Source: Chryseobacterium oranimense
Lineage (GTDB): Bacteria > Bacteroidota > Bacteroidia > Flavobacteriales > Weeksellaceae
Assembly (NCBI RefSeq): GCF_900129755.1
Contig: NZ_FQWT01000001.1
Span: forward strand, 310,001 to 374,000
Direction: 5' to 3'
DNA: 64,000 bases
In this document: positions 1 to 64,000 of the stretch, piece after piece
Layout: every line of letters starts with the position of its first letter
How positions within the stretch are numbered: position 1 is the first letter of the stretch
Translations under genes and position numbers: made by a program
Notes under the pieces: model-generated
The model's database searches: none
Told to the model about the DNA's origin: nothing
Seen by the model: the letters and a program-made list of their open reading frames with translations, nothing else

Positions 1-465
1 CACAAAAACGGTGGGATCAATATCTCCCCATTCGCTCTGAACAAGAGGTTTTCCCAGCGGATCATGAAAAGGCCCAAACGGACTGTCGCCAACGGCAACT
101 CCTATAGCGCCTTTGTTATTGGTTTTGGACCACATCGGAACGTATAAAAAAAACTTTCCGTTTCTTTCTACACATTGTGCGGCCCAAGCATCACGTTTTG
201 CCCAGTCGAAATCTTTATACGAGAGAATTGTTCCGTGATCTGTCCAGTTGACCATATCATTGGTGGAATACACTTTCCAGTCGTTCATGGTAAACCAGGT
301 GGAATTATCCTCATCGTGTGTCGTGTACACATACAGCCTGTCATTGTACACCATTGGTGCCGGGTCTGCAGTATAATTGGTCTGAATAATAGGGTTCTGA
401 GAAAATAATATTCCCGAATATCCTGTTAAACAGAGATTAAGTATTGCCTTTATTGTTTTTTTCAT
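1..465 (-). CDS. GH43 family glycosidase, 3' part cut off by window edge
   Basis: The N-terminal 155 residues of a secreted glycoside hydrolase are visible; the gene runs off the left edge. The protein starts at the ATG complementary to 463-465, followed by a signal peptide ending near LFSQ. It then reads [17 protein letters not shown], which contains the DPAP motif carrying the GH43 catalytic-base Asp, and later GDIDPTVFV with the second conserved Asp. It is closely similar to the two GH43-CBM6 proteins at 624-2030 and 4086-5459, so a C-terminal CBM6 is expected outside the window. Known GH43 enzymes of this type remove arabinose or xylose from arabinoxylan; the exact substrate is inference. 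It is the last visible gene of the locus and is separated from its neighbour by a repeat-containing gap of 158 bp. Confidence 0.9.
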
Positions 466-531
466 ATTTAACTTTTATTTGAGCACTAAGGGTCGCTATC
501 GCCTGTAGGAGCTAAATGGTTGAATTATTAA

Positions 532-620
532 GGTGGTTTCTCATATTGTTATAGCCATTTTAACCACCCCGTCAAAAAATCTTCGATTTTTTGCCACCCC
601 TCCAAAGGAGGGGAATTTTT
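532..620. repeat. Intergenic nested inverted repeats, probable dispersed element
   Basis: The gap between two GH43 genes holds three nested or adjacent inverted repeats. GGTGGTT (532-538) pairs with AACCACC (562-568). CAAAAAATC (573-581) pairs with GATTTTTTG (585-593) around a TTC loop. CCCCTCC (597-603) pairs with GGAGGGG (607-613) around AAA, followed on the + strand by AATTTTT. The architecture resembles intergenic repeats common in flavobacterial genomes; membership of a family is from memory and not tested. It could also act as a weak transcription stop. Confidence 0.6.
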
Positions 621-623
621 ATC

Positions 624-2030
624 TTATTTTTTCTGAAAGCTCCAGTAATCGAAATTAAATAACTTTCTTCCTGCCGTAATATTTTTCCCCCGGAACACAA
701 AATATACATCGTGAACACCGGAAACAGATTCTGAAATTTTTGAGGTCAGGGTTTTGAACTCTTCCCAGCCACCGGTTCTCGGAATTTCAATCTCGGCTAT
801 TTTTGGCCCTTTAACATCATCCAGATGAACTTCCAGAATTCCGCCATCAATTCCTGCGGCAACGGAAGCTGAAAATCCTGAAGTTCCCTTTTCAAAATCT
901 ACCGAACGGACCCTGATATACCCTCCTGCTCTGGCATCGGAGACATACACTCCGGTTTTCCTGTTTTCGGAAGTGCTGCATTTTTCCGACCATGCCATGG
1001 TTTCTGCTTCTGTTCTCTGATATGGATTTAAGGTTCCAGCCGGAGCTACACCTTCTTTGGTCATTGTGATCTTCGGAATAGTCCCGTCAGCATTATATCT
1101 GAATTCTTCTACAGCAGTTGAGCGTCCGTAGCTTCCTCCGGCCGGCAATAATCCGGTATGGTAAAACAGGTAGGACTTTCCTTTGAAATCGATAATTCCG
1201 CCATGGTTGGTAAAGCTGTTAGTAGGCTGGTCGGTCATTATTTTCCCCTGATATTTCCACGGCCCGGTTGGCGATGGACTGGTTGAATAGGATAAACATT
1301 CTGTTCTTCCGGTCATTCCAGCATACATCATATAATATTGATTGTTTCGCTTGTAAAGCCATGGTCCTTCTACATACACATCATCAAATTTTTCCTGCTT
1401 TTGCAGAACCTCATCACTTTTCCCGGGACGTCTCAGCCCGCCGAAAGCTTCCACCGATTGTGGAATTTCTGTGATTTTCCCCTGGTAAGAAGTCATGTCT
1501 TTATTGAGTTTCACATAAAATAATTTACTGTTTCCCCAGTACAGATAAGCCTGTCCGTCATCATCTGTAAAAACCGTAGGGTCAATATTATCCCAGGTTC
1601 CGGTTGAAATCAGAGGTTTTCCCAAAGCATCTCTGAAAGGCCCGGTAGGACTGTCAGACACCGCAACCCCAATAGCCATATTGTTGTCAACAGTCTGTAC
1701 ACAGATATACCAGTAGAATTTACCGTTTCTTTCAATACACTGTGCTGCCCAGGCTCTGTCCCGCGCCCAGCTGAAAGACTCTAAAGAAATAGGCGAACCA
1801 TGGTCTGTATAATTGACCATATCTTCCGTGGAATACACCCGCCATTTGGTCATCGTATAAAAATCAAATCCCGGCTGATCATCCCCTGTATAAACATACA
1901 TTTTCCCTTGATAGACCATGGGAGCAGGATCTGGTGTAAAATGGGTCTGAATAACCGGATTCTGCGCAGAAATACCAATCCCTGCCAACAGAAAAGAAAG
2001 TGTGATATATTTAAAGTTTCGTTGATTCAT
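624..2030 (-). CDS. Secreted GH43 glycosidase with C-terminal CBM6
   Basis: A 468-residue secreted enzyme. The signal peptide (about 1-22) ends ISAQ. The GH43 five-bladed propeller (about 25-330) carries the Asp motif TPDPAPMVYQG, the second Asp in TWDNIDPTVF and the probable catalytic acid Glu in DDVYVEGPWLYKR. The last 120 residues form a CBM6-like beta-sandwich starting at EAETMAWS and ending in HDVYFVFRG. CBM6 modules often bind xylan chains. Activity is probably alpha-L-arabinofuranosidase or beta-xylosidase on arabinoxylan oligosaccharides in the periplasm or at the surface; the sequence alone does not decide. It lies 13 bp downstream of the GH27 gene and is almost certainly co-transcribed with it. 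It is a paralogue of the genes at 1-465 and 4086-5459. Confidence 0.92.
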   Translation of the reverse strand: MNQRNFKYITLSFLLAGIGISAQNPVIQTHFTPDPAPMVYQGKMYVYTGDDQPGFDFYTMTKWRVYSTEDMVNYTDHGSPISLESFSWARDRAWAAQCIERNGKFYWYICVQTVDNNMAIGVAVSDSPTGPFRDALGKPLISTGTWDNIDPTVFTDDDGQAYLYWGNSKLFYVKLNKDMTSYQGKITEIPQSVEAFGGLRRPGKSDEVLQKQEKFDDVYVEGPWLYKRNNQYYMMYAGMTGRTECLSYSTSPSPTGPWKYQGKIMTDQPTNSFTNHGGIIDFKGKSYLFYHTGLLPAGGSYGRSTAVEEFRYNADGTIPKITMTKEGVAPAGTLNPYQRTEAETMAWSEKCSTSENRKTGVYVSDARAGGYIRVRSVDFEKGTSGFSASVAAGIDGGILEVHLDDVKGPKIAEIEIPRTGGWEEFKTLTSKISESVSGVHDVYFVFRGKNITAGRKLFNFDYWSFQKK

Positions 2031-2043
2031 ATCTTAATCTTAT

Positions 2044-4068
2044 TTATTTGAGTGAAATGAATTTATAATAAGCAACACCATGTGCCGGAATATCCAATGG
2101 AAGACCTTTTTTGTCCGTATTGATTTCTGTAATATCCTTCTGTCTCCAAAGGTCACGAACCGTCTGAACTCCGGAAATCCCTATTTTTTTAAAATCTTTA
2201 TACGGCAGCTTTACTTTTTCCCTTCCGAAATTGGCAAAAGCCACTGCTTTGTTTCCGTCTTCCAGTTCTTTGACATAAATCCTGAGTTCACCGATTGTCT
2301 GCAAACAAACACCCTGTTTTCCCAAAGCATCCTGATTGACGGTGATAACCTCATCATTTGTCAGAAGGTTTAAAGTGAAATCATCCAGTTTCTCAAGGTC
2401 GCAGCCAATCAGCAACGGGGCTGAAAAAATGCTCCACAGACTCATATGAAGATACTGTTCATCAGGCTTCAACCGGCTCTGATGTGGATTTCCCCAACCG
2501 ACAACGCCAACAACCAGCATATCCGGATCGTTCCGGTTTCCGGGTTTCGCAAAAGGAGCTGCCTTGTCCTGAGCAAGGGCAATATTCTTTACGCTTGACC
2601 AGGTATCTGTAATATCGTTGGTGGTACGCCAGGATTGTGCATTGACCTCATCACCCCACTTCCATACATCACCCATTCCGTACTGGCATAGGTTATACAC
2701 TATATCTCTTGGCTGCTGCTTCAAAAGGCTTCCCATCAGTTTGAATGGTTTCACGCCTTTATCCAAATCTCCGCCTCCTTGAAAGGCAAGAGAAGGAACT
2801 TTATCAGGATCATTATCCGGCAGCCCGTCAATTACTCCGCCATAGCTACACCAGTCGTATTTCAGGTAATCAACGCCCCATTTGGTATAGCTTTCAGCAT
2901 CCTGTTTTTCGTAACCGTAGCTTCCGGCACATCCGCCACAGGTCCATGGACCGGGGGAAGAATAAATTCCCATTTTCAAGCCATTGTTATGGATGTAGTC
3001 TGCAAGACCTTTCATATCAGGAAATTTGGAATTGGTCAGGATATAACCGTTTTCATCACGCATTTTTCCCTGGAATGAAGGGTCTTTTCCATCTCTGTTA
3101 TACTGCCAGGAATCATCGATATTGATATAATTCCATCCGTGATTGATCAGTCCTGACTTTATAAGGGCATCTGCTGCACGTTTCACTTTGTCGGCAGAAA
3201 CTTCATGTCCGAAGCAGTTCCAGCTATTCCAGCCCATTGTAGGTGTGAGAGCGATTCTGTCCCCACATTCTATTTTTAATTTTTTTGAAGCTGAACCTTT
3301 CGTATTTTTAGCATTCAAAGTCACTTCATAACTTCCTTTAGAATCTATTTTTCCAGTGATGATTCCGGTCTCTGAATCTATTGTTAAACCTTTCGGAAGA
3401 TTTTTTGCCGTAAAAGTCATTGGTCTGTCACCCGTTGCTGCAACCCTGAACAAAAAAGGTGAGCCAGGACGAACTCCGTAAACGCCTGCTGAATTAATTT
3501 TTGGAGTTGCCGCAGGTTTTGGCGTCAAAATATAAGGTACTGACGAAATCGGGTTAAATGTTGTCAGTTTTGCGCCGACTGCTGTTTCAAACTTAGCATC
3601 TGCCCAATCAGCGTGGTCATAATAAGGCCCGTTTCCACCGTCTGTTACGACTAATTCTAATTGTTTTACACCTTCCAGCGAAACAGAAACAGGCTTTGCT
3701 TTATCGCCTAATTTCATTACTCCGCTAGACCAAAGTTTTTTGTTGTCGCCGTAAATTTCAAATTCGGCAGCGGGATTCTGGCCTTTGATTTCATCATCCA
3801 TTCCCACCATTGCTGAAAAGCTTTTTGCTTTGCCATTTAATTTAATCAACAAAGAACTTTCAGCGTGGGTTCCGAAGCCTCTTTTGAAAACTTCGCCGGC
3901 AATGGTTATAGGTTTTCCGTCCACCGAAGTATTGATGCCCGGTTTTCCGTGCCCCTGTGTTACAACGCTCAAATCCAACTGGTCTAACCAAACAGTTGAC
4001 TGCGCCTTGAAAATATTTCCCGACAGCAAAAATGTTACAGCAATTAAAAGTATTTTCGTCTTCAACAT
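2044..4068 (-). CDS. GH27 alpha-galactosidase with N-terminal NPCBM domain
   Basis: A 674-residue secreted enzyme. After a signal peptide (1-22) comes an NPCBM-type sandwich (about 25-165; motif RGFGTHAES). A putative Ig-like linker domain (about 195-268) follows, with the typical PKGLTIDSETGIITG signature. The GH27 barrel begins at TPTMGWNSWNCFG (275-287). The catalytic nucleophile is Asp405 in YLKYDWCSYGG and the acid/base is Asp485 in SWRTTNDITD. GH27 enzymes release alpha-linked D-galactose; some act on beta-L-arabinopyranose. In this locus it would remove terminal galactose (or arabinopyranose) from heteroxylan side chains. It sits 17 bp after the upstream GH43-CBM6 gene and 13 bp before the next, so it is part of a tight operon. 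Confidence 0.95.
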   Translation of the reverse strand: MLKTKILLIAVTFLLSGNIFKAQSTVWLDQLDLSVVTQGHGKPGINTSVDGKPITIAGEVFKRGFGTHAESSLLIKLNGKAKSFSAMVGMDDEIKGQNPAAEFEIYGDNKKLWSSGVMKLGDKAKPVSVSLEGVKQLELVVTDGGNGPYYDHADWADAKFETAVGAKLTTFNPISSVPYILTPKPAATPKINSAGVYGVRPGSPFLFRVAATGDRPMTFTAKNLPKGLTIDSETGIITGKIDSKGSYEVTLNAKNTKGSASKKLKIECGDRIALTPTMGWNSWNCFGHEVSADKVKRAADALIKSGLINHGWNYINIDDSWQYNRDGKDPSFQGKMRDENGYILTNSKFPDMKGLADYIHNNGLKMGIYSSPGPWTCGGCAGSYGYEKQDAESYTKWGVDYLKYDWCSYGGVIDGLPDNDPDKVPSLAFQGGGDLDKGVKPFKLMGSLLKQQPRDIVYNLCQYGMGDVWKWGDEVNAQSWRTTNDITDTWSSVKNIALAQDKAAPFAKPGNRNDPDMLVVGVVGWGNPHQSRLKPDEQYLHMSLWSIFSAPLLIGCDLEKLDDFTLNLLTNDEVITVNQDALGKQGVCLQTIGELRIYVKELEDGNKAVAFANFGREKVKLPYKDFKKIGISGVQTVRDLWRQKDITEINTDKKGLPLDIPAHGVAYYKFISLK

Positions 4069-4085
4069 TATTTAAAAATTTGGAT

Positions 4086-5459
4086 TTATTTAAATTTCCA
4101 CCAATCGAAATAGAAAAGGTCTTTTTCTCCTTTAAAAACAAAATATAAATCGTGGGTTCCTCTTACACTTTTCAGAGGTGTATTAATGGTTTTATATAAG
4201 TCGCCCTCACCTTTTCCTGTAACGTTAACAACACCAAGCACAGGTCCATTAAGAGCATCTGAATGTACTTCTATTTTTCCTCCATAGAGAGAAGCAACAT
4301 TCACATCCAAAGATTTTACGCCTTTGGAAAAATCTACTCCTTGGATTTTAATATAATCACCATTGTTAATTGAAGTAACAATGATGCGGTCTGTGATTTT
4401 TTTGCCCCTGTTATAGGGTTGATTGCGTTCCCATTCTGTGACCATTTCTGTTTTCAGACCTTCGCTGTAAGCCATTGTTTCTGCTTCAACTTTTTTATAA
4501 GGATTCAGAGTACCCACTCTTTTTGCGCCATCCGCAGTCCAGAAAGGAAGCTTCTGAATGGTTCCATCTGCATTGTAGGTAATTTCTGTGACACTGACAG
4601 ACCGGCGTTCGTAATGCTTGCTCATGGTCTGCATCCTAAGCATATGGTTGAATCCGAAAACATAAGATCTGCCTTTGAAATCTATAATACCGGGATGATT
4701 TCCGCTGGATCTCTGGTCGCCATCCATAATCACGCCTCCATAATTCCAGGGTCCTGTAGGTGATTTTGCCATGGCATAACCAATCCCTTCCGGGCAACAT
4801 TTTGATGCGTAAGCCATATAATAATGGTTATTTCTTTTCCAAACCCAAGGTCCTTCCTGATATTTGAAAGGATCTGGCTGGTCTTTCACCTTCGCAAACG
4901 AAGGGTCTTTGGTGATTGGTCCGGCAAGAGATATCATATCTTCATTCAGTTTAGCATACCAAAGATTGGGATTTCCCCAGTACAGATAAGCCTGCCCGTC
5001 GTCGTCAATTAAAACTGTGGGATCGATGTCATCCAGAGAATTTTTGATCAAAGGCTTGCCAATAGGATCGGTGAAAGGACCGTATGGACTGTCCGCCACT
5101 AAAACACCAATTCCCATATTGTTCGGCATTGGACAATACATATAGAATTTTCCTTTTCTTTCGACAACCTGTGGTGCCCAGGCACCGTTGTCGGTATTTA
5201 CCCATTTAAAGTCTTTAAGTGAAGCCACTACACCGTGGTCTGTCCAGTTGACCATATCTGTGGAAGTGTATAGTAACCAGTCTTTCATTTTGAATCCGAA
5301 AGCATCGTCCTCATCATGGCTCGTATAAAGATAAACCGTATCCTTATAAACCATCGGTGCCGGGTCGGCAGTATACTTGGTTTGGATAATCGGATTTTGG
5401 CCAAAACAAACCTGGAAAAACCCTAATGCTATTATTAAACTTAAATTTTTCATATTCAA
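4086..5459 (-). CDS. Secreted GH43 glycosidase with C-terminal CBM6
   Basis: A 457-residue secreted protein with signal peptide (about 1-20, ending CFGQ), a GH43 propeller (about 22-320) and a CBM6-like C-terminus (about 330-457, starting EAETMAYSEG). GH43 motifs seen are [31 protein letters not shown] and YQEGPWVWKR. Two extra cysteines in ASKCCPEG lie near the active-site side of the propeller. It is the second of three related GH43-CBM6 proteins in this part of the locus; such paralogues usually differ in which arabinosyl or xylosyl linkage they cleave. It is 10 bp downstream of the GH31 gene and 17 bp upstream of GH27. Confidence 0.92.
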   Translation of the reverse strand: MNMKNLSLIIALGFFQVCFGQNPIIQTKYTADPAPMVYKDTVYLYTSHDEDDAFGFKMKDWLLYTSTDMVNWTDHGVVASLKDFKWVNTDNGAWAPQVVERKGKFYMYCPMPNNMGIGVLVADSPYGPFTDPIGKPLIKNSLDDIDPTVLIDDDGQAYLYWGNPNLWYAKLNEDMISLAGPITKDPSFAKVKDQPDPFKYQEGPWVWKRNNHYYMAYASKCCPEGIGYAMAKSPTGPWNYGGVIMDGDQRSSGNHPGIIDFKGRSYVFGFNHMLRMQTMSKHYERRSVSVTEITYNADGTIQKLPFWTADGAKRVGTLNPYKKVEAETMAYSEGLKTEMVTEWERNQPYNRGKKITDRIIVTSINNGDYIKIQGVDFSKGVKSLDVNVASLYGGKIEVHSDALNGPVLGVVNVTGKGEGDLYKTINTPLKSVRGTHDLYFVFKGEKDLFYFDWWKFK

Positions 5460-5469
5460 TATTTCAAGT

Positions 5470-7917
5470 TTATTTAAAATGAATATCTGTTTTTTGCCCT
5501 GAATAATTTACCGTTTTCTGTCGGCCATCAGGAAGAATCAGATTAAAACTCCTTGTCTCAATCATTCCTTTGTACTTCCCTTTCCGGGCAGCTATCGTCA
5601 ATGTTTTTGATTTTTCGTTCCAGTGAAAAGGTATTTCTGTATAGAATCCTTTTTCGTAATTATAGTTATCGAATTCATCTTCGTATACAATGAAATCGGT
5701 ATCGCTTCCCGGATAAACTTTTATGGTAAGATGATCCCATTTTTTTTCAGTGGCATATTGTACATCAGGTCCCAACGGAATGATGCTTCCTGCTTTTACA
5801 TACAAAGGAATACTCTGAAGATTAACAGATTTCTGAATTTCCTTTCCTCCTCTGTGTTTTTCATTGGTCCAGAAGTCGAACCAATCTGTTCCTTCCGGGA
5901 GATAAACTTTAACGGTTTTATTTTGGCTAAAATCTATGTTGGTAACTGAATTATCCTTATTGCTGTCGGTTTTATTCCAGCCTTCATTTTCATCGGTTTT
6001 AACTGTCTTTTCAGGAGTATATTGGGCATTGAGAACCGGCGCCACCAACAATGATTTTCCAAAAAGATATTCGTTATTCATATCCCATGTTTTTTTGTCT
6101 GAAGGAAAGTCCATGGAAAGGGCTCTCATAAAGCTAGACCCATTTTTTGAAACATCATGGGAAACAGAATAGATATACGGTAACATGCTGTAACGCAGTC
6201 TGATGAATTTTTCTATCGCATCATACACAATGTCTCCTTTATTCCCAAACTGATAAATTTCCCTCGCAACATCGGTTCCATGCGAGCGCATCATTGGTGT
6301 AAAGGTTCCATACTGTAGCCACCGGACATACAGTTCCTGGAACATTGGATTTTTTGAACCTCCATTTCTTTTATAAACACCGGCAAAGAAACCGCCGATG
6401 TCAGAGTTGAAGTTCGGATTTCCTGTAAGACTGAAATTCAATCCTGCCGGTACCTGTTTGCGCAATGTTTCCCAGGAAGAATTGACATCGCCAGACCAGG
6501 TATTGGCTGCATATCGCTGCTGGCCTGCAAAAGCTGACCTTGTTAAAATAAAAACCCTTTTATCACCAGTGGTTTCACGCTGATGATCGTAAACACCACC
6601 TACTGTCATCAGCGGATAAGCATTTCTTACTTTTCTGAATGAGCCAAGGTAGGTTTTAGTGTCCAGATCTTCTGCTTTCTGGCTGAGATGATCGGGTTCT
6701 GTTGAGTCCATCCACCAGGAATCTACACCAAGGCTGAAAACGCCTTTGTTCAGGTATTTCCAATATATATTTCTGGCTTCAGGATTGTACGCATCATAAA
6801 CACGAACACCGGAAGGATAATTCATATCCGGAGGCCAGACATCACGGCCTGATTCAGGCCACGTGCTGATATTGAAAAGCATTCCCTTTGAATCCATTTC
6901 ACGGTACTGTTTGGTCATTGGCCCGAATGATGACCAGATGGAAACCGAAAGGTGGGCATTCATGCCATGGATATCCTGTACCATTTTTTTAGCATCCGGA
7001 AAATCGGGGCTGATGAAGTCCATGGCGTTCCACTGGTAATTGTTTCCCCAATATTGCCAATCCTGTATGATTCCGTCTAAAGGAACTTTCAGATCGCGGT
7101 ATTTTTTAACCACCTCTGTCAGTTCATCCTGGCTTTTATAACGTTCTTTGCTTTGCCAGTAGCCATATGTCCATAAAGGAAGCATGGGTACATTTCCTGT
7201 GAGATCACGCATTCCGGCCACTACTCCATCTGCATTTTTACCGTAGATAAAGTAATAATCTATACCATCTCCAACTTCTGATGAAAAGGATGTTTTCTGA
7301 GGTGTATCCGTAAATTGTGTGGGTGAATAGTTATCCCAAAAAACACCATATCCTTTTAGAGACTGGAAAAAAGGCACAAAATCCCAGGTATTATTCTGAA
7401 TCATTTTTACATCGGTATTCCGCTGGGACATTTTTTCATTTTGCAGAATTCCCAGACCGTAGATCGGCTCGTCCTTTTCAAGCTGAAAATCCTGTCTTAC
7501 AGAATAAGTCTGCGTTCCGGCATCATTGAATGGTTTGAAGTCATTTGCGGTTTCTTTCAAAAGCTCTTTTCCGGATGGCAATGCATAAGTGATCACTCCA
7601 TTTTTAGTATTAATGGAAAGCAGGAGGTCATTTGTTTTTAATGAAATAACATTATTTTTTTCTGAAACTGAGAATTTGATTTTCTGCTCCTGTTTAATGA
7701 CCGACAAACTATTTTTGACAAATAATCTGCCTGCGGGATATTTAATAATCCTGATCGTATTTTCTCCATAAAATTTCACTTCAACATTCATATGATCAGC
7801 AGAAAACTTCAATCCTGAATCTGTTTTCTGATAAGACTGTGCACTGACATTTACCATTCCGGAAAACATGATGATCGTAATAATGGAAGTTTTGATGTTC
7901 ATTTTTGTAAAGCTCAT
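5470..7917 (-). CDS. GH31 alpha-xylosidase / alpha-glucosidase family
   Basis: An 815-residue secreted glycosidase. The N-terminal galactose-mutarotase-like domain (about 30-220) is followed by the GH31 barrel. The nucleophile is Asp404 in SWWMDSTEPD and the substrate loop reads GIIQDWQYWG. The closing beta-sandwich region runs through VPEGTDWFDFWT-like sequence to the C-terminus. GH31 enzymes with this signature include alpha-xylosidases, which remove alpha-linked xylose from xyloglucan or from complex xylans. The heteroxylan context favours the latter, but substrate is inference. Translation may start at the annotated Met or at Met6 (MNIKTS), which gives a cleaner signal peptide. It lies 48 bp after the esterase gene and 10 bp before a GH43 gene. 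Confidence 0.93.
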   Translation of the reverse strand: MSFTKMNIKTSIITIIMFSGMVNVSAQSYQKTDSGLKFSADHMNVEVKFYGENTIRIIKYPAGRLFVKNSLSVIKQEQKIKFSVSEKNNVISLKTNDLLLSINTKNGVITYALPSGKELLKETANDFKPFNDAGTQTYSVRQDFQLEKDEPIYGLGILQNEKMSQRNTDVKMIQNNTWDFVPFFQSLKGYGVFWDNYSPTQFTDTPQKTSFSSEVGDGIDYYFIYGKNADGVVAGMRDLTGNVPMLPLWTYGYWQSKERYKSQDELTEVVKKYRDLKVPLDGIIQDWQYWGNNYQWNAMDFISPDFPDAKKMVQDIHGMNAHLSVSIWSSFGPMTKQYREMDSKGMLFNISTWPESGRDVWPPDMNYPSGVRVYDAYNPEARNIYWKYLNKGVFSLGVDSWWMDSTEPDHLSQKAEDLDTKTYLGSFRKVRNAYPLMTVGGVYDHQRETTGDKRVFILTRSAFAGQQRYAANTWSGDVNSSWETLRKQVPAGLNFSLTGNPNFNSDIGGFFAGVYKRNGGSKNPMFQELYVRWLQYGTFTPMMRSHGTDVAREIYQFGNKGDIVYDAIEKFIRLRYSMLPYIYSVSHDVSKNGSSFMRALSMDFPSDKKTWDMNNEYLFGKSLLVAPVLNAQYTPEKTVKTDENEGWNKTDSNKDNSVTNIDFSQNKTVKVYLPEGTDWFDFWTNEKHRGGKEIQKSVNLQSIPLYVKAGSIIPLGPDVQYATEKKWDHLTIKVYPGSDTDFIVYEDEFDNYNYEKGFYTEIPFHWNEKSKTLTIAARKGKYKGMIETRSFNLILPDGRQKTVNYSGQKTDIHFK

Positions 7918-7965
7918 TTCATTTGAGATTTGAATTATTTTCTTTATGCCATTGACTTAAAATCA

Positions 7966-9909
<1,944 letters not shown>

Positions 9910-9933
9910 TTACACTTATTACTTGAGATAAAA

Positions 9934-9952
9934 AAATAATAGCGTATTATTT
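9934..9952. terminator. AT-rich hairpin between GH43 and esterase genes
   Basis: AAATAATA (9934-9941) and TATTATTT (9945-9952) form an 8-bp inverted repeat around GCG. On the minus strand the second arm runs into more T residues, so it could slow transcription, but the stem is all A:T and weak. A second small inverted repeat (AGCAGA / TCTGCT) lies in the same 102-bp gap. Confidence 0.3.
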
Positions 9953-9993
9953 TACTTAACTGTTTACAGCAGACTTTTCTCTGCTTTTGATTC

Positions 9994-11601
9994 TTATTTT
10001 CCAGCTTCACTGACTCTGAAAAAATCTACATCTACAAAGCCTCCGGTATTTTTAGTGGCATAATTAAAAACTGCGAATTTCGAACCCATAAAGAATCTCC
10101 GGTAATCAAAGATCATTTTGTAGTCTTTTGCCATTTCCGTCCAGTTTTTCTGATCAGTACTGTAATAAAAGTCTGCAAGATCTTTCCCGAGGTTAAAATT
10201 GGCATCGATACGCAGAAAAACTTTATCAGAATTGAGAGGAACTCGTTTTTTTTCTTCTTTTTCAACCCCTGTAATGGCTTTTGTTTTATTGTCCAGGCTC
10301 ACTTCGTTGGTTGAAAAAACAATGAATTTTTCTTCACCTTCCTTCACTACTGACAAAATCCCGGAGTCCCCGTTGAAGGCACTGAAACCCGCAACATCAC
10401 CATCTTTCATTCCTTTAAGGTCCATTGCGACAACTGCTGAAGAAGTCGGACCTTCCATTCTCTGGGTCAAAGTGTTGGGTGCCGCGTATAGATTGTCTAC
10501 CACCCTGCTGGTTTTCAGCCTCAGAAAGCCTTTTCTTTCGGATAAAGACCATGCTTCATTCCCAGGATTATGATTCCATTGCCATTGAATTTTCATTTTT
10601 TTGTCAGAGAACTCATCGCTTTCCACCAGGTGATTTTTCGGTTTGAATGGCGGAAGCGGAACTTCTCCTTTCAAAGGAACTTTTCCGTTATCCCCCAGTA
10701 CTGGCCAGTCATTTTCCCATTGTACAGGCAGAAGCAGCGGAACTCGTCCCACTCCGTTTCTGTCCTGGAAAATAAGAGAATACCAGTTTCCGTTTTTATC
10801 ATCTATCAAAGCGCCCTGACCTGCATAGGAAAATCCTAAAAAATTATCTTCCAGAATTACTTTTTTCTCGTAAGGACCTGTCACTTTATCTGCCCTGTAG
10901 ACTACCTGACGGCGTTTTCCGTTTCTTGGCCATGATATCATCATCATATAATATTTTCCGTTTCTTTTGATGATCTGATTACCTTCCAGAAGTCCGGTTT
11001 CCGAAGCATCTTTCTGAAATACCTCAGTTCCATCCGGATTTCCGATCACTTCTTTAAAATCAGGACTCAGTTCAAAAACTTTGTTGGAAGTGAAAACATA
11101 GATCCTGTCATCATCATCGAAAAAAAGTGATGCATCGTGAAAATGCCGTGTTCTGGTGATGAGCTTCCATTTTCCTTTTTCGGGATCATCAGTCACATAG
11201 AAATAGGATTTGAAAGGTTCATCATTCGGAGAAAACAAAACATAATATTTCCCTTTATGGTAGCGGATTGATGAAGCCCATTGGCCTCTGCCGTAAACGG
11301 TTCCGTTCAATAAATCATATTTTGAATTATCATTCAAGGTATCAAAAACATACCCGGACATTTCCCAATGTACCAGATCTCTGGAATGCATTACCGGAGC
11401 TCCCGGCATCAGATGCATAGTGGTGCTGATCAGGTAAAAATCATTTCCGTTTCTGGTAATGGATAAATCCGGTGCATCTGCCCAGATGATGGGATTGGTA
11501 AATGCAGTACTCTGTTTTCCGGAAGGATTTACCTGGGCTGAAAGAAGATTCAGCCCGATAAACCCCAAAAAAGAAACTATATAAGATATTTTGATTTTCA
11601 A
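9994..11601 (-). CDS. Secreted GH43 beta-xylosidase / arabinofuranosidase with C-terminal sandwich domain
   Basis: A 535-residue secreted enzyme with signal peptide (about 1-22, ending LLSAQ). The GH43 propeller opens with NPIIWADAPDLSITRNGNDFYL, placing the base Asp in APDLS. The motif RHFHDASLFFDDDDRIYVF carries the second Asp, and GLLEGNQIIKR carries the probable catalytic Glu. From about residue 345 a second beta-sandwich (the C-terminal domain typical of long GH43 xylosidases) extends to the end. The layout differs from the CBM6-bearing GH43 proteins of the same locus, so it is a separate subfamily. It probably releases xylose or arabinose from xylan oligosaccharides in the periplasm. 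A 154-bp gap with an imperfect repeat separates it from the upstream GH43. Confidence 0.92.
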   Translation of the reverse strand: MKIKISYIVSFLGFIGLNLLSAQVNPSGKQSTAFTNPIIWADAPDLSITRNGNDFYLISTTMHLMPGAPVMHSRDLVHWEMSGYVFDTLNDNSKYDLLNGTVYGRGQWASSIRYHKGKYYVLFSPNDEPFKSYFYVTDDPEKGKWKLITRTRHFHDASLFFDDDDRIYVFTSNKVFELSPDFKEVIGNPDGTEVFQKDASETGLLEGNQIIKRNGKYYMMMISWPRNGKRRQVVYRADKVTGPYEKKVILEDNFLGFSYAGQGALIDDKNGNWYSLIFQDRNGVGRVPLLLPVQWENDWPVLGDNGKVPLKGEVPLPPFKPKNHLVESDEFSDKKMKIQWQWNHNPGNEAWSLSERKGFLRLKTSRVVDNLYAAPNTLTQRMEGPTSSAVVAMDLKGMKDGDVAGFSAFNGDSGILSVVKEGEEKFIVFSTNEVSLDNKTKAITGVEKEEKKRVPLNSDKVFLRIDANFNLGKDLADFYYSTDQKNWTEMAKDYKMIFDYRRFFMGSKFAVFNYATKNTGGFVDVDFFRVSEAGK

Positions 11602-11683
11602 AATGTATTGTGATGTTTGGTTTTTACACTTAGTTTTTCAATTTAAAATACTTAATTGCTGTCACTAAAGTATTTTTTCTCTA

Positions 11684-11737
11684 CTGTCAGTAAAAGAAGA
11701 GATTCTTCATTTCACTTCAGTCCATTCAGAATGACAG
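11684..11737. repeat. Intergenic imperfect inverted repeat, probable dispersed element
   Basis: The gap between two GH43 genes contains CTGTCA (11684-11689) and TGACAG (11732-11737) as outer arms. Inside is a GAGATTCTTC stretch and a CATTCAGAATGACAG end. This pattern resembles widespread bacterial intergenic repeats with GATTCTTC...GAATGACA ends. Family membership is from memory and would need a genome-wide count. Confidence 0.5.
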
Positions 11738-11755
11738 TTCTTTCATACTATTATA

Positions 11756-13474
11756 CTATTGCGGTACAATATCATTGGAAGAGGTGCTGTACAGTCCGAT
11801 AAGACTCCCCGTAAAACCTCCCGCTACATCAGTAGAAAGTATATCTCCTGAAACCGGTCCTCCCAGATTTTTGAAATTTTTGCCGTCCAAAGAATAATTG
11901 AAGCTGATTTCATCTTTTTCTCCTGTAGCCTGAAATTTGATACTCTTTGAAAGTGAAATTTTTTCGCTTGCAATCAATTTTGATTGGCCTTTTTCTGTTC
12001 TTTCCAATACGATGTAGAAATCTTTATCTTTTTTCGTTATTCCGAAAACATAATTGAATGTTTCGCTTTGGTAGAGGGTGATTCCAGCCAATTCTTTTTC
12101 CGATTTTGGTTTATAATCTAAGGTTACGGAAGTTTCAAAATCTTCGTGCTGTAATCTGTGGAATAATGCCGAAACTGGAGCCAACGCTTTGATATTAGTT
12201 TCCATAGGATTCACTTTTACGCCATTTTTCGTGGCGGTAATGAAATTCTCACGCGGTCCGCGCATCCCAATCCATCGGAAATCGAGATTTTTATCGGTTA
12301 ATTTATCGTTATAGGTAAAGTTTCCGTTCGGAAAAAATCCATTTTGCCCAGTTTGATTCTGAACGCCCTGCGGCATTTTCAATTTTGGTTTCATTGGAAC
12401 CAAGCCATTTTGGAACACAGGATACGTTCCGCTCCAGTCTACAGGAAGAATGAAAGTTTCACGGCCTTTGGTAACACGGTTGTTTACATTCGGACGAATT
12501 GCTAAAAATACGCCATACCATTGTCCGTCCGGGCCTTCCACCAAATCTGCGTGACCTGCCCAATCCACTTTTTCTTTTCGGTCTCTCGGAAAATATCTTT
12601 GCGTAAGAATCGGATTATTTTTAGCGGGAACAAATGGTCCTTTCGGAGAATCTGCCATAAAAATCACTTCGCTATGGTTGCCTCCGGTTCCTCCTTCTGC
12701 ACACATCAGGTAATATTTCCCTTTGTATTTGTACAAATGCGGACCTTCAATCCAAATGGGTTTTTGAGAAAGGTCGACTCCACCGTTTACAATAATTCTG
12801 TCTGAACCTGCAACAACCTGGTCTTTTTCCAGATCGTAATCCCACATTTTGATAACGCGGTGACCTTGATACTGCTCGCTTCCTTTTGGTGGCGCGTCGT
12901 TGTGAACGATGTAAGCTTTTCCGTCATCATCAAAGAAAATGGCAGGATCAATACCGTCAAAATTCAATTTCTGAACTTCGCTCCACCCTTTTGCCGGATC
13001 TTTGGTTTTTACGACCATATTTCCGATACCGCCCGCAATCTGGGTAGTGATCATATAAAATGTATCGTTGTGTTTATTGTATTTGATATCAGGTGCATAA
13101 ATCCCATGAGAAACACCTCCTTTTTCCACCTTAAGCTGAGAAGGCCTGTCGAGAACGTGCCCAACCTGTTTCCAATTGACCAAATCCTTGGAAGTGAAAA
13201 TCGGAACGCCCGGAAACATTGAGAAAGAAGAGTTTACCAGGTAATAATCATCACCTTTTTTGGTAATGCTGGGGTCGGGATAGCAGCCCTGTAAAATCGG
13301 GGAATAGAACTCGTCCGGCTTAAGAGGGTTGTCATTATATATTTTATCGTTTCCATGGTAGTTGAAGTCGGAAAAAGTCTGTGCAGAGAGGTTACTGATG
13401 GAAAGTAAGGCAGCCACTGCGATGACATTGGTTTTATTTCTTAAAAAAACAGGATTCATTAGACTCTTTTTCAT
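11756..13474 (-). CDS. Secreted GH43 beta-xylosidase (XynB-like)
   Basis: A 572-residue secreted enzyme. After a signal peptide (about 1-31, ending NLSAQ) the GH43 propeller shows GCYPDPSITKKGDDYYLVNSS, with the base Asp in YPDPS. FDGIDPAIFFDDDGKAY carries the second Asp and PIWIEGPHLYKYKG the acid Glu. The C-terminal half (about 370-572) is the beta-sandwich found in xylosidases of this class. Family knowledge points to beta-xylosidase or exo-acting arabinofuranosidase on xylo-oligosaccharides. It is 37 bp downstream of the GH95 gene. The 154-bp gap after it is the first sizeable gap among the glycosidase genes. Confidence 0.93.
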   Translation of the reverse strand: MKKSLMNPVFLRNKTNVIAVAALLSISNLSAQTFSDFNYHGNDKIYNDNPLKPDEFYSPILQGCYPDPSITKKGDDYYLVNSSFSMFPGVPIFTSKDLVNWKQVGHVLDRPSQLKVEKGGVSHGIYAPDIKYNKHNDTFYMITTQIAGGIGNMVVKTKDPAKGWSEVQKLNFDGIDPAIFFDDDGKAYIVHNDAPPKGSEQYQGHRVIKMWDYDLEKDQVVAGSDRIIVNGGVDLSQKPIWIEGPHLYKYKGKYYLMCAEGGTGGNHSEVIFMADSPKGPFVPAKNNPILTQRYFPRDRKEKVDWAGHADLVEGPDGQWYGVFLAIRPNVNNRVTKGRETFILPVDWSGTYPVFQNGLVPMKPKLKMPQGVQNQTGQNGFFPNGNFTYNDKLTDKNLDFRWIGMRGPRENFITATKNGVKVNPMETNIKALAPVSALFHRLQHEDFETSVTLDYKPKSEKELAGITLYQSETFNYVFGITKKDKDFYIVLERTEKGQSKLIASEKISLSKSIKFQATGEKDEISFNYSLDGKNFKNLGGPVSGDILSTDVAGGFTGSLIGLYSTSSNDIVPQ

Positions 13475-13511
13475 ATATAGATTTTTTAGTTTTTATTGTA
13501 ATTATTTAATT

Positions 13512-15995
13512 TTAAATTGTTCCTTCAGAGCTTTTATTACTCCATCTTAATGTATACACCTTCCCTGCTTCTGTCGGGAAATCATAGATAAGATCAGTTT
13601 TAATTTCAACAGGATTCAATTTTGCTTTGTCAGAAATTAGTGGTTTTGGAGTTTCCGGAATTTCAAAAAAAGAATTCGGGTTTTTACCTTCTGCTTTTTT
13701 CAGTTGTGTATTTCCGGAAAGCTGCATTTCATTCGGAAGCCTTATTCTGCAGTTTCCTCCCAATCCGGATTTTATAGTGATTTCTTTAGCTTTGTTGTTT
13801 TCCCAGATCACGCTGACTTCAAAGCCTCCATACGCCTTCAGCCCGGAAATGCTGCCGTTTTTCCACTCATCCGGAAGTGCGGGAAGAATGTCTATAAAAC
13901 CATTTTGAGTCTGCAGAAGCATTTCGGTAATCCCGGAAGTACAGCCAAAATTTCCATCAATCTGGAATGGCGGATGTGCATCGAAAAGATTCGGATATGT
14001 TCCGCCTTTGCTGCCCCAACCGTCTTTTTCTACCAGTGTTAACTGATCTTTTATTAATTTATTGGCGTGATTTCCGTCTAATAACTTAGCCCAGAGATTG
14101 ACTTTCCAGCCCATTGACCAGCCTGTAGATACATCACCACGATGAACGAGTACGGTTCTGGAAGCGTCCAGCAATTCCGGTGTGGTAAAGGGATTGATCT
14201 GGTTGGAAGGAAATAATCCGTATAGATGCGAAACATGTCTGTGGTTATCTTTAGGATCGTCCAGGTCTTCCATCCATTCCTGCAATTGTCCGTAGCTTCC
14301 GATTTTCATCGGCGGTAATTTTGAAATAATAGTGTTCCAGACCTGAATTTTCTCTGAATCTGTATTGAGAATCTGTGCCGCCTTTTTTGTTTTGGTGAAC
14401 AAGTCGAACATCAATTGATTGTCCATTGTATTTCCCGCTGCCAGAGCACTTCTCTGGTGTTCCTGCGGAATATTTTCGGGGGACATTGACGGGCTTGCTA
14501 CCAGCCAGTGATTCGCAGGCTCTTCAATCAGGAAATCTTCATAGAACTGTGCTGCAGATTTCAGAACAGGATAAATGGTTCGCAGATAGTTTTTGTCTCC
14601 GCTGTATAAATATTTTTCCCACAAATGCTGTGAAAGCCAGGCTCCACCCATCGGCCACATTCCGGCATTGGCAAAATCCACCACTCCTGTTATTCTCCAG
14701 ATATCGGTATTATGATGTGCTACCCAGCCACGGCTGTTGTACATTGTTTTTGCAGTTTCTCTTCCTGTTTCGCTCAAATCTTTTATCATCCGGATCAATG
14801 GTTCATGCATTTCAGGAAGGTTGGTCTTTTCCGCCGGCCAGTAATTCATTTCCGTATTGATGTTAATCGTATACTTGCTGTCCCAGGCCGGTTTATTGGA
14901 ATTGTTCCAGATCCCCTGCAAATTCGCGGGCTGGCCACCCGGCTGAGAGGAAGAAATCAGGAGATAACGCCCGAACTGATAATATAATGAAACAAGTTCC
15001 GGATCATAACCTTTTGCAAAATTTTTAATCCTGATATCCGTTGGATTTTTTGAAGCTTCAGAAGTTCCTAAATCCAGATCTACTCTTTTAAAATAGTTCT
15101 GATAAACACTCAGATGGTTTTGAACTAAAGTTTTGAAACTTTTATTTGCCGCTGTTTCAATATACTTTCTGGCTTTTGCAACTTCGTCTGTATTTAAATT
15201 TTTATAGTCTGTAAAATTAGTCGCAATGGAAATTAGAATCATGACCTCATGAGCATTGCTTACTGAAATTCCGCTCTCTAAGATCTGAGTTTTGCCACCT
15301 TTGGTCATGAGTTTTGCCAGTGCATTGAATTTCACCTGCCCCTGAATGCCATCTAATGTGGAAGAAATCCCATCCATCTGTAAAATATTGGCATCAATAG
15401 CTTTGACGTTCTTTTTAAGCTCGCTGTTGAATTTTGCTTTAAAATTCAGAGCATTTTTGTGATCTGAGCTTAATTTAATAACGATTACATGATCAGGAAT
15501 TGAGGCAAAAACTTCTCTTTTAAAATTAATGCCACCAGAGGTAAATGTAGTGGTTGCGATTGCTTTTTCAATGTCCAGTTCTCTGTAATAATTTCTGATC
15601 TCTTTAAGGTTATTCAGATCCAGTGTAAAATCACCAATATTCTGAAATGCCGAACCGTGAACTGTTTTAGCTGTTAATCCCTTATCCGCAAGAATCTGGG
15701 CTCTTTTATAGTTTCCGTTAAATAAATAATACCGGATGGAATCGAGAACTTTTGGAGCATCCGGATTATCATTTCGGGAAGGACCTCCGGACCAGAATGT
15801 CCCTTCGTTCAGCTGAAGCTTTTCCTGATAAGGGTCTCCATAGACCATAGCTGCCATGTTTCCGTTTCCTATTGGTAGAGCTTCCACCCATTGTTTTGCG
15901 GGCTTATCATACCACAGCTTATACTTTCCTCCTTTCTGGGCAAAGGAAAATATACTGATCAGAAGACCTATGGTGATGTAAAGCCCGGATTTCAT
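13512..15995 (-). CDS. GH95 alpha-L-fucosidase / alpha-L-galactosidase
   Basis: An 827-residue secreted glycosidase with signal peptide (about 1-19, ending FSFAQ). The N-terminal beta domain starts LWYDKPAKQWVEALPIGNGNMAAM, the GH95 hallmark. The (alpha/alpha)6 barrel contains NINTEMNYWPAE and HHNTDIWR, which are the conserved substrate-binding Asn/Asp motifs of the family. FQIDGNFG follows, then a C-terminal sandwich. GH95 members cleave alpha-L-fucose or alpha-L-galactose. Cereal glucuronoarabinoxylan carries L-galactose caps and GH95 genes are known in Bacteroides loci for complex xylan, so alpha-L-galactosidase is the more fitting guess here. It lies 36 bp after the transporter gene. Confidence 0.93.
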   Translation of the reverse strand: MKSGLYITIGLLISIFSFAQKGGKYKLWYDKPAKQWVEALPIGNGNMAAMVYGDPYQEKLQLNEGTFWSGGPSRNDNPDAPKVLDSIRYYLFNGNYKRAQILADKGLTAKTVHGSAFQNIGDFTLDLNNLKEIRNYYRELDIEKAIATTTFTSGGINFKREVFASIPDHVIVIKLSSDHKNALNFKAKFNSELKKNVKAIDANILQMDGISSTLDGIQGQVKFNALAKLMTKGGKTQILESGISVSNAHEVMILISIATNFTDYKNLNTDEVAKARKYIETAANKSFKTLVQNHLSVYQNYFKRVDLDLGTSEASKNPTDIRIKNFAKGYDPELVSLYYQFGRYLLISSSQPGGQPANLQGIWNNSNKPAWDSKYTININTEMNYWPAEKTNLPEMHEPLIRMIKDLSETGRETAKTMYNSRGWVAHHNTDIWRITGVVDFANAGMWPMGGAWLSQHLWEKYLYSGDKNYLRTIYPVLKSAAQFYEDFLIEEPANHWLVASPSMSPENIPQEHQRSALAAGNTMDNQLMFDLFTKTKKAAQILNTDSEKIQVWNTIISKLPPMKIGSYGQLQEWMEDLDDPKDNHRHVSHLYGLFPSNQINPFTTPELLDASRTVLVHRGDVSTGWSMGWKVNLWAKLLDGNHANKLIKDQLTLVEKDGWGSKGGTYPNLFDAHPPFQIDGNFGCTSGITEMLLQTQNGFIDILPALPDEWKNGSISGLKAYGGFEVSVIWENNKAKEITIKSGLGGNCRIRLPNEMQLSGNTQLKKAEGKNPNSFFEIPETPKPLISDKAKLNPVEIKTDLIYDFPTEAGKVYTLRWSNKSSEGTI

Positions 15996-16031
15996 TTTAC
16001 TTTTTAAATTTCAAACTGTATTACTTTTATA

Positions 16032-17306
16032 TTAAGCTGTTTTCTTTCTGTTAATCAACGAAATGAGTCCCCAGGCTGCAACATATGAAATTCCTGCGAT
16101 AAAGAAAATAATATTGTAACCGCCATTGACATTTCCTGCCTTTTTGAATGTGTCCAAAACGATCCCGATGAACAATGGAAAAATAATTCCTGCCGCTGAA
16201 CCGAGCATTCCGCCAAAACCAATGACAGAGCTGACATAGCTGTTGGGTAACTGGTCTCCGACCGTGGTCATAAGATTGGCTCCCCAACCCTGGTGTGCGG
16301 CTGTTGCAAAAGCAATGATAACCGTGATCATCCACATATTATCTACATATTTTGAGAACATGACCGGAACCACCATCAAAGCAAATAATAACATCGTAAT
16401 ACTTCTGGCCCTTCCGATGGCCCATCCTTTTTTGATCAGAAATGATGAGAGATATCCTCCACCAATACTTCCGATCGTGGTTCCGCTGTAAATAATAATC
16501 AATGGAAGGGATGGTTTTGTTAAATCCATTTTGAATACATCCGAAAAATACGCGGGCAGCCAGAACATAAAGAAATACCAGATAGGATCGGTTAACATTT
16601 TACCGATGGCAAATGACCATGTTACTTTATATTTCAGTAATTCCGATAAAGGAATTTTGGTTTTCTCTTCTGTCTTTTCAGCCTGATCACTTTTTATGTA
16701 TTGCAGTTCTTCTTTGTTGAGATTTTTTGTTTTCTCCGGTACGGCATAGAATTTCCACCAAAGGACAATCCAAACCATACCCAAAGCACCAATCCATACA
16801 AAAGTCTGTCTCCAGCCGTAATGTCCGAGAATGAACGGAACCAATAACGGTGCTAAAATAGCTCCCACCGTCGCTCCTGAGTTAAAAATTCCCGTTGCCA
16901 GTGCTCTTTCTTTTTTGGGAAACCATTCAGCCACTGATTTGATGGCGGCAGGGAAATTTCCTGCTTCACTGATGCCTAAGGTACTTCTCGCAATGATAAA
17001 CCCGATGGTACTTTTTACAAAACCGTGTCCTATCGAGGCCAAACTCCATACAATAAGGGAAACCGCATACCCGATTTTGGTTCCTACCCTGTCTATAAAC
17101 CTTCCCATCGCCATATAACCGATGGCATAAGTCGTGGTAAAAGCCATTACAATATAACTGTAATCTTTTTCATCCCAGCTGAATTCTTTTTCCAGCACAG
17201 GTTTCAGCAAACCCATTACCTGACGGTCAAGGTAATTGATCGTAGTGGCGAGGAAGACAAGAGACAGCATCCACCATCTTATATTGCGGTTTTGAGGAGC
17301 CTGCAT
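16032..17306 (-). CDS. exuT: MFS hexuronate transporter (ExuT/ACS family)
   Basis: A 424-residue integral membrane protein with 12 predicted transmembrane helices. The first-helix signature NYLDRQVMGLLKP and the GIFNSGATVGAI region are typical of the anion:cation symporter branch of the major facilitator superfamily, which contains the ExuT glucuronate/galacturonate:H+ symporters. It abuts the KDPG aldolase gene with no spacer (aldolase stop at 17307), so the uronate genes uxaC-kdgK-eda-exuT are one tight operon. It would carry glucuronate freed in the periplasm into the cytoplasm. The substrate assignment rests on family plus context. Confidence 0.88.
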   Translation of the reverse strand: MQAPQNRNIRWWMLSLVFLATTINYLDRQVMGLLKPVLEKEFSWDEKDYSYIVMAFTTTYAIGYMAMGRFIDRVGTKIGYAVSLIVWSLASIGHGFVKSTIGFIIARSTLGISEAGNFPAAIKSVAEWFPKKERALATGIFNSGATVGAILAPLLVPFILGHYGWRQTFVWIGALGMVWIVLWWKFYAVPEKTKNLNKEELQYIKSDQAEKTEEKTKIPLSELLKYKVTWSFAIGKMLTDPIWYFFMFWLPAYFSDVFKMDLTKPSLPLIIIYSGTTIGSIGGGYLSSFLIKKGWAIGRARSITMLLFALMVVPVMFSKYVDNMWMITVIIAFATAAHQGWGANLMTTVGDQLPNSYVSSVIGFGGMLGSAAGIIFPLFIGIVLDTFKKAGNVNGGYNIIFFIAGISYVAAWGLISLINRKKTA

Positions 17307-17942
17307 TTAGTTATGATTAAGTTGTTGTAATAAATTTTTTGTTTTCAGAGTCAATTCTTCTTCATTATTATCTTTTCCGATGAGAGAGCTTCCCAACCCT
17401 GCTGCTATGGCACCTCCATTGAGCCATTCTCTGATATCTTCAGTTTCAGCATGGATTCCTCCGGTTGGCATAAAATTCATTCCCGGAAAAACAGGTTGCA
17501 CCGATTTGATGTAGTTCTTCCCTAAAGCATCTGCCGGGAATATTTTAACCAGAGTTAATCCATTCTGAAATGCAATATTGATATCGGAAGGGGTAAAGCA
17601 ACCCGGAATCAGTAGGATGTTTTTTTCGAGAGCATGGTTTACCAATGCTTCACTGATGACAGGTGTAATGATGAAATCTGCTTTTACACTGGCATAATCA
17701 TCCATTTCTTTTATGTTTTTTACCGTCCCGATTCCTAACAGAAGACCTGGAAATTCGATATGTGAAATTTCTTTCAGCTTAGTGAAATTTTCCAGTGCCT
17801 GATGGCCGCGGTTTGTGTATTCTATCACACGGATTCCTGCTTCGTATAAAGCTTTTATGATATTTTTTGAGACTTCAAACGATTCGTTATAAAACAACGG
17901 AACGATTTTCTGGTCTTTTATTTTTTGTACTATTTCACTCAT
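17307..17942 (-). CDS. eda: KDPG / KHG aldolase
   Basis: A 211-residue cytoplasmic class I aldolase that splits 2-keto-3-deoxy-6-phosphogluconate into pyruvate and glyceraldehyde-3-phosphate, the last step of glucuronate catabolism. Glu41 in VIEYTNRGH and the Schiff-base Lys133 in LVKIFPADALG are in their usual places; GCFTPSDI and PTGGI phosphate-binding motifs follow. Length is normal for the family. Its start overlaps the kdgK stop by 4 bp (ATGA) and its stop abuts the transporter start, indicating translational coupling. Confidence 0.95.
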   Translation of the reverse strand: MSEIVQKIKDQKIVPLFYNESFEVSKNIIKALYEAGIRVIEYTNRGHQALENFTKLKEISHIEFPGLLLGIGTVKNIKEMDDYASVKADFIITPVISEALVNHALEKNILLIPGCFTPSDINIAFQNGLTLVKIFPADALGKNYIKSVQPVFPGMNFMPTGGIHAETEDIREWLNGGAIAAGLGSSLIGKDNNEEELTLKTKNLLQQLNHN

Positions 17943-18937
17943 AATGTTTCGATATTAATGCTTTCATTAATGGTATCTCCTTTTACAAAAAGCTTTTTAA
18001 AAGCAACTTTTGTCGCATCTTCCAGAACCTGCTGTTCAGGATTTCCTTTTAAAATTCCATGAATCAAAGCGGCCATGAAAGAATCACCGCTTCCTACCCT
18101 TTCTTCAATGGTATCTGAATTATATTTTTCTGAAATCAAAAGCTGTTCATCAGTAAATAAGGTGGCAAAGTAATTCACCTGTTCTCCGTTTGTAAAACGG
18201 AAGGTATTCGCAATTTTTTCCACATCCGGAAATTGCTTCCTGATTTCCAACGCTGTTTTTTCGGCTTGTTTCAGAAGGTTTTCATCATCAAATTTTCCGT
18301 TAAGCTCGTACTCAACAGGAATTTCCAGGAACTGCTCCACAGACCAGATATTTCCCATGAGAACATTCACAAAAGGCATCAGCTCTTTAATTTTGTGAGG
18401 ATTCTGGTTTTGCCAAAGCAACGCTCTGTAATTCAGATCAAGAGAAACCGCAATATTTCTTGTTCTGGCTTCTTTCATGATCTGTAAACATTTACGGAAT
18501 GCATTGTCACTCAAAGCCGGCGTAATGGTACTGATATGCAGCCATTTTACCTCTGAAAATATCTCATCATCACTAAAAGTTTCAAAACCCGATTGGGTAA
18601 AAACAGACGGAAAACGATCGTACACCACTGAGGCATTCTGCATATCTCCATCGGAAGAAAGATAAAATGTTCCTATTCTCCCTTGAGTTTTTTCTGCAAG
18701 GACTTCTATTCCTTTATTTTTAAGCTGGGATTCCAGCTGGTTTCCTACGAAATTTTCCGGCAAAGCTGATAATAATTTCACAGAATTCTTCCACTGGGAA
18801 AGTGCTGCTGCCACATTATATTCAGCTCCACCTATGTACATCTTAAGAGACTGCTCATTGAGCCAGTTTCCTTCGGAATCCGGGGCAAAGTGGAAAAGCA
18901 GTTCCCCAAAACATAGTATTTTAGCCGAATTCTGCAT
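17939..18937 (-). CDS. kdgK: 2-keto-3-deoxygluconate kinase (PfkB family)
   Basis: A 332-residue PfkB-family sugar kinase that phosphorylates KDG to KDPG. The start chosen is the Met of MQNSAKILCFGELL, which begins 4 bp after the uxaC stop. A longer reading (Met at 19015) would run 74 bp into uxaC and adds residues with no family counterpart. Family motifs seen are GGAEYNVAAALSQW near the N-terminus and the anion-hole/catalytic-base motif RVGSGDSFMAALIHG near the C-terminus, where the Asp is the base. It overlaps the aldolase gene by 4 bp. Confidence 0.93.
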   Translation of the reverse strand: MQNSAKILCFGELLFHFAPDSEGNWLNEQSLKMYIGGAEYNVAAALSQWKNSVKLLSALPENFVGNQLESQLKNKGIEVLAEKTQGRIGTFYLSSDGDMQNASVVYDRFPSVFTQSGFETFSDDEIFSEVKWLHISTITPALSDNAFRKCLQIMKEARTRNIAVSLDLNYRALLWQNQNPHKIKELMPFVNVLMGNIWSVEQFLEIPVEYELNGKFDDENLLKQAEKTALEIRKQFPDVEKIANTFRFTNGEQVNYFATLFTDEQLLISEKYNSDTIEERVGSGDSFMAALIHGILKGNPEQQVLEDATKVAFKKLFVKGDTINESINIETL

Positions 18938-18941
18938 GGTA

Positions 18942-20360
18942 TTAGATTTCAAAATAGTTTTTTGTATTGTGATAACAGATATCCTGAATGATTTTTCCGA
19001 CCCATTTTTCATCATCGGGAAGAAGTCCTCTTTCTATTTCACTTCCGAACAGGTTGCACAGAAGCCTTCTGAAATAATCATGTCTTGAGAATGACAGCAG
19101 GCTTCGGGAATCGGTAAGCATCCCTACAAAAGTGCTGATCAGACCGATATTGGAAAGTGTATTCATCTGTTTTGTCATCCCGTCGAGCTGATCGAGAAAC
19201 CACCAGGCTGCTCCAAACTGTACCTTGGATTTGATTCCTCCTTCGTTGAAGTTTCCGGCAAGGGATGCCAGAACTTCATTAAATGCCGGATTCAGATTGT
19301 AAATAATAGTTTTGGTCAGCTTTCCTTCCGTATTCAGCTCATCAAGCAAAACGCTCAATCTCTGTGCGTAATACGGTTCTCCAATGGCATCATACCCTGC
19401 ATTGGCACCCATTTTCCTGAACATTTCTGAATTATTGTTTCGGGTTGCCCCTACGTGAAACTGCTGTACCCAGCCTTTTTCTGCATACATTTTACAAAGC
19501 TCTTTCAGCATATAGCCGCATAAAGCTTCAGGATCGGAAAATGTTGAGAGGTTGCCCTTCAGGAATTCGGAAAATTCTTTTTCAAGGCTATGGTTCCATT
19601 TCGTGGTATCCGGGAAATATTCAAACCCATGATCGGCCACTTTTGCTCCTGCTTCCACAAAATAATTGATTCTGCCCTGAAGTGCGTCCAGAAGATCAGA
19701 AGCTGATGTGATTGAAAACCCACAGACTTTTTCAAGCTTTTTAATTCCTGAAAGATACTGTTCGGGATTAATCATATTGATATAGGCATCCGGGCGGAAA
19801 GCCGGAAGAACAGCTGTTTTAAACCCACTGTGTTTTAAAGCTTTATGATGAACCAGATCATCAGCAGGATCATCTGTAGTACATAAGGCTTCTACTTTAA
19901 AATTTTCAATAATGGATTGTGGTAAAAAACCAGGTGTCTGCAGACTTTCATTCATCTGATGATACACGGCATCTGCATTATTGGGTGATAAATATTCGTT
20001 GATACTAAAAGGATTTTTGAGCTCCAGATGGGTCCAGTGAAACAGCGGGTTACGAAGGGTATAAGGCACTACTTCTGCCCATTTCCTGAATTTTTCCTGA
20101 TCTGAAGCATTTCCGGAAATAAACTGTTCATCAATGCCGAAATTTCTCATGGCTCTCCATTTGTAATGGTCACCATCCAGCCAGATAGCGTTTGGAGAAC
20201 GGAAGTTTTGATTGGCAGAAATAACATCCGGCTCAAGATGATTGTGATAATCAATAACCGGCATGTCTTTGGCATACCCGAAATACAGATTCTCTGCTTT
20301 TGCTGATTCAAGCAAAAACAATTCTCCGAAAACGTCTTTATTTTTAATGGAATTACTCAT
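18942..20360 (-). CDS. uxaC: Glucuronate isomerase
   Basis: A 472-residue cytoplasmic isomerase of the amidohydrolase fold, converting D-glucuronate to D-fructuronate (and galacturonate to tagaturonate). The N-terminal metal-binding motif PVIDYHNHLEP is present, along with LDGDHYKWRAMRNFG, CTTDDPADDL, QFHVGATRNNN and the terminal SRHDYFRRLLC. Length matches the family. It is the first gene after an intrinsic terminator (20418-20456) and leads the tight group uxaC-kdgK-eda-exuT, so it probably has its own promoter in 20361-20417. Confidence 0.96.
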   Translation of the reverse strand: MSNSIKNKDVFGELFLLESAKAENLYFGYAKDMPVIDYHNHLEPDVISANQNFRSPNAIWLDGDHYKWRAMRNFGIDEQFISGNASDQEKFRKWAEVVPYTLRNPLFHWTHLELKNPFSINEYLSPNNADAVYHQMNESLQTPGFLPQSIIENFKVEALCTTDDPADDLVHHKALKHSGFKTAVLPAFRPDAYINMINPEQYLSGIKKLEKVCGFSITSASDLLDALQGRINYFVEAGAKVADHGFEYFPDTTKWNHSLEKEFSEFLKGNLSTFSDPEALCGYMLKELCKMYAEKGWVQQFHVGATRNNNSEMFRKMGANAGYDAIGEPYYAQRLSVLLDELNTEGKLTKTIIYNLNPAFNEVLASLAGNFNEGGIKSKVQFGAAWWFLDQLDGMTKQMNTLSNIGLISTFVGMLTDSRSLLSFSRHDYFRRLLCNLFGSEIERGLLPDDEKWVGKIIQDICYHNTKNYFEI

Positions 20361-20417
20361 TATTTACTTTTACAATACTGGATTTTACTCTCTTTAAATA
20401 TTTAAGAAAGTCGACAT

Positions 20418-20456
20418 TTTAAAAACAGGGCCATGAATGAAACCATTAAGGCCCTG
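20418..20456 (-). terminator. Intrinsic terminator after the SDR gene
   Basis: On the minus strand, CAGGGCC and GGCCCTG (complement of 20450-20456 and 20426-20432) form a 7-bp GC-rich stem with a 17-nt loop, followed directly by TTTTTAAAA. This is a good rho-independent terminator shape. It would end the uxuA-SDR transcript before uxaC. Confidence 0.75.
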
Positions 20457-20483
20457 CTCACTGCATATGAAGAAATTAGTCTT

Positions 20484-21299
20484 TTATACTCCACTGAATG
20501 CGCTGAAGCCTCCGTCAACAGGAATCAGTGCTCCTGTGATAAAACTGGCGGCTTCTGAACACAGAAACTGTACAACACCGCTCAGCTCTTCCACTTCTCC
20601 AAATCTCTGCATGGGTGTTTTAGCCATTACTTTTTTACTTCTCTCCGTTAAGCTTCCATCCGGATTCAGAAGGATTGCACGGTTCTGGTCTCCAATGAAA
20701 AATCCTGGTGCCACAGCATTGACACGTATTTTATCTCCAAATTTCAATGCCAGATCAGAGGCCAGCCATTGGGTAAAATTGGTGATTGCTGATTTGGCTG
20801 CAGAATATCCGGCTACTCTCGTAATTGCAGAATAAGCGGCCATGGAAGAAATATTAATAATGTTTCCACTCCCCTGCTCTGCCATTACTTTTCCGAAAAC
20901 ATAGCTCGGGTAAACAGTTCCGTTGATATTAAGATCGGTAACCTCTGCCCATCCCTTCATATTCATATCAAAAAATGACTGTTCGGGAGATAAGGTTGCC
21001 GTCGGAATATTTCCCCCGGCTATATTGAGCAGAATGTCAATGCTGCCATACTTTTCTTTTATTTTTACTACAGCAGCTTCAAGGCTTTCAATATTCATCA
21101 CATTGGCTTCTACAGCGAGTGCCTCACCTCCTAAATCCGTAAGTTCTTTTACCCGGGCATCCAATGTTTCCTGGTTTCTTCCCAGTGCGACAACTTTTGC
21201 TCCAGCTTCTATAAAACTTTTGGCGAGGCTGCCTCCCAAAACGCCCGAAGCCCCTGTGATGACTGCTACTTTGTTTTTAATACTAAACAGGTCTTTCAT
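20484..21299 (-). CDS. SDR-family D-fructuronate reductase (D-mannonate oxidoreductase)
   Basis: A 271-residue short-chain dehydrogenase. The NAD(P)-binding GASGVLGGSLAK motif is at the N-terminus, NIAGG follows, the catalytic Ser lies in NISSMAAYS, and YSAAKSAITNF gives the YxxxK pair. SDR proteins next to uxuA in Gram-positives and Bacteroidota act as fructuronate reductases, replacing classical UxuB. The reaction is fructuronate plus NADH to D-mannonate. Spacing to uxuA is 31 bp and a terminator follows, so uxuA-SDR form a unit. Function is inferred from family plus position. Confidence 0.88.
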   Translation of the reverse strand: MKDLFSIKNKVAVITGASGVLGGSLAKSFIEAGAKVVALGRNQETLDARVKELTDLGGEALAVEANVMNIESLEAAVVKIKEKYGSIDILLNIAGGNIPTATLSPEQSFFDMNMKGWAEVTDLNINGTVYPSYVFGKVMAEQGSGNIINISSMAAYSAITRVAGYSAAKSAITNFTQWLASDLALKFGDKIRVNAVAPGFFIGDQNRAILLNPDGSLTERSKKVMAKTPMQRFGEVEELSGVVQFLCSEAASFITGALIPVDGGFSAFSGV

Positions 21300-21330
21300 T
21301 TTACTTTTTATTATTTATTACAAACGCAGT

Positions 21331-22506
21331 TTAATTTTTCTGTAATTCCGACTGTACTGCGGCCATTACTCCTTCAATTTGACCCAATGCCAGCATTCTT
21401 CCTAAAAATGAATAGCCTGGGTTATAACCTTTGTCAATATCTTCTGTTAAAAGTCTTCCGTGATCAATTCTCATCGGAAGATCAGGGTTTTCTTTTTCGA
21501 ATACACGGATTACTTCAATGAGCTTTCCTCTTCCTCCCAGGTGATGAGCTTCGATAAAATCACCGTTTTCAAAGACATTTGTACTTCTCAGGTGAACGAA
21601 TTTTGTCCGGTGGGCAAATTTCTGAGCCAGTTTAGGAACATCATTCTGAGGGTTGGCACTTAAAGAACCGGCACAGAACGTCAATCCGTTGTGAGGGTTA
21701 TCAACAGCTTTCAGAAGCCAGTCGATATCTTCTTCATTGGTTACTATTCTTGGTAAGCCCAATAGTGAAAACGGAGGGTCATCAGGATGTACGCACATCT
21801 GAATATTCCATTTTTCACAGACAGGCATTATTTTTTCAAGGAAATATTTCATGTTCTGGCGTAATCTGTCTTTATCGATTCCATCATATAACGCCAATAA
21901 ACTTTTGAATTTTTCTACAGGATTCAATTCACCTTCTTTGATATTTCCATTCACGAATCCCTGTGTTTTTACAATGACTGAATCTATCAGGTCATTGTTA
22001 TCTTTTTCCGTTAAGGAATTTTTTAATTCTTCTACCTTCTGAAGGATTTCTGCATTATAATCGCTTTTGGCTCCTTCTCTTTGAAGAATATGAATTTCGA
22101 AGTACGCAAACTTGGCTTTGTTAAAATAAAGTGAGGACGAACCGTCTTCCCACTCGTGAAAGAGGTCGGTTCTTGCCCAGTCGAGAACAGGCATAAAGTT
22201 GTAGCAAACTGTTGTAACCCCTGCTTTACCCAGATTTTCAAGGCTTGTGATATAATTTTCTATTAAAGAGTCACGGTCTTCACCCCCGTATTTGATGGCT
22301 TCACTCACGGGAAGACTTTCCACAACAGACCAGCGAAGTCCGTGGCTTTCTATATAGTTCTTATAATCATTGATGACCTCCAGATTCCAGATTTCTCCGT
22401 TTGGGATATCATGCAGTGCGGAAACAATTCCTTCTACTCCGATCTGACGGAGCGTGTTGAGTTTTATTTTGTCTTTTTTGCCAAACCAACGCCAGGTTTT
22501 TTCCAT
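21331..22506 (-). CDS. uxuA: Mannonate dehydratase
   Basis: A 391-residue cytoplasmic enzyme that dehydrates D-mannonate to 2-keto-3-deoxygluconate. The N-terminus MEKTWRWFGKKDKIKL and the motifs NFMPVLDWART, MCVHPDDPPFSLLGLPRIV, KFVHLRSTN and RIDHGR are characteristic of the UxuA TIM barrel and contain the metal-binding His and Cys-type residues. Length is normal. The gene follows susD after 85 bp that include a terminator-like hairpin, so read-through or a separate promoter is needed. Confidence 0.96.
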   Translation of the reverse strand: MEKTWRWFGKKDKIKLNTLRQIGVEGIVSALHDIPNGEIWNLEVINDYKNYIESHGLRWSVVESLPVSEAIKYGGEDRDSLIENYITSLENLGKAGVTTVCYNFMPVLDWARTDLFHEWEDGSSSLYFNKAKFAYFEIHILQREGAKSDYNAEILQKVEELKNSLTEKDNNDLIDSVIVKTQGFVNGNIKEGELNPVEKFKSLLALYDGIDKDRLRQNMKYFLEKIMPVCEKWNIQMCVHPDDPPFSLLGLPRIVTNEEDIDWLLKAVDNPHNGLTFCAGSLSANPQNDVPKLAQKFAHRTKFVHLRSTNVFENGDFIEAHHLGGRGKLIEVIRVFEKENPDLPMRIDHGRLLTEDIDKGYNPGYSFLGRMLALGQIEGVMAAVQSELQKN

Positions 22507-22529
22507 AATTTTTAAAATTTAACTCAGTT

Positions 22530-22557
22530 AAACAAAGCAGGTGCTTTCACACCTACT
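22530..22557 (-). terminator. Hairpin with T-rich tail between susD and uxuA
   Basis: On the minus strand AGTAGGTG and CACCTGCT form an 8-bp stem with one mismatch around TGAAAG, followed by TTGTTTAA. It resembles a weak intrinsic terminator that could make susCD mRNA more abundant than the catabolic genes downstream. Confidence 0.5.
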
Positions 22558-22591
22558 CTGTTACTGATATGAATGTAGAATAAAATTTAAA

Positions 22592-24553
22592 TTAGTATCC
22601 GGGATTCTGATATTTTGCCTTAATATCTGCAGATACTTCCATAGCATCCAGCTGTCCCTGAGGGATAGGTCTCAGATAATGGAAAGGTTGTATGGTCCTG
22701 GTAACTGTTTGTGGCGCATGATTTCCATAATTTGCTCCCCCAATGGAGTATGATGCAGCCTTATCTGCCCAGGTCTGGGTTCTTACCAAATCATACCATC
22801 TGTAGCCTTCGCCAAAATATTCTCTGGATCTTTCTGCCAAGATGTAATCAATCGTTATAGTTGATGGTGTCGCTGCGATCATAGCAGCGCTGTTATCCTG
22901 TATTTTTGTCACATTTCCGTTATTATCCCAACGCCATTTTCCTGCTCTTGCACGGATCACATTAATTAAATCTCTGGCAGATACTGCACCGGAAGCTCCT
23001 TTTACAGCCGCTTCTGCTGCAATGAAATACAGCTCGGAGAATTTTGCGGCATAGAAAGGACGTGTATGACTCGGATTCGGATAGCCTAACCCATTTCCGT
23101 TATCTGTTCTGTAAGGACCAATTTTCCAGATCCCAGGATATACGATTCTGCTGATTCCGCTAGGGGCAATTACCCAGTCGGCTCTTCCCGGCAGTGTACC
23201 GGCACCGATTCCGCTTTGGCCTGCATTGGTTGGATACGTCGGAGTTTGAGAATCATCATTTAAAAAGGTTAAAACCGGAGCATTAGGCTGTATCGGAAGG
23301 TTATTGGCATTATAAAGCGTCCCTACATTGGTAAGCCCGGTTCCTTCTTTATCCCAGTTACCACGGTATACTGTTGTAAATGTCCCGTCATATCTTGAAT
23401 CATTGGTTTTATCTGAGAATGTATTTTTAATGACTTCGATGGTAGGAGCCATTCTTACCCAAGGTCTTCCGAGCGGCTGGAAAGCTGCACGCTGTACAGA
23501 GCTTGCCGGCGTCCATGTTGTTGCAGAGGTACTGCTTTTAAGATTGGTATAGTTCCATGTCATCATCCAGGATGCGAAATTATTGGGTGACCATCCATCT
23601 CCATAGCTTGCCTGAATTACCCCTTCATTGAAATAGGCACTGGTTTCTGTATGGTCTGCATACAGCATACATTCACTATTACGGTCATTTGATCCTAAAT
23701 TAACGTCATAGTAAGTTGGCTGCAACGCGTAAGGTCCGGGATTATTAATGGCTGCTAAAGCAACGTCATAAGCCTGTTGAAAGTACCATTGTGCATTGTG
23801 GCCATCTGGATCCGTGCGAGGAGTGTCAGGGTATGTCGGGATGCTGTTAGGATTTTGCAGCCACCATCCATAAGTTAAGTAGGCTTTTGCCAAATATAAA
23901 CGGGCTACATTTTTGGTCACTCCACCTTTTACCCGCGGGCTGGCAGGAAGATTTTCCACAGCTTTAACTAAATCCGGGAATATTGCCTTAGTATATACTT
24001 CCGTAACTGTATTTCTAACCGAAGTCGTTTTCGGATTGATATTGAAAGCCAATTCACCGGACCCAAGATCAAGAGGTACACCTCCGTAGGTCTGCACTAA
24101 GAGGAAATAATAGAATGAGCGGAAAAATCTTGCTTCCGAAATCAGTGATTCTGCTATACCTGCCCCGGATCCGTTCTGGATAATTCCATTTGCAGTATTA
24201 ATCGATGGAAATACAGAACCCCATACCATACTTGTAGGAAAGGTGTTGGAATTGATGCTGCCTGCACCCCCCGTCATATCAAGATCCTTAAAATTACCGT
24301 CTGCACTCTGTCCCCAGGTAGCTTCATCTGTACCAGTCATATTGGCATTTAACCAGTAACCGTTTCCGTAAAGCAATCTCAACTGTCTGTATAAAGACGT
24401 AACCCCTTGTGATATTCCTCTTTCCGTTGTAAAGTCTTCCGGAGTATAAATTCCTCTTGGTTGTTCATCCAATATCTCATTACAACCTGTAGTTGTAAAT
24501 GCTACTGAAGCTAGAAATAAAGCAGCAATGAATTTTTTATTTAGATTGATCAT
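22592..24553 (-). CDS. SusD-like outer-membrane glycan-binding lipoprotein
   Basis: A 653-residue RagB/SusD-family lipoprotein. The signal peptide ends with a lipobox and Cys in TTTGCNEILDEQP. The protein then has the usual SusD helical N-terminal region (AEARFFRSFYYFLLVQTYGGVPL) and the C-terminal motif AERSREYFGEGYRWYDLVR. It sits on the cell surface and forms the lid of the SusC channel, binding the oligosaccharide before import. It lies 13 bp after susC. No SusE/SusF-like surface glycan-binding protein follows; uxuA comes next instead. Confidence 0.95.
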   Translation of the reverse strand: MINLNKKFIAALFLASVAFTTTGCNEILDEQPRGIYTPEDFTTERGISQGVTSLYRQLRLLYGNGYWLNANMTGTDEATWGQSADGNFKDLDMTGGAGSINSNTFPTSMVWGSVFPSINTANGIIQNGSGAGIAESLISEARFFRSFYYFLLVQTYGGVPLDLGSGELAFNINPKTTSVRNTVTEVYTKAIFPDLVKAVENLPASPRVKGGVTKNVARLYLAKAYLTYGWWLQNPNSIPTYPDTPRTDPDGHNAQWYFQQAYDVALAAINNPGPYALQPTYYDVNLGSNDRNSECMLYADHTETSAYFNEGVIQASYGDGWSPNNFASWMMTWNYTNLKSSTSATTWTPASSVQRAAFQPLGRPWVRMAPTIEVIKNTFSDKTNDSRYDGTFTTVYRGNWDKEGTGLTNVGTLYNANNLPIQPNAPVLTFLNDDSQTPTYPTNAGQSGIGAGTLPGRADWVIAPSGISRIVYPGIWKIGPYRTDNGNGLGYPNPSHTRPFYAAKFSELYFIAAEAAVKGASGAVSARDLINVIRARAGKWRWDNNGNVTKIQDNSAAMIAATPSTITIDYILAERSREYFGEGYRWYDLVRTQTWADKAASYSIGGANYGNHAPQTVTRTIQPFHYLRPIPQGQLDAMEVSADIKAKYQNPGY

Positions 24554-24565
24554 GATTTCTGATTT

Positions 24566-27433
24566 TTAAAAGGTTAGATTTAGCCCCATCATATAATTTC
24601 TCGTAGACGGGTTGTTTGTACCTATAATAAGCTGATTGGCCTTATATGAGTTCACAGCCTGATTTTCATTACCTCTTGAATTGGGTTCCGGATCCATGCC
24701 AGAATGTCTGTAATAAGGAGAGCCAAATACAAACGGATTCTGTACTGTCACATATAGCCTAAGATTACTAACTCCTAAATTTTCCAGAACATTTTTATTA
24801 AAATTATATCCCAGGGTAATCGTTCTGATCTTCACAAAAGATGCATCAAACAAAGCAAGAGTTGAGGCATATTTAGGATTATCCCCACTTAATAAACCAC
24901 CTGGTTTCGGGTATCTTACATCAGGATTTTCCTCGGTCCAGTAATCTACATCGACGTTGTTTCCTCTACCTGTTAATCTGTTAAGGTAACCTGCTGAACC
25001 ATAAATAGAACTGATCAGTACTCCACCTTTCTGGAAAGCCCCTACAATGCTTAAATCTATATTTTTATAAGCGAGTCTTGTATTGAAACCACCGATGAAA
25101 TCAGGATTGGTGTTGATGATCTGTCTGTCGGCTTCATTGATTGCTCTCTTTGGTGAACCATCGGCATTGTATTCTCCGGTGTATAATACTTTGATCATTC
25201 CCGGTGCCGCACCAACCTGTGGCTCCAGAATATTCAAATACGGATCTCCCTGCTGCCAGAGGCCAATGTATTGATAATCGTACAAGGCATTAATGTTATA
25301 CCCTACAAACCATAAATTGTTCACGTTTCTATCCATCCCGGAAGCAAGGGCTGTAATTTTATTTCTGTTGGCAGATAAGTTACCTCCTACTTCCCAGCTG
25401 AAACCATCAGGATTATCAATCACCACTGCATTAAGTGATATCTCTAAACCTTTATTCTGAGAGGCACCAACATTCTCGGTAACGGAACCTAATCCACTGG
25501 ATGCAGGTAAGCCTTTGCTCAGCAATAATTTTTCTGTATTGGTCACATAATATTCTACCGTACCTGTTATTCTCTTGTTAAAAATCGAAAAATCTAAACC
25601 ATAGTTCCAGGTTTTCGAAAATTCCCATCCTAAAGACGCATTTGGAGCCGAACTCACATAGTTACCTATAACATTAGTTCCTCCAAAATTGTATGGTGTA
25701 GTACTTAAACTACCAAAAGTGGTGTACGGAGCAATAGCCTGATTGGATGTTTGACCGAAGCCGGCACGTAACTTTAACATATTAATGTATTTCGAATCTC
25801 GCAGGAAGCTTTCATTGGCTACATTCCACCCTATCGAAACTGCCGGGTAAGTATGCCACTGATGCCCTTTTGCCAATACCGAAGCACCGTCTGATCTTAC
25901 TGTTGCCGTCAACATGTAACGGTTATCGTATTGATACATTGCTCTTCCCATGAAAGACATCAGACCTCTTCTCCAATATCCCTGGTTGTTAGGATCTATG
26001 GTTATTTCACCTTGTGCATGGCCTAAATTGAAATACTGGAAAGCATCAATAGGCACATCGCGGGCAGCAATCGATGAGCTGTTAAATCTTGTCTGCTCAG
26101 CTGAATATAATGCTGTTGCACTAATTTTATGCTTACCAAAACTTCTGTCATAGGTTAAAAGGTTTTCCAAAACCCATTGTGTGGTCAGAGAATTGCTTAT
26201 GCTTGCTGAAGATAAAGTAGCTGCCTGATAATTTAATGCCCCTGTTCCCAGATAGTAGCCACTGTTTGAGTTTCTGTAGGTTAAGCCAACGTTTAATCTG
26301 TATTTAAGACCTTCAACCCCTGGAATTTTAATTTCTCCATACAAGTTGTTATAAGAACTGAAAGCATTGGTACGGTCTGCATAAGCATCACCCAGCCCTT
26401 CCAGAATTGATCTTGTTTGCAGAGCCGTCTGGTCAACGTTTGCAAATGTTGTTCTTAATCTTGGTGATCCGTCTGCAAGATAGGGACTTACCAATGGTGA
26501 ATACCCTAAAACAGGTGCCCCGCTTACTCCATTAAAATCATTCACCGAAAAATTGGAATTCGTTGAAAACCCAACTTTTAACCATGAATTAATTTCCTGG
26601 TCCAGAGCTCCTCGTATGGAAAGCCTTTTATATTTTTGCAAAGGAACCACACCATTTTGCTGAAAATAGGCAACACCGAAATTATACCCTCCTTTTTCCG
26701 TTCCGCCTGTAACTGCAACATCATGATTCATCATCAATCCAACACCATAATATTGATCCTGCCAATCGGTATCTGTTCCGTTAACCTCATCCGGACCGTT
26801 GGTAAAGAGGTTAGCATCCGCTCTTAGTTTTGCAAGCTTAGGACCATCCATTATCGGATATTTAGAAAACAAAGTCTGAAATCCTGTGTATGCATTATAT
26901 GAAAATCTCGGTCTTTGGCCTTTTCCTCCCCTGTTGGTAGTAATGATAATAACTCCATTGGCACCACGGGAACCATAAATAGCAGTAGCGGAAGCATCTT
27001 TAAGAACATCCAAGGTTTTAATGTCTGACGGACTTATATCTCCTAAAGATCCAACGAACGGAATACCGTCCAGTACAATCAGAGGATCGTTGGACCCTGT
27101 TAAAGAACGTTCACCTCTGATACGAATCTGCTGCACAGCTCCCGGTTTTGTTGAAGTCCTTCCAATATCGACACCGGGAAGGCGGCCCTGAATGGCTTCT
27201 GTAATATTGGCGGAAGGTACTTCTTTTATAGCACTGCCGCTTAATGAAGCAACAGATCCTGTAACAGCTTCTTTTTTCTGCGTACCATATCCGATTACGA
27301 CAACTTCTTCTATTTTATTTTCTTTAGCTACCGTATCTTTTTTAACCTGTGAATATGCTATGCCGGAAGGCAATAAAGTCATTGCAAAAAATAATGCCGC
27401 CCTATTGCTTTTATTGAAATAAAATCGGTTCAT
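24566..27433 (-). CDS. SusC-like TonB-dependent outer-membrane transporter
   Basis: A 955-residue SusC/RagA-family transporter. Signal peptide about 1-28; a TonB-box-like IEEVVVIGYGT follows at about 41. The plug domain carries EAIQGRLPGVDI, RIRGERSLTGSNDPLIVLDGIP and DASATAIYGSRGANGVIIITT. The remainder is the beta-barrel, ending in Phe (GLNLTF). It lacks the N-terminal carboxypeptidase-like domain of about 80 residues often found before the plug in SusC proteins, which explains its modest length. It imports oligosaccharides together with SusD, powered by TonB. Upstream is an 11-bp perfect inverted repeat spanning 62 bp. Confidence 0.95.
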   Translation of the reverse strand: MNRFYFNKSNRAALFFAMTLLPSGIAYSQVKKDTVAKENKIEEVVVIGYGTQKKEAVTGSVASLSGSAIKEVPSANITEAIQGRLPGVDIGRTSTKPGAVQQIRIRGERSLTGSNDPLIVLDGIPFVGSLGDISPSDIKTLDVLKDASATAIYGSRGANGVIIITTNRGGKGQRPRFSYNAYTGFQTLFSKYPIMDGPKLAKLRADANLFTNGPDEVNGTDTDWQDQYYGVGLMMNHDVAVTGGTEKGGYNFGVAYFQQNGVVPLQKYKRLSIRGALDQEINSWLKVGFSTNSNFSVNDFNGVSGAPVLGYSPLVSPYLADGSPRLRTTFANVDQTALQTRSILEGLGDAYADRTNAFSSYNNLYGEIKIPGVEGLKYRLNVGLTYRNSNSGYYLGTGALNYQAATLSSASISNSLTTQWVLENLLTYDRSFGKHKISATALYSAEQTRFNSSSIAARDVPIDAFQYFNLGHAQGEITIDPNNQGYWRRGLMSFMGRAMYQYDNRYMLTATVRSDGASVLAKGHQWHTYPAVSIGWNVANESFLRDSKYINMLKLRAGFGQTSNQAIAPYTTFGSLSTTPYNFGGTNVIGNYVSSAPNASLGWEFSKTWNYGLDFSIFNKRITGTVEYYVTNTEKLLLSKGLPASSGLGSVTENVGASQNKGLEISLNAVVIDNPDGFSWEVGGNLSANRNKITALASGMDRNVNNLWFVGYNINALYDYQYIGLWQQGDPYLNILEPQVGAAPGMIKVLYTGEYNADGSPKRAINEADRQIINTNPDFIGGFNTRLAYKNIDLSIVGAFQKGGVLISSIYGSAGYLNRLTGRGNNVDVDYWTEENPDVRYPKPGGLLSGDNPKYASTLALFDASFVKIRTITLGYNFNKNVLENLGVSNLRLYVTVQNPFVFGSPYYRHSGMDPEPNSRGNENQAVNSYKANQLIIGTNNPSTRNYMMGLNLTF

Positions 27434-27459
27434 AATTATTATTTTTAGTTTAGTTGTTG

Positions 27460-27521
27460 AATAAAAGGCTGTTTAATAATTATAGAGTATAAAAATCCTT
27501 AGTGTTTATGAGCCTTTTATT
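27460..27521. repeat. 11-bp inverted repeat upstream of susC
   Basis: AATAAAAGGCT (27460-27470) and AGCCTTTTATT (27511-27521) are perfect inverted copies separated by 40 bp, filling most of the xylA-susC gap. In the mRNA it would form a long-looped hairpin just before the susC start. There is no T run after the second arm on the minus strand, so it is not an ordinary minus-strand terminator. It may be a regulator site or a leader structure. Confidence 0.55.
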
Positions 27522-27527
27522 TTTTTA

Positions 27528-28856
27528 TTATATGTACATATTCACGATAGCTTCAAACAATTCCTGTTTTCCGCTTTTTGGCTGTGGTTCGCCGATTTCG
27601 TGAGCTATTCTCTGAAGATCTTCCAGGGTAAGCGTACCCTCCTCGAATGCTTTTCCGTTTCCGTTATCAAAAGAAGCGTAACGATCTGTTCTCAGTTTTT
27701 TGTAATCTGAATTTTCAAGAATATCCGCTGCTGCAAGAAGGCCTTTGGCGAATACATCCATTCCTGAAATGTGGGAAATAAATAAATCTTCAGCATCAAT
27801 AGAATTTCTTCTGATCTTCGCATCGAAATTGACTCCGCCATTTCCTAATCCTCCTGCCGGAAGAAGCACCAACCAAGCCTGAACCATATCATAATAATCG
27901 ATCGGTAACTGATCGGTATCCCAGCCATTCTGATAATCCCCTCTGTTGGCATCAATACTTCCTAAAAGCCCTGCATCTACCGCAGCCTGAAGTTCGTGCT
28001 CGAAGGTATGACCTGCCAATGTAGCGTGGTTAACCTCGATATTTAATTTAAAATCTTTATCCAATCCGTAATGTCTCAGGAAGCCAATCACTGTTTCTGA
28101 ATCGTAATCGTACTGGTGCTTGGTAGGCTCCATCGGTTTTGGCTCGATCAGGAAAGTTCCTTTAAAACCTTGCTGACGTGCATAGTCTCTTGACATGGAA
28201 AGGAAACGGGCCAGATGATCTTTTTCACGCTTCATATCGGTATTTAAAAGGCTCATATATCCTTCTCTTCCACCCCAGAACACGTAATTTTCACCTCCCA
28301 ATGCTATCGTAGCATCTATTGAGTTTTTCACCTGTGTTCCTGCGCAGGCTACCACATCAAAATTTGGGTTGGTAGAAGCACCGTTCATGTATCTTTCATG
28401 AGTAAAAACATTCGCTGTTCCCCATAAAAGCTTAATTCCTGTTTCCTGCTGCTTTTGTTTTGCATAGTCCACAATGGTCTGCAAATTCTTCTCATAGTCT
28501 TTCCAGTTATTGGCAGGGTCTACCAGGTCGATATCATGGAAGCAGTAATAATTGAAGCCCATTTTGGACATGAATTCAAAACCTGCATCCATTTTGTGCA
28601 TTGCTCTGGTTACTGGATCATTTCCTATATCCCATGGGTGGTGGATGGTAGGTCCTCCGAACGGATCACTTCCGTTGGCACATAGGGTGTGCCACCATGC
28701 CATTGCAAATCTGGTCCAGTCTTTCATAGGTTTTCCCATCACGATCTTTTCCGCATCATAATAGCGGAATGCCAACGGGTTCTTGCTCTCCTTCCCCTCA
28801 AACTTAATTTTTTCAATACCCGTAAAAAACTCTTTTGTACCTGTTAAAGTGTTCAT
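27528..28856 (-). CDS. xylA: Xylose isomerase
   Basis: A 442-residue cytoplasmic enzyme interconverting D-xylose and D-xylulose. Motifs include [33 protein letters not shown] with the active-site His and Asp, [10 protein letters not shown], and [16 protein letters not shown] with metal-ligand Glu and active-site Lys. The metal cluster around [15 protein letters not shown] is also present. Length fits the class II enzymes. It follows xylB by 106 bp, a gap that holds an imperfect inverted repeat. Confidence 0.98.
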
Positions 28857-28904
28857 ATTTATTTGATTATTTTTAATTTGTTTTTAATTTTTTGCGTAGA
28901 GATA

Positions 28905-28938
28905 CCCTTCTCACTGATCCTTAAAAGTCAGTAAGAGG
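28905..28938. repeat. Imperfect inverted repeat between xylB and xylA
   Basis: ACTGA (28913-28917) and TCAGT (28928-28932) form the core of an inverted repeat that continues with one mismatch into CTTCT / AAGAGG flanks. It lies in the 106-bp xylB-xylA gap and has no strong T run after it. It may be an operator or an mRNA-processing hairpin; function is unknown. Confidence 0.4.
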
Positions 28939-28962
28939 ATGAAAAATACTGTTGTAATTGTC

Positions 28963-30447
28963 CTAGATTATTTCGTTAAGATGATGTTTCCATCTGGCAT
29001 AAGCTTCTAAATATTGTTCTTGTTTTTCGTGTTCAGACTCTATCACCGCTATTTTTTCAAGTGAAGAAAATGCTTCTCCGGAATCCGAATAAAATCCTAT
29101 TCCCATTCCGGCAGCTCTTGCCGCTCCTACCGCTCCGTCGGTATCATAAAGTTCAATAACCGCATTGCTGACACTGGATAGCGACTGGCGAAAAATTGAA
29201 CTTAAAAACATATTGGCATTTCCTGCACGTATCACCTGGATATCCATTCCGATATTTCTCATGATATCCATTCCGTATTCGTAAGAGAATACAATACCTT
29301 CCTGCGCCGCACGCAGAATATCTCCCTTAGAATGTATATTGAAATTAATTCCGTGAATGGAACAGCTTGTATCTTTATTTTCCAGCACTCTTTCTGCTCC
29401 GTTTCCGAAAGGAATAATGCTTAATCCTTTTGAACCGATAGGCGAAAGTGAGGCCATATCATTCATATCTCCGTAAGAAGAAAGTGAGGTGGCAAAATTA
29501 TGCTTCAGCCAGGAATTCAAAATACCGGTTCCGTTGATGCACAGTAAAACTCCCAGCCTGATCTGCTCCGGTGTATAATTGACATGGGCAAATGTATTGA
29601 CTCTTGATAATTTATCATACTCTAACTGGTCCAAAACTCCGTATACTACTCCCGAAGTTCCCGCTGTAGAAGCAATTTCGCCCGGATTAAAGACATTCAG
29701 GGAAAGCGCATTGTTGGGCTGGTCACCTGCCCTGTATGAAATGGGAGTACCTTCTTTTAAGCCTAATTCTTCAGCTGCGATTCTGGAAACTGTTGCCTGA
29801 ATACCAAATGTAGGGACGATTTCAGGGAAAAAGCTTTTCGGAATTCCATAGTAATTAATGATATCTTCCGAAATACAATTGTTTTTGAAATCCCAGAAGA
29901 TCCCTTCTGACAATCCTTCAATGGTCATTCCTATCTGCCCCGAAAGCCTCATGGCAATATAGTCTCCCGGAAGCATAATTTTGTCTATCTTTTCAAAAAT
30001 TTCAGGTTCATTTTCTTTTACCCATGCCAGCTTTGAAGCTGTAAAGTTTCCCGGTGAATTCAACAGATGAGAAAGACATTTTTCTTCTCCTATGGTTTTG
30101 AAAGCTTTTTCACCATAAGGCACAGCACGGCTGTCGCACCAGATAATGGACGGTCTTAATAGATTCTGATCCTTATCTACCAGAATCAAACCATGCATCT
30201 GCCAGGTAATTCCGATTCCTTTAATATCTTCAGCATGTACTCCGGATTCATGCATAACAGCTTCATGTGCCAACTTCAGATTGATCCACCAGTCGACCGG
30301 ATTTTGCTCTGCCCATCCGGGATTGATAGCAGTGATTTTCATTTCTTTTTTGGGAGAAAATTCAGAAGCAATCACTTTTCCACTGGATGCCTCGATGAGA
30401 CAAACTTTCACAGAAGAACTGCCAATGTCATAGCCTAGTAAGTACAT
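28963..30447 (-). CDS. xylB: Xylulokinase (FGGY family)
   Basis: A 494-residue FGGY carbohydrate kinase. The N-terminal phosphate loop LLGYDIGSSSVKVCLIEA and the substrate-binding ITWQMHGLILVD, IIWCDSRA and RAGDQPNNAL motifs point to xylulose (MHG and QP/N motifs) rather than glycerol or gluconate. It phosphorylates D-xylulose for the pentose phosphate pathway. It follows the NrtR-type regulator by 16 bp, so regulator and kinase are probably co-transcribed. Confidence 0.93.
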   Translation of the reverse strand: MYLLGYDIGSSSVKVCLIEASSGKVIASEFSPKKEMKITAINPGWAEQNPVDWWINLKLAHEAVMHESGVHAEDIKGIGITWQMHGLILVDKDQNLLRPSIIWCDSRAVPYGEKAFKTIGEEKCLSHLLNSPGNFTASKLAWVKENEPEIFEKIDKIMLPGDYIAMRLSGQIGMTIEGLSEGIFWDFKNNCISEDIINYYGIPKSFFPEIVPTFGIQATVSRIAAEELGLKEGTPISYRAGDQPNNALSLNVFNPGEIASTAGTSGVVYGVLDQLEYDKLSRVNTFAHVNYTPEQIRLGVLLCINGTGILNSWLKHNFATSLSSYGDMNDMASLSPIGSKGLSIIPFGNGAERVLENKDTSCSIHGINFNIHSKGDILRAAQEGIVFSYEYGMDIMRNIGMDIQVIRAGNANMFLSSIFRQSLSSVSNAVIELYDTDGAVGAARAAGMGIGFYSDSGEAFSSLEKIAVIESEHEKQEQYLEAYARWKHHLNEII

Positions 30448-30463
30448 AATTTTATGAAGGGGG

Positions 30464-31189
30464 TTATTTTATAAGTTTTGTATTGTTTTTCTTGTAAATC
30501 TTAGCGTCAAATCTGTAATATCTTGCCGCACGGTGTGATACATCTTTTTGAATTTCATCCAAGGGAACAATATAGGGGAATGAAGATATTTTTTTATGAA
30601 AATTCTTTATATCAATATTCTTTTCATTTAAGGCGCTGTAAAGCTGATAGAGCTGTCTTATGGTGAATCTTTTCGGCAGCAGCTCAAAAATAATAGAGAA
30701 ATCGGATTCAATCCATTTTCTGATCTCCATTAATGATTCATTGATGATTTTGTTATGATCAAAAGGCAGTACCGGAACTTCATCTACAGGATACCAGTCT
30801 ACGGTATCATATTTTGTACTGTTGATTTTGTGATCTATTTTACAAAGGGAAAGGTAGGCCACTGTAATGATCCTGTCTATATGATGTTTATATTCCTGAT
30901 CCATCCATTTGATATCATGTGCATTGCTTGCCCTCATAGGATCTGCAAAGCATTTGAACTGTTTGAGAACCATTTTTTTAATCCCTGTAAGTTCATGAAG
31001 TACTCTTTGTGCGGCATCATCTACATCTTCATCACTGAAAATCAAGCTGCCTGGAAGTTTAATTTGTTTTTCCAATGGTACATCATCTACATGGCGCTGT
31101 ACTAATAATATATTCAACCGGTTTTCATGGTCAAATCCAAAGACAACACAATCTACAGAGACATAGGTATGAATAAAGTTCTGATTCAT
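30464..31189 (-). CDS. NrtR-type sugar regulator (Nudix domain plus winged helix)
   Basis: A 241-residue protein with an N-terminal Nudix-fold domain (about 8-150) and a C-terminal winged-helix DNA-binding domain (about 160-235; PKRFTIRQLYQLYSALNEKNIDIKNFHKKI). The Nudix box is degenerate. After Gly47 the segment 62-70 reads RVLHELTGI rather than the REUxEExGU consensus, so catalytic glutamates are missing and it should sense a ligand rather than hydrolyse one. NrtR-family members in Bacteroidota include regulators of arabinose and xylose genes. It is the first gene of the locus and would regulate it, probably answering to a pentose or its derivative. A dyad overlaps its own promoter. Confidence 0.9.
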   Translation of the reverse strand: MNQNFIHTYVSVDCVVFGFDHENRLNILLVQRHVDDVPLEKQIKLPGSLIFSDEDVDDAAQRVLHELTGIKKMVLKQFKCFADPMRASNAHDIKWMDQEYKHHIDRIITVAYLSLCKIDHKINSTKYDTVDWYPVDEVPVLPFDHNKIINESLMEIRKWIESDFSIIFELLPKRFTIRQLYQLYSALNEKNIDIKNFHKKISSFPYIVPLDEIQKDVSHRAARYYRFDAKIYKKNNTKLIK

Positions 31190-31195
31190 TAGTTT

Positions 31196-31212
31196 GTTAA
31201 CATTTTGGTAAC
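31196..31212 (-). promoter_or_regulatory. Candidate operator of the NrtR-type regulator
   Basis: GTTAACATTTTGGTAAC is an imperfect 17-bp dyad (GTTA at one end, TAAC at the other, plus inner matches) lying 7 bp upstream of the regulator start and next to the -7 promoter box. It covers the predicted transcription start, a usual place for a repressor site. No second copy was noticed before other genes of the locus. Confidence 0.4.
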
Positions 31213-31216
31213 ATTA

Positions 31217-31224
31217 CAAATATA
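31217..31224 (-). promoter_or_regulatory. Predicted -7 box for the xyl operon
   Basis: On the minus strand the sequence reads TATATTTG, an exact match to the Bacteroidota -7 consensus TAnnTTTG, 28 bp upstream of the regulator ATG. No good TTG -33 element is seen at the 19-bp spacing, suggesting a promoter that is weak or helped by an activator. Confidence 0.5.
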
Positions 31225-31320
31225 AAAATTCATCTGAATAAAAAAAATAAATCTCCCATTATCTACTGCTTATCAATGCATTACATATCGATTTTTTATG
31301 ATATCAATTGTATAAAAAAT

Positions 31321-31336
31321 ATGATAAGGTTATCAT
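31321..31336. promoter_or_regulatory. Dyad ATGATAA-GG-TTATCAT in the divergent intergenic region
   Basis: Perfect 7-bp arms flank a 2-bp centre. Related half-sites lie nearby: TTATCA at 31270-31275 and TGATATCA at 31299-31306. The 533-bp region 31190-31722 separates the PUL from the divergent two-component system; apart from these sites and the two promoter boxes it is AT-rich and without an evident gene. The dyad may bind either the NrtR-type regulator or another factor. Confidence 0.45.
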
Positions 31337-31686
31337 TAGTTTTACACTTACTTATTTCATAAGATATGAATTCACAATTAATTGCAATTTCCGGGCATCC
31401 AAAAATCGACGGATTTTTTTTGAATAAATATTATGATAAGAAGAATGATTTTTTTTTTCATTTTACTTGTAAAAAAAATGTAAAAAACACACTTTTCATT
31501 GCTAAAAAGTAAACAAAAAGCTAATTTATTTTACCAATTTTACTACTCTAACCTTAAAGTTTTATGAAACAATGAATTTCTGGATTAGGATTATCCTGTT
31601 AAAAAGTAACAAAAGTGAACAGTGATCATCTGCTTTATAGAGGCTCATAAATTCAGGTATGAAGACTAATAAATAAAAACTTATAA

Positions 31687-31694
31687 TATCTTTG
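31687..31694 (+). promoter_or_regulatory. Predicted -7 box for the propeller histidine kinase
   Basis: TATCTTTG matches TAnnTTTG exactly and lies 28 bp before the GTG start at 31723, which would give a leader of about 22 nt. This supports the GTG start. No clear TTG at -33 is seen. Confidence 0.5.
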
Positions 31695-31722
31695 TTAAAG
31701 AATCAAAAAAACATTACCGTTT

Positions 31723-34698
31723 GTGAATTTATTCTACATTATCTTTATTTTCTTTCCTTTATTTTTTTCTGCTCAAGGTTATGCGTCCCGGTGGTACAAT
31801 ATGGACCAGGGACTTCCGCAAAACAGTATAAAGGATATCGTAAAAGATAAATACGGTTTTATATGGTTATCAACTGATGGGGGTATATTGAGATATGACG
31901 GAAACAATTTTCTACTGTACAATAACTTTAAAACAAGTAATCTAAGTTTCGGAAACTTCCTTGGTACTAAAAGTAAAGATTTAATATGTTTTAATAATAA
32001 TGATGAAAATTGTGTCTTAATATCAGACCGGACTGTAAAAATGCTGCCCAATGGTAAGATTTCCAAAACTTATTCAATGGGGAACAATGTGCAGTATAAA
32101 AGGTATTACAAAAGCAGTTTTATTAATAATTTTTTCCCGGAAACCAATTGTTATTATATCATATCGAATTCGGGAACTTACTTTTTTAACAATCATCATA
32201 TTATTTATAAGAAAGAAAAAAAACCGGAAAGAAAAATTCTGTCCGCATTTCTGATGAAAGGGCTTAGAAATGCTTTTGAACATGAAAATATCATTTTCCT
32301 GCCGGATCAAAAAAACCGGAAAACCATAATTTTAAAAGACGGGACTGTTTCTTACGATAGCAAACCATCCATATACAATGATCCTGAATCTAAAATATAT
32401 TGGCATCAGGGGACGGGTCAGGTTTTTGTTATCAATAGCGGTAATATTTACCAGAGTAAAATATCCAATGGCATCCTCACCCTTACATTTCTTATGCAGT
32501 ATAAAAAAATTGAAAAAGAGCTTTTATACTGTATGTTTTATGATGAAGAGTCCAATAAACTTTATCTCGGAAATGTTTTAAAAGGTTTGGAAATTATAAA
32601 CTTATCTAATTTTTACACTTCTCAGAAAAACATTCCATTTTCCGGCGAATTTGTTTATGAGGCTTTGCCTTTTACCTGTAATTCAGTTATCTCAAAGCAA
32701 GGATTTGAATATTATAAAGACAAAGTAAATAAAATATATTCTGCTGATTTTAACTATGACAGACGCTATCTTGTGTATGATAACTCTCGTAACCTTCTAT
32801 ATGTAGAATTTAATAAAATACACCGGAGATACAGATCGTCAAACTATCAAACATACGATTCCATAAGTTTTCTAAGGAAAAATGTTGAAGGAATTTTTAA
32901 AATAAACAACAATTTTGCAGTAAACATGGCGGATAGCAGATATGAATATTATTATCTCAATATATTTGCCGACGACCAATTCAAAAAAGCAAAAAATATT
33001 TTTAGATTTAAAACTAATATTAACTTTGTTAAAGAGTTGAATAAAGATTCTGTTTATGTAGGAACAACTCATGGAATTTACCTTCTTTCTATTTCTGAAA
33101 ACAAGATTCTAAAACATTTTGCAAAAGATTTACCGATAAAGGAAATCCAACAAACCAAAGATGGAAACTTTTGGTTTACCACCCACAACAGGGGATTCTA
33201 TTTTCTGAAAAATGATAGTGTGATCCGAATGCCTGAAGACAAGAATGGCTATCTTTCCAGTGCGCATCATATCCTGGAAGATCATTATGGTTTTTTTTGG
33301 ATTTCTTCCAATAACGGTTTATTCAAAACCCTTAAAAAATCACTTTTAGAATATGCAAAAAATAAAAAAACAAAAGTGACCTGGTATCGCTATACCAAAG
33401 AGGATGGTTTGCTGAATAATGAATTTAACGGAAGTGCAAATCCCAGTGGTAATATTCTGGAAAATGAAGAATTTGTATTTCCTTCCATGGAAGGTTTTGT
33501 CTTTTTTAAACCCGGGGAAACCAGAGTTTATTATCCTAAAAAAAATCAATTGTTTATCGAAAGAGCCCAGGTTGGAAAAGAAACTATTAACTTTACCGAC
33601 ACTCTTTACCTAAAAAGTGATTACAAAAATGCCGAAATCTTCCTGGATTTCCCTTACTATCATAACATCGAAAATATTTATATAGAAGCAAGACTTGAAG
33701 GAAGCCCAAACAGCAAATGGGAAAAAATAAAAAATGACAGAAAATTTATTTTAAATAATATTGAATCCGGAAACTACACGCTCAATATCAGGTTTTTAGG
33801 CACTGAGAATGGCCAGTTCAGTCATAAGCAGATCGCTATCAATATCATCCCTTTCTTTTATCAGACATTGTGGTTTAAATCTTTTCTGATCATCCTGGGA
33901 ATTTTGCTTGTCGTACTGATTATACACGCGAGAACCAACTTACTAAGAAGAATGGTCAAAACTTTAAAACATACCTTGAACAGTAAAGATCAGGAATTGG
34001 AAATCACAGCAAACAAACTGAAGAATGAGACTGAATACCAGCAAAAAATTATGGAAAGCATCAGCCATGATATGACTACTCCGATAAGATTTCTGGTTTC
34101 TATCTCGCAACGTCTTAACAGTACAAAAGATAATGAACTTCAGAAAAAGTATTTTGACGAGATTTATCACACTTCCGAACAGCTGTTCAAGTTTACCTTA
34201 GACCTGAAAGAATATACCAACCTATTTAAAGAGGAAAACATTTTTGATCATGCCGAAAATCGTATACATGACCTGGCAGAAAGTAAAAAACTATTATTTG
34301 ATCAGATTGCATTAGCCAATAATACTACCCTATCTAATCTTTGTGATTCCCATGTGACAACCAAAGTTAATCATAATATCCTTTCTGCCATTCTTCATAA
34401 TCTGATAGATAATGCAGTAAAAAACACTCAAAACGGTACGATCCTGATAAAAACAGAACAAAAAGAAGAACAACAAACAGAAATTACCATATCGGATACC
34501 GGTAAAGGGATGTCACAAGATCAACTTGAATACTATTCCTTCGTTTTTGAAAATATAGAACGGGAAAGTTTTGTTTTTAAAAATTATGGACTGGGTTTAC
34601 ATATGGTTATCCAATTAACAAAAAAAATCAATGCCCAAATAACTTTTCATAAAAATACTCCCCAAGGAACTATTGTGAAAATCATTCTTAAAAATTGA
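31723..34698 (+). CDS. Propeller-type sensor histidine kinase
   Basis: A 991-residue membrane sensor kinase read from a GTG start. Signal peptide about 1-18 (FFSAQ). The periplasmic part (about 20-725) has two-component-regulator propeller repeats, e.g. LPQNSIKDIVKDKYGFIWLSTDGGILRYDG and ILEDHYGFFWISSNNGLF, then a Y_Y_Y-type Ig domain. One transmembrane helix (about 717-737) and a coiled-coil linker lead to the HisKA H-box with His782 in SISHDMTTP. The HATPase domain has the N-box LIDNAVKN, DTGKGM and YGLGLHM. Unlike hybrid HTCS proteins it ends there, with no receiver or AraC domain. The response regulator starts 3 bp later. The propeller probably senses a polymer breakdown product or envelope signal; the ligand is unknown. 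Confidence 0.92.
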   Translation: MNLFYIIFIFFPLFFSAQGYASRWYNMDQGLPQNSIKDIVKDKYGFIWLSTDGGILRYDGNNFLLYNNFKTSNLSFGNFLGTKSKDLICFNNNDENCVLISDRTVKMLPNGKISKTYSMGNNVQYKRYYKSSFINNFFPETNCYYIISNSGTYFFNNHHIIYKKEKKPERKILSAFLMKGLRNAFEHENIIFLPDQKNRKTIILKDGTVSYDSKPSIYNDPESKIYWHQGTGQVFVINSGNIYQSKISNGILTLTFLMQYKKIEKELLYCMFYDEESNKLYLGNVLKGLEIINLSNFYTSQKNIPFSGEFVYEALPFTCNSVISKQGFEYYKDKVNKIYSADFNYDRRYLVYDNSRNLLYVEFNKIHRRYRSSNYQTYDSISFLRKNVEGIFKINNNFAVNMADSRYEYYYLNIFADDQFKKAKNIFRFKTNINFVKELNKDSVYVGTTHGIYLLSISENKILKHFAKDLPIKEIQQTKDGNFWFTTHNRGFYFLKNDSVIRMPEDKNGYLSSAHHILEDHYGFFWISSNNGLFKTLKKSLLEYAKNKKTKVTWYRYTKEDGLLNNEFNGSANPSGNILENEEFVFPSMEGFVFFKPGETRVYYPKKNQLFIERAQVGKETINFTDTLYLKSDYKNAEIFLDFPYYHNIENIYIEARLEGSPNSKWEKIKNDRKFILNNIESGNYTLNIRFLGTENGQFSHKQIAINIIPFFYQTLWFKSFLIILGILLVVLIIHARTNLLRRMVKTLKHTLNSKDQELEITANKLKNETEYQQKIMESISHDMTTPIRFLVSISQRLNSTKDNELQKKYFDEIYHTSEQLFKFTLDLKEYTNLFKEENIFDHAENRIHDLAESKKLLFDQIALANNTTLSNLCDSHVTTKVNHNILSAILHNLIDNAVKNTQNGTILIKTEQKEEQQTEITISDTGKGMSQDQLEYYSFVFENIERESFVFKNYGLGLHMVIQLTKKINAQITFHKNTPQGTIVKIILKN

Positions 34699-34701
34699 CG
34701 T

Positions 34702-35316
34702 ATGGAAAAAAAAATATTAATTGCAGATGATCATTCTGTGGTAAGGCTGGGAACATCAGTAATATTGCAAGATGCATTAGAGAATGTTTCAATTGATTTT
34801 GCAATAAATTATCCTGAGCTGAAAAAGAAGCTCAGAACTGAAAAATTCGATCTGCTAATCCTTGATATTGAAATGGAAGGCAGCATCTATAAGCTTATGA
34901 TTAAAGAATTAAAAGAAATCCAGGAAGATCTTTTGATCATGATTTTTTCATCCTCCATGGAAAACGTTGCCATCGAATACATCATGGAGGGCGCAGAAGG
35001 CTACGTAAGCAAGCTAAGTAATGATGAAACTCTGGCTAAGGCCGTAAAATATATTCTTGAAAACGGACATTATTATCCTCCTGCCCTGGTAAAACAACTC
35101 ACACTGCAACCGGACAAAAATGATCCGGTAAAAAAATTATCTAAAAGAGAGTTTGAGGTTTTCAGACTTTTAGGCGAAGGAAACGGCAATCTGGAAATTG
35201 CCAATGAACTTAAAATCCAAGCCGGAACAATGAGTACTTATAAAAAAAGAATCTATAGCAAATTAGGCATAAATAATCTCATTGACCTTTTCAAAATCTA
35301 CAAAAACTTAGACTAG
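34702..35316 (+). CDS. LuxR/NarL-type response regulator
   Basis: A 204-residue response regulator. The receiver domain (1-120) has the acidic pair Asp9-Asp10 and the phospho-acceptor Asp55 in LLILDIEMEG. The C-terminal LuxR-type helix-turn-helix (about 140-200) reads LSKREFEVFRLLGEGNGNLEIANELKI then STYKKRIYSKLGI. The cognate kinase is directly upstream (3-bp gap). Downstream lie two secreted-protein paralogues that may be targets; a 22-bp dyad sits at 35699-35720 between them. Confidence 0.94.
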   Translation: MEKKILIADDHSVVRLGTSVILQDALENVSIDFAINYPELKKKLRTEKFDLLILDIEMEGSIYKLMIKELKEIQEDLLIMIFSSSMENVAIEYIMEGAEGYVSKLSNDETLAKAVKYILENGHYYPPALVKQLTLQPDKNDPVKKLSKREFEVFRLLGEGNGNLEIANELKIQAGTMSTYKKRIYSKLGINNLIDLFKIYKNLD

Positions 35317-35909
35317 AGATATAAGGTTTGTCTTATTTTTAATACAAATCCTGTCTTTATTTTCATACACCAATGTCATAATCTTCCTACAAGCTGAATT
35401 CCTCAAAAAAACAATTAATCGATACTTTTGAACAGGTTAAAATGACTTAGTTGAAAAAAAATTTATTGCCTTAAGTTGCTGATAGGATTTGCATCTATTT
35501 AACTGTTCCTAGATACAATAGGTGCAGATCTTTAGCAACAATTATGGGTAATACAGCTTAAAATCAGCAGAACTTCATCGGATAAAATTTCAAAGAAAAT
35601 TAAAGGAAACTATATCCTTTGACAGTAATTTCCTTTGATAAATAATTTTTCCTGAAACGTCTTGATTTTTCAATAATAATTTTCAACCGAATGATTCATG
35701 CAACAGAATTTACTGTTGCAGTAATCGGTGTCATTCCCACCAAAAAATGTAGTGGAAACTGCATTTAAGAATAATTGTAATAACTAGAATATGAAAAGGC
35801 AGCACTGTTTCATATGCATAACGCAAAAGACAATCTCATTATACCACTGAACAACAAGCAAATGACGTGGTGGTAATAACCATTTATTGAAATTTATAAA
35901 TTCCATATT
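35317..35909. promoter_or_regulatory. 593-bp intergenic region with a 22-bp dyad at 35699-35720
   Basis: No convincing gene is seen. The notable element is TGCAACAG-AATTTA-CTGTTGCA (35699-35720), a perfect 8-bp-arm dyad about 190 bp before the first surface-protein gene. Its size and symmetry suit a dimeric LuxR-type regulator such as the one encoded just upstream. No T run follows, so it is not a terminator. A shorter CCAC/GTGG inverted repeat lies at 35738-35755. Confidence 0.4.
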
Positions 35910-36932
35910 ATGAAAAAAGCAACATTACTTTCTTTTATTTTTGGCACACAGTTTTTGTTTTCACAAGTTGGTATCAATACGAGCAGTCCCAATGCGACGC
36001 TTGATGTAGTGGCAAAGGCTACCAATGGGAGCAGCCCGGAGGGGATACTTACCCCGAGGCTTACAGGAAATCAAATACAGTCGGCTGATAATCAATACAC
36101 CACAGCGCAAAGGGGAATATTAATATACGCCACAGCACCTGTCACTTCCGCAAGCCCCAAAACCGTCAACATTACTTCCGAGGGATATTATTATTTTGAT
36201 GGAAACATCTGGCAGAAAGTACTTAATCAGAACACCAATCTATACAATTCCAATGGTATTCTTACAGCCAACCGTACGGTAACGATGGAGGATAAAACCC
36301 TTTCTTTTACTTCTACAGCTACTACCGGAACAAGCCACTTTCAGGTAGATGGAAATACTTTAAATGTAGATGCGGTAAACAACAGGATCGGCCTGGGTAC
36401 CAATACCCCATCAACAAAGCTACATATTGACAATGGTACAACTCCCGGAGCCATAAGGATTGTAGACGGAACACAAGGAGAAGGGAAGATTTTGGTGTCA
36501 GATGCCAATGGTCTGGGAACCTGGAGGGAAAGCAGCGGTGCAGCTACTGTTATAACATCCAATGCAGGACCCGTCACCAGCCTTTTGCCTGCAGGAACTA
36601 TGATATATACAGGAGCCAATGCTACGGTTACTGTACCGGGATATTATATGATATCTACCCGCCTTATTACGGATAAAACCCCTTCAGGATGTGGAGGATT
36701 CCTGGCTATTAATTTCAGCCAAAGCCCAACAGCTGCATTGAACAATGCATTCCCGGTTCAGGATGTACACGTAACAGGATCTGCAAGTTTTGATTTTATT
36801 TACACATCGAATATCGCTTTCCTACAGGCTGGAACTTATTATATGCGGGTACGTACTGCCGCAGGATGTACTTCCAATAATACAAGAGGAGATCTTTCAC
36901 AAAATAGTTTCACGCTTACTCTGCTAAAATAG
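35910..36932 (+). CDS. Secreted surface-type protein, tandem paralogue 1
   Basis: A 340-residue secreted protein of unknown function. Signal peptide about 1-18 (FLFSQ). The N-terminal segment VGINTSSPNATLDVVAK followed by LTPRLTGNQIQSAD, and the middle GAIRIVDGTQGEGKILVSDANG, are motifs common in flavobacterial exported proteins with fibre-like repeats. The last 120 residues (from about ITSNAGPVTSLLPAG) look like an all-beta jelly-roll domain with conserved GYYMIS and GTYYMRVR strands and two cysteines. It has no lipobox or obvious T9SS sorting tail. The following gene is a close paralogue. Confidence 0.85.
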   Translation: MKKATLLSFIFGTQFLFSQVGINTSSPNATLDVVAKATNGSSPEGILTPRLTGNQIQSADNQYTTAQRGILIYATAPVTSASPKTVNITSEGYYYFDGNIWQKVLNQNTNLYNSNGILTANRTVTMEDKTLSFTSTATTGTSHFQVDGNTLNVDAVNNRIGLGTNTPSTKLHIDNGTTPGAIRIVDGTQGEGKILVSDANGLGTWRESSGAATVITSNAGPVTSLLPAGTMIYTGANATVTVPGYYMISTRLITDKTPSGCGGFLAINFSQSPTAALNNAFPVQDVHVTGSASFDFIYTSNIAFLQAGTYYMRVRTAAGCTSNNTRGDLSQNSFTLTLLK

Positions 36933-36978
36933 AAAGTTCATAACCAACTGATATTCAAACATAAATTACATTAATATT

Positions 36979-38010
36979 ATGCAAAGAATCATTTTTTTTA
37001 TCAGCATATTGAGCTCTCAAGTATTTTTTTCGCAAATAGGCCTCAATACCACATCTCCCAATGCGACATTGGATATAGTTTCGAAAACAACAGACGGAAG
37101 CAGACCGGAAGGACTCAATGCTCCCAGACTCACAGGAGATCAGATAAGAACAGCAGATGCACAATACGGTGCACAGCATACAGGAATGCTAATCTATGCC
37201 ACCACACCCGTTACTTCTGCCAGTACTAAAACTGCCAATATCACTACTGAAGGATATTACTACTTTGATGGAAACATCTGGCAGAAGATTATTAATCGGA
37301 ATGTAAATATGTATAATTCTGACGGTATAATCCTGACGGATCGAACGGTAAACATGGAAAATAAAACTTTAAATTTTGCATCAAATGCCACAACAGGAAC
37401 AACCCATTTTCAGGTTGATGGAAATACATTCAATATAGATGCAGTCAACAACAGAATCGGGTCCGGAACCTCAGCACCAACGTCAAGACTGCACATCAGC
37501 AATGGCACCACTCCTGGTGCAATAAGAATTGTAGACGGCACACAGGCTGAAGGAAAAATTATGGTTTCAAATGCAGACGGAACAGGAACCTGGCGTGAAA
37601 ATGCCGGACTGGGAGCCGCAGTAGTTATAGATTCGAATGTAGGTTCTGCTACAAGCCTTTTACCGGCGAGTACGATGAGATACATTGGAGCAAACGCTAC
37701 TGTTACTATACCCGGTTATTATGTCATTACAGCCCGTTTAATTACAGATAAGTCACCTTTAAATTGCGGTGAATTTATTGCCTTCAATTTAAGTCAAAGT
37801 CCTACTGCAGCTCTTAACAACGCTTTTCCTACACAGGATATTCATCTTGCGGCGGGATATATTGGATTCGATTTTATATACACTTCAAACATAGCTTATT
37901 TACAGGCCGGAACCTACTATATGCGTGTGCGGATCGCTCCAGGATGTACTTCCAATGTAACCAGGGCTAATTTTGGCGAAAATAGTTTTACCCTGACTTT
38001 GCTTAAATAA
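36979..38010 (+). CDS. Secreted surface-type protein, tandem paralogue 2
   Basis: A 343-residue paralogue of the protein at 35910-36932, 46 bp downstream and probably in the same transcript. It is colinear with it over the whole length: signal peptide, IGLNTTSPNATLDIVSK, TEGYYYFDGNIWQKI, GAIRIVDGTQAEGKIMVSNADG and the C-terminal beta domain with GYYVIT and GTYYMRVR. Both C-terminal domains keep the two cysteines (one near LITDKSPLNCG, one in APGCTSN), which may form a disulfide. This is a recent tandem duplication. Function unknown. Confidence 0.85.
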   Translation: MQRIIFFISILSSQVFFSQIGLNTTSPNATLDIVSKTTDGSRPEGLNAPRLTGDQIRTADAQYGAQHTGMLIYATTPVTSASTKTANITTEGYYYFDGNIWQKIINRNVNMYNSDGIILTDRTVNMENKTLNFASNATTGTTHFQVDGNTFNIDAVNNRIGSGTSAPTSRLHISNGTTPGAIRIVDGTQAEGKIMVSNADGTGTWRENAGLGAAVVIDSNVGSATSLLPASTMRYIGANATVTIPGYYVITARLITDKSPLNCGEFIAFNLSQSPTAALNNAFPTQDIHLAAGYIGFDFIYTSNIAYLQAGTYYMRVRIAPGCTSNVTRANFGENSFTLTLLK

Positions 38011-38144
38011 TCAATCTTAGGCAATAATATACTTAAAATGTACAGGCTAAACCATCATCTATAATATTCTAATGAATTAATCACAGAGTAATCTTGGTGA
38101 TAATAAATTATATGTTTTACGGGTGTAAGATCTGGGTGTATATT

Positions 38145-38168
38145 AAAAAAAGCCCCTGAACAGGGGCT
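38145..38168 (-). terminator. Intrinsic terminator of tRNA-Arg
   Basis: On the minus strand AGCCCCTG and CAGGGGCT form an 8-bp stem with a TT loop, followed by seven T residues. It begins 6 bp after the tRNA 3' end, so it ends the tRNA transcript. The rest of 38011-38498 holds only the tRNA and the terminator at 38440-38472. Confidence 0.85.
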
Positions 38169-38173
38169 AAAAG

Positions 38174-38245
38174 TGACCGCAGAAGGATTCGAACCCTCAC
38201 TGTCGGAGCCGAAATCCGAAGTTCTATCCATTAAACTATGCAGCC
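38174..38245 (-). tRNA. tRNA-Arg (anticodon TCG)
   Basis: A 72-nt cloverleaf. The acceptor stem GGCTGCA pairs with TGCGGTC (two G:U pairs) and the discriminator is A. The D arm is GTTTAATGGATAGAAC. The anticodon stem TCGGA/TCCGA encloses the loop TTTCGGC, giving anticodon TCG (reads CGA). The T arm is AGGGTTCGAATCCTT. CCA is not encoded, as is usual in Bacteroidota. An intrinsic terminator follows at once. Confidence 0.93.
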
Positions 38246-38439
38246 ATATTCATTCGCAATAATTAATGAGCAATCTCAATACCATTGCTATGATTCCGAG
38301 TGCGAAAATACTGATTTTTTTACAATTTATAAAGTCTGGTGAAAGATAATTAGTACTCATTCTTTAACGTCTTGAAAACGTTCTTATTAATACTCTTAAC
38401 AATTGACCGCATCTTAATGATTCAAAATAAGAGTTTATA

Positions 38440-38472
38440 TAAAAAAGCCTTACATCGAATAATGTAAGGCTT
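38440..38472 (-). terminator. Intrinsic terminator after the beta-barrel gene
   Basis: AAGCCTTACAT and ATGTAAGGCTT form an 11-bp stem with a 6-nt loop. On the minus strand the second arm runs into TTTTTTATA. It lies 26 bp after the stop of the gene at 38499-40268 and ends that operon. Confidence 0.85.
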
Positions 38473-38498
38473 CTATTTTGTTGGAATATCTTAAAAGT

Positions 38499-40268
38499 TT
38501 AGAAAGTAATTTTCACCCCTCCCAGAATCTGTGCTCCTAAGACTTTATAGCCTTTGTACGTCTGGTAATTCGAGTTCAGAAGGTTATTTCCGATGGCGAA
38601 AACACTGAAGTTTTTATGAAATTTATATTCTGCAGAAAGGTTTAAATCCGCATACCCTCCTACTTTATCGTTTCTGTTTTCCGTAGACTGGTACATCATA
38701 TCAGGATTGGCAACTCCTTCTATGGCAAAAGAATTGGTTGTTCTGTCGCTCGCAAAGATCCCTTTGAACCCTAACAGTAGTTTTTTATCCAGCATGGTAT
38801 ATTTCGCGCCGATACTTGCATTAAATAGAGGAACGTTATAAATATCCTTGTAATTTTTAAGATCGTATTTTGTAAACTTTAACTCTGCATCCAGAATCAG
38901 GTTTTCAAGAGGGAAATACTGTACGCTCCCTTTGATATCGCTCACATTTCCGTCATCGTATACCGCGGAGAACGTATTGGCAAAATTATAGGCAGAACGG
39001 TTAAGAGTGTAGTTATTATCAAACAGGTTATTTGCCTGGAAGAACATTATATTGTTAATCTTTCCATATCCCGCAGAGAAGTCGTATTTGAAAGTTTCAT
39101 CAATGTCCCCTCTCAAACCTGCATAAAAATGATATTTAGTCTCTGTAGGAGTTAAAAACTGGTCAGAAACGATGAATGGATTCATCTGCAAAAGATCTCC
39201 GTACGTATTAAGCTTTAAACCGCCGTCTACCCCTCCGTAGAATTTGAATTCTTTGGCTGCGGCAAACTGGAATTCAGCCTGTGGGAACCAATAGGTTTTA
39301 TTATTTTTCACTTCTCCCCCGATGACATCATTGGAATTTTTAGCATTCAGGAAAGAAAATGTAGATCCCAGCATTAAATAAGAATCCCCTTTTCTGAAAG
39401 TCACTTTCGGGTCTAAAGTCGTATTGAAGAAGTTGGATGAGTTTTTATCCCTGATGGCAAACTCCGATTTCACGGCTTCTATTCCTACTCCAAGATCTGC
39501 ATTTAAATTGATGCCTGATTTCCCGATCTCCACAGCATGTTTTGAAAGGTTTGCCAAAATGGAAACCTGGTTTTCCTGAGCATCAAAATGATCTTTCAGG
39601 AACGATGATTTTACCCTTACATCATTTAAAATTTCATTGGAGTAAAAATCATAATATCCGTTTACCTTAAACTGATTCACTCTCTGCTTCAGATCTACGT
39701 CTGCGGCAGGTTCTAAGGCATAAATTCCGTAGTATCTGTTATTATCCAGTCCGTATTGAGCATTCAGGTTGAATTTCCCTTTTTCTCCATATGAATTTAA
39801 ATAAGCCCCGATCGCCGTAGAGCTCTGCTTGGAATCCCATGCATACTCCTTTTTCAGGCCCAAAGTGGAAAGGAAATGGAAATCGGCACCTACTTCCAGC
39901 TTATTTTCAAGTGTTTTGGAAATGTTGGCATCTGCAAGGATTTTTCCGAAGTTTCCCATTCCAAACTGCAGATAATTATTTTGAGCTGTACCTTCAAATT
40001 TAGGAGTTACATCCTGCCCCTGAATGGTGGAAGTCTTAAAATCCGAAACCGCAGGCACATCTGTAATGGTATATTTTACAGGGTTCTGGGATTTCTCTTC
40101 CGGCGGATAGTTTTTGATAGTCTCCACGGAGGTTTTCTTCTTCTCTATCTTCTTCACTTCCGGTTCCCGCTTCTTGTTAAGAATCAGTTTCTCCTCCTTG
40201 ATCTGGGCAAACGCAAACTGCGAAACCCCTAAAAATAATATGGATAAAAATTGAATTTTTCTGTTCAT
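38499..40268 (-). CDS. Outer-membrane beta-barrel protein, plugless TonB-receptor-like
   Basis: A 589-residue exported protein. Signal peptide 1-21 (QFAFAQ) is followed by a lysine/glutamate-rich stretch (about 23-60), then a short conserved segment. The rest is dense amphipathic beta strands, with aromatic strand ends, closing with GGVKITF, whose terminal Phe is the usual barrel-assembly signal. The C-terminal part resembles TonB-dependent receptor barrels (FHKNFSVFAIGNNLLN) but no plug or TonB box is seen. It lies 82 bp downstream of the giant TPR gene, suggesting a joint envelope role. The partner and substrate are unknown. Confidence 0.82.
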   Translation of the reverse strand: MNRKIQFLSILFLGVSQFAFAQIKEEKLILNKKREPEVKKIEKKKTSVETIKNYPPEEKSQNPVKYTITDVPAVSDFKTSTIQGQDVTPKFEGTAQNNYLQFGMGNFGKILADANISKTLENKLEVGADFHFLSTLGLKKEYAWDSKQSSTAIGAYLNSYGEKGKFNLNAQYGLDNNRYYGIYALEPAADVDLKQRVNQFKVNGYYDFYSNEILNDVRVKSSFLKDHFDAQENQVSILANLSKHAVEIGKSGINLNADLGVGIEAVKSEFAIRDKNSSNFFNTTLDPKVTFRKGDSYLMLGSTFSFLNAKNSNDVIGGEVKNNKTYWFPQAEFQFAAAKEFKFYGGVDGGLKLNTYGDLLQMNPFIVSDQFLTPTETKYHFYAGLRGDIDETFKYDFSAGYGKINNIMFFQANNLFDNNYTLNRSAYNFANTFSAVYDDGNVSDIKGSVQYFPLENLILDAELKFTKYDLKNYKDIYNVPLFNASIGAKYTMLDKKLLLGFKGIFASDRTTNSFAIEGVANPDMMYQSTENRNDKVGGYADLNLSAEYKFHKNFSVFAIGNNLLNSNYQTYKGYKVLGAQILGGVKITF

Positions 40269-40350
40269 TATTTTTTGTATTTAAGTATTTAAGTAAAACG
40301 TATTAATGATTTCTGCATAAATACATTTGTACATGAATACAGTAGTACAT

Positions 40351-43314
40351 TTACTTTTTAATCTGCTTTTTAACCTCTTTTGCTTCTGCTACAATTTCCG
40401 GGAAATCTTTATAGTTCTCGATGATCTGGTCGCAGGTGTAACTGGCCTGGTAATTATCCTTTAGCCCAACATAGTTCTTAGCCATCAGTACCAGCGCTTT
40501 TGCTCCCCAGTAATCTTCGGAAGCATAATTGTTGGCCAGTTTAAAGATGGTCTCATTCGAGGATTTGAATGCCTTTCCTTTGTTCTGATAATAAGCTTTG
40601 GCATACAATGCTTCTGCCGCAACCGATGTGTTGGATGATTTTTCGAGAGAAGTATAGGCTGACTGAGCGTCTTTATCTTTTCCTGAATTCATCAAACTTC
40701 TCGCTTTGATCACTTTCGCTGTTTCAATGACTGCTGCTGAGTTTTTAGAGTTGGCAATTACTGCATTGGCTAATTTTTCAGCCTCAGAGAAGTTTTTCTC
40801 ACCGGCATATATTTTCATCAGTTCAACATTAGCATAGTTTTTAATGTTGACATCAGAAGAGTTTTTGATACCTTCCAGGTACTTTTTGGCTTCAGCTGTA
40901 TTGCCCTGGGCCAGAGATATCTGTGCCAGACGGGTCTGTGCATCATCCTGGTAATCATTCTGTACCGCTGCCACTTCCTGCAGTACAAGAAGTGCTTTTG
41001 TTGCATTATTCGTTTGGTAGTAGCTTTCTCCCAGCTCGTATTTAGCCTGATAAAGACCTTCTCCGGTAGGATTCTGCGTCAGGTATTTTTCGTAATAGGA
41101 AATAGCATTTTTGTAGTCTTTCTTGGTGAAATACTGCTTTCCTGTCGAAAGATTGATCTCATCAATTTCAGAGGCATCTACATTCACTCCAATATTTTTC
41201 GCAAAGCTTTCATATCCTGAAACATCACCGTTTTTCGTAAAGATAGGTTTAGCAGCCTGAACAATTTTCTCGGCGTAAGCCGTATTTTTATACTGCTCTC
41301 CTAAAGATCTTAGCTCAGAAAGCGCTTTGTCATTCTGATTCTGGTCAATATAATTCTGTGCTCTGTAAATAGATGCATTCGCAATAAGGTCTTTATCCGA
41401 GGAAGTTTTGATCACTTTGGCAAAAGCATCATTGGAATTCGCAAAATCATCCTGGGCCGCATATGCCGTTCCCATTTCGTACTGGGCATCGTCATAATAT
41501 TCGGAATCAGGATATTTGGATAAAAGGTTTTTCAGATTATTGATTTTCGCCTGTGTATCTCCTTTAAACCCTAAAGCCATTGCTTTCTGGTATAAAGTAT
41601 AATCTGTGGCATCTTCATTTTTATCATAGATCGCAATTGCCTCGTTCAGGTCATTATTTGCGTAATGAATATCTGCCAGACGAAGTTCTGCGTCATTTTT
41701 AAATTCAGGTTTCGGATTGTTCAGGTACTGCTTGAAATAAGTCTGCGCCTGATCGAATTTTTTAGATTTAAAATAAGCGTAGCCCAGATCATAAGGCAAC
41801 TGCTGTTTTTCAGGGAAGTTTTCATTAAGCAGTTTTTCGTAACGGGCAATGGCAGACGGATAATTTCCTTTCTGATAATACACCTGACCTAACCAATACA
41901 GTGCCCTGTTATAAAATTCTTTATTGATATTGAACCCTAAACTTCTCAGGAAGTAGGTTTCCGCTTCGTCATAATTTCCTTTGTTGAATTCCTCTGTTCC
42001 CAGTAAGTAGGAAACCTCCTGATCTACTTTATTGATTTCAGGAGTAGAATCTTTAAGCCTGTCGATGGCGTTAAGCGTTTCTTTATAGTTTCCGGAATAT
42101 AAATAAGATTTCACCAGAAGCGATCTCATTTCCGGTCCATTTGCATCATTCGGATTGTTGTTGATATAGCTCTGGATTACCGCCGAAGGACTTTCAAACG
42201 GGTTCCCGATATCATAACTCAGCTTTGCATACTGCTCGTGAGCCAGTTTTTTAACTTTGGCATCATAATCCATCTGATAGGAAGAACGGAATGCCGAAAG
42301 GGCTTCCTGCTTTTTATCTACCGCCAGATAGGCATTCCCCAACTGATAGTAAGCATTCTGTGCCAGCGCCGAATTACTGTTGATAAGCTGGTTATAATAA
42401 GAAACCGCTTCATCATATTTTTTCAGCTGAGCAGCTACAAATCCCATTTCGTAAAGGTCATTTTCAGAAGGATTCTGCTGTACATTCAGGTAATCTTTCA
42501 AATGAGGATACGCTGAATTGTAATCATTCTTCATGAAATAACTTTCCCCGATGATCTTATGAACTTCCGCTTTATAGGCATCTGAAATATCTTCGTTCAG
42601 AAGTGCTGTTCCTTCGGTAATGGCCTGATCATAGTTCTTATCATTATAGTACATCTGTACATAATAAGGACGCACCAGCTTTGAGAATTTCGGCTGGTCT
42701 TTCACAGAGTCAAAATACTGGAAAGCTTTATCGCTCTGTCTGTTTGAATAATAAAGATGTCCCAGCATATAGGCAATATCTCCTTTCTGGGATTCATCAG
42801 CAGTTTTGTAGGCTTCTTCCAGTGCATCAGTTGCACCTTTGGTATCTCCCATCATGAATTTGGCATAGCCTAGTTTCAGGATATACTGTGTATTTTCTTC
42901 TTTGGAAAGCTGATACTGATTTACTTTTTTCAGCGTCTCCAAAGCTTTTTCGAAATCTTTTTTAGCCAGATAATAATCTGCCAAAGGAAGATTGGCCTGG
43001 GCAAAATAGGCTGAATTCGGATACTCTTTCATGAAGGCCGTTAACCCTTCCTCTGCATGGTTTTTCTGCAGAATCACCCCGATCACATTATCAAAAAACT
43101 GCGCCGCTTCTTTTCTCGATTTAGACAAATTCTGGTTATAGAAATACTGTCTGGCATATTCGAACTGGGAAGCATTGTATATTTTAGTCTGATAAAGATT
43201 TTCGGCGAGATTGAACCTATAATTTTCTTTCTGTGTAAAGTACTGTGACTGTTGCGCTTCGGAAATTCCGAAATAGAGCACTGCAGCTGAGAGAAGGATT
43301 TTTTTTGAATTCAT
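40351..43314 (-). CDS. Very long periplasmic TPR protein
   Basis: A 987-residue exported protein built almost wholly of tetratricopeptide repeats. A signal peptide (about 1-20, GISEAQ) is followed by TPR helices from about residue 50 to the end, for example DAYKAEVHKIIGESYFMKNDYNSAYPHLKDYL and EFYNRALYWLGQVYYQKGNYPSAIARYEKLL. There is no lipobox and no enzymatic domain. Such scaffolds organise multi-protein envelope complexes. It heads a two-gene operon with the beta-barrel protein, so the pair may form a periplasm-outer membrane complex. It is not clearly SprE/PorW, which is a lipoprotein. Confidence 0.85.
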   Translation of the reverse strand: MNSKKILLSAAVLYFGISEAQQSQYFTQKENYRFNLAENLYQTKIYNASQFEYARQYFYNQNLSKSRKEAAQFFDNVIGVILQKNHAEEGLTAFMKEYPNSAYFAQANLPLADYYLAKKDFEKALETLKKVNQYQLSKEENTQYILKLGYAKFMMGDTKGATDALEEAYKTADESQKGDIAYMLGHLYYSNRQSDKAFQYFDSVKDQPKFSKLVRPYYVQMYYNDKNYDQAITEGTALLNEDISDAYKAEVHKIIGESYFMKNDYNSAYPHLKDYLNVQQNPSENDLYEMGFVAAQLKKYDEAVSYYNQLINSNSALAQNAYYQLGNAYLAVDKKQEALSAFRSSYQMDYDAKVKKLAHEQYAKLSYDIGNPFESPSAVIQSYINNNPNDANGPEMRSLLVKSYLYSGNYKETLNAIDRLKDSTPEINKVDQEVSYLLGTEEFNKGNYDEAETYFLRSLGFNINKEFYNRALYWLGQVYYQKGNYPSAIARYEKLLNENFPEKQQLPYDLGYAYFKSKKFDQAQTYFKQYLNNPKPEFKNDAELRLADIHYANNDLNEAIAIYDKNEDATDYTLYQKAMALGFKGDTQAKINNLKNLLSKYPDSEYYDDAQYEMGTAYAAQDDFANSNDAFAKVIKTSSDKDLIANASIYRAQNYIDQNQNDKALSELRSLGEQYKNTAYAEKIVQAAKPIFTKNGDVSGYESFAKNIGVNVDASEIDEINLSTGKQYFTKKDYKNAISYYEKYLTQNPTGEGLYQAKYELGESYYQTNNATKALLVLQEVAAVQNDYQDDAQTRLAQISLAQGNTAEAKKYLEGIKNSSDVNIKNYANVELMKIYAGEKNFSEAEKLANAVIANSKNSAAVIETAKVIKARSLMNSGKDKDAQSAYTSLEKSSNTSVAAEALYAKAYYQNKGKAFKSSNETIFKLANNYASEDYWGAKALVLMAKNYVGLKDNYQASYTCDQIIENYKDFPEIVAEAKEVKKQIKK

Positions 43315-43553
43315 TCTTTTCTGAATAAAAAGATTAGTCTATATAAGTTAACGAAAATATTAAAAACTTATTGTTTAAGCAAGTTTTAAAAGGTTTTAAT
43401 ACCTCAAAACACCAATTGAACACATTTCACTATCCGATGACAAAAAATGATTACTTTAGTATCGTAATATGAGAATTGATATCAATATAGAATTTATCAA
43501 AAAAACATTTTGATTAAATCCTCATTCTACAGCAGCTAAAAACATACCATTAC

Positions 43554-45794
43554 ATGAAAATTAGAATACTTTTAGCATTAATTTTTGTCAACCTGATGCA
43601 GGCACAAAAATTTTACTTCCCAAAAACAGCGGTAACTGATTCTGCTATTCTGGACAAACAAATGCCTCTGCTCGCAACAAAACTGATGACGCAGCCGCCA
43701 TTGCTGAAGTTAAAAAAAACAAGCAATCTTGCGTTTTCGGATAATCTTTTCCGTCTGCAGATTTTAACCAAAGAGTATAAAAAGTCCATTTCTACTCTAG
43801 CAGATTACCGGAATGAATTTGCCGATAACAATATGGCAGGAAACAGATTTATCATCTATGAATTTTACAGTCTGGCAAAACTGGCTGAAGAAAAAGAAAA
43901 GATATCTTTTCATGACGCTCTTCAAAAAGCATTCAATAAAAAATATGAAAGCCTTTCGGATAAGCTGATCACCAAACTTGGCACTGCGGTGGACGGGGAC
44001 GTCCAGAACAGCCGGAAAGTTTTAAATGAAGCCCTCAGCAAACAAAAGGACAAGGACAGTATAGATTACAGCTCTGCTTTATCCTTATGTAAAAGCTATC
44101 TGAATTATAAAACCTTCTCAAGCCTTAAACCTCAGATCATACAGCTGGTGGAAGCAAAAGACCGGGAAAAGTTCATTATTGAAACAAAAGATTTAAAAAC
44201 AAAAAACGGAAATACCCTGACCATTACCATTGTGAGAAAAAAGGAAAATACATCTCCTATTCCTGTCATTCTTACCAATAACATCTATGCAGGGCCTTTC
44301 GATACTTATTTCGGGAAAAGGGCTGCCGTATACAATTACGTTGGCGCTGTTGTGAATACCCGTGGAAAAAGAAACAGCAATGATGAAAATAATCCTTTTG
44401 AACATGAATCACAGGATATTTATGAGGTAATCGACTGGGTAAGCCAACAACCCTGGAGTAATGGTAAAGTCGGAATGATTGGCGGAAGCTACTTAGGTTT
44501 CAGCCAATGGGCTGCGGTGAAAAAACTGCATCCAGCATTAAAAACCATTGTTCCGCAGGTTGCCGTGGGAATCGGGATAGATTACCCTGCCCAAAACAAT
44601 ATTTTCATGAGCTATATGCTGCAGTGGATCAATTATGTGACGAACAATAAGCTTACCGACGAAGCGGATTTTAATAATTTTACCAAATGGGACTCTATTA
44701 ACACTGCCTGGTACAAAAGCGGAAAATCATTCAGAGCTTTGGACACGATAAGCGGAAAGCCCAGCAAGATATTTCAAAGGTGGCTGGATCACCCCGGATA
44801 TGATGAATACTGGCAGAAAATGGTTCCTTATAAGGAGGATTTTGCCAAAATCAATATTCCTATCCTAACGACTACGGGATATTATGACGATGATCAGATC
44901 GGGGCACTCTCCTATTTTAAGGCCCATCATCAGTATAATAAAAATGCCAATCATTATCTCGTGATAGGCCCCTATGATCATGGTGGAGCTCAAAGTTACG
45001 GATTCAGTTATGTTGGAGGCAGGAAGATAGACCCGGCTGCCAGAATAAGCATTGATGATCTTGCCTTTTCATGGTTCGATTATATCCTGAAAAATGGTAA
45101 AAAGCCTGAGCTTTTAAAAGACAGGATCAACTTTCAGGTAATGAATACCAACACATGGAAACATGTTCCAGCTTTAGAAAATATGCATACTTCAACGGTT
45201 AAATTTTACCTTCAGGACCGTAAAAATATGTCATCGGTTTTTAATCAGCCCAGCCAGAAAAGCTTCATTAAACAGATTGTTGATTTAAAAAACAGAGATC
45301 AGAAAGACACCTATCATTCCGTAAGCAAAACAGACAGTGTAAAGGTGACCAATTCTATTTATTTTGAAAGTGAGGTTTTAGACAAAGATCTCATTATCAG
45401 TGGAAATCCGGGCGGATTCTTCAATGTTTCAATTAACAAGAAAGATTTTGATACGGATATGTATCTGTACCAGGTACAGCCTGATGGAAAAACATTTTTA
45501 CTATCCACCCATATTGTAAGAGCAAGTTATGCAAAAGATAATGCTCTAAGGCAGCTCCTTGAACCGGGAAAGATAGAGCAGATTCCTATCAAAAATTCAA
45601 TATTTATCAGTAAAAAGATAGAAAAAGGAAGCAAACTGGTCTTACTGGTCGGTGTAAATAAATCCCCTGCCTGGCAGATCAATTACGGAACCGGCAAAGA
45701 TGTAAGTAACGAAACGATAAAGGATTCCGGTGAACCACTGGAAATAAAATGGTACAATGACAGTTATGTTGAAATACCTATTTATCAAGAATAA
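43554..45794 (+). CDS. S15/CocE-family hydrolase (X-Pro dipeptidyl-peptidase-like)
   Basis: A 746-residue exported alpha/beta hydrolase. Signal peptide about 1-17. After a helical N-terminal region (about 30-210) comes the hydrolase core, with nucleophile Ser312 in GMIGGSYLGFSQW. The downstream motifs are TTGYYDDDQIGAL and GPYDHGGAQ, which supply the acid and His. The last 220 residues form the jelly-roll domain typical of the CocE/NonD family (X-Pro dipeptidyl-peptidase C-terminal domain). Members hydrolyse peptides, cocaine-like esters or acyl-beta-lactams; the physiological substrate here is unknown. It is a single-gene unit between the TPR gene (divergent) and an APC permease. Confidence 0.9.
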   Translation: MKIRILLALIFVNLMQAQKFYFPKTAVTDSAILDKQMPLLATKLMTQPPLLKLKKTSNLAFSDNLFRLQILTKEYKKSISTLADYRNEFADNNMAGNRFIIYEFYSLAKLAEEKEKISFHDALQKAFNKKYESLSDKLITKLGTAVDGDVQNSRKVLNEALSKQKDKDSIDYSSALSLCKSYLNYKTFSSLKPQIIQLVEAKDREKFIIETKDLKTKNGNTLTITIVRKKENTSPIPVILTNNIYAGPFDTYFGKRAAVYNYVGAVVNTRGKRNSNDENNPFEHESQDIYEVIDWVSQQPWSNGKVGMIGGSYLGFSQWAAVKKLHPALKTIVPQVAVGIGIDYPAQNNIFMSYMLQWINYVTNNKLTDEADFNNFTKWDSINTAWYKSGKSFRALDTISGKPSKIFQRWLDHPGYDEYWQKMVPYKEDFAKINIPILTTTGYYDDDQIGALSYFKAHHQYNKNANHYLVIGPYDHGGAQSYGFSYVGGRKIDPAARISIDDLAFSWFDYILKNGKKPELLKDRINFQVMNTNTWKHVPALENMHTSTVKFYLQDRKNMSSVFNQPSQKSFIKQIVDLKNRDQKDTYHSVSKTDSVKVTNSIYFESEVLDKDLIISGNPGGFFNVSINKKDFDTDMYLYQVQPDGKTFLLSTHIVRASYAKDNALRQLLEPGKIEQIPIKNSIFISKKIEKGSKLVLLVGVNKSPAWQINYGTGKDVSNETIKDSGEPLEIKWYNDSYVEIPIYQE

Positions 45795-45869
45795 AGGCAT
45801 TTAACTTATAAAGTTCCGCATTTTTAACTAAATATTAAGACGACGGATAACATCAAAATAAAAAATCAT

Positions 45870-45877
45870 TACATTTG
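45870..45877 (+). promoter_or_regulatory. Predicted -7 box for the APC permease
   Basis: TACATTTG matches TAnnTTTG and lies 28 bp before the ATG at 45906. The expected leader is about 22 nt. The -33 position is not a good match. Confidence 0.45.
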
Positions 45878-45905
45878 CTTTTTTTCAAACTCAAATAAAT
45901 ATTGA

Positions 45906-47582
45906 ATGAATCAACTTTTCAGAAGGAAAAACTATTCAGAAACAGATACATCTACCAGCCTTCTAAGGGTTTTAGGTGTTTGGGATATCGTTTTTTTTGG
46001 TATTGCGGCCATTATTGGAGCAGGAAGTTTCAGCAGCTTAGGTGAAGCAGTTTTCAGGGGTGGGCCCGGAGTTATTCTATTGTATTTAATTTGTGGTTTT
46101 GCCTGCGGTTTTACGGCGTTATGCTATGCTGAATTTGCCAGCAGGATTCCTACAGCAGGTTCTGCATACACTTATGCCTATGCCAGTTTCGGGGAACTGA
46201 TTGCCTGGGTAATCGGATGGGCCCTGATCATGGAGTATTCTTTCGGGAATATTTACGTGGCTTTTTCCTGGTCCGACTATTTTACCAGCTTTTTAGGCCG
46301 TCTGGGCATGCATATCCCCGACTATCTTACGTGCAGCTATACAGAAGCCAAAAAAGCTTTCCAATACGGCTCTGAGAATAAGGAACTTTTAAACGCATGG
46401 AAAACAGCACCTTTGATTGGCAGTTTAAAATTTATCGTTGACGTTCCCGCGCTGGTAATCAACGGTTTAATTACATGGCTTTGTTATGTAGGGGTAAAAG
46501 AGAGTAAAAACTTCAATAACTCTTTGGTGATCTTAAAACTGGCGGTTATTGTTTTAGTAATCCTCGTAGGTTTTGCTTATATCAATACAGATAACTGGAC
46601 ACCGGTAAACCCGGAGACACAGGTTGCTTCATTTATGCCCAACGGCTTTGCCGGAGTAATGAGTGCTGTTTCAGGAGTTTTCTTTGCCTACATCGGTTTT
46701 GATGCATTAAGTGTACTTTCCGAAGAAACCAAGGATCCTCAGAAGACCCTTCCGAAAGGAATGATCATTTCCCTGGTGCTTTGTACGGTCATTTATATTG
46801 CTTTAACGCTTGTTTTAACCGGAATGGTAGATTACAGGAAGTTTGACGGTATCGGAGATCCGCTTTCGTTTATATTCGAAAAATCGAATGCCAATGTAGC
46901 CTGGATGGAACTTGTCGTTTCTTTTGTAGCTATTGTTGCTATTACTACCGTATTGCTGGTATTCCAGATGGGACAGCCAAGAATCTGGTATGCCATGAGC
47001 CGTGACGGACTAATGCCTGAAAAATTCAAGACAGTACACCCTAAATACAAAACCCCTTCATTTGCAACAATCATTACAGGTATTGCGGTAGGGGTCCCTA
47101 TTCTTTTCACAGATAAAACATTTATTCTCGATTTCACAAGTATAGGAACCATTTTCGCTTTCGTACTGGTTTGTGCAGGCGTTTTAATGCTTCCTGCAAA
47201 AGAGAAGATCAAAGGCAGGTTCCACCTTCCTTATGTTAACGGTAAAATTATATTCCCGGTTATTTTTATCGGCGGATTAATTGGTTTCTACTTATGGCAG
47301 CCTCAATTCTTTACCAATCTAATGGACTGGAAAGATCCTAAAGAGGGTGAATTCAGAGCTTCTATTTCCGTTTTTATTGTGGTAAATTTAATTCTGTGCA
47401 TTTTTGCCTTCATTAAAAATTTCTCTTTAATTCCTTTGATCGGGCTAAGTTCATGTTTATATCTCCTTACGGGAATGAGCCATGAAAACTGGTTCTGGTT
47501 CGGACTTTGGTTTGCTTTAGGACTGATAATTTATTTCTGCTACGGCTATAAAAACAGTAAGCTGAGAAAAGAAGCAGTGTAA
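45906..47582 (+). CDS. APC-superfamily amino acid permease (cationic amino acid transporter type)
   Basis: A 558-residue inner-membrane protein with 12 to 14 transmembrane helices. The start shows the family signature VWDIVFFGIAAIIGAGSFSSLGEAVFRGGPG. CYAEFASRIPTAGSAYTYAY follows, then FFAYIGFDALSVLSEETKDPQKTLPKGM, as in CAT-family transporters of the APC superfamily. Probable role is uptake of amino acids by H+ symport. A terminator at 47609-47645 ends the unit, so it is monocistronic. Substrate is inferred only to family level. Confidence 0.9.
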   Translation: MNQLFRRKNYSETDTSTSLLRVLGVWDIVFFGIAAIIGAGSFSSLGEAVFRGGPGVILLYLICGFACGFTALCYAEFASRIPTAGSAYTYAYASFGELIAWVIGWALIMEYSFGNIYVAFSWSDYFTSFLGRLGMHIPDYLTCSYTEAKKAFQYGSENKELLNAWKTAPLIGSLKFIVDVPALVINGLITWLCYVGVKESKNFNNSLVILKLAVIVLVILVGFAYINTDNWTPVNPETQVASFMPNGFAGVMSAVSGVFFAYIGFDALSVLSEETKDPQKTLPKGMIISLVLCTVIYIALTLVLTGMVDYRKFDGIGDPLSFIFEKSNANVAWMELVVSFVAIVAITTVLLVFQMGQPRIWYAMSRDGLMPEKFKTVHPKYKTPSFATIITGIAVGVPILFTDKTFILDFTSIGTIFAFVLVCAGVLMLPAKEKIKGRFHLPYVNGKIIFPVIFIGGLIGFYLWQPQFFTNLMDWKDPKEGEFRASISVFIVVNLILCIFAFIKNFSLIPLIGLSSCLYLLTGMSHENWFWFGLWFALGLIIYFCYGYKNSKLRKEAV

Positions 47583-47608
47583 CAATATCTGCTTCCGCAC
47601 TATATAAC

Positions 47609-47645
47609 AAAGGCAAACTTGCAACCCGGCAAGTTTGCCTTTTTC
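47609..47645 (+). terminator. Intrinsic terminator after the permease
   Basis: AAAGGCAAACTTG and CAAGTTTGCCTTT form a 13-bp stem around CAACCCGG, followed by TTC on the + strand within a run of five T residues. It is symmetric enough to work both ways, but no gene reads into it from the right. Confidence 0.85.
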
Positions 47646-47707
47646 ATTTGCATTAAATCGGCAGAATTATTGCATATCTTCCAACAGAACTATTAACTAA
47701 TATTGCC

Positions 47708-48064
47708 ATGTCAGAAAGAATTAAAACATATAGCGAGTTCTATCAGTTCTATCTTACCGAACACAGTAAAATAGGAACCAGAATCTTTCATTTTATAGGA
47801 ACTCTTTTGGTATTTGTGGTCATCTGGTACGTCATCAGCTCAGGAAAAGAACGTTTCCTATGGTATATTCCGATATTCGGATATGGTTTCGCGTGGTTCA
47901 GCCATGCCATCATTGAAAAAAACAAACCTGCGACCTTTAAATACCCACTCTGGTCATTAATCTCAGACTTCAGACTGTTCTTTGAGCTGCTGACCGGTAA
48001 ACAAAAATTCAAGGGAGCAGCTCCAAAACCAAAAGAAGCTGAAGATGCCGAGAGGTTAATTTAA
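47708..48064 (+). CDS. Mpo1-like (DUF962) membrane protein
   Basis: A 118-residue membrane protein. Family motifs: a first His-containing segment (SKIGTRIFHFIGTLLVF) leading into a membrane helix, a second helix (FLWYIPIFGYGFAWF), then SHAIIEKNKPATFKYPLWSLISDFRLF. The conserved histidines match the iron-binding set of yeast Mpo1, an alpha-oxidation dioxygenase for 2-hydroxy fatty acids. Length is typical for the bacterial family. It stands alone between a terminator and a long non-coding stretch. Confidence 0.9.
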   Translation: MSERIKTYSEFYQFYLTEHSKIGTRIFHFIGTLLVFVVIWYVISSGKERFLWYIPIFGYGFAWFSHAIIEKNKPATFKYPLWSLISDFRLFFELLTGKQKFKGAAPKPKEAEDAERLI

Positions 48065-48618
48065 TATCTGTTTTGACTACAAAATTTTGACACTTAAGTT
48101 TTCTAAGCATAATTTTTTACTGTTTGGAGTACACTTTTAGTTTTCTAAAAATCAAAGATTTTTATGAATGACTTGTGGTATTTAAATGGGAAAGAGTTTA
48201 AATGGCATCACTTTTCGGCGGCCTCCGGCCGCCGAAAAGTGATGCCTAATTTCAAAACATTATACTTAAACTAAAATCTAAATAAAAATATAAAAACACT
48301 GATTTTCAAACACATTAAAAACATAAATTTAAAGTTAAACTTAATATATAGTCAGCAATAACTTTTTCCTTACAAATACATTCTTTTTGAAAACTTAACT
48401 CTAATTTCATTAAACCTCCGATCACTAACACCAATCTTTTTTTCAATTTCATAATTTCCAATTTAAGTTAGATTTCCCATGTTGTATTTTTAGTATTTAT
48501 ATACTGGGGTTACATTTTCAGAAACGCATAAATTAAATAATTAAGAACTCAAAAATGATAGAAAAGCTGTGTTGAAAACTTCGGCATAGTAATTGGACCT
48601 AAGCATTAAAATAAGTTT
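48065..48618. other. 554-bp non-coding stretch
   Basis: AT-rich, without a convincing ORF. Its only strong element is the 43-bp palindrome at 48204-48246 (listed separately). A TTTTAGTTTTCTAA-like motif repeats loosely at 48094-48150. Confidence 0.6.
48204..48246. repeat. Perfect 20-bp-arm palindrome
   Basis: Arms 48204-48223 and 48227-48246 are perfect reverse complements around a TCC loop. The outer part reads GGCATCACTTTTCGG and the inner part CGGCC. The GC content of the core is far above the surroundings. No T run follows on either strand, so it is not a standard terminator. It resembles a dispersed intergenic palindrome. Confidence 0.75.
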
Positions 48619-48966
48619 ATGAAAATTATCGCAACCATTTTGAAAAGCGCTGTTCCTGCAGTAGCCCTATTCGCAATGACACAATGTACAACAACGGCCA
48701 ACACTGCCGGAGCTGATGAAAAAACATTCATCGTAGGACCTGAAACCGCAGACTGTACAGGAGTAGCTCCTATGAAATGCCTGCAGGTAAAAGAAAAGGC
48801 TTCAGATAACTGGACGAATTTCTATACGAATATCGAAGGCTTTACTTACGAACCGGGATATGAATATGTTTTAAAGGTAAAAACAGAAAAAATTGCCAAT
48901 CCGCCTGCTGACGGATCTTCTATAAAATATACATTAATAAAAGAGGTTTCTAAAACGAAGAAATAA
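48619..48966 (+). CDS. DUF4377-type lipoprotein
   Basis: A 115-residue lipoprotein. The signal peptide ends in a lipobox with Cys in FAMTQCTTT. The mature part holds a conserved small beta domain: DCTGVAPMKCLQVK, WTNFYTNIEGFTYEPGYEYVLKVKTEKI and PPADGSSIKYTLI. Two cysteines in DCTG and MKCLQ may form a disulfide. This matches the DUF4377 family, found as a single domain or fused to heat-shock HslJ (META) domains. Function unknown. It ends in a strong terminator. Confidence 0.88.
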   Translation: MKIIATILKSAVPAVALFAMTQCTTTANTAGADEKTFIVGPETADCTGVAPMKCLQVKEKASDNWTNFYTNIEGFTYEPGYEYVLKVKTEKIANPPADGSSIKYTLIKEVSKTKK

Positions 48967-48970
48967 AAAT

Positions 48971-49001
48971 AAAAAGCTCCCGGAAATTCCGGGAGCTTTT
49001 T
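48971..49001 (+). terminator. Strong bidirectional intrinsic terminator
   Basis: AAAAAGCTCCCGGAA pairs with TTCCGGGAGCTTTTT, leaving a very tight loop, with A and T runs on both sides. It sits between the convergent genes for the DUF4377 lipoprotein (+) and dGTPase (-), and can serve both. Confidence 0.9.
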
Positions 49002-49049
49002 ATTTTATGTTGAATCATTAAGGTATATAGTAACTTTAACTTTGAAAAT

Positions 49050-50408
49050 TTAAACCGTCATTCCAATATCAATTCCTTTAATTTTCCTGTAAAGATCGGT
49101 TGCAAAATTATCTGTCATTCCTGAAACAAAATCTATAACGCCAAGCACTTTCTGATAATCCGTCCCCTCTTCATAAACGAATTGCCTTGGAAGCAGTTTC
49201 AGAGCTTTTTTATCGTAAGATTTCCTTTCATCCTCAGGTTTCAGAATCGATGGAATAAAATGGTCGAGAAGCTCATACATTACATTATAACCCGCATTTT
49301 CAATTTCCACAACAGCTTTATGGTTGTAAATCTTTTCAATGGAGAATGATTCGATATCCTGGAGGGCACGGTTTTCAGACTTATAAATATCCAAAAGCCC
49401 ATTGTTCAGATTACCCTCAAGGATGGTTTCAAAATTATGCTTGTAAATTTCAAGGGATTTATTGATCAGGGCATTGATTGCTTTTGCCCGCAGATAGGAG
49501 ATCTTTTCATTTTCATTGGAAATGGAAGCCAGCTTATTTTTCACTTTTTCCGTATCGCTGCTTTCAGATTTTATCAGTTCAAAAAACAGGTTTTCACAGT
49601 CTGAAGTGGAGACAATTCCCAATCTGTGGGCATCTTCCATATCAATAATGTTATAGCAGATATCATCTGCTGCTTCTACCAGCCATACAAAAGGATGTCT
49701 TTTGAAGATATAGGGTTCTTCATTTTCCAGGATCAGATTAGTTGACTTTGCTATTTCCAGGAAAATATCTTTCTCGTTCTGGAAAAACCCGAATTTTTTT
49801 CTGTGAATAATCCCTTTTTTCTTGGCCACCGCTTCACAAGGGTATTTGGCAATGCTTGCAAGCGTAGAAAATGTAAGCTGAATTCCGCCATCATCTTTTC
49901 CCTGCTGACGTTGTGCCAGAACTCTGATAGCATTGGCATTTCCTTCAAAATTCACAAGATCCGCCCACTCCTTTTCATTAAATTTGACTTTGAGATCTTT
50001 CTCATTCCTCTCAAAGTAACTAGCAATAGCATCTTCTCCCGAATGTCCGAAAGCCGGATTTCCTACATCATGACACAAGCATGCTGCGGCAATTACATTT
50101 CCTAAATTATGAAGATAAAAGTTTTTGGAATCTTCTGTGAGATCATTTTTATAGGTATCAAAGATAAATTCTCCGATAATACTTCCCAAACTTCGCCCTA
50201 CTGACGAAACTTCCAGCGAGTGGGTCAGCCTGTTGTGTACGAAAACGCTTCCGGGAAGGGGGAAAACCTGGGTTTTATTCTGCAGCCTTCTGAATGCGGA
50301 AGAGAAGATAATCCTGTCGAAATCTCTCTGAAAATCAGTTCTTGATGCTTTGGTATGCGGATTATTTCCTGTACGCTGATTCGTGAAAATCTGGTTTAAA
50401 TTCATCAT
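49050..50408 (-). CDS. dgt: dGTP triphosphohydrolase (HD domain)
   Basis: A 452-residue HD-domain phosphohydrolase that splits dGTP into deoxyguanosine and triphosphate. The N-terminus has SRTDFQRDFDRIIFSSAFRRLQNKTQVFPL, then HNRLTHSLEVSSVGRSLG with the first metal His. CLCHDVGNPAFGHSGE follows with the HD pair. A second conserved region, VEAADDICYNIIDMEDAHRLG, carries another metal Asp. Length is typical. Two adjacent ATG codons (50406-50408 and 50403-50405) are possible starts. It is divergent from the Fpg/Nei gene with 67 bp between starts. Confidence 0.95.
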   Translation of the reverse strand: MMNLNQIFTNQRTGNNPHTKASRTDFQRDFDRIIFSSAFRRLQNKTQVFPLPGSVFVHNRLTHSLEVSSVGRSLGSIIGEFIFDTYKNDLTEDSKNFYLHNLGNVIAAACLCHDVGNPAFGHSGEDAIASYFERNEKDLKVKFNEKEWADLVNFEGNANAIRVLAQRQQGKDDGGIQLTFSTLASIAKYPCEAVAKKKGIIHRKKFGFFQNEKDIFLEIAKSTNLILENEEPYIFKRHPFVWLVEAADDICYNIIDMEDAHRLGIVSTSDCENLFFELIKSESSDTEKVKNKLASISNENEKISYLRAKAINALINKSLEIYKHNFETILEGNLNNGLLDIYKSENRALQDIESFSIEKIYNHKAVVEIENAGYNVMYELLDHFIPSILKPEDERKSYDKKALKLLPRQFVYEEGTDYQKVLGVIDFVSGMTDNFATDLYRKIKGIDIGMTV

Positions 50409-50475
50409 TTTTCAAAATTACTCCAAATTTTATTTTTACGGAATAGTATTTGAACTTTTGTTGAAAAGTAAAGCC

Positions 50476-51210
50476 ATGCCTGAAGGACCATCCATAATTT
50501 TAATGAAAGAAAGCCTGCAGCCGTTTGTCGGAAAACAAGTGACGGAAGCTTCAGGCAATGCCAAATTCGATAAAGATCCTCTGACCGGACAAACCCTTCA
50601 TGAAATCCGGACGTTTGGAAAGCAAACGTATCTTGTCCTGGATCAACAGGCGATCCGTATTCACCTGCTTATGTTTGGGTCTTACAGTGTTGATGAACAG
50701 ACAAAGCCCGATAAAAGCCTTCGCTTGTCTCTGATTTTTAAAACCGGCAGCTTATATTTTTACACCTGCTCCGTCAAATCGGTAGATCTTGAATTTTTAT
50801 CTTCAATAGACTGGGAAGCAGATATAATGAGCGATGCCTGGAACCCGCAAAAAGCAGAAAAGAAACTGAAATCCAAACCGCAGATGATGGTTTGTGATGC
50901 CTTAATGGACCAGGATATCTTTTCCGGAGTGGGAAATATTATCAAAAATGAAGTCCTGTTCAGAATAGGTGTCCAGCCTGAAAGCCTGATTGGAAATCTC
51001 CCACCTAAAAAACTGAAAGAACTGATTGCCGAAGCCCGCAATTACAGTTTTGACTTCCTGGAATGGAAACGGGAATTTGTTTTAAAGAAACACTGGCTGG
51101 TTCATACCAAAACAACATGTCCTAAATGTGGGCAAAAGCTAGTAAAAAAACAAACCGGTTTGGGGAAAAGACGAAGCTTTTACTGTGAAAAGGATCAGAA
51201 GCTTTATTAA
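50476..51210 (+). CDS. Fpg/Nei-family DNA glycosylase
   Basis: A 244-residue base-excision repair glycosylase/AP lyase (endonuclease VIII-like). The start is placed at MPEGPS because Pro2 and Glu3 are the catalytic residues and must follow the initiator Met; upstream in-frame codons are spurious. The H2TH region reads MDQDIFSGVGNIIKNEVLFRIGVQPE. The C-terminal zinc finger shows CPKC, then, 18 residues on, FYCEKDQ. The usual fourth zinc Cys is Asp here, so metal binding may be altered or lineage-specific. It likely removes oxidised bases. Confidence 0.92.
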   Translation: MPEGPSIILMKESLQPFVGKQVTEASGNAKFDKDPLTGQTLHEIRTFGKQTYLVLDQQAIRIHLLMFGSYSVDEQTKPDKSLRLSLIFKTGSLYFYTCSVKSVDLEFLSSIDWEADIMSDAWNPQKAEKKLKSKPQMMVCDALMDQDIFSGVGNIIKNEVLFRIGVQPESLIGNLPPKKLKELIAEARNYSFDFLEWKREFVLKKHWLVHTKTTCPKCGQKLVKKQTGLGKRRSFYCEKDQKLY

Positions 51211-51364
51211 ATAAGCTGTTATAATTTTTGTCTTCACTTATTTACAGAATCTATTTTGGCCAATGTTTTTTCCATTCGCAGAAACAACCGGAATCGCCTT
51301 ATATTTGGTTCTTTAAAGCAACTGCTTGATGCATGATTGCAATCACCACCCTAAACTTACAAAA

Positions 51365-51991
51365 ATGACAGAAAACCTATGGCTTGACAGATGGAATGAC
51401 AGGTACAGCAGTGAAGAATTCGCTTACGGAACAGAACCCAATAATTATTTAAAAGAACAGTTAGAAAAATTAAAGCCCGGTACTATCCTGTTTCCTGCAG
51501 AAGGCGAAGGGCGGAATGCTGTTTTTGCAGCAACAAAAGGATGGGAAGTTTTCGCCTTTGATATCAGCAATGAGGGTAAGAATAAAGCCTTACAGCTTGC
51601 TGCTAATCATAATATCGCGATTGATTATCAGGTTGGTGAGCTTCAGACTTTAAATTTTCAGGCTGAACAGTTTGACGTCATTGCTCTTATTTATGCACAC
51701 TTCCCTGCAGAGATCAAGTCTTCTATCCATCGGATGCTGGATCAGTATCTTCGTAAAGGAGGAGTTATTATTTTTGAGGCATTCAGCAAAAATCATCTTG
51801 ATTATATAGCCAAAAATGAGAGAGTTGGCGGCCCTAAAGACATCGGATCTTTATTTTCAATAGATGAGATTAAAGCAGACTTTCCCAATTACAGCATCAT
51901 AGAGCTGGAAGAAAAAGAAATAGAGCTCCATGAAGGTTTATTTCATAACGGAACAGGTTCTGTAATCCGCTTTGTAGGTCAAAAGCTGTAA
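51365..51991 (+). CDS. Class I SAM-dependent methyltransferase
   Basis: A 208-residue Rossmann-fold methyltransferase, started here at [14 protein letters not shown]; an in-frame ATG at 51326 would add 13 residues. Motif I reads [17 protein letters not shown], motif [10 protein letters not shown] and motif [17 protein letters not shown]. The family includes tellurite/thiopurine-resistance-like and small-molecule methyltransferases; the acceptor is unknown. Its stop lies 1 bp from the stop of the convergent LytTR gene. Confidence 0.88.
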
Positions 51992-51992
51992 T

Positions 51993-52718
51993 CTATCCTT
52001 CCGAATTCAGAGTTCCGCCGGCATAATTTGTAAAAAAATCGGATCTGTAAACTTCACCTATAGGAATTTCGAATTCATCGATATAAATATTATGATTGTC
52101 AAATGAATCAATAAAATCGAGATTAACCACATACGATTTACTTACCCGGAGAAAGGTATTCCAGGAAATTTTCTGGTGGATGGTTTTGAGATTCATGGCT
52201 GTGATAAGTTTTTGCTGCCGGGTATGGATAACGACATAGTCTTTCAGGCCTTCTATAAATTTAATGTCTGAAAAACTGATTTTATAGAATCTCCGGTCCG
52301 CTTTGATGAATAAAAAATCTGCCGTATTGGACTCTACCGTATTTTTCACTGTATCCTTAGACAAAAGTTCCGTGTAGAGAATAGCTTTTTCTATGGCTTT
52401 TTCAAGTCTTTTGGCATCTATCGGCTTCAACAGGTAATCTACAGCTTCCAGTTCATAGCTTTTTAAGGCATATTGGGAATAGGCCGTGGTAAAAATAATC
52501 AGTGATTTTTTGGGCAGCATTTCGGCAAATTCCAATCCGGTTACCATCGGCATCTCGATATCCAGAAAAATAAGATCTACCTCATTGGTTTTCAGAAAAT
52601 CCAGTGCTGAAGGAGCATTGGAAAATTCGCCCAGGATTTCGACCTTTGAGGTTTCATTGATCAGTGAACGCATTTCTGCTCTTGCAAGCGGCTCATCATC
52701 TACTATAATACAGTTCAT
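51993..52718 (-). CDS. LytTR-family response regulator
   Basis: A 241-residue response regulator. The receiver (1-120) has Asp7/Asp8, phospho-acceptor Asp53 in LIFLDIEMPMV and the conserved Lys in DYLLKPID. The LytTR DNA-binding domain (about 140-238) reads FLFIKADRRFYKISFSDIKFIEGLKDYV through TFLRVSKSYVVNLDFID. The start overlaps the kinase stop by 4 bp. LytTR proteins bind pairs of 9-bp direct repeats about 12 bp apart; such pairs are present at 53854-53931 just upstream of the operon. Confidence 0.95.
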   Translation of the reverse strand: MNCIIVDDEPLARAEMRSLINETSKVEILGEFSNAPSALDFLKTNEVDLIFLDIEMPMVTGLEFAEMLPKKSLIIFTTAYSQYALKSYELEAVDYLLKPIDAKRLEKAIEKAILYTELLSKDTVKNTVESNTADFLFIKADRRFYKISFSDIKFIEGLKDYVVIHTRQQKLITAMNLKTIHQKISWNTFLRVSKSYVVNLDFIDSFDNHNIYIDEFEIPIGEVYRSDFFTNYAGGTLNSEG

Positions 52719-53791
52719 ACAGGAATTTTTAAATTAACGGTATATTCTTTTTCTCCGGAGGTAATTTCAAGGCTGAAAGTATGTCCATAGAGAAGCTCGA
52801 GTCTTCTTTTAATATTGGCAAGTCCCAGTCCGCTGTAGTTGGCGTTGGAAACGGTCAGACTCGGATTCATTGAATTGGTACAGGTGAAATAAAGGATTTT
52901 ATTTTCGACACTTATATTTATTTTCACATAGCACATCTTGCTGCTGATATCAAGACTGTGTTTTACTGCGTTTTCAACAAAAGTGGTAAATAAATTCGGC
53001 GGGATAAAAGTACTTTTTATCGTTCTGTTTTCTGTTTCTGCATTAATGGTGAACGAGAAATTTTCTCTTCGTATTTTTTCAAGGTTCAGGAAATTGGATA
53101 AAAAATCAATCTCTGAAATAAGCAGAGTTTTCTCTTCTCCGTTTTCATACAGCTGATATCTCAAAAATTCTGAAAGCTTAACGATAACTGCTGATGCTTT
53201 TTCAGGATCTGTTCTTGTAAGCGCCTTCACATTGTTCAGCATATTGAAAAGAAAATGCGGATTGATCTGGTTACGGAGCTCATTCAGCTCCATTTGTAAG
53301 GTAAGATTATTGAGTTCCGTTAGTCTTTTGGTATCGGTGATCCATTTTTGCAGGAGTTTTACGGTAGTTGTTGTCATAATAATCGGGATGCACATCAATA
53401 TACCTTCATACAGATTTGCTTTTTCACTCTCCTTTTTAATATTTTCTACCCTGAAGTCCCCGAAGAAAAATTTAAAGCCATAGCTTATCATGTTCAGTCC
53501 GGCAACTCCCATTATTAACAGCAGAATGAGATAGGTAATATATCTTGTTTTAAAGAAAAACTTTGGCACCAGGACATATATATTGATGTATACCATGGTA
53601 ATCAGGACAACATATACAAAAAGCAAAACATAATACTGATAAAGCCCGGAATACCAATGCCAGAACCTCGCACTGTACATCAGAAAGAAGAAGAAAATCA
53701 GGAATAACAGATGCCTGCGGACTTTGAACCGGTCTTCAACCAGAAAATCCATGACAAGTGTCTCCTTAAATTTTAATGACCCGTATTTCAT
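52715..53791 (-). CDS. LytS-type sensor histidine kinase
   Basis: A 358-residue inner-membrane kinase. Four transmembrane helices are predicted in about 27-145. The His_kinase domain has the phospho-acceptor His179 in ELRNQINPHFLFNMLNNVKAL, and a HATPase domain with FVENAVKHSL and GLGLANIKRRL. It pairs with the overlapping LytTR gene. No extracellular sensor domain is evident, so it senses within or near the membrane. Divergent repeats at 53854-53931 suggest self-regulation. Confidence 0.94.
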   Translation of the reverse strand: MKYGSLKFKETLVMDFLVEDRFKVRRHLLFLIFFFFLMYSARFWHWYSGLYQYYVLLFVYVVLITMVYINIYVLVPKFFFKTRYITYLILLLIMGVAGLNMISYGFKFFFGDFRVENIKKESEKANLYEGILMCIPIIMTTTTVKLLQKWITDTKRLTELNNLTLQMELNELRNQINPHFLFNMLNNVKALTRTDPEKASAVIVKLSEFLRYQLYENGEEKTLLISEIDFLSNFLNLEKIRRENFSFTINAETENRTIKSTFIPPNLFTTFVENAVKHSLDISSKMCYVKINISVENKILYFTCTNSMNPSLTVSNANYSGLGLANIKRRLELLYGHTFSLEITSGEKEYTVNLKIPV

Positions 53792-53853
53792 AATATTCCG
53801 TAAGTCTTAATCAGAAACAAAAATAGAGAATAACGCAGGAAATCTTTATAATA

Positions 53854-53931
53854 TTATACCAACCCTGTCATTTTTTATACCAATTTTAACGGATGGGATT
53901 TCGTATAAAATAAAAGCGGTTTCGTATAAAA
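53854..53931. promoter_or_regulatory. Two pairs of direct repeats, probable LytTR binding sites
   Basis: TTATACCAA occurs at 53854-53862 and 53875-53883, exactly 21 bp apart. TTTCGTATAAAA occurs at 53899-53910 and 53920-53931, also 21 bp apart. GTATAA in the second pair is the reverse complement of TTATAC in the first, so the two pairs face opposite ways and could serve the two divergent promoters. Known LytTR sites are 9-bp direct repeats with a period of about 21 to 22 bp, and a LytTR gene is the immediate neighbour. Confidence 0.7.
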
Positions 53932-53977
53932 AAAATTTCATACAATGGTATTATTTCTTTCTTTGCCCTGAATTTTA

Positions 53978-54412
53978 ATGCTTATGGAATTAGCCGTTTT
54001 TCAGGAACTTACAAAAGAAATAACTTCAGAATGTTTTTATATGACAGAATCCCAGCAAGAAGAAAAGGTGATACAGATGATTGATCTGCACCATTTTGTG
54101 GAGTGTTATCAGTCACCGATCAGTATTTTAAATTATATTCAGCACCCTATTAACATTGTGGAAGAAAATGGTGTTAAAAAAGGGATTTTATTCTATAACC
54201 TTAGCCACCACACTCCCTACGACTGGAATGTTTTTGAAGAATTTAAAAGACAGAAACAGCTTAAAGAAGTCTGGTTTGTTTTTGTGGAAGAAAACATGGT
54301 TAGCAATACGTTCCGTCATAAAGACTTTATTACCGAGAACAGTATCGAGATATTTTATGACAGGATATTTCTGTTTAATTTCTTCCAATCCACTATCCAT
54401 ATTTTAAAGTAG
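53978..54412 (+). CDS. Unknown protein, candidate LytTR target
   Basis: A 144-residue cytoplasmic-looking protein without signal peptide or membrane helix. It is rich in acidic residues and aromatic residues (QMIDLHHFVECYQSPISILNY; LSHHTPYDWNVFEEFKRQ). No family is recognised. An internal start at MELAVF (residue 3) is possible. The promoter region carries the LytTR-type repeats, so it may be the effector regulated by the LytS/LytTR pair. It is convergent with the SMR gene. Confidence 0.75.
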   Translation: MLMELAVFQELTKEITSECFYMTESQQEEKVIQMIDLHHFVECYQSPISILNYIQHPINIVEENGVKKGILFYNLSHHTPYDWNVFEEFKRQKQLKEVWFVFVEENMVSNTFRHKDFITENSIEIFYDRIFLFNFFQSTIHILK

Positions 54413-54461
54413 ATATAAAACATAAAAAATTGGAGCTGTTTTGATCTTTTTAACTAAAAAA

Positions 54462-54797
54462 TCAATGCGTTCCCATTTTCGAAAACACATTAATAACAAT
54501 TACCCCAATAACGATCAAAAGAATTCCTATGATGGCCGGAAGATCCGGAACCTGCTTAAAAGCAACGATTCCAATCATCGTTATGAAAACAATACCTACC
54601 CCGGACCATATGGCGTATGTTATTCCTACAGGAATATGGCGAAGGGTAAGGCTCAGAAAATAAAAGGCGGAAGCATATCCTATCACGGTAACCACAGATG
54701 GCCAAAGCTTTGAAAATTCTTCAGATTTCTTAAGAAAAGTGGTTGCTATGATCTCGAATATAATTGCTAAGGCAAGAAATATATAACTGCGTCCCAT
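54462..54797 (-). CDS. Small multidrug resistance (SMR) efflux protein
   Basis: A 111-residue membrane protein with four transmembrane helices. The conserved membrane Glu is in helix 1 (LALAIIFEIIATTFLKKSEEF), as in EmrE, and the YAIWSGVG motif in helix 3 and LPAIIGILLIVIGVIVIN in helix 4 are diagnostic. It exports cationic compounds or guanidinium against H+. It is a single gene; the natural substrate is not determined. Confidence 0.93.
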   Translation of the reverse strand: MGRSYIFLALAIIFEIIATTFLKKSEEFSKLWPSVVTVIGYASAFYFLSLTLRHIPVGITYAIWSGVGIVFITMIGIVAFKQVPDLPAIIGILLIVIGVIVINVFSKMGTH

Positions 54798-55448
54798 AAA
54801 GCGTATTTTCTACAAAAATAATGAAAGCCATTTTTTCCTTATAAAAACTGACTGCCAAATCGGTAGCGTTTTCTATTTTTCATTGGGATTTAATCATTAA
54901 ATTCTTATAGTATCCGGATTCCTACCTGAGTATATGAATATGAAATATAAATCCTGCAAAATGAACCTCTTAATATCCCCCATAGGTGAAAATATTCAAA
55001 GTAGTTGTCATCAATCATTTATAAAAGAAAAAAATTGCATCGTTAAAAAATGTGTGACAATATATGTTTCAAGTATGTCAGTATTTCTATATGATGTGAC
55101 AAAATTCTCAAATTCGTGTCACCAATCCGTTCGGGGTTGAAAAATTTCAGGATAAAATCAGGCTTCGAAAAATAAGTTTTCTTAACATAATAATTCTTTC
55201 ATTTCCCAAAATCTGACGTTCAGTTACCAAGTTGAAAGCAGATACTATGCATTGCATTTTTGATTTTTTGTTTTATCAAGTCCAATATAGAAGTATTGAA
55301 ACAGTTATCAACTTTTTAAAATTTTACAGATAAGACAATAAAGATATCAATAATTTCATAAAAACACATTAATTATTTATAAACAAAAGGGTCGTAAAAA
55401 TTAACAAATTAAGAACATAACACACTGATATACATCATAATTATTTGC
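54798..55448. other. Non-coding stretch between SMR and the 27-aa gene
   Basis: AT-rich with no convincing gene; a weak 68-codon reading at 54934-55140 has no coding character. GTGACA at 55054-55059 and 55096-55101 and the inverted TGTCAC at 55117-55122 form a loose repeat set that could bind a regulator. The promoter of the next small gene starts at 55449. Confidence 0.55.
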
Positions 55449-55479
55449 TTTGGCACGTGATTTGAAAATAGTAATATTG
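55449..55479 (+). promoter_or_regulatory. Bacteroidota-type promoter of the 27-aa gene
   Basis: TTTG (55449-55452), exactly 19 bp, then TAATATTG (55472-55479). This fits TTTG-N19-TAnnTTTG with one mismatch in the -7 box. Transcription would start near 55486, 43 nt before the ATG. Confidence 0.65.
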
Positions 55480-55528
55480 CAATTAGAAAATTGATAAAAT
55501 AAAGTCAAATAATTAAATAAAACAAAAA

Positions 55529-55612
55529 ATGGTAACTTACATCGGTATCGCAACATGTGTAGTAGTATTCGCTTCTTATTTTGCAACAGTAAAAAGAGAA
55601 CAAAGAAACTAG
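55529..55612 (+). CDS. 27-residue membrane micro-protein
   Basis: ATG to TAG encodes 27 residues: MVTYIGIATCVVVFASYFA followed by the basic tail TVKREQRN. It is a single hydrophobic helix with a positively charged end, the usual pattern for a membrane micro-protein (N-out/C-in by the positive-inside rule). It has its own promoter (55449-55479) and the transcript would end at the terminator at 55776-55801, about 310 nt in all. The polar-to-helix TC motif recalls the transmembrane ends of the proteins at 57677 and 58032. Function unknown. It may accompany a respiratory or transport complex, or the transcript may act as an sRNA. Confidence 0.6.
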   Translation: MVTYIGIATCVVVFASYFATVKREQRN

Positions 55613-55775
55613 TTCTATTTAAAGGAAAGCTTATAGAACATCTATATTAATTGTATTGTTTATGTTTTTAATCTGAAAATGTCAGATGACGCTCTTTTAC
55701 TCATTAGAGTAAAAGGGCCGGAAAACATAACTTTTTATCTGAATTTCATAGCAAATTTTATATATCCCAATAGTC

Positions 55776-55801
55776 AAGCCGAACCATAGTTCGGCTTTTC
55801 T
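55776..55801 (+). terminator. Intrinsic terminator of the 27-aa gene transcript
   Basis: AGCCGAAC and GTTCGGCT form an 8-bp stem with a CATA loop, followed by TTTTC on the + strand. Upstream in the same 3' region CTTTTACTC (55694-55702) and GAGTAAAAG (55707-55715) form a second, T-run-free hairpin. Confidence 0.75.
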
Positions 55802-55827
55802 TGTTGATTAACGGTAATTTAAAGGTT

Positions 55828-55879
55828 TTGGCTAAAGCCAGATGAGGATTTGTTTTTTATAAACGGGCTAAAGCCCGTT
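55828..55879. repeat. Paired GGCTAAAGCC palindromes, probable dispersed repeat
   Basis: GGCTAAAGCC (55830-55839) and AACGGGCTAAAGCCCGTT (55862-55879) are two palindromes sharing the core GGCTAAAGCC/GGGCTAAAGCCC, 32 bp apart in the gap before the AAA+ gene. The form matches an intergenic repeat seen often in flavobacterial genomes (from memory, not tested). Confidence 0.6.
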
Positions 55880-55980
55880 CCTATCGAATATTATTTGATA
55901 TAGTCTATTGGTTTATCCGGAACTTCAATCAATAAAGCCTTATCTTTGTTCGGATAAGAATCACTTTTTAGTTTTTTAAC

Positions 55981-56700
55981 ATGAATCTGTATAATCTCAT
56001 CATTCAGGACAAGGAGGAAGTAAGCCTTAACGATGTATTTCTCGACAGCCATAACAGAGACCAGCTGGTACAACTTATCAAAGAGCATACTTATGTGAAG
56101 GAGCTGCAGGAATATGGGCTTCCGGTCAATAATAAGATCCTTTTGCAGGGAAATTCCGGATGTGGAAAAACCATGACCGCCAAAGCTGTAGCGAATGCGC
56201 TAGGTAAAAATATCCTGATCCTTAATCTCAGTAATATTGTGTCTTCGCGTATCGGAGAGACTTCACAAAATATCAAAATGATCTTCGACAAAGCTGCAAG
56301 GGAAAGATCTGTTCTTTTCCTGGACGAACTGGACCAGATCGGGAAAGCGAGAGGCAGCGACGACAAGGACGTGGGCGAAATGAGAAGACTTGTGAATACC
56401 CTGATCCAGCTTATTGATTATTATCCCGAGAACGCTCTTCTGATGTGTGCCACCAATCATGCAGAGATTATCGATACTGCCCTGCTGAGACGTTTTCAGT
56501 TAAAGATCAGCTACGAACTGCCCTCAAGGGAGTTTTTAGATACTTATTATGACAGTCTTGTTTCCGGCTTTCCGGAAGAACTGCAAAAAGTAGAAAGAAA
56601 ATACAACATTTCTTTTGCTGAAGCGAAAGATCACACTTTAACCTCAATAAAATCTGCTTTAATCAAAAAACTGGAAGCCGAGAAAATCATACAGCCATGA
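55981..56700 (+). CDS. AAA+ ATPase of small single-domain type
   Basis: A 239-residue AAA+ protein. Walker A is GNSGCGKT (57-64), Walker B is VLFLDELD (111-118), sensor-1 Asn is in CATNHAEI, and RRFQLKISYEL carries the sensor/arginine-finger region. The C-terminal helical lid (about 175-239) is present but no other domain, so it is a minimal AAA+ unit of the CDC48/FtsH-core type without protease or substrate domain. It overlaps the YggS gene by 4 bp (ATGA). Substrate and partner unknown. Confidence 0.87.
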   Translation: MNLYNLIIQDKEEVSLNDVFLDSHNRDQLVQLIKEHTYVKELQEYGLPVNNKILLQGNSGCGKTMTAKAVANALGKNILILNLSNIVSSRIGETSQNIKMIFDKAARERSVLFLDELDQIGKARGSDDKDVGEMRRLVNTLIQLIDYYPENALLMCATNHAEIIDTALLRRFQLKISYELPSREFLDTYYDSLVSGFPEELQKVERKYNISFAEAKDHTLTSIKSALIKKLEAEKIIQP

Positions 56701-57428
56701 AAGAAGATATCCTCCACAATCTTGAAATCATAAATGACAGAATCAGGAAAGCATGCGAAAAAGCAGGAAGGAGCCGGGATGAAGTAAGATTACTGCTGGC
56801 TACAAAAACGGTTTCCGCAGAACGCATTAAAACTGCCTTAGAAAACGGGTATACCCTGATTGCAGAAAATAAAGTTCAGGAACTAAAAGAAAAATATGAA
56901 GGACTGAAAGATACACCTCATGAAAATCATTTCATCGGGCATCTCCAGACCAATAAGATCAAAGATATTCTAAAGTATGACGTGGTTTGTGTACAGTCTC
57001 TGGACCGTCCGGATCTTGCAGAAAAACTCCACCAGCGGCTTTTATCCGAAGGAAAAACAATAGACGTCCTGATCCAGGTGAATACTTCCGGTGAGGAAAG
57101 TAAATTTGGCGTACATCCTGAAGAAGCTGTTGAACTGACCAGAAAAGTTGCTGAATTCACGACATTAAAGATCAAAGGATTAATGACGATCGGTCTTTTC
57201 AGTGCAGAAACGGAAAAGGTAAGAAAATGCTTTAAGATCCTTAAAGATTTACAGCAGGAGATCATCAGCCAGAATATTCCCAACGTAGAAATGAAGGAGC
57301 TTTCCATGGGAATGAGCGGTGACCTGGAAACAGCCATTGAAGAAGGCGCTACAATTGTGAGAGTGGGAACTGCAGTATTTGTTGCTAGAGTATATCCGGA
57401 TTCTTATTACTGGAATGAAAAAGTTTAG
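56697..57428 (+). CDS. PLP-homeostasis protein, YggS family
   Basis: A 243-residue single-domain PLP-binding TIM-barrel protein of the YggS/PROSC family. The PLP lysine is Lys37 in LLLATKTV. ENKVQELKEKYE, HFIGHLQTNK, VQVNTSGEESKFG, LMTIG and SMGMSGDLETAIEEGAT are the expected family motifs. It controls pyridoxal phosphate levels and has no known enzymatic activity. It is coupled to the AAA+ gene by the ATGA overlap. After the stop is a GAGTATGAG-type low-complexity run (57430-57466). Confidence 0.94.
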   Translation: MKEDILHNLEIINDRIRKACEKAGRSRDEVRLLLATKTVSAERIKTALENGYTLIAENKVQELKEKYEGLKDTPHENHFIGHLQTNKIKDILKYDVVCVQSLDRPDLAEKLHQRLLSEGKTIDVLIQVNTSGEESKFGVHPEEAVELTRKVAEFTTLKIKGLMTIGLFSAETEKVRKCFKILKDLQQEIISQNIPNVEMKELSMGMSGDLETAIEEGATIVRVGTAVFVARVYPDSYYWNEKV

Positions 57429-57676
57429 GAGTATGAGAGTATAAGGGTGAGAGAGTATGAGGATGTGGGAGTTTTGAGATTGTTTAAAGTTTAAATTTTT
57501 AAATCCTGATGACTATTTGATTGATCTTTTATTTCACAAAAAAGACAATTACGATTTTAAAATCAGCTGTGCTATGGCAAAATCATAAAAAATTTTACGT
57601 TAAAAAAGTTAATCTTTTCATTTATAACTATTTAGATCAGTTTTTATTATAGATTTACGGCACACAAATACCATCT

Positions 57677-57889
57677 ATGATGAAAACAAATATTTTGCTC
57701 TCTTTCCGGAATTCTCTCGGAATATTTTGCTGTCTTTTCACTGCTGCCCTGATGCTTGCTGACTGCTCTGGAAATGGACCAAGGAATGAAAATGATATGA
57801 TAAAAGCTACTTTTTTAATAACCTGTATAACGATCGCCAGCATTTTTGCGACTTTATATATTTCAAAAAAAATTAAGCGGAAAGGTTAA
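57677..57889 (+). CDS. Small membrane/lipoprotein-like protein (70 aa)
   Basis: A 70-residue protein. The hydrophobic N-terminus (1-29) ends in LMLADC, where Cys30 looks like a lipobox Cys with a nonstandard -1 Asp. A polar stretch (SGNGPRNENDM) follows, then a transmembrane helix (about 43-62; FLITCITIASIFATLYI) and a lysine-rich tail (SKKIKRKG). The layout matches the next small protein at 58032: signal, Cys, polar spacer, helix with TC motif, basic tail. A weak -7 box TAGATTTA lies at 57651-57658. Function unknown. Confidence 0.6.
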   Translation: MMKTNILLSFRNSLGIFCCLFTAALMLADCSGNGPRNENDMIKATFLITCITIASIFATLYISKKIKRKG

Positions 57890-58031
57890 CGGTAAGTGAT
57901 AAATTGAGTAGAGTTAATTTTCACAAAAAAAGCTCATCCAATTCTATTTACTGCATATAGAATTTCTATTCCGGCAGAGTATACGGCATCTTTTTTGCTC
58001 ATAAATTATTAATAACCAAACAAATACATTT

Positions 58032-58211
58032 ATGATTAAAAAATTACTTTTGGGCTGCCTATTCATGGCAGCAGTACTGTCTTCATGTACTAAAGATCAA
58101 AATTCAACATCTTCAAAAGACAGTGAAGCATCTATTCAAATAGTTTCAATGGTAACATGTGCAACTATGGCTGTGGCACTTCTTGTAGCATACAGCTATA
58201 AAAGAAGGTAA
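58032..58211 (+). CDS. Small lipoprotein with C-terminal helix (59 aa)
   Basis: A 59-residue protein below most gene-caller cut-offs. The signal peptide has a good lipobox, LSSC with Cys19. The polar spacer (TKDQNSTSSKDSEASIQ) leads to a transmembrane helix (about 39-56) containing VTCATM and a tail YKRR. It follows the similar 70-residue gene by 142 bp and ends 18 bp before a strong terminator. It could be a lipid- and membrane-anchored micro-protein. Function unknown. Confidence 0.6.
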   Translation: MIKKLLLGCLFMAAVLSSCTKDQNSTSSKDSEASIQIVSMVTCATMAVALLVAYSYKRR

Positions 58212-58228
58212 TAGAAAATAAACTTAAA

Positions 58229-58263
58229 AAAAACACCCGTTTAGAATCTAAACGGGTGTTTTA
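58229..58263. terminator. Bidirectional intrinsic terminator
   Basis: AAACACCCGTTTAGA and TCTAAACGGGTGTTT form a stem of up to 15 bp around a tight loop, with an A run before and T run after. It lies between the small lipoprotein gene (+) and gcvP (-) and can end both transcripts. Confidence 0.88.
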
Positions 58264-58279
58264 TATTGGTTATAAATTA

Positions 58280-61138
58280 TTACATATAAGCTTCAATCGG
58301 CTCACAAGTACATACTAAGTTTCTGTCTCCGTAAGCTTCATCCACTCTTGAAACAGAAGCAAAGAATTTGTGGTCTCTTACCCACTCCAGCGGATAAGCT
58401 GCCTTTTCTCTGCTGTATGGTTTATCCCATGAATCAGAGATTACCAGCTGTTCTGTGTGAGGAGCGTTTTTAAGGACGTTGTTGGCCTGATCTGCTTCTC
58501 CGTTAGCAATCTCTTCAATTTCTTTCTTGATGGAGATTAAAGCTTCTGCGAAACGGTCGATTTCAGCCTTGCTTTCAGATTCCGTAGGCTCTATCATTAA
58601 TGTTCCTGCTACAGGGAAAGAAACAGTAGGAGCATGGAATCCATAATCCATTAATCTCTTCGCCACATCAGCCACTTCAATTCCTAAAGACTTGAACTGA
58701 CGGAAATCTACGATACATTCGTGAGCCACTCTTCCATTCTTGTTTGAATATAAGATCGGGAAATGCTCTGCTAAAATTTCTTTCAGATAATTTGCATTCA
58801 TGATCGCATGTCCGGTAGCTTTTTTCAATCCTTCTGTCCCTAACATCTTGATGTAAGAGTAAGAAATATTCAGGATCAATCCTGAACCGTAAGGTGCTGC
58901 AGAAATACCGTCGATTGCATCTTTAGAACCGATTTTGATATTGGCATTGGAAGGAAGGAAAGGAACCAGGTGCTTAGCCACACAGATCGGGCCTACTCCA
59001 GGACCTCCGCCACCGTGAGGAATCGCAAAAGTTTTGTGTAAATTCAGGTGGCAAACGTCTGCCCCGATGTTTCCAGGACTTGTGAATCCTACCTGAGCAT
59101 TCATATTGGCACCATCCATATATACCTGGCCGCCGTGCTCGTGGATCAGGCTTGTAATTTCTTTAATATTGGCATCGAAGAATCCGTAAGTAGACGGATA
59201 AGTGATCATTACACAAGACAGGTTCTCAGAATGCTGCTCTGTTTTAGCTTTTAAATCTTCGAAATCGATTTCCCCGCTTTCAAGGTTTTTAACGACAACA
59301 ATTTTCATTCCTGCCATGGCTGCAGAAGCCGGGTTGGTTCCGTGTGCAGACTGAGGGATCAGTACTACATTTCTGTGGCCTTCACCTCTTGAAATGTGAT
59401 ATTCCCTGATTACCATTAATCCTGCATATTCTCCCTGAGCTCCTGAATTCGGCTGCAGAGAAGTTCCTGCAAAACCAGTGATCTCAGCAAGGTCTTTTTC
59501 AAGTTCTTTGATCATTTCCTGATAACCTCCTGCCTGATCTACTGGTACAAACGGATGAACAGCTCCCCAATTATCCCATGAAAGTGGCAACATCTGAGTA
59601 GCAGCATTCAGCTTCATTGTACAAGATCCAAGAGAAATCATTGAGTGCGTTAATGACAAGTCTTTTCTTTCAAGACGCTTGATGTAACGCATCAATTCTG
59701 TTTCCGTATGGTATTTGTTGAATACCTGCTCGGTAAGAATTTCGTCTTTTCTTAAATTCTCTTCAGGGATGCTGTATCCTTCTTTGATTTCTAACTTGAA
59801 AGTCTGCTTATCTTTGAACTGAGCAAAAGAAGCCATCAGAATATTTAATTTATCCAATGTAGTACTTTCATTGATGGCAATGCTTACAACACCTTCTGTG
59901 AAATAATTCAGATTGATTTTATGATCAAGCATCATTCTTGACAATCTTCCTTTTTCATCTTCACTCATTGTAATTTTCACCGTATCGAAGATCGGCTCTT
60001 CAACAACCTGATATCCTAATGCTTTAAGACCGTTTTTCAAAGCGTTTGCCTTAAAGTGGATCTGATCAGCGATGTAGTTCAAACCTTTAGGACCGTGGTA
60101 AACGGCATACATTCCTGCCATTACAGCAAGAAGTACCTGTGCTGTACAGATATTGGAAGTAGCTCTTTCTCTTTTAATGTGCTGCTCTCTGGTCTGAAGC
60201 GCCATTCTCAATGCACGTTTTCCGTACATATCCTGAGAAACCCCGATGATTCTTCCCGGAATATCTCTTTTGTAATCTTCCCTGCAAGAGAAAAATGCTG
60301 CGTGAGGACCTCCGTAACCTAATGGAATACCGAATCTCTGTGAAGTTCCAACCGCACAGTCAGCCCCCATGGAAGCCGGTGATTTCAGTTTAACCAAAGC
60401 CATCGGATCGCAGGCAACAACTACCTGCAGGTCTAACTTTTTATATTCTACAATATCTTCTGTGTAATCCAGAACGATTCCGTTTTTACCCGGGTACTGT
60501 AATAAGACACCGTAATAAGTTTCGTCAAACTGGTGAGTTTTGTGATCACCTTCCACAATTTCGATAGCTAAACCTTCTGCTTTGGTTTTTAAAACAGCAA
60601 CGGTTTGAGGCAAAACAAGATCGGAAACAAAGAATTTGTTTGCATTTGCTTTCTTCTGCTCTTTCGTTCTGTTGTTAAAGAACATGTGCATTGCTTCAGC
60701 CGCAGCTGTAGACTCATCAAGAAGAGAAGCATTCGCAAGCTCAAAGCCTGTAAGGTCGCACACTACAGTCTGGAAATTCAGAAGAGCTTCCAGTCTTCCC
60801 TGGGCGATTTCCGCCTGATAAGGAGTATACGCCGTGTACCAGCTTGGGTTTTCAAAGATATTTCTCTGAATAGCTGATGGTAAAAGGGTATTGTGATATC
60901 CAAAACCAATGTAGCTCGTATAATCAGTATTCTTCGATGCCAAATCTTTCGAATGGTTCAGCATTTCGTATTCTGAAAGCGGTGCCGAGATCTCAAGATC
61001 TTTCTCTAAACGGATAGAAGAAGGAATGGTCTGAGAAATTAGTTCTTCAATACTTGAAACGCCCAATTTTTCCAACATCGCCTGTTTATCGGCTTCATTA
61101 AGGGAAATGTGACGGCTCACAAACTGTTCTGTATTCAT
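58280..61138 (-). CDS. gcvP: Glycine dehydrogenase (decarboxylating), P-protein
   Basis: A 952-residue PLP enzyme, the decarboxylase subunit of the glycine cleavage system, in the cytoplasm. It is the single-chain form of the alpha2-type protein, with the N-terminal half (about 1-450) and the catalytic half (about 460-952). The PLP Lys is Lys702 in CHLNLHKTFAIPHGGGGPGVGP. Other motifs: SLGSCTMKLNAATQM, PNSGAQGEYAGLM and HGTNPASAAMAGM. Length is standard. It is monocistronic with gcvT/gcvH elsewhere in the genome. Confidence 0.98.
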   Translation of the reverse strand: MNTEQFVSRHISLNEADKQAMLEKLGVSSIEELISQTIPSSIRLEKDLEISAPLSEYEMLNHSKDLASKNTDYTSYIGFGYHNTLLPSAIQRNIFENPSWYTAYTPYQAEIAQGRLEALLNFQTVVCDLTGFELANASLLDESTAAAEAMHMFFNNRTKEQKKANANKFFVSDLVLPQTVAVLKTKAEGLAIEIVEGDHKTHQFDETYYGVLLQYPGKNGIVLDYTEDIVEYKKLDLQVVVACDPMALVKLKSPASMGADCAVGTSQRFGIPLGYGGPHAAFFSCREDYKRDIPGRIIGVSQDMYGKRALRMALQTREQHIKRERATSNICTAQVLLAVMAGMYAVYHGPKGLNYIADQIHFKANALKNGLKALGYQVVEEPIFDTVKITMSEDEKGRLSRMMLDHKINLNYFTEGVVSIAINESTTLDKLNILMASFAQFKDKQTFKLEIKEGYSIPEENLRKDEILTEQVFNKYHTETELMRYIKRLERKDLSLTHSMISLGSCTMKLNAATQMLPLSWDNWGAVHPFVPVDQAGGYQEMIKELEKDLAEITGFAGTSLQPNSGAQGEYAGLMVIREYHISRGEGHRNVVLIPQSAHGTNPASAAMAGMKIVVVKNLESGEIDFEDLKAKTEQHSENLSCVMITYPSTYGFFDANIKEITSLIHEHGGQVYMDGANMNAQVGFTSPGNIGADVCHLNLHKTFAIPHGGGGPGVGPICVAKHLVPFLPSNANIKIGSKDAIDGISAAPYGSGLILNISYSYIKMLGTEGLKKATGHAIMNANYLKEILAEHFPILYSNKNGRVAHECIVDFRQFKSLGIEVADVAKRLMDYGFHAPTVSFPVAGTLMIEPTESESKAEIDRFAEALISIKKEIEEIANGEADQANNVLKNAPHTEQLVISDSWDKPYSREKAAYPLEWVRDHKFFASVSRVDEAYGDRNLVCTCEPIEAYM

Positions 61139-61548
61139 TTTTATTTATTAGATTTTGTTCGTAAAAAAGATTCGTAAAATTACAATTTTTTAAACGATTG
61201 TACAAGAGTGTGAAATTGCTGAAACGATGGGGGAAATTCCAGATCTGTTAAAAAAAGAAACGATATAAAAATTATTTATTGCATAAAATCTAAAAGCTTA
61301 ACTTTTAATACAAGGTTTAAAAAACTTCTTCAAGCAAATATCACCACCAGCTTAAAACCTGCCTTCTAATTTTATTCAGTCTAAATTTTAGTTTATGTAT
61401 TAGATTGATGATTGTTTTCAGGAAGAATTTATTACCAAAAAACAATCTTTCTATTCTAAAATCATGCAATGAACACCTGATAAACACACTGATAAACAGG
61501 GGTGATAAGATTCATTAAATTTTATTAATTATATTTATTCTAAATTAA
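61139..61548. other. Non-coding stretch with TGATAA repeats before the Cys-rich gene
   Basis: AT-rich with no convincing gene. TGATAA occurs at 61479, 61490 and 61503, two of the copies being parts of an exact CTGATAAACA direct repeat with an 11-bp period (61478-61487 and 61489-61498). They lie 46 to 70 bp upstream of the -7 box of the next gene and may bind a regulator. Confidence 0.45.
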
Positions 61549-61556
61549 TATATTTG
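61549..61556 (+). promoter_or_regulatory. Predicted -7 box of the Cys-rich gene
   Basis: TATATTTG matches TAnnTTTG exactly. The ATG at 61561 is only 4 bp after it, so transcription would start at or next to the ATG and the mRNA would be leaderless. Confidence 0.5.
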
Positions 61557-61560
61557 CAAC

Positions 61561-61713
61561 ATGAATATGATTACCCCATTTAAAGTACCGCCTTTATCAC
61601 CAGTATACGCATTCAATAATGAAGACATGTTCTGCGAAAAAAAATCCTGCTGCAAGAAATTCAAGAAGGGAAAAAGATGCAAGAAATGTCCGGGAAGAAA
61701 AAAGATGGCTTAA
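61561..61713 (+). CDS. 50-residue cysteine-rich basic protein
   Basis: A 50-residue reading from ATG to TAA. The first half is hydrophobic-neutral (MNMITPFKVPPLSPVYAFNNED). The second half is MFCEKKSCCKKFKKGKRCKKCPG, with five cysteines (C-x4-CC-x8-C-x2-C) and many lysines. The pattern suggests a metal-binding or nucleic-acid-binding micro-protein. Codon use is like the neighbours and a -7 box lies just upstream. Its stop is 1 bp from the stop of the convergent DnaJ gene. No family is recognised. Confidence 0.6.
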   Translation: MNMITPFKVPPLSPVYAFNNEDMFCEKKSCCKKFKKGKRCKKCPGRKKMA

Positions 61714-61714
61714 A

Positions 61715-62362
61715 CTAGCCGGAATTCCTGAATAAAAAATACAGTGCCAGTACTAAAATAATAATTCCCCAGATCAGCATCATCATTTTGGGCTGACCGT
61801 ATCTATTGATCCGTGTCCTCGGCTGAGGCCTGAACATTTCTTCCACACTGCTTTTAAACTGGGCACCATCGTTCTCAAAGACTTCAGTAATAGTGATTCC
61901 CTGCACAGCGGTTTTATGAAGCAGAGAATTCGTTGCATGAAGCAATAACTGGAATTTCCCGTCCTTGAATTCCGTAATCTTAAATATTCTTTCTCCAAAA
62001 GGTTTTTCCAGCCCGAAAGGAAGTATTTTTACCACATCCGCATTGTTGGTCTGCCAGTTGATGATAATCTCCTCCCCTTTTTTTGCATGAATCTTATTCG
62101 CCGTAAACGTTTTAATAGAAGGCGGGATATTGTACCTGAAACTTTTCTGATGACTCTCTAAATTCTGATCATAAGTACGTCTCTTTCCCGGATCACTCAA
62201 TATTTCATAGGCTTCCTGGATTTCACGGAACCGCCCTGCAAAGAAGTCATCGTTTTCATTCTTATCGGGATGATATTTTAAAGAGAGCTTTCTATAGGCT
62301 TTTTTGATGTCTTCTTCTGAAGCATCCGGAGAAATCCCAAGAAAATAGTAATAGTCTTTCAT
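61715..62362 (-). CDS. Tail-anchored J-domain protein
   Basis: A 215-residue protein. The J domain (1-68) carries the HPD tripeptide at 31-33 and the surrounding [13 protein letters not shown] pattern. The middle part (about 80-185) is a beta-rich region of unknown fold without the DnaJ zinc finger. The C-terminus is a transmembrane helix (about 193-212; [19 protein letters not shown]). It would bring DnaK (Hsp70) to the membrane. It is not DnaJ itself, which has a Gly/Phe region and zinc centre. Confidence 0.88.
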
Positions 62363-62676
62363 TGAACCTTACAAAAATAAGGATTTATTTTCTTTATCAT
62401 TATTCTGCAGGATAAAATGTGGCCTTATTTGAAGATAAATTCTACTTCTTAGTTTTTCAGATCCGACAGCGGTAGCTTCGATAATCTCAGCCATCTTCTA
62501 TATGTATTTCTCTATTTTTCATAAAGTTACGCCCTTGATGAATGGGGCTCTAGAAGCCATCATTATTTGAGATTGCTTCGTCGCTGGGGCTCCTCGCAAT
62601 GACAGTAAAAAAATTCCGGCGCGGGAAGCAGAGCTTCCCGCGCCGGAATTAACAATTTCAATTTAGTTTCTACTAC
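62363..62676. other. 314-bp gap with two repeat elements
   Basis: No gene is seen. It contains GAGATTGCTTCG...CGCAATGAC (62569-62603), an inverted pair ATTGC/GCAAT around a 21-nt spacer. It also contains the perfect 18-bp palindrome at 62612-62650 (listed separately). The first resembles widespread bacterial intergenic repeats with these ends (from memory). Confidence 0.6.
62612..62650. repeat. Perfect 18-bp-arm palindrome
   Basis: Arms 62612-62629 and 62633-62650 are perfect reverse complements around an AGA loop, with the GC-rich core CCGGCGCGGGAAGC. It lies 27 bp from the stop of the small-protein gene at 62677-62940, which reads toward it, so it can act as that operon's terminator on the minus strand (T run TTTTTT follows the arm). 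It shares the 3-nt loop and long-arm design of the palindrome at 48204-48246 but not its sequence. Confidence 0.7.
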
Positions 62677-62940
62677 TTATGCTTCTGCAGTGTTGCTATG
62701 ATTCTTTCTGCAACATCCTGAAGCAAATTCTTTTTTGAACTTCCCTTTCAGTTCCTGATATTGCTCATCATTCATTTCTCTGATCTTATCTGCAAGACCG
62801 AAAGGTGATTTTTCTTTGATTCCGTATTCGTTAAAAATACCTTTCATAAATCTTTTTCTCTGTGCTATTTTTTTAGCAGCCAATGCTACTCCTACAACAG
62901 CTAATGCTCCAAGAGCTCCTTTTAATGCTGAATTTTTCAT
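62677..62940 (-). CDS. Small membrane-anchored protein (87 aa)
   Basis: An 87-residue protein with one N-terminal hydrophobic segment (about 8-22; GALGALAVVGVALAAKK), then a charged helical region (RKRFMKGIFNEYGIKEKSPFGLADKIREMNDEQYQEL) and a C-terminal CCRKNHSN with two cysteines. No family is recognised. It is the last gene of the ECF operon, 91 bp after the two-helix protein. Confidence 0.75.
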   Translation of the reverse strand: MKNSALKGALGALAVVGVALAAKKIAQRKRFMKGIFNEYGIKEKSPFGLADKIREMNDEQYQELKGKFKKEFASGCCRKNHSNTAEA

Positions 62941-63031
62941 TTTTTCAAAATTTTAAATTTTACTACTTCTTGTTTTTTATATAGACGAATGAATTTTCAA
63001 TTTACTTTACTACTTCTTTAAAATTTTCAAA

Positions 63032-63376
63032 TTATTCGTTTGTTTTATTAGGTCTGTTAAAGAATCCGCCTGCACATTTTTCTCTCCAGACTTCTTTAAA
63101 TTTTTCTCTTTCTTCAGGAGACAGATGCTGCATTTTTTCTCTCATCTTTCTTTCCTTAAAATCTCTTACCCCTTTTCCGAAATGGAAGCCTCCGAAAAGA
63201 ATTTTACTCAAAATCAATATTCCCATTGCCTGCCAGTATGTTATTGATTTTACTCCCAAAATATCGGGAAGCAGACAATTCCAAAGGGACATGACGATCC
63301 ATGTAACTCCCAGTAAAATCAACGGTGGACATAGGAATAAAAAAATCCAGCCTTTTTTGTGTTTATTATGATTCAT
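63032..63376 (-). CDS. Two-helix membrane protein of the ECF operon (114 aa)
   Basis: A 114-residue protein with two transmembrane helices (about 10-29 and 45-64) and a highly charged C-terminal helix (RDFKERKMREKMQHLSPEEREKFKEVW). It follows the ECF sigma gene by 13 bp and may be involved in sensing envelope stress or hold a partner of the sigma factor. It has no recognised anti-sigma motif. Function unknown. Confidence 0.78.
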   Translation of the reverse strand: MNHNKHKKGWIFLFLCPPLILLGVTWIVMSLWNCLLPDILGVKSITYWQAMGILILSKILFGGFHFGKGVRDFKERKMREKMQHLSPEEREKFKEVWREKCAGGFFNRPNKTNE

Positions 63377-63389
63377 AACTTTCTTTTTA

Positions 63390-63968
63390 CTAACTATTTA
63401 AATCTTCGTATAATTTTCTCAACCTGTTTCTTAAATGCTTCACAGCATAATTTTTTCTACTGATAATGGTTTTTATATTTTCTCCCTGTTCATCAGCAAT
63501 TTGCTGAAGGGTTTTATCGTTCAGTTCATTTTCTACGTAAACCAGTCTCTGTTTTTCGGGAAGTTCATCCAGAGCTTCAAAAAGCTTCTTCCATATTTCA
63601 TCCTGAAACATCTTAACTTCAGGCCCGGCACTCTCGTCCAGCAATAAAATATCTTTGATAGAAAAACTTCCGTCTTCATCTTCATAAACGAAATCTTCAA
63701 GATTTTCAGTTTTCTTTTTTCGGTAACGGTCTGTAATTTTATTTGCAGTTACCCTGTACAGCCAGCCGCCCACATTCACAATCTCGGAAAGATTGGTCAG
63801 ACTGCTGAACTGAAACCACACTTCCTGCAGAATATCTTCCGCATCTTCAGTGTTTTTCACTTTCGGACGAATATAAGACATCAGCTTTCCTCCGTACTTT
63901 GAAACGGTTTGTGAGATGATACTTGCTTTCTCCTCTTGTGGCATTGTTATTTCTTCGACAACCTCCAT
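63390..63968 (-). CDS. ECF-type RNA polymerase sigma factor
   Basis: A 192-residue sigma-70 family ECF factor. Region 2 shows NTEDAEDILQEVWFQFSSL with the expected Asp residues, followed by YRVTANKITDRYRKKK. Region 4 shows PEKQRLVYVENELNDKTLQQIADEQG and ISRKNYAVKHLRNRL. Start candidates are the annotated Met and MPQEEKAS (residue 9). The gene sits 13 bp before a two-helix membrane protein, which may be under its control. The promoter is outside or at the very edge of the window. Confidence 0.92.
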   Translation of the reverse strand: MEVVEEITMPQEEKASIISQTVSKYGGKLMSYIRPKVKNTEDAEDILQEVWFQFSSLTNLSEIVNVGGWLYRVTANKITDRYRKKKTENLEDFVYEDEDGSFSIKDILLLDESAGPEVKMFQDEIWKKLFEALDELPEKQRLVYVENELNDKTLQQIADEQGENIKTIISRKNYAVKHLRNRLRKLYEDLNS

Positions 63969-64000
63969 ATTGCTATGACGAACTGTCTTTTGGTTTTACT

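Follow-up and report, generated by a model that had tools for sequence, protein, structure and literature searches.

Within the window, the whole 64-kb stretch of DNA that was analysed, the region between a membrane histidine kinase gene and a divergent gene, designated X here, contains two head-to-head pairs of 9-bp direct repeats, each facing one of the two genes. Because the pairs are kept at the same spacing in many relatives, the LytTR response regulator encoded with the kinase very probably switches on both mirror-image promoters, that of its own kinase-regulator operon and that of X, from separate sites, so far as this can be judged from sequence comparison. The locus supplies a precise operator, TTnGTATAA-N12-TTnGTATAA-N32-TTTG, which is kept across genera.

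Table 1. Positions of the operator half-sites, putative promoter elements and genes in the window.
Feature	Position	Strand	Basis
LytTR response regulator, 241 aa, receiver + LytTR DNA-binding domain	51993..52718	-	Pfam PF00072 4.8e-23, PF04397 1.1e-15
PF06580-type membrane histidine kinase, 358 aa	52715..53791	-	His_kinase 2.8e-23; 4-bp overlap with regulator gene
Putative kinase-regulator promoter -7 box TATTTTTG (TAnnTTTG)	53818..53825	-	read from sequence; in register TAnnTTTG in 54/56 regions
Kinase-side half-site, promoter-proximal, TTGGTATAA on - strand	53854..53862	-	motif scan + ortholog alignment
Kinase-side half-site, promoter-distal, TTGGTATAA on - strand	53875..53883	-	motif scan + ortholog alignment
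X-side half-site, promoter-distal, TTCGTATAA	53900..53908	+	motif scan + ortholog alignment
X-side half-site, promoter-proximal, TTCGTATAA	53921..53929	+	motif scan + ortholog alignment
Presumed X promoter -7 box TTTCTTTG	53958..53965	+	TTTG 32 bp past pair; TA of TAnnTTTG absent
Gene X, 142 aa, no strongly hydrophobic stretch	53984..54412	+	conserved start + family; nuclease-like predicted fold (weak)

A sequence-only reading of the region had described two opposed pairs of direct repeats with an exact 21-bp period, which share a TTATAC core in opposite orientation. The repeats are where it placed them: TTATACCAA occurs at 53854-53862 and 53875-53883, and TTTCGTATAAAA at 53899-53910 and 53920-53931, each at a period of exactly 21 bp. 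They make up one motif and not two. Read on the promoter-facing strand, all four half-sites are a single 9-mer, TTnGTATAA, and both pairs are TTnGTATAA-N12-TTnGTATAA, one motif with a 9-12-9 layout present in both orientations: TTGGTATAA-N12-TTGGTATAA leftward, from 53883 down to 53854, and TTCGTATAA-N12-TTCGTATAA rightward, at 53900-53929. A LytTR-type operator consists of direct repeats of about 9 bp with 11-13 bp between them, with a LytTR-domain protein encoded alongside; both pairs have this form, and the neighbouring regulator has the domain (PF04397). The likeness to published LytTR sites claimed in the earlier reading also holds, the 9-12-9 layout being equal to that of the sites in the available passages of PMC6193735 and PMC4847170.

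Each pair faces its own promoter, with 32 bp from the end of the pair to the TTTG of the -7 box; this is about where a LytTR-type operator, which lies directly ahead of the -35/-33 position, would be expected, though the start sites are predicted ones and the X-side box lacks the TA. Across 56 orthologous regions, the kinase-side box has the form TAnnTTTG in 54 when in register, while the X-side box has TTTG in all 56 and TA in none, which makes the X promoter assignment the less firm of the two. A promoter -33 TTG would be expected between pair and -7 box. A TTG 2-10 bp past the pair is found in 8/56 regions on the X side and 11/56 on the kinase side, and is not conserved; this lack of conservation suits an activator-dependent promoter. 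If the -7 box lies at -12 to -5, where the flavobacterial TAnnTTTG box is placed in the available part of PMC9723704, the half-sites would fall near -70 to -62 and -49 to -41.

The kinase has hydrophobic stretches at about residues 48-108 and the H-box stretch NPHFLFN; its Pfam matches at E values up to 0.1 are His_kinase, two ATPase matches, and one spurious match. Kinases of the BtsS/YpdA type carry an LYT-type membrane sensor and a GAF domain. At the same threshold the kinase here matches neither, and so differs from that type. This genome has 11 LytTR matches, the regulator among them; its predicted phosphoacceptor is D53, and it scores 154.6 bits against the BtsR family, below the cut-off of 246. 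Of the names lytS/lytTR given to these genes earlier, lytS is a loose label, since the kinase has PF06580 yet no LYT-type sensor or GAF match.

Loss of the repeats from orthologous regions had been named as the result that would count against the reading; the opposite was found. From 98 congeners, 56 of 57 orthologous intergenic regions were extracted, with one (L093, from genome G089, X identity 39%) left out, its arrangement not being divergent. Column identity over the 56 regions is 98-99% in the half-sites, against 70-77% in the 12-bp spacers and 68-71% in the stretch to the -7 box; position 3 of the half-site is variable. On the X side, the 21-bp period and the TTTG at 32 bp are each found in 56/56 regions. 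On the kinase side the period is found in 54/56 and the TTTG at 32 bp in 52/56, but for two regions (L094 and L095) the automatic register chose wrong spacings; read in register, both have a period of 21 and TTTG at 32, so that the TTTG count becomes 54/56. The exceptions in TTTG distance are L025 (31) and L031 (30). Kinase-side sites are degenerate in L094 and L150 (same genome as L095), at 13/16 in register with TTTG at 32. The two pairs are separated by 4 to 25 bp, most often 17 (36/56), with the two misregistered rows (L094, L095) set aside.

A second set of 70 X loci, from Chryseobacterium, Epilithonimonas, Paenimyroides/Myroides and further relatives, was obtained by scanning GTDB genome contigs after the rule had been fixed. 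The kinase gene is divergent in 70/70, both pairs score 14-16 of 16, and TTTG stands at 32 in 70/70 on the X side and 67/70 on the kinase side. The two sets overlap, because many genomes are common to both; the most telling rows are three Epilithonimonas loci and four Paenimyroides/Myroides loci, the latter with X identities of 32-37% and kinase identities of 48-50%. In a locus from another family (L152), X is 29% identical and both pairs score 15/16 with TTTG at 32. At the near end, the X relative of highest identity in the scan (92%) is from a Chryseobacterium.

Outside the locus the motif is scarce. In the window, the paired pattern has two matches, both with 0 mismatches, where 0.07 would be expected by chance at up to 2 mismatches, and no further match was found at that tolerance. 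Among 272,752 other positions of the same genome (the window, its intergenic region masked, and stretches from other LytTR loci, with some overlaps counted twice), the best score is 13/16, reached at 5 positions. When the orthologous intergenic regions were resampled 11,200 times under a first-order Markov model, no resample had a score of at least 15 on both strands, and three had 15 on one. This genome has two copies of the exact pair, and both are at this locus. A scan of the 98 congener genomes for the promoter-type pattern, at up to 1 mismatch, gave 110 matches, against 5 for a reversed control; 107 of these are at this locus, twice per genome in 52 genomes and once in G037, G062, and G052. 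Two of the other three are at a paralogous LytTR locus in G039, and one is in G051; this last lies between two genes with no LytTR neighbours within a 3-kb stretch, and was taken as chance. That 107/110 near-exact matches fall at this locus suggests that the strict regulon may consist of the two promoters here.

A genome scan had been proposed as the way to find the regulon. For strict sites it leads back to this locus and both its exact pairs; for looser ones it gives no excess over control. At up to 3 mismatches, the pair alone has 230 matches in this genome against 378 for the reversed control, and the pair with TTTG at 32 has 9 against 10, two of the 9 being the present sites. Matches at 3 mismatches are thus not above control, and weaker targets, if there are any, would be indistinguishable from chance by motif. 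The single 1-mismatch match of the pair alone in this genome is inside an apparent coding gene, which we take to be folD.

Related operators were found at paralogous systems. Nine paralogous kinase loci were compared, with paralogous regulators 48-55% identical. The six closest to the L097 kinase (L154-L159) all have a kinase-facing pair scoring 13-16 of 16 with TTTG at 31-32; in two of them (L155 and L156) a variant core, GTCTA, is common to both half-sites. In two further loci (L103 and L104) the pair scores 14, with TTTG at 32 in L104 and not in L103. The G076 paralog has its three best sites (15/16) around the kinase gene, none of them facing it, and a kinase-facing site of 13/16 without TTTG. 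The divergent gene at five of L154-L159 is of TonB-receptor type (by Pfam in three genomes, by N-terminal likeness in two), with a receptor-side pair in 3/5 and TTTG at 32 in one. The operator seems to follow the regulator, paralogous regulators apparently reading the same core beside other genes.

The stretches examined around this genome's remaining LytTR genes have different repeats or none. Some have 21-bp-period repeats of their own, at L186 2082 (G000:C13), L106 2143 (G000:C9), and L184 2493 and 927 (G000:C8); these differ in sequence, for example TTCATCGGAAA and AATGTAATAAA, and the one at L184 2495 has a loose likeness to the present motif (12/16). In 33 non-coding stretches near LytTR genes, the commonest period is 21 bp (4), followed by 32 bp (3), with 0-1 for all others. 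In four paralogous systems an extra protein of about 130 aa is encoded between kinase and LytTR regulator (L096 1905-2300, L099 1688-2083, L100 1138-1524, L101 1246-1641); it resembles a lone receiver domain (Response_reg 5.6e-8, for the L099 copy, the one tested). Elsewhere in the genome there is a tandem 21-bp repeat, TTTTTATAAGTTAAAAACCAG, at G000:C5:3975-4067, which is present in G067 too.

The region can be pictured as a bidirectional operator-promoter. Two molecules of the phosphorylated regulator would bind each 9-12-9 repeat, both on the same face of the helix and immediately ahead of RNA polymerase. Leftward, it would activate its own kinase-regulator operon in a positive feedback, and rightward, gene X; the two pairs would work separately, each rigidly tied to its own promoter. 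The sequence-only reading had anticipated self-control together with control of the divergent gene, and gains support from the finding that each pair faces one promoter at the same 32-bp distance, with binding itself a prediction.

Divergent operators can act with either sign, and the regulator might instead repress both promoters (autorepression), or activate one and repress the other. Repression of either kind is unlikely: each pair ends 32 bp upstream of the TTTG, at about -41 and not over the predicted start site, the interval from pair to -7 box has no conserved -33 TTG, and LytTR sites with the same geometry activate, according to the accessible passages of PMC6193735 and PMC4847170. A different protein could conceivably read the sites, whether a global factor or another LytTR regulator; the genome has ten other LytTR matches, and one other locus carries the loosely similar repeat mentioned above. 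Yet 107 of the 110 near-exact matches in 98 genomes lie at the locus of the neighbouring regulator, the site recurs at the loci of the nearest paralogous regulators, and in the stretches examined the other LytTR loci of this genome have different repeats or none, all of which makes a different reader quite improbable.

Standing head to head, the pairs are necessarily inverted repeats as well, and the four repeats might be imagined as one large palindrome, or an RNA or DNA hairpin, acting as a unit. The distances within each pair and from pair to promoter are fixed, but the gap between pairs is not; its variation from 4 to 25 bp would rotate the halves, by which a whole-operator palindrome is rejected, and action as a unit is very hard to credit. 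The 186-bp intergenic region is AT-rich, with runs of A and T in which repeats could arise by chance, but the background counts, the contrast in identity between half-sites and spacers, and the presence of both pairs in 70/70 loci leave this a negligible prospect. Separate activation of both promoters by the neighbouring regulator is the reading considered very probable here, if slightly less so for the TA missing from the X-side box.

The rightward target, X, had been noticed earlier as a divergent gene starting at 53978. The gene stands but its start does not: the conserved ATG is at 53984 (MEL...), this M being kept in 76/76 aligned X proteins, whereas the ATG at 53978 is present in some rows only. 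No Pfam family matched X, and against NCBIfam there was one match, to a sigma factor, at E 0.034, far below cut-off. X is present in 57/98 congeners. The regulator goes with it: an ortholog at least 77% identical is in the same genome in 54 cases (with a partial match in G062), the regulator identity is 58% in X-bearing G052 and 55% in G050, and G089 has a distant regulator beside X; genomes without X have no regulator above 56% identity among the matches listed. Of 395 class-wide genomes searched, with about 10-13 candidates scored per genome, X was found in the window copy alone; among 296 order-wide genomes there were 14 hits within the genus and 2 beyond it. These class- and order-wide negatives are weak, given the few candidates scored per genome, and the GTDB contig scan then found the Paenimyroides relatives. 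One of the two hits outside the genus, L153, was not counted as an X ortholog because the match is confined to the end of a protein of 285 aa. This protein (L153 1453-2307, another family) shares the X end over 52 columns at 29% identity; an earlier stretch of it, VELK, resembles a nuclease motif.

The AlphaFold model of X is of good quality (pLDDT 87.4, pTM 0.83) and has many nuclease-fold proteins among its best structural matches (XisH, Hjc, splicing endonucleases, restriction enzymes), all of them weak. The best Foldseek E value is 1.9e-3, with none at or below 0.001, and the best Z is 8.1 over 108 residues at 10% identity, a level where chance arrangements occur; acetyl-CoA carboxylase and GTPase structures are among the matches too, and unrelated folds come further down. 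We take XisH, 2inb, 2okf, Hjc, and the splicing endonucleases to be one group of PD-(D/E)XK nuclease-like structures. Many of the best structural matches of X, weak as they are, belong to this group, but the catalytic (D/E)-x-K is not conserved in the family: 59/76 X proteins have D/E-x-K where the third strand ends, and the window copy has N-L-S. The invariant residues (76/76) are M1, F6, G67, F70, W97, V99, and F129. The model points weakly to a nuclease-like fold, in which the catalytic motif is not conserved.

X is linked to the sensor under differing gene orders. In G050 and G216 a DUF6268 gene comes after X, and X and the kinase diverge; in G089 all four genes run the same way, as X-DUF6268-kinase-regulator. 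The DUF6268 gene adjoins X in the distant members L093, L150, and L151, once in a row with kinase and regulator. In the window, X is followed at 54462-54797 by a gene on the other strand for a transporter of the Small multidrug resistance type; farther on, after a long AT-rich stretch, there may be a gene for a 27-aa hydrophobic peptide at 55530-55613 (MVTYIGIATCVVVFASYFATVKREQRN, read by eye).

X may be an output effector of the sensor or a feedback partner, a main output or an accessory; conserved with the kinase across genera, it becomes directly testable as one sensor's main output or partner. A more speculative extension, which we hold to be somewhat doubtful, is that the three genes form a closed module, the kinase-regulator pair having no strict target beyond itself and X. 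X would then be a dedicated cytosolic pseudo-nuclease partner feeding back on kinase or regulator, and the mirror-image promoter would hold the sensor:partner ratio fixed. If so, X would be an accessory two-component-system component of an undescribed sort.

The operator type is already known; the present system and X are undescribed within the literature searched. No description of this operator, system or X, and no defined operator of a flavobacterial LytTR two-component system, was found among the matches listed from the open-licence PMC literature, and the available passages of two papers on flavobacteria in which LytTR is mentioned (PMC10197871, PMC5395568) describe no LytTR binding site.

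The YpdA/YpdB and BtsS/BtsR systems of Escherichia coli resemble the present one in pairing a LytTR regulator with a kinase. In the accessible excerpts, YpdB recognises a direct repeat of GGCATTTCAT, with a 21-bp period, as here, in the printed oligonucleotide, and has yhjX as its only target (PMC4847170); each of the two systems is reported to have one target gene (PMC4847170, PMC5552118). Those targets are transporters, however, and the present system differs further in its kinase, without LYT sensor or GAF match, and in its predicted autoregulation. The LytTR Regulatory Systems (HdrRM and BrsRM of Streptococcus mutans, and the LRS-like operons of Bacteroides) are alike in having two direct repeats close ahead of the promoter of the regulator's own operon (PMC6193735). 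According to the passages available from that paper, the 9-bp repeats of LytTR-regulated operons lie directly ahead of -35 and are in most cases separated by 12 bp; in the Bacteroides LRS-like operons the repeats are 11 bp long with an 11-bp interval, and a promoter ending TATCTTTG follows after another 11 bp; and positive feedback has been shown for HdrR. Those systems are distinct from two-component systems, the regulator being held inactive by a co-transcribed membrane inhibitor, whereas the present regulator carries a receiver domain and is paired with a histidine kinase; and here a mirror-image duplicate of the site would serve a second gene.
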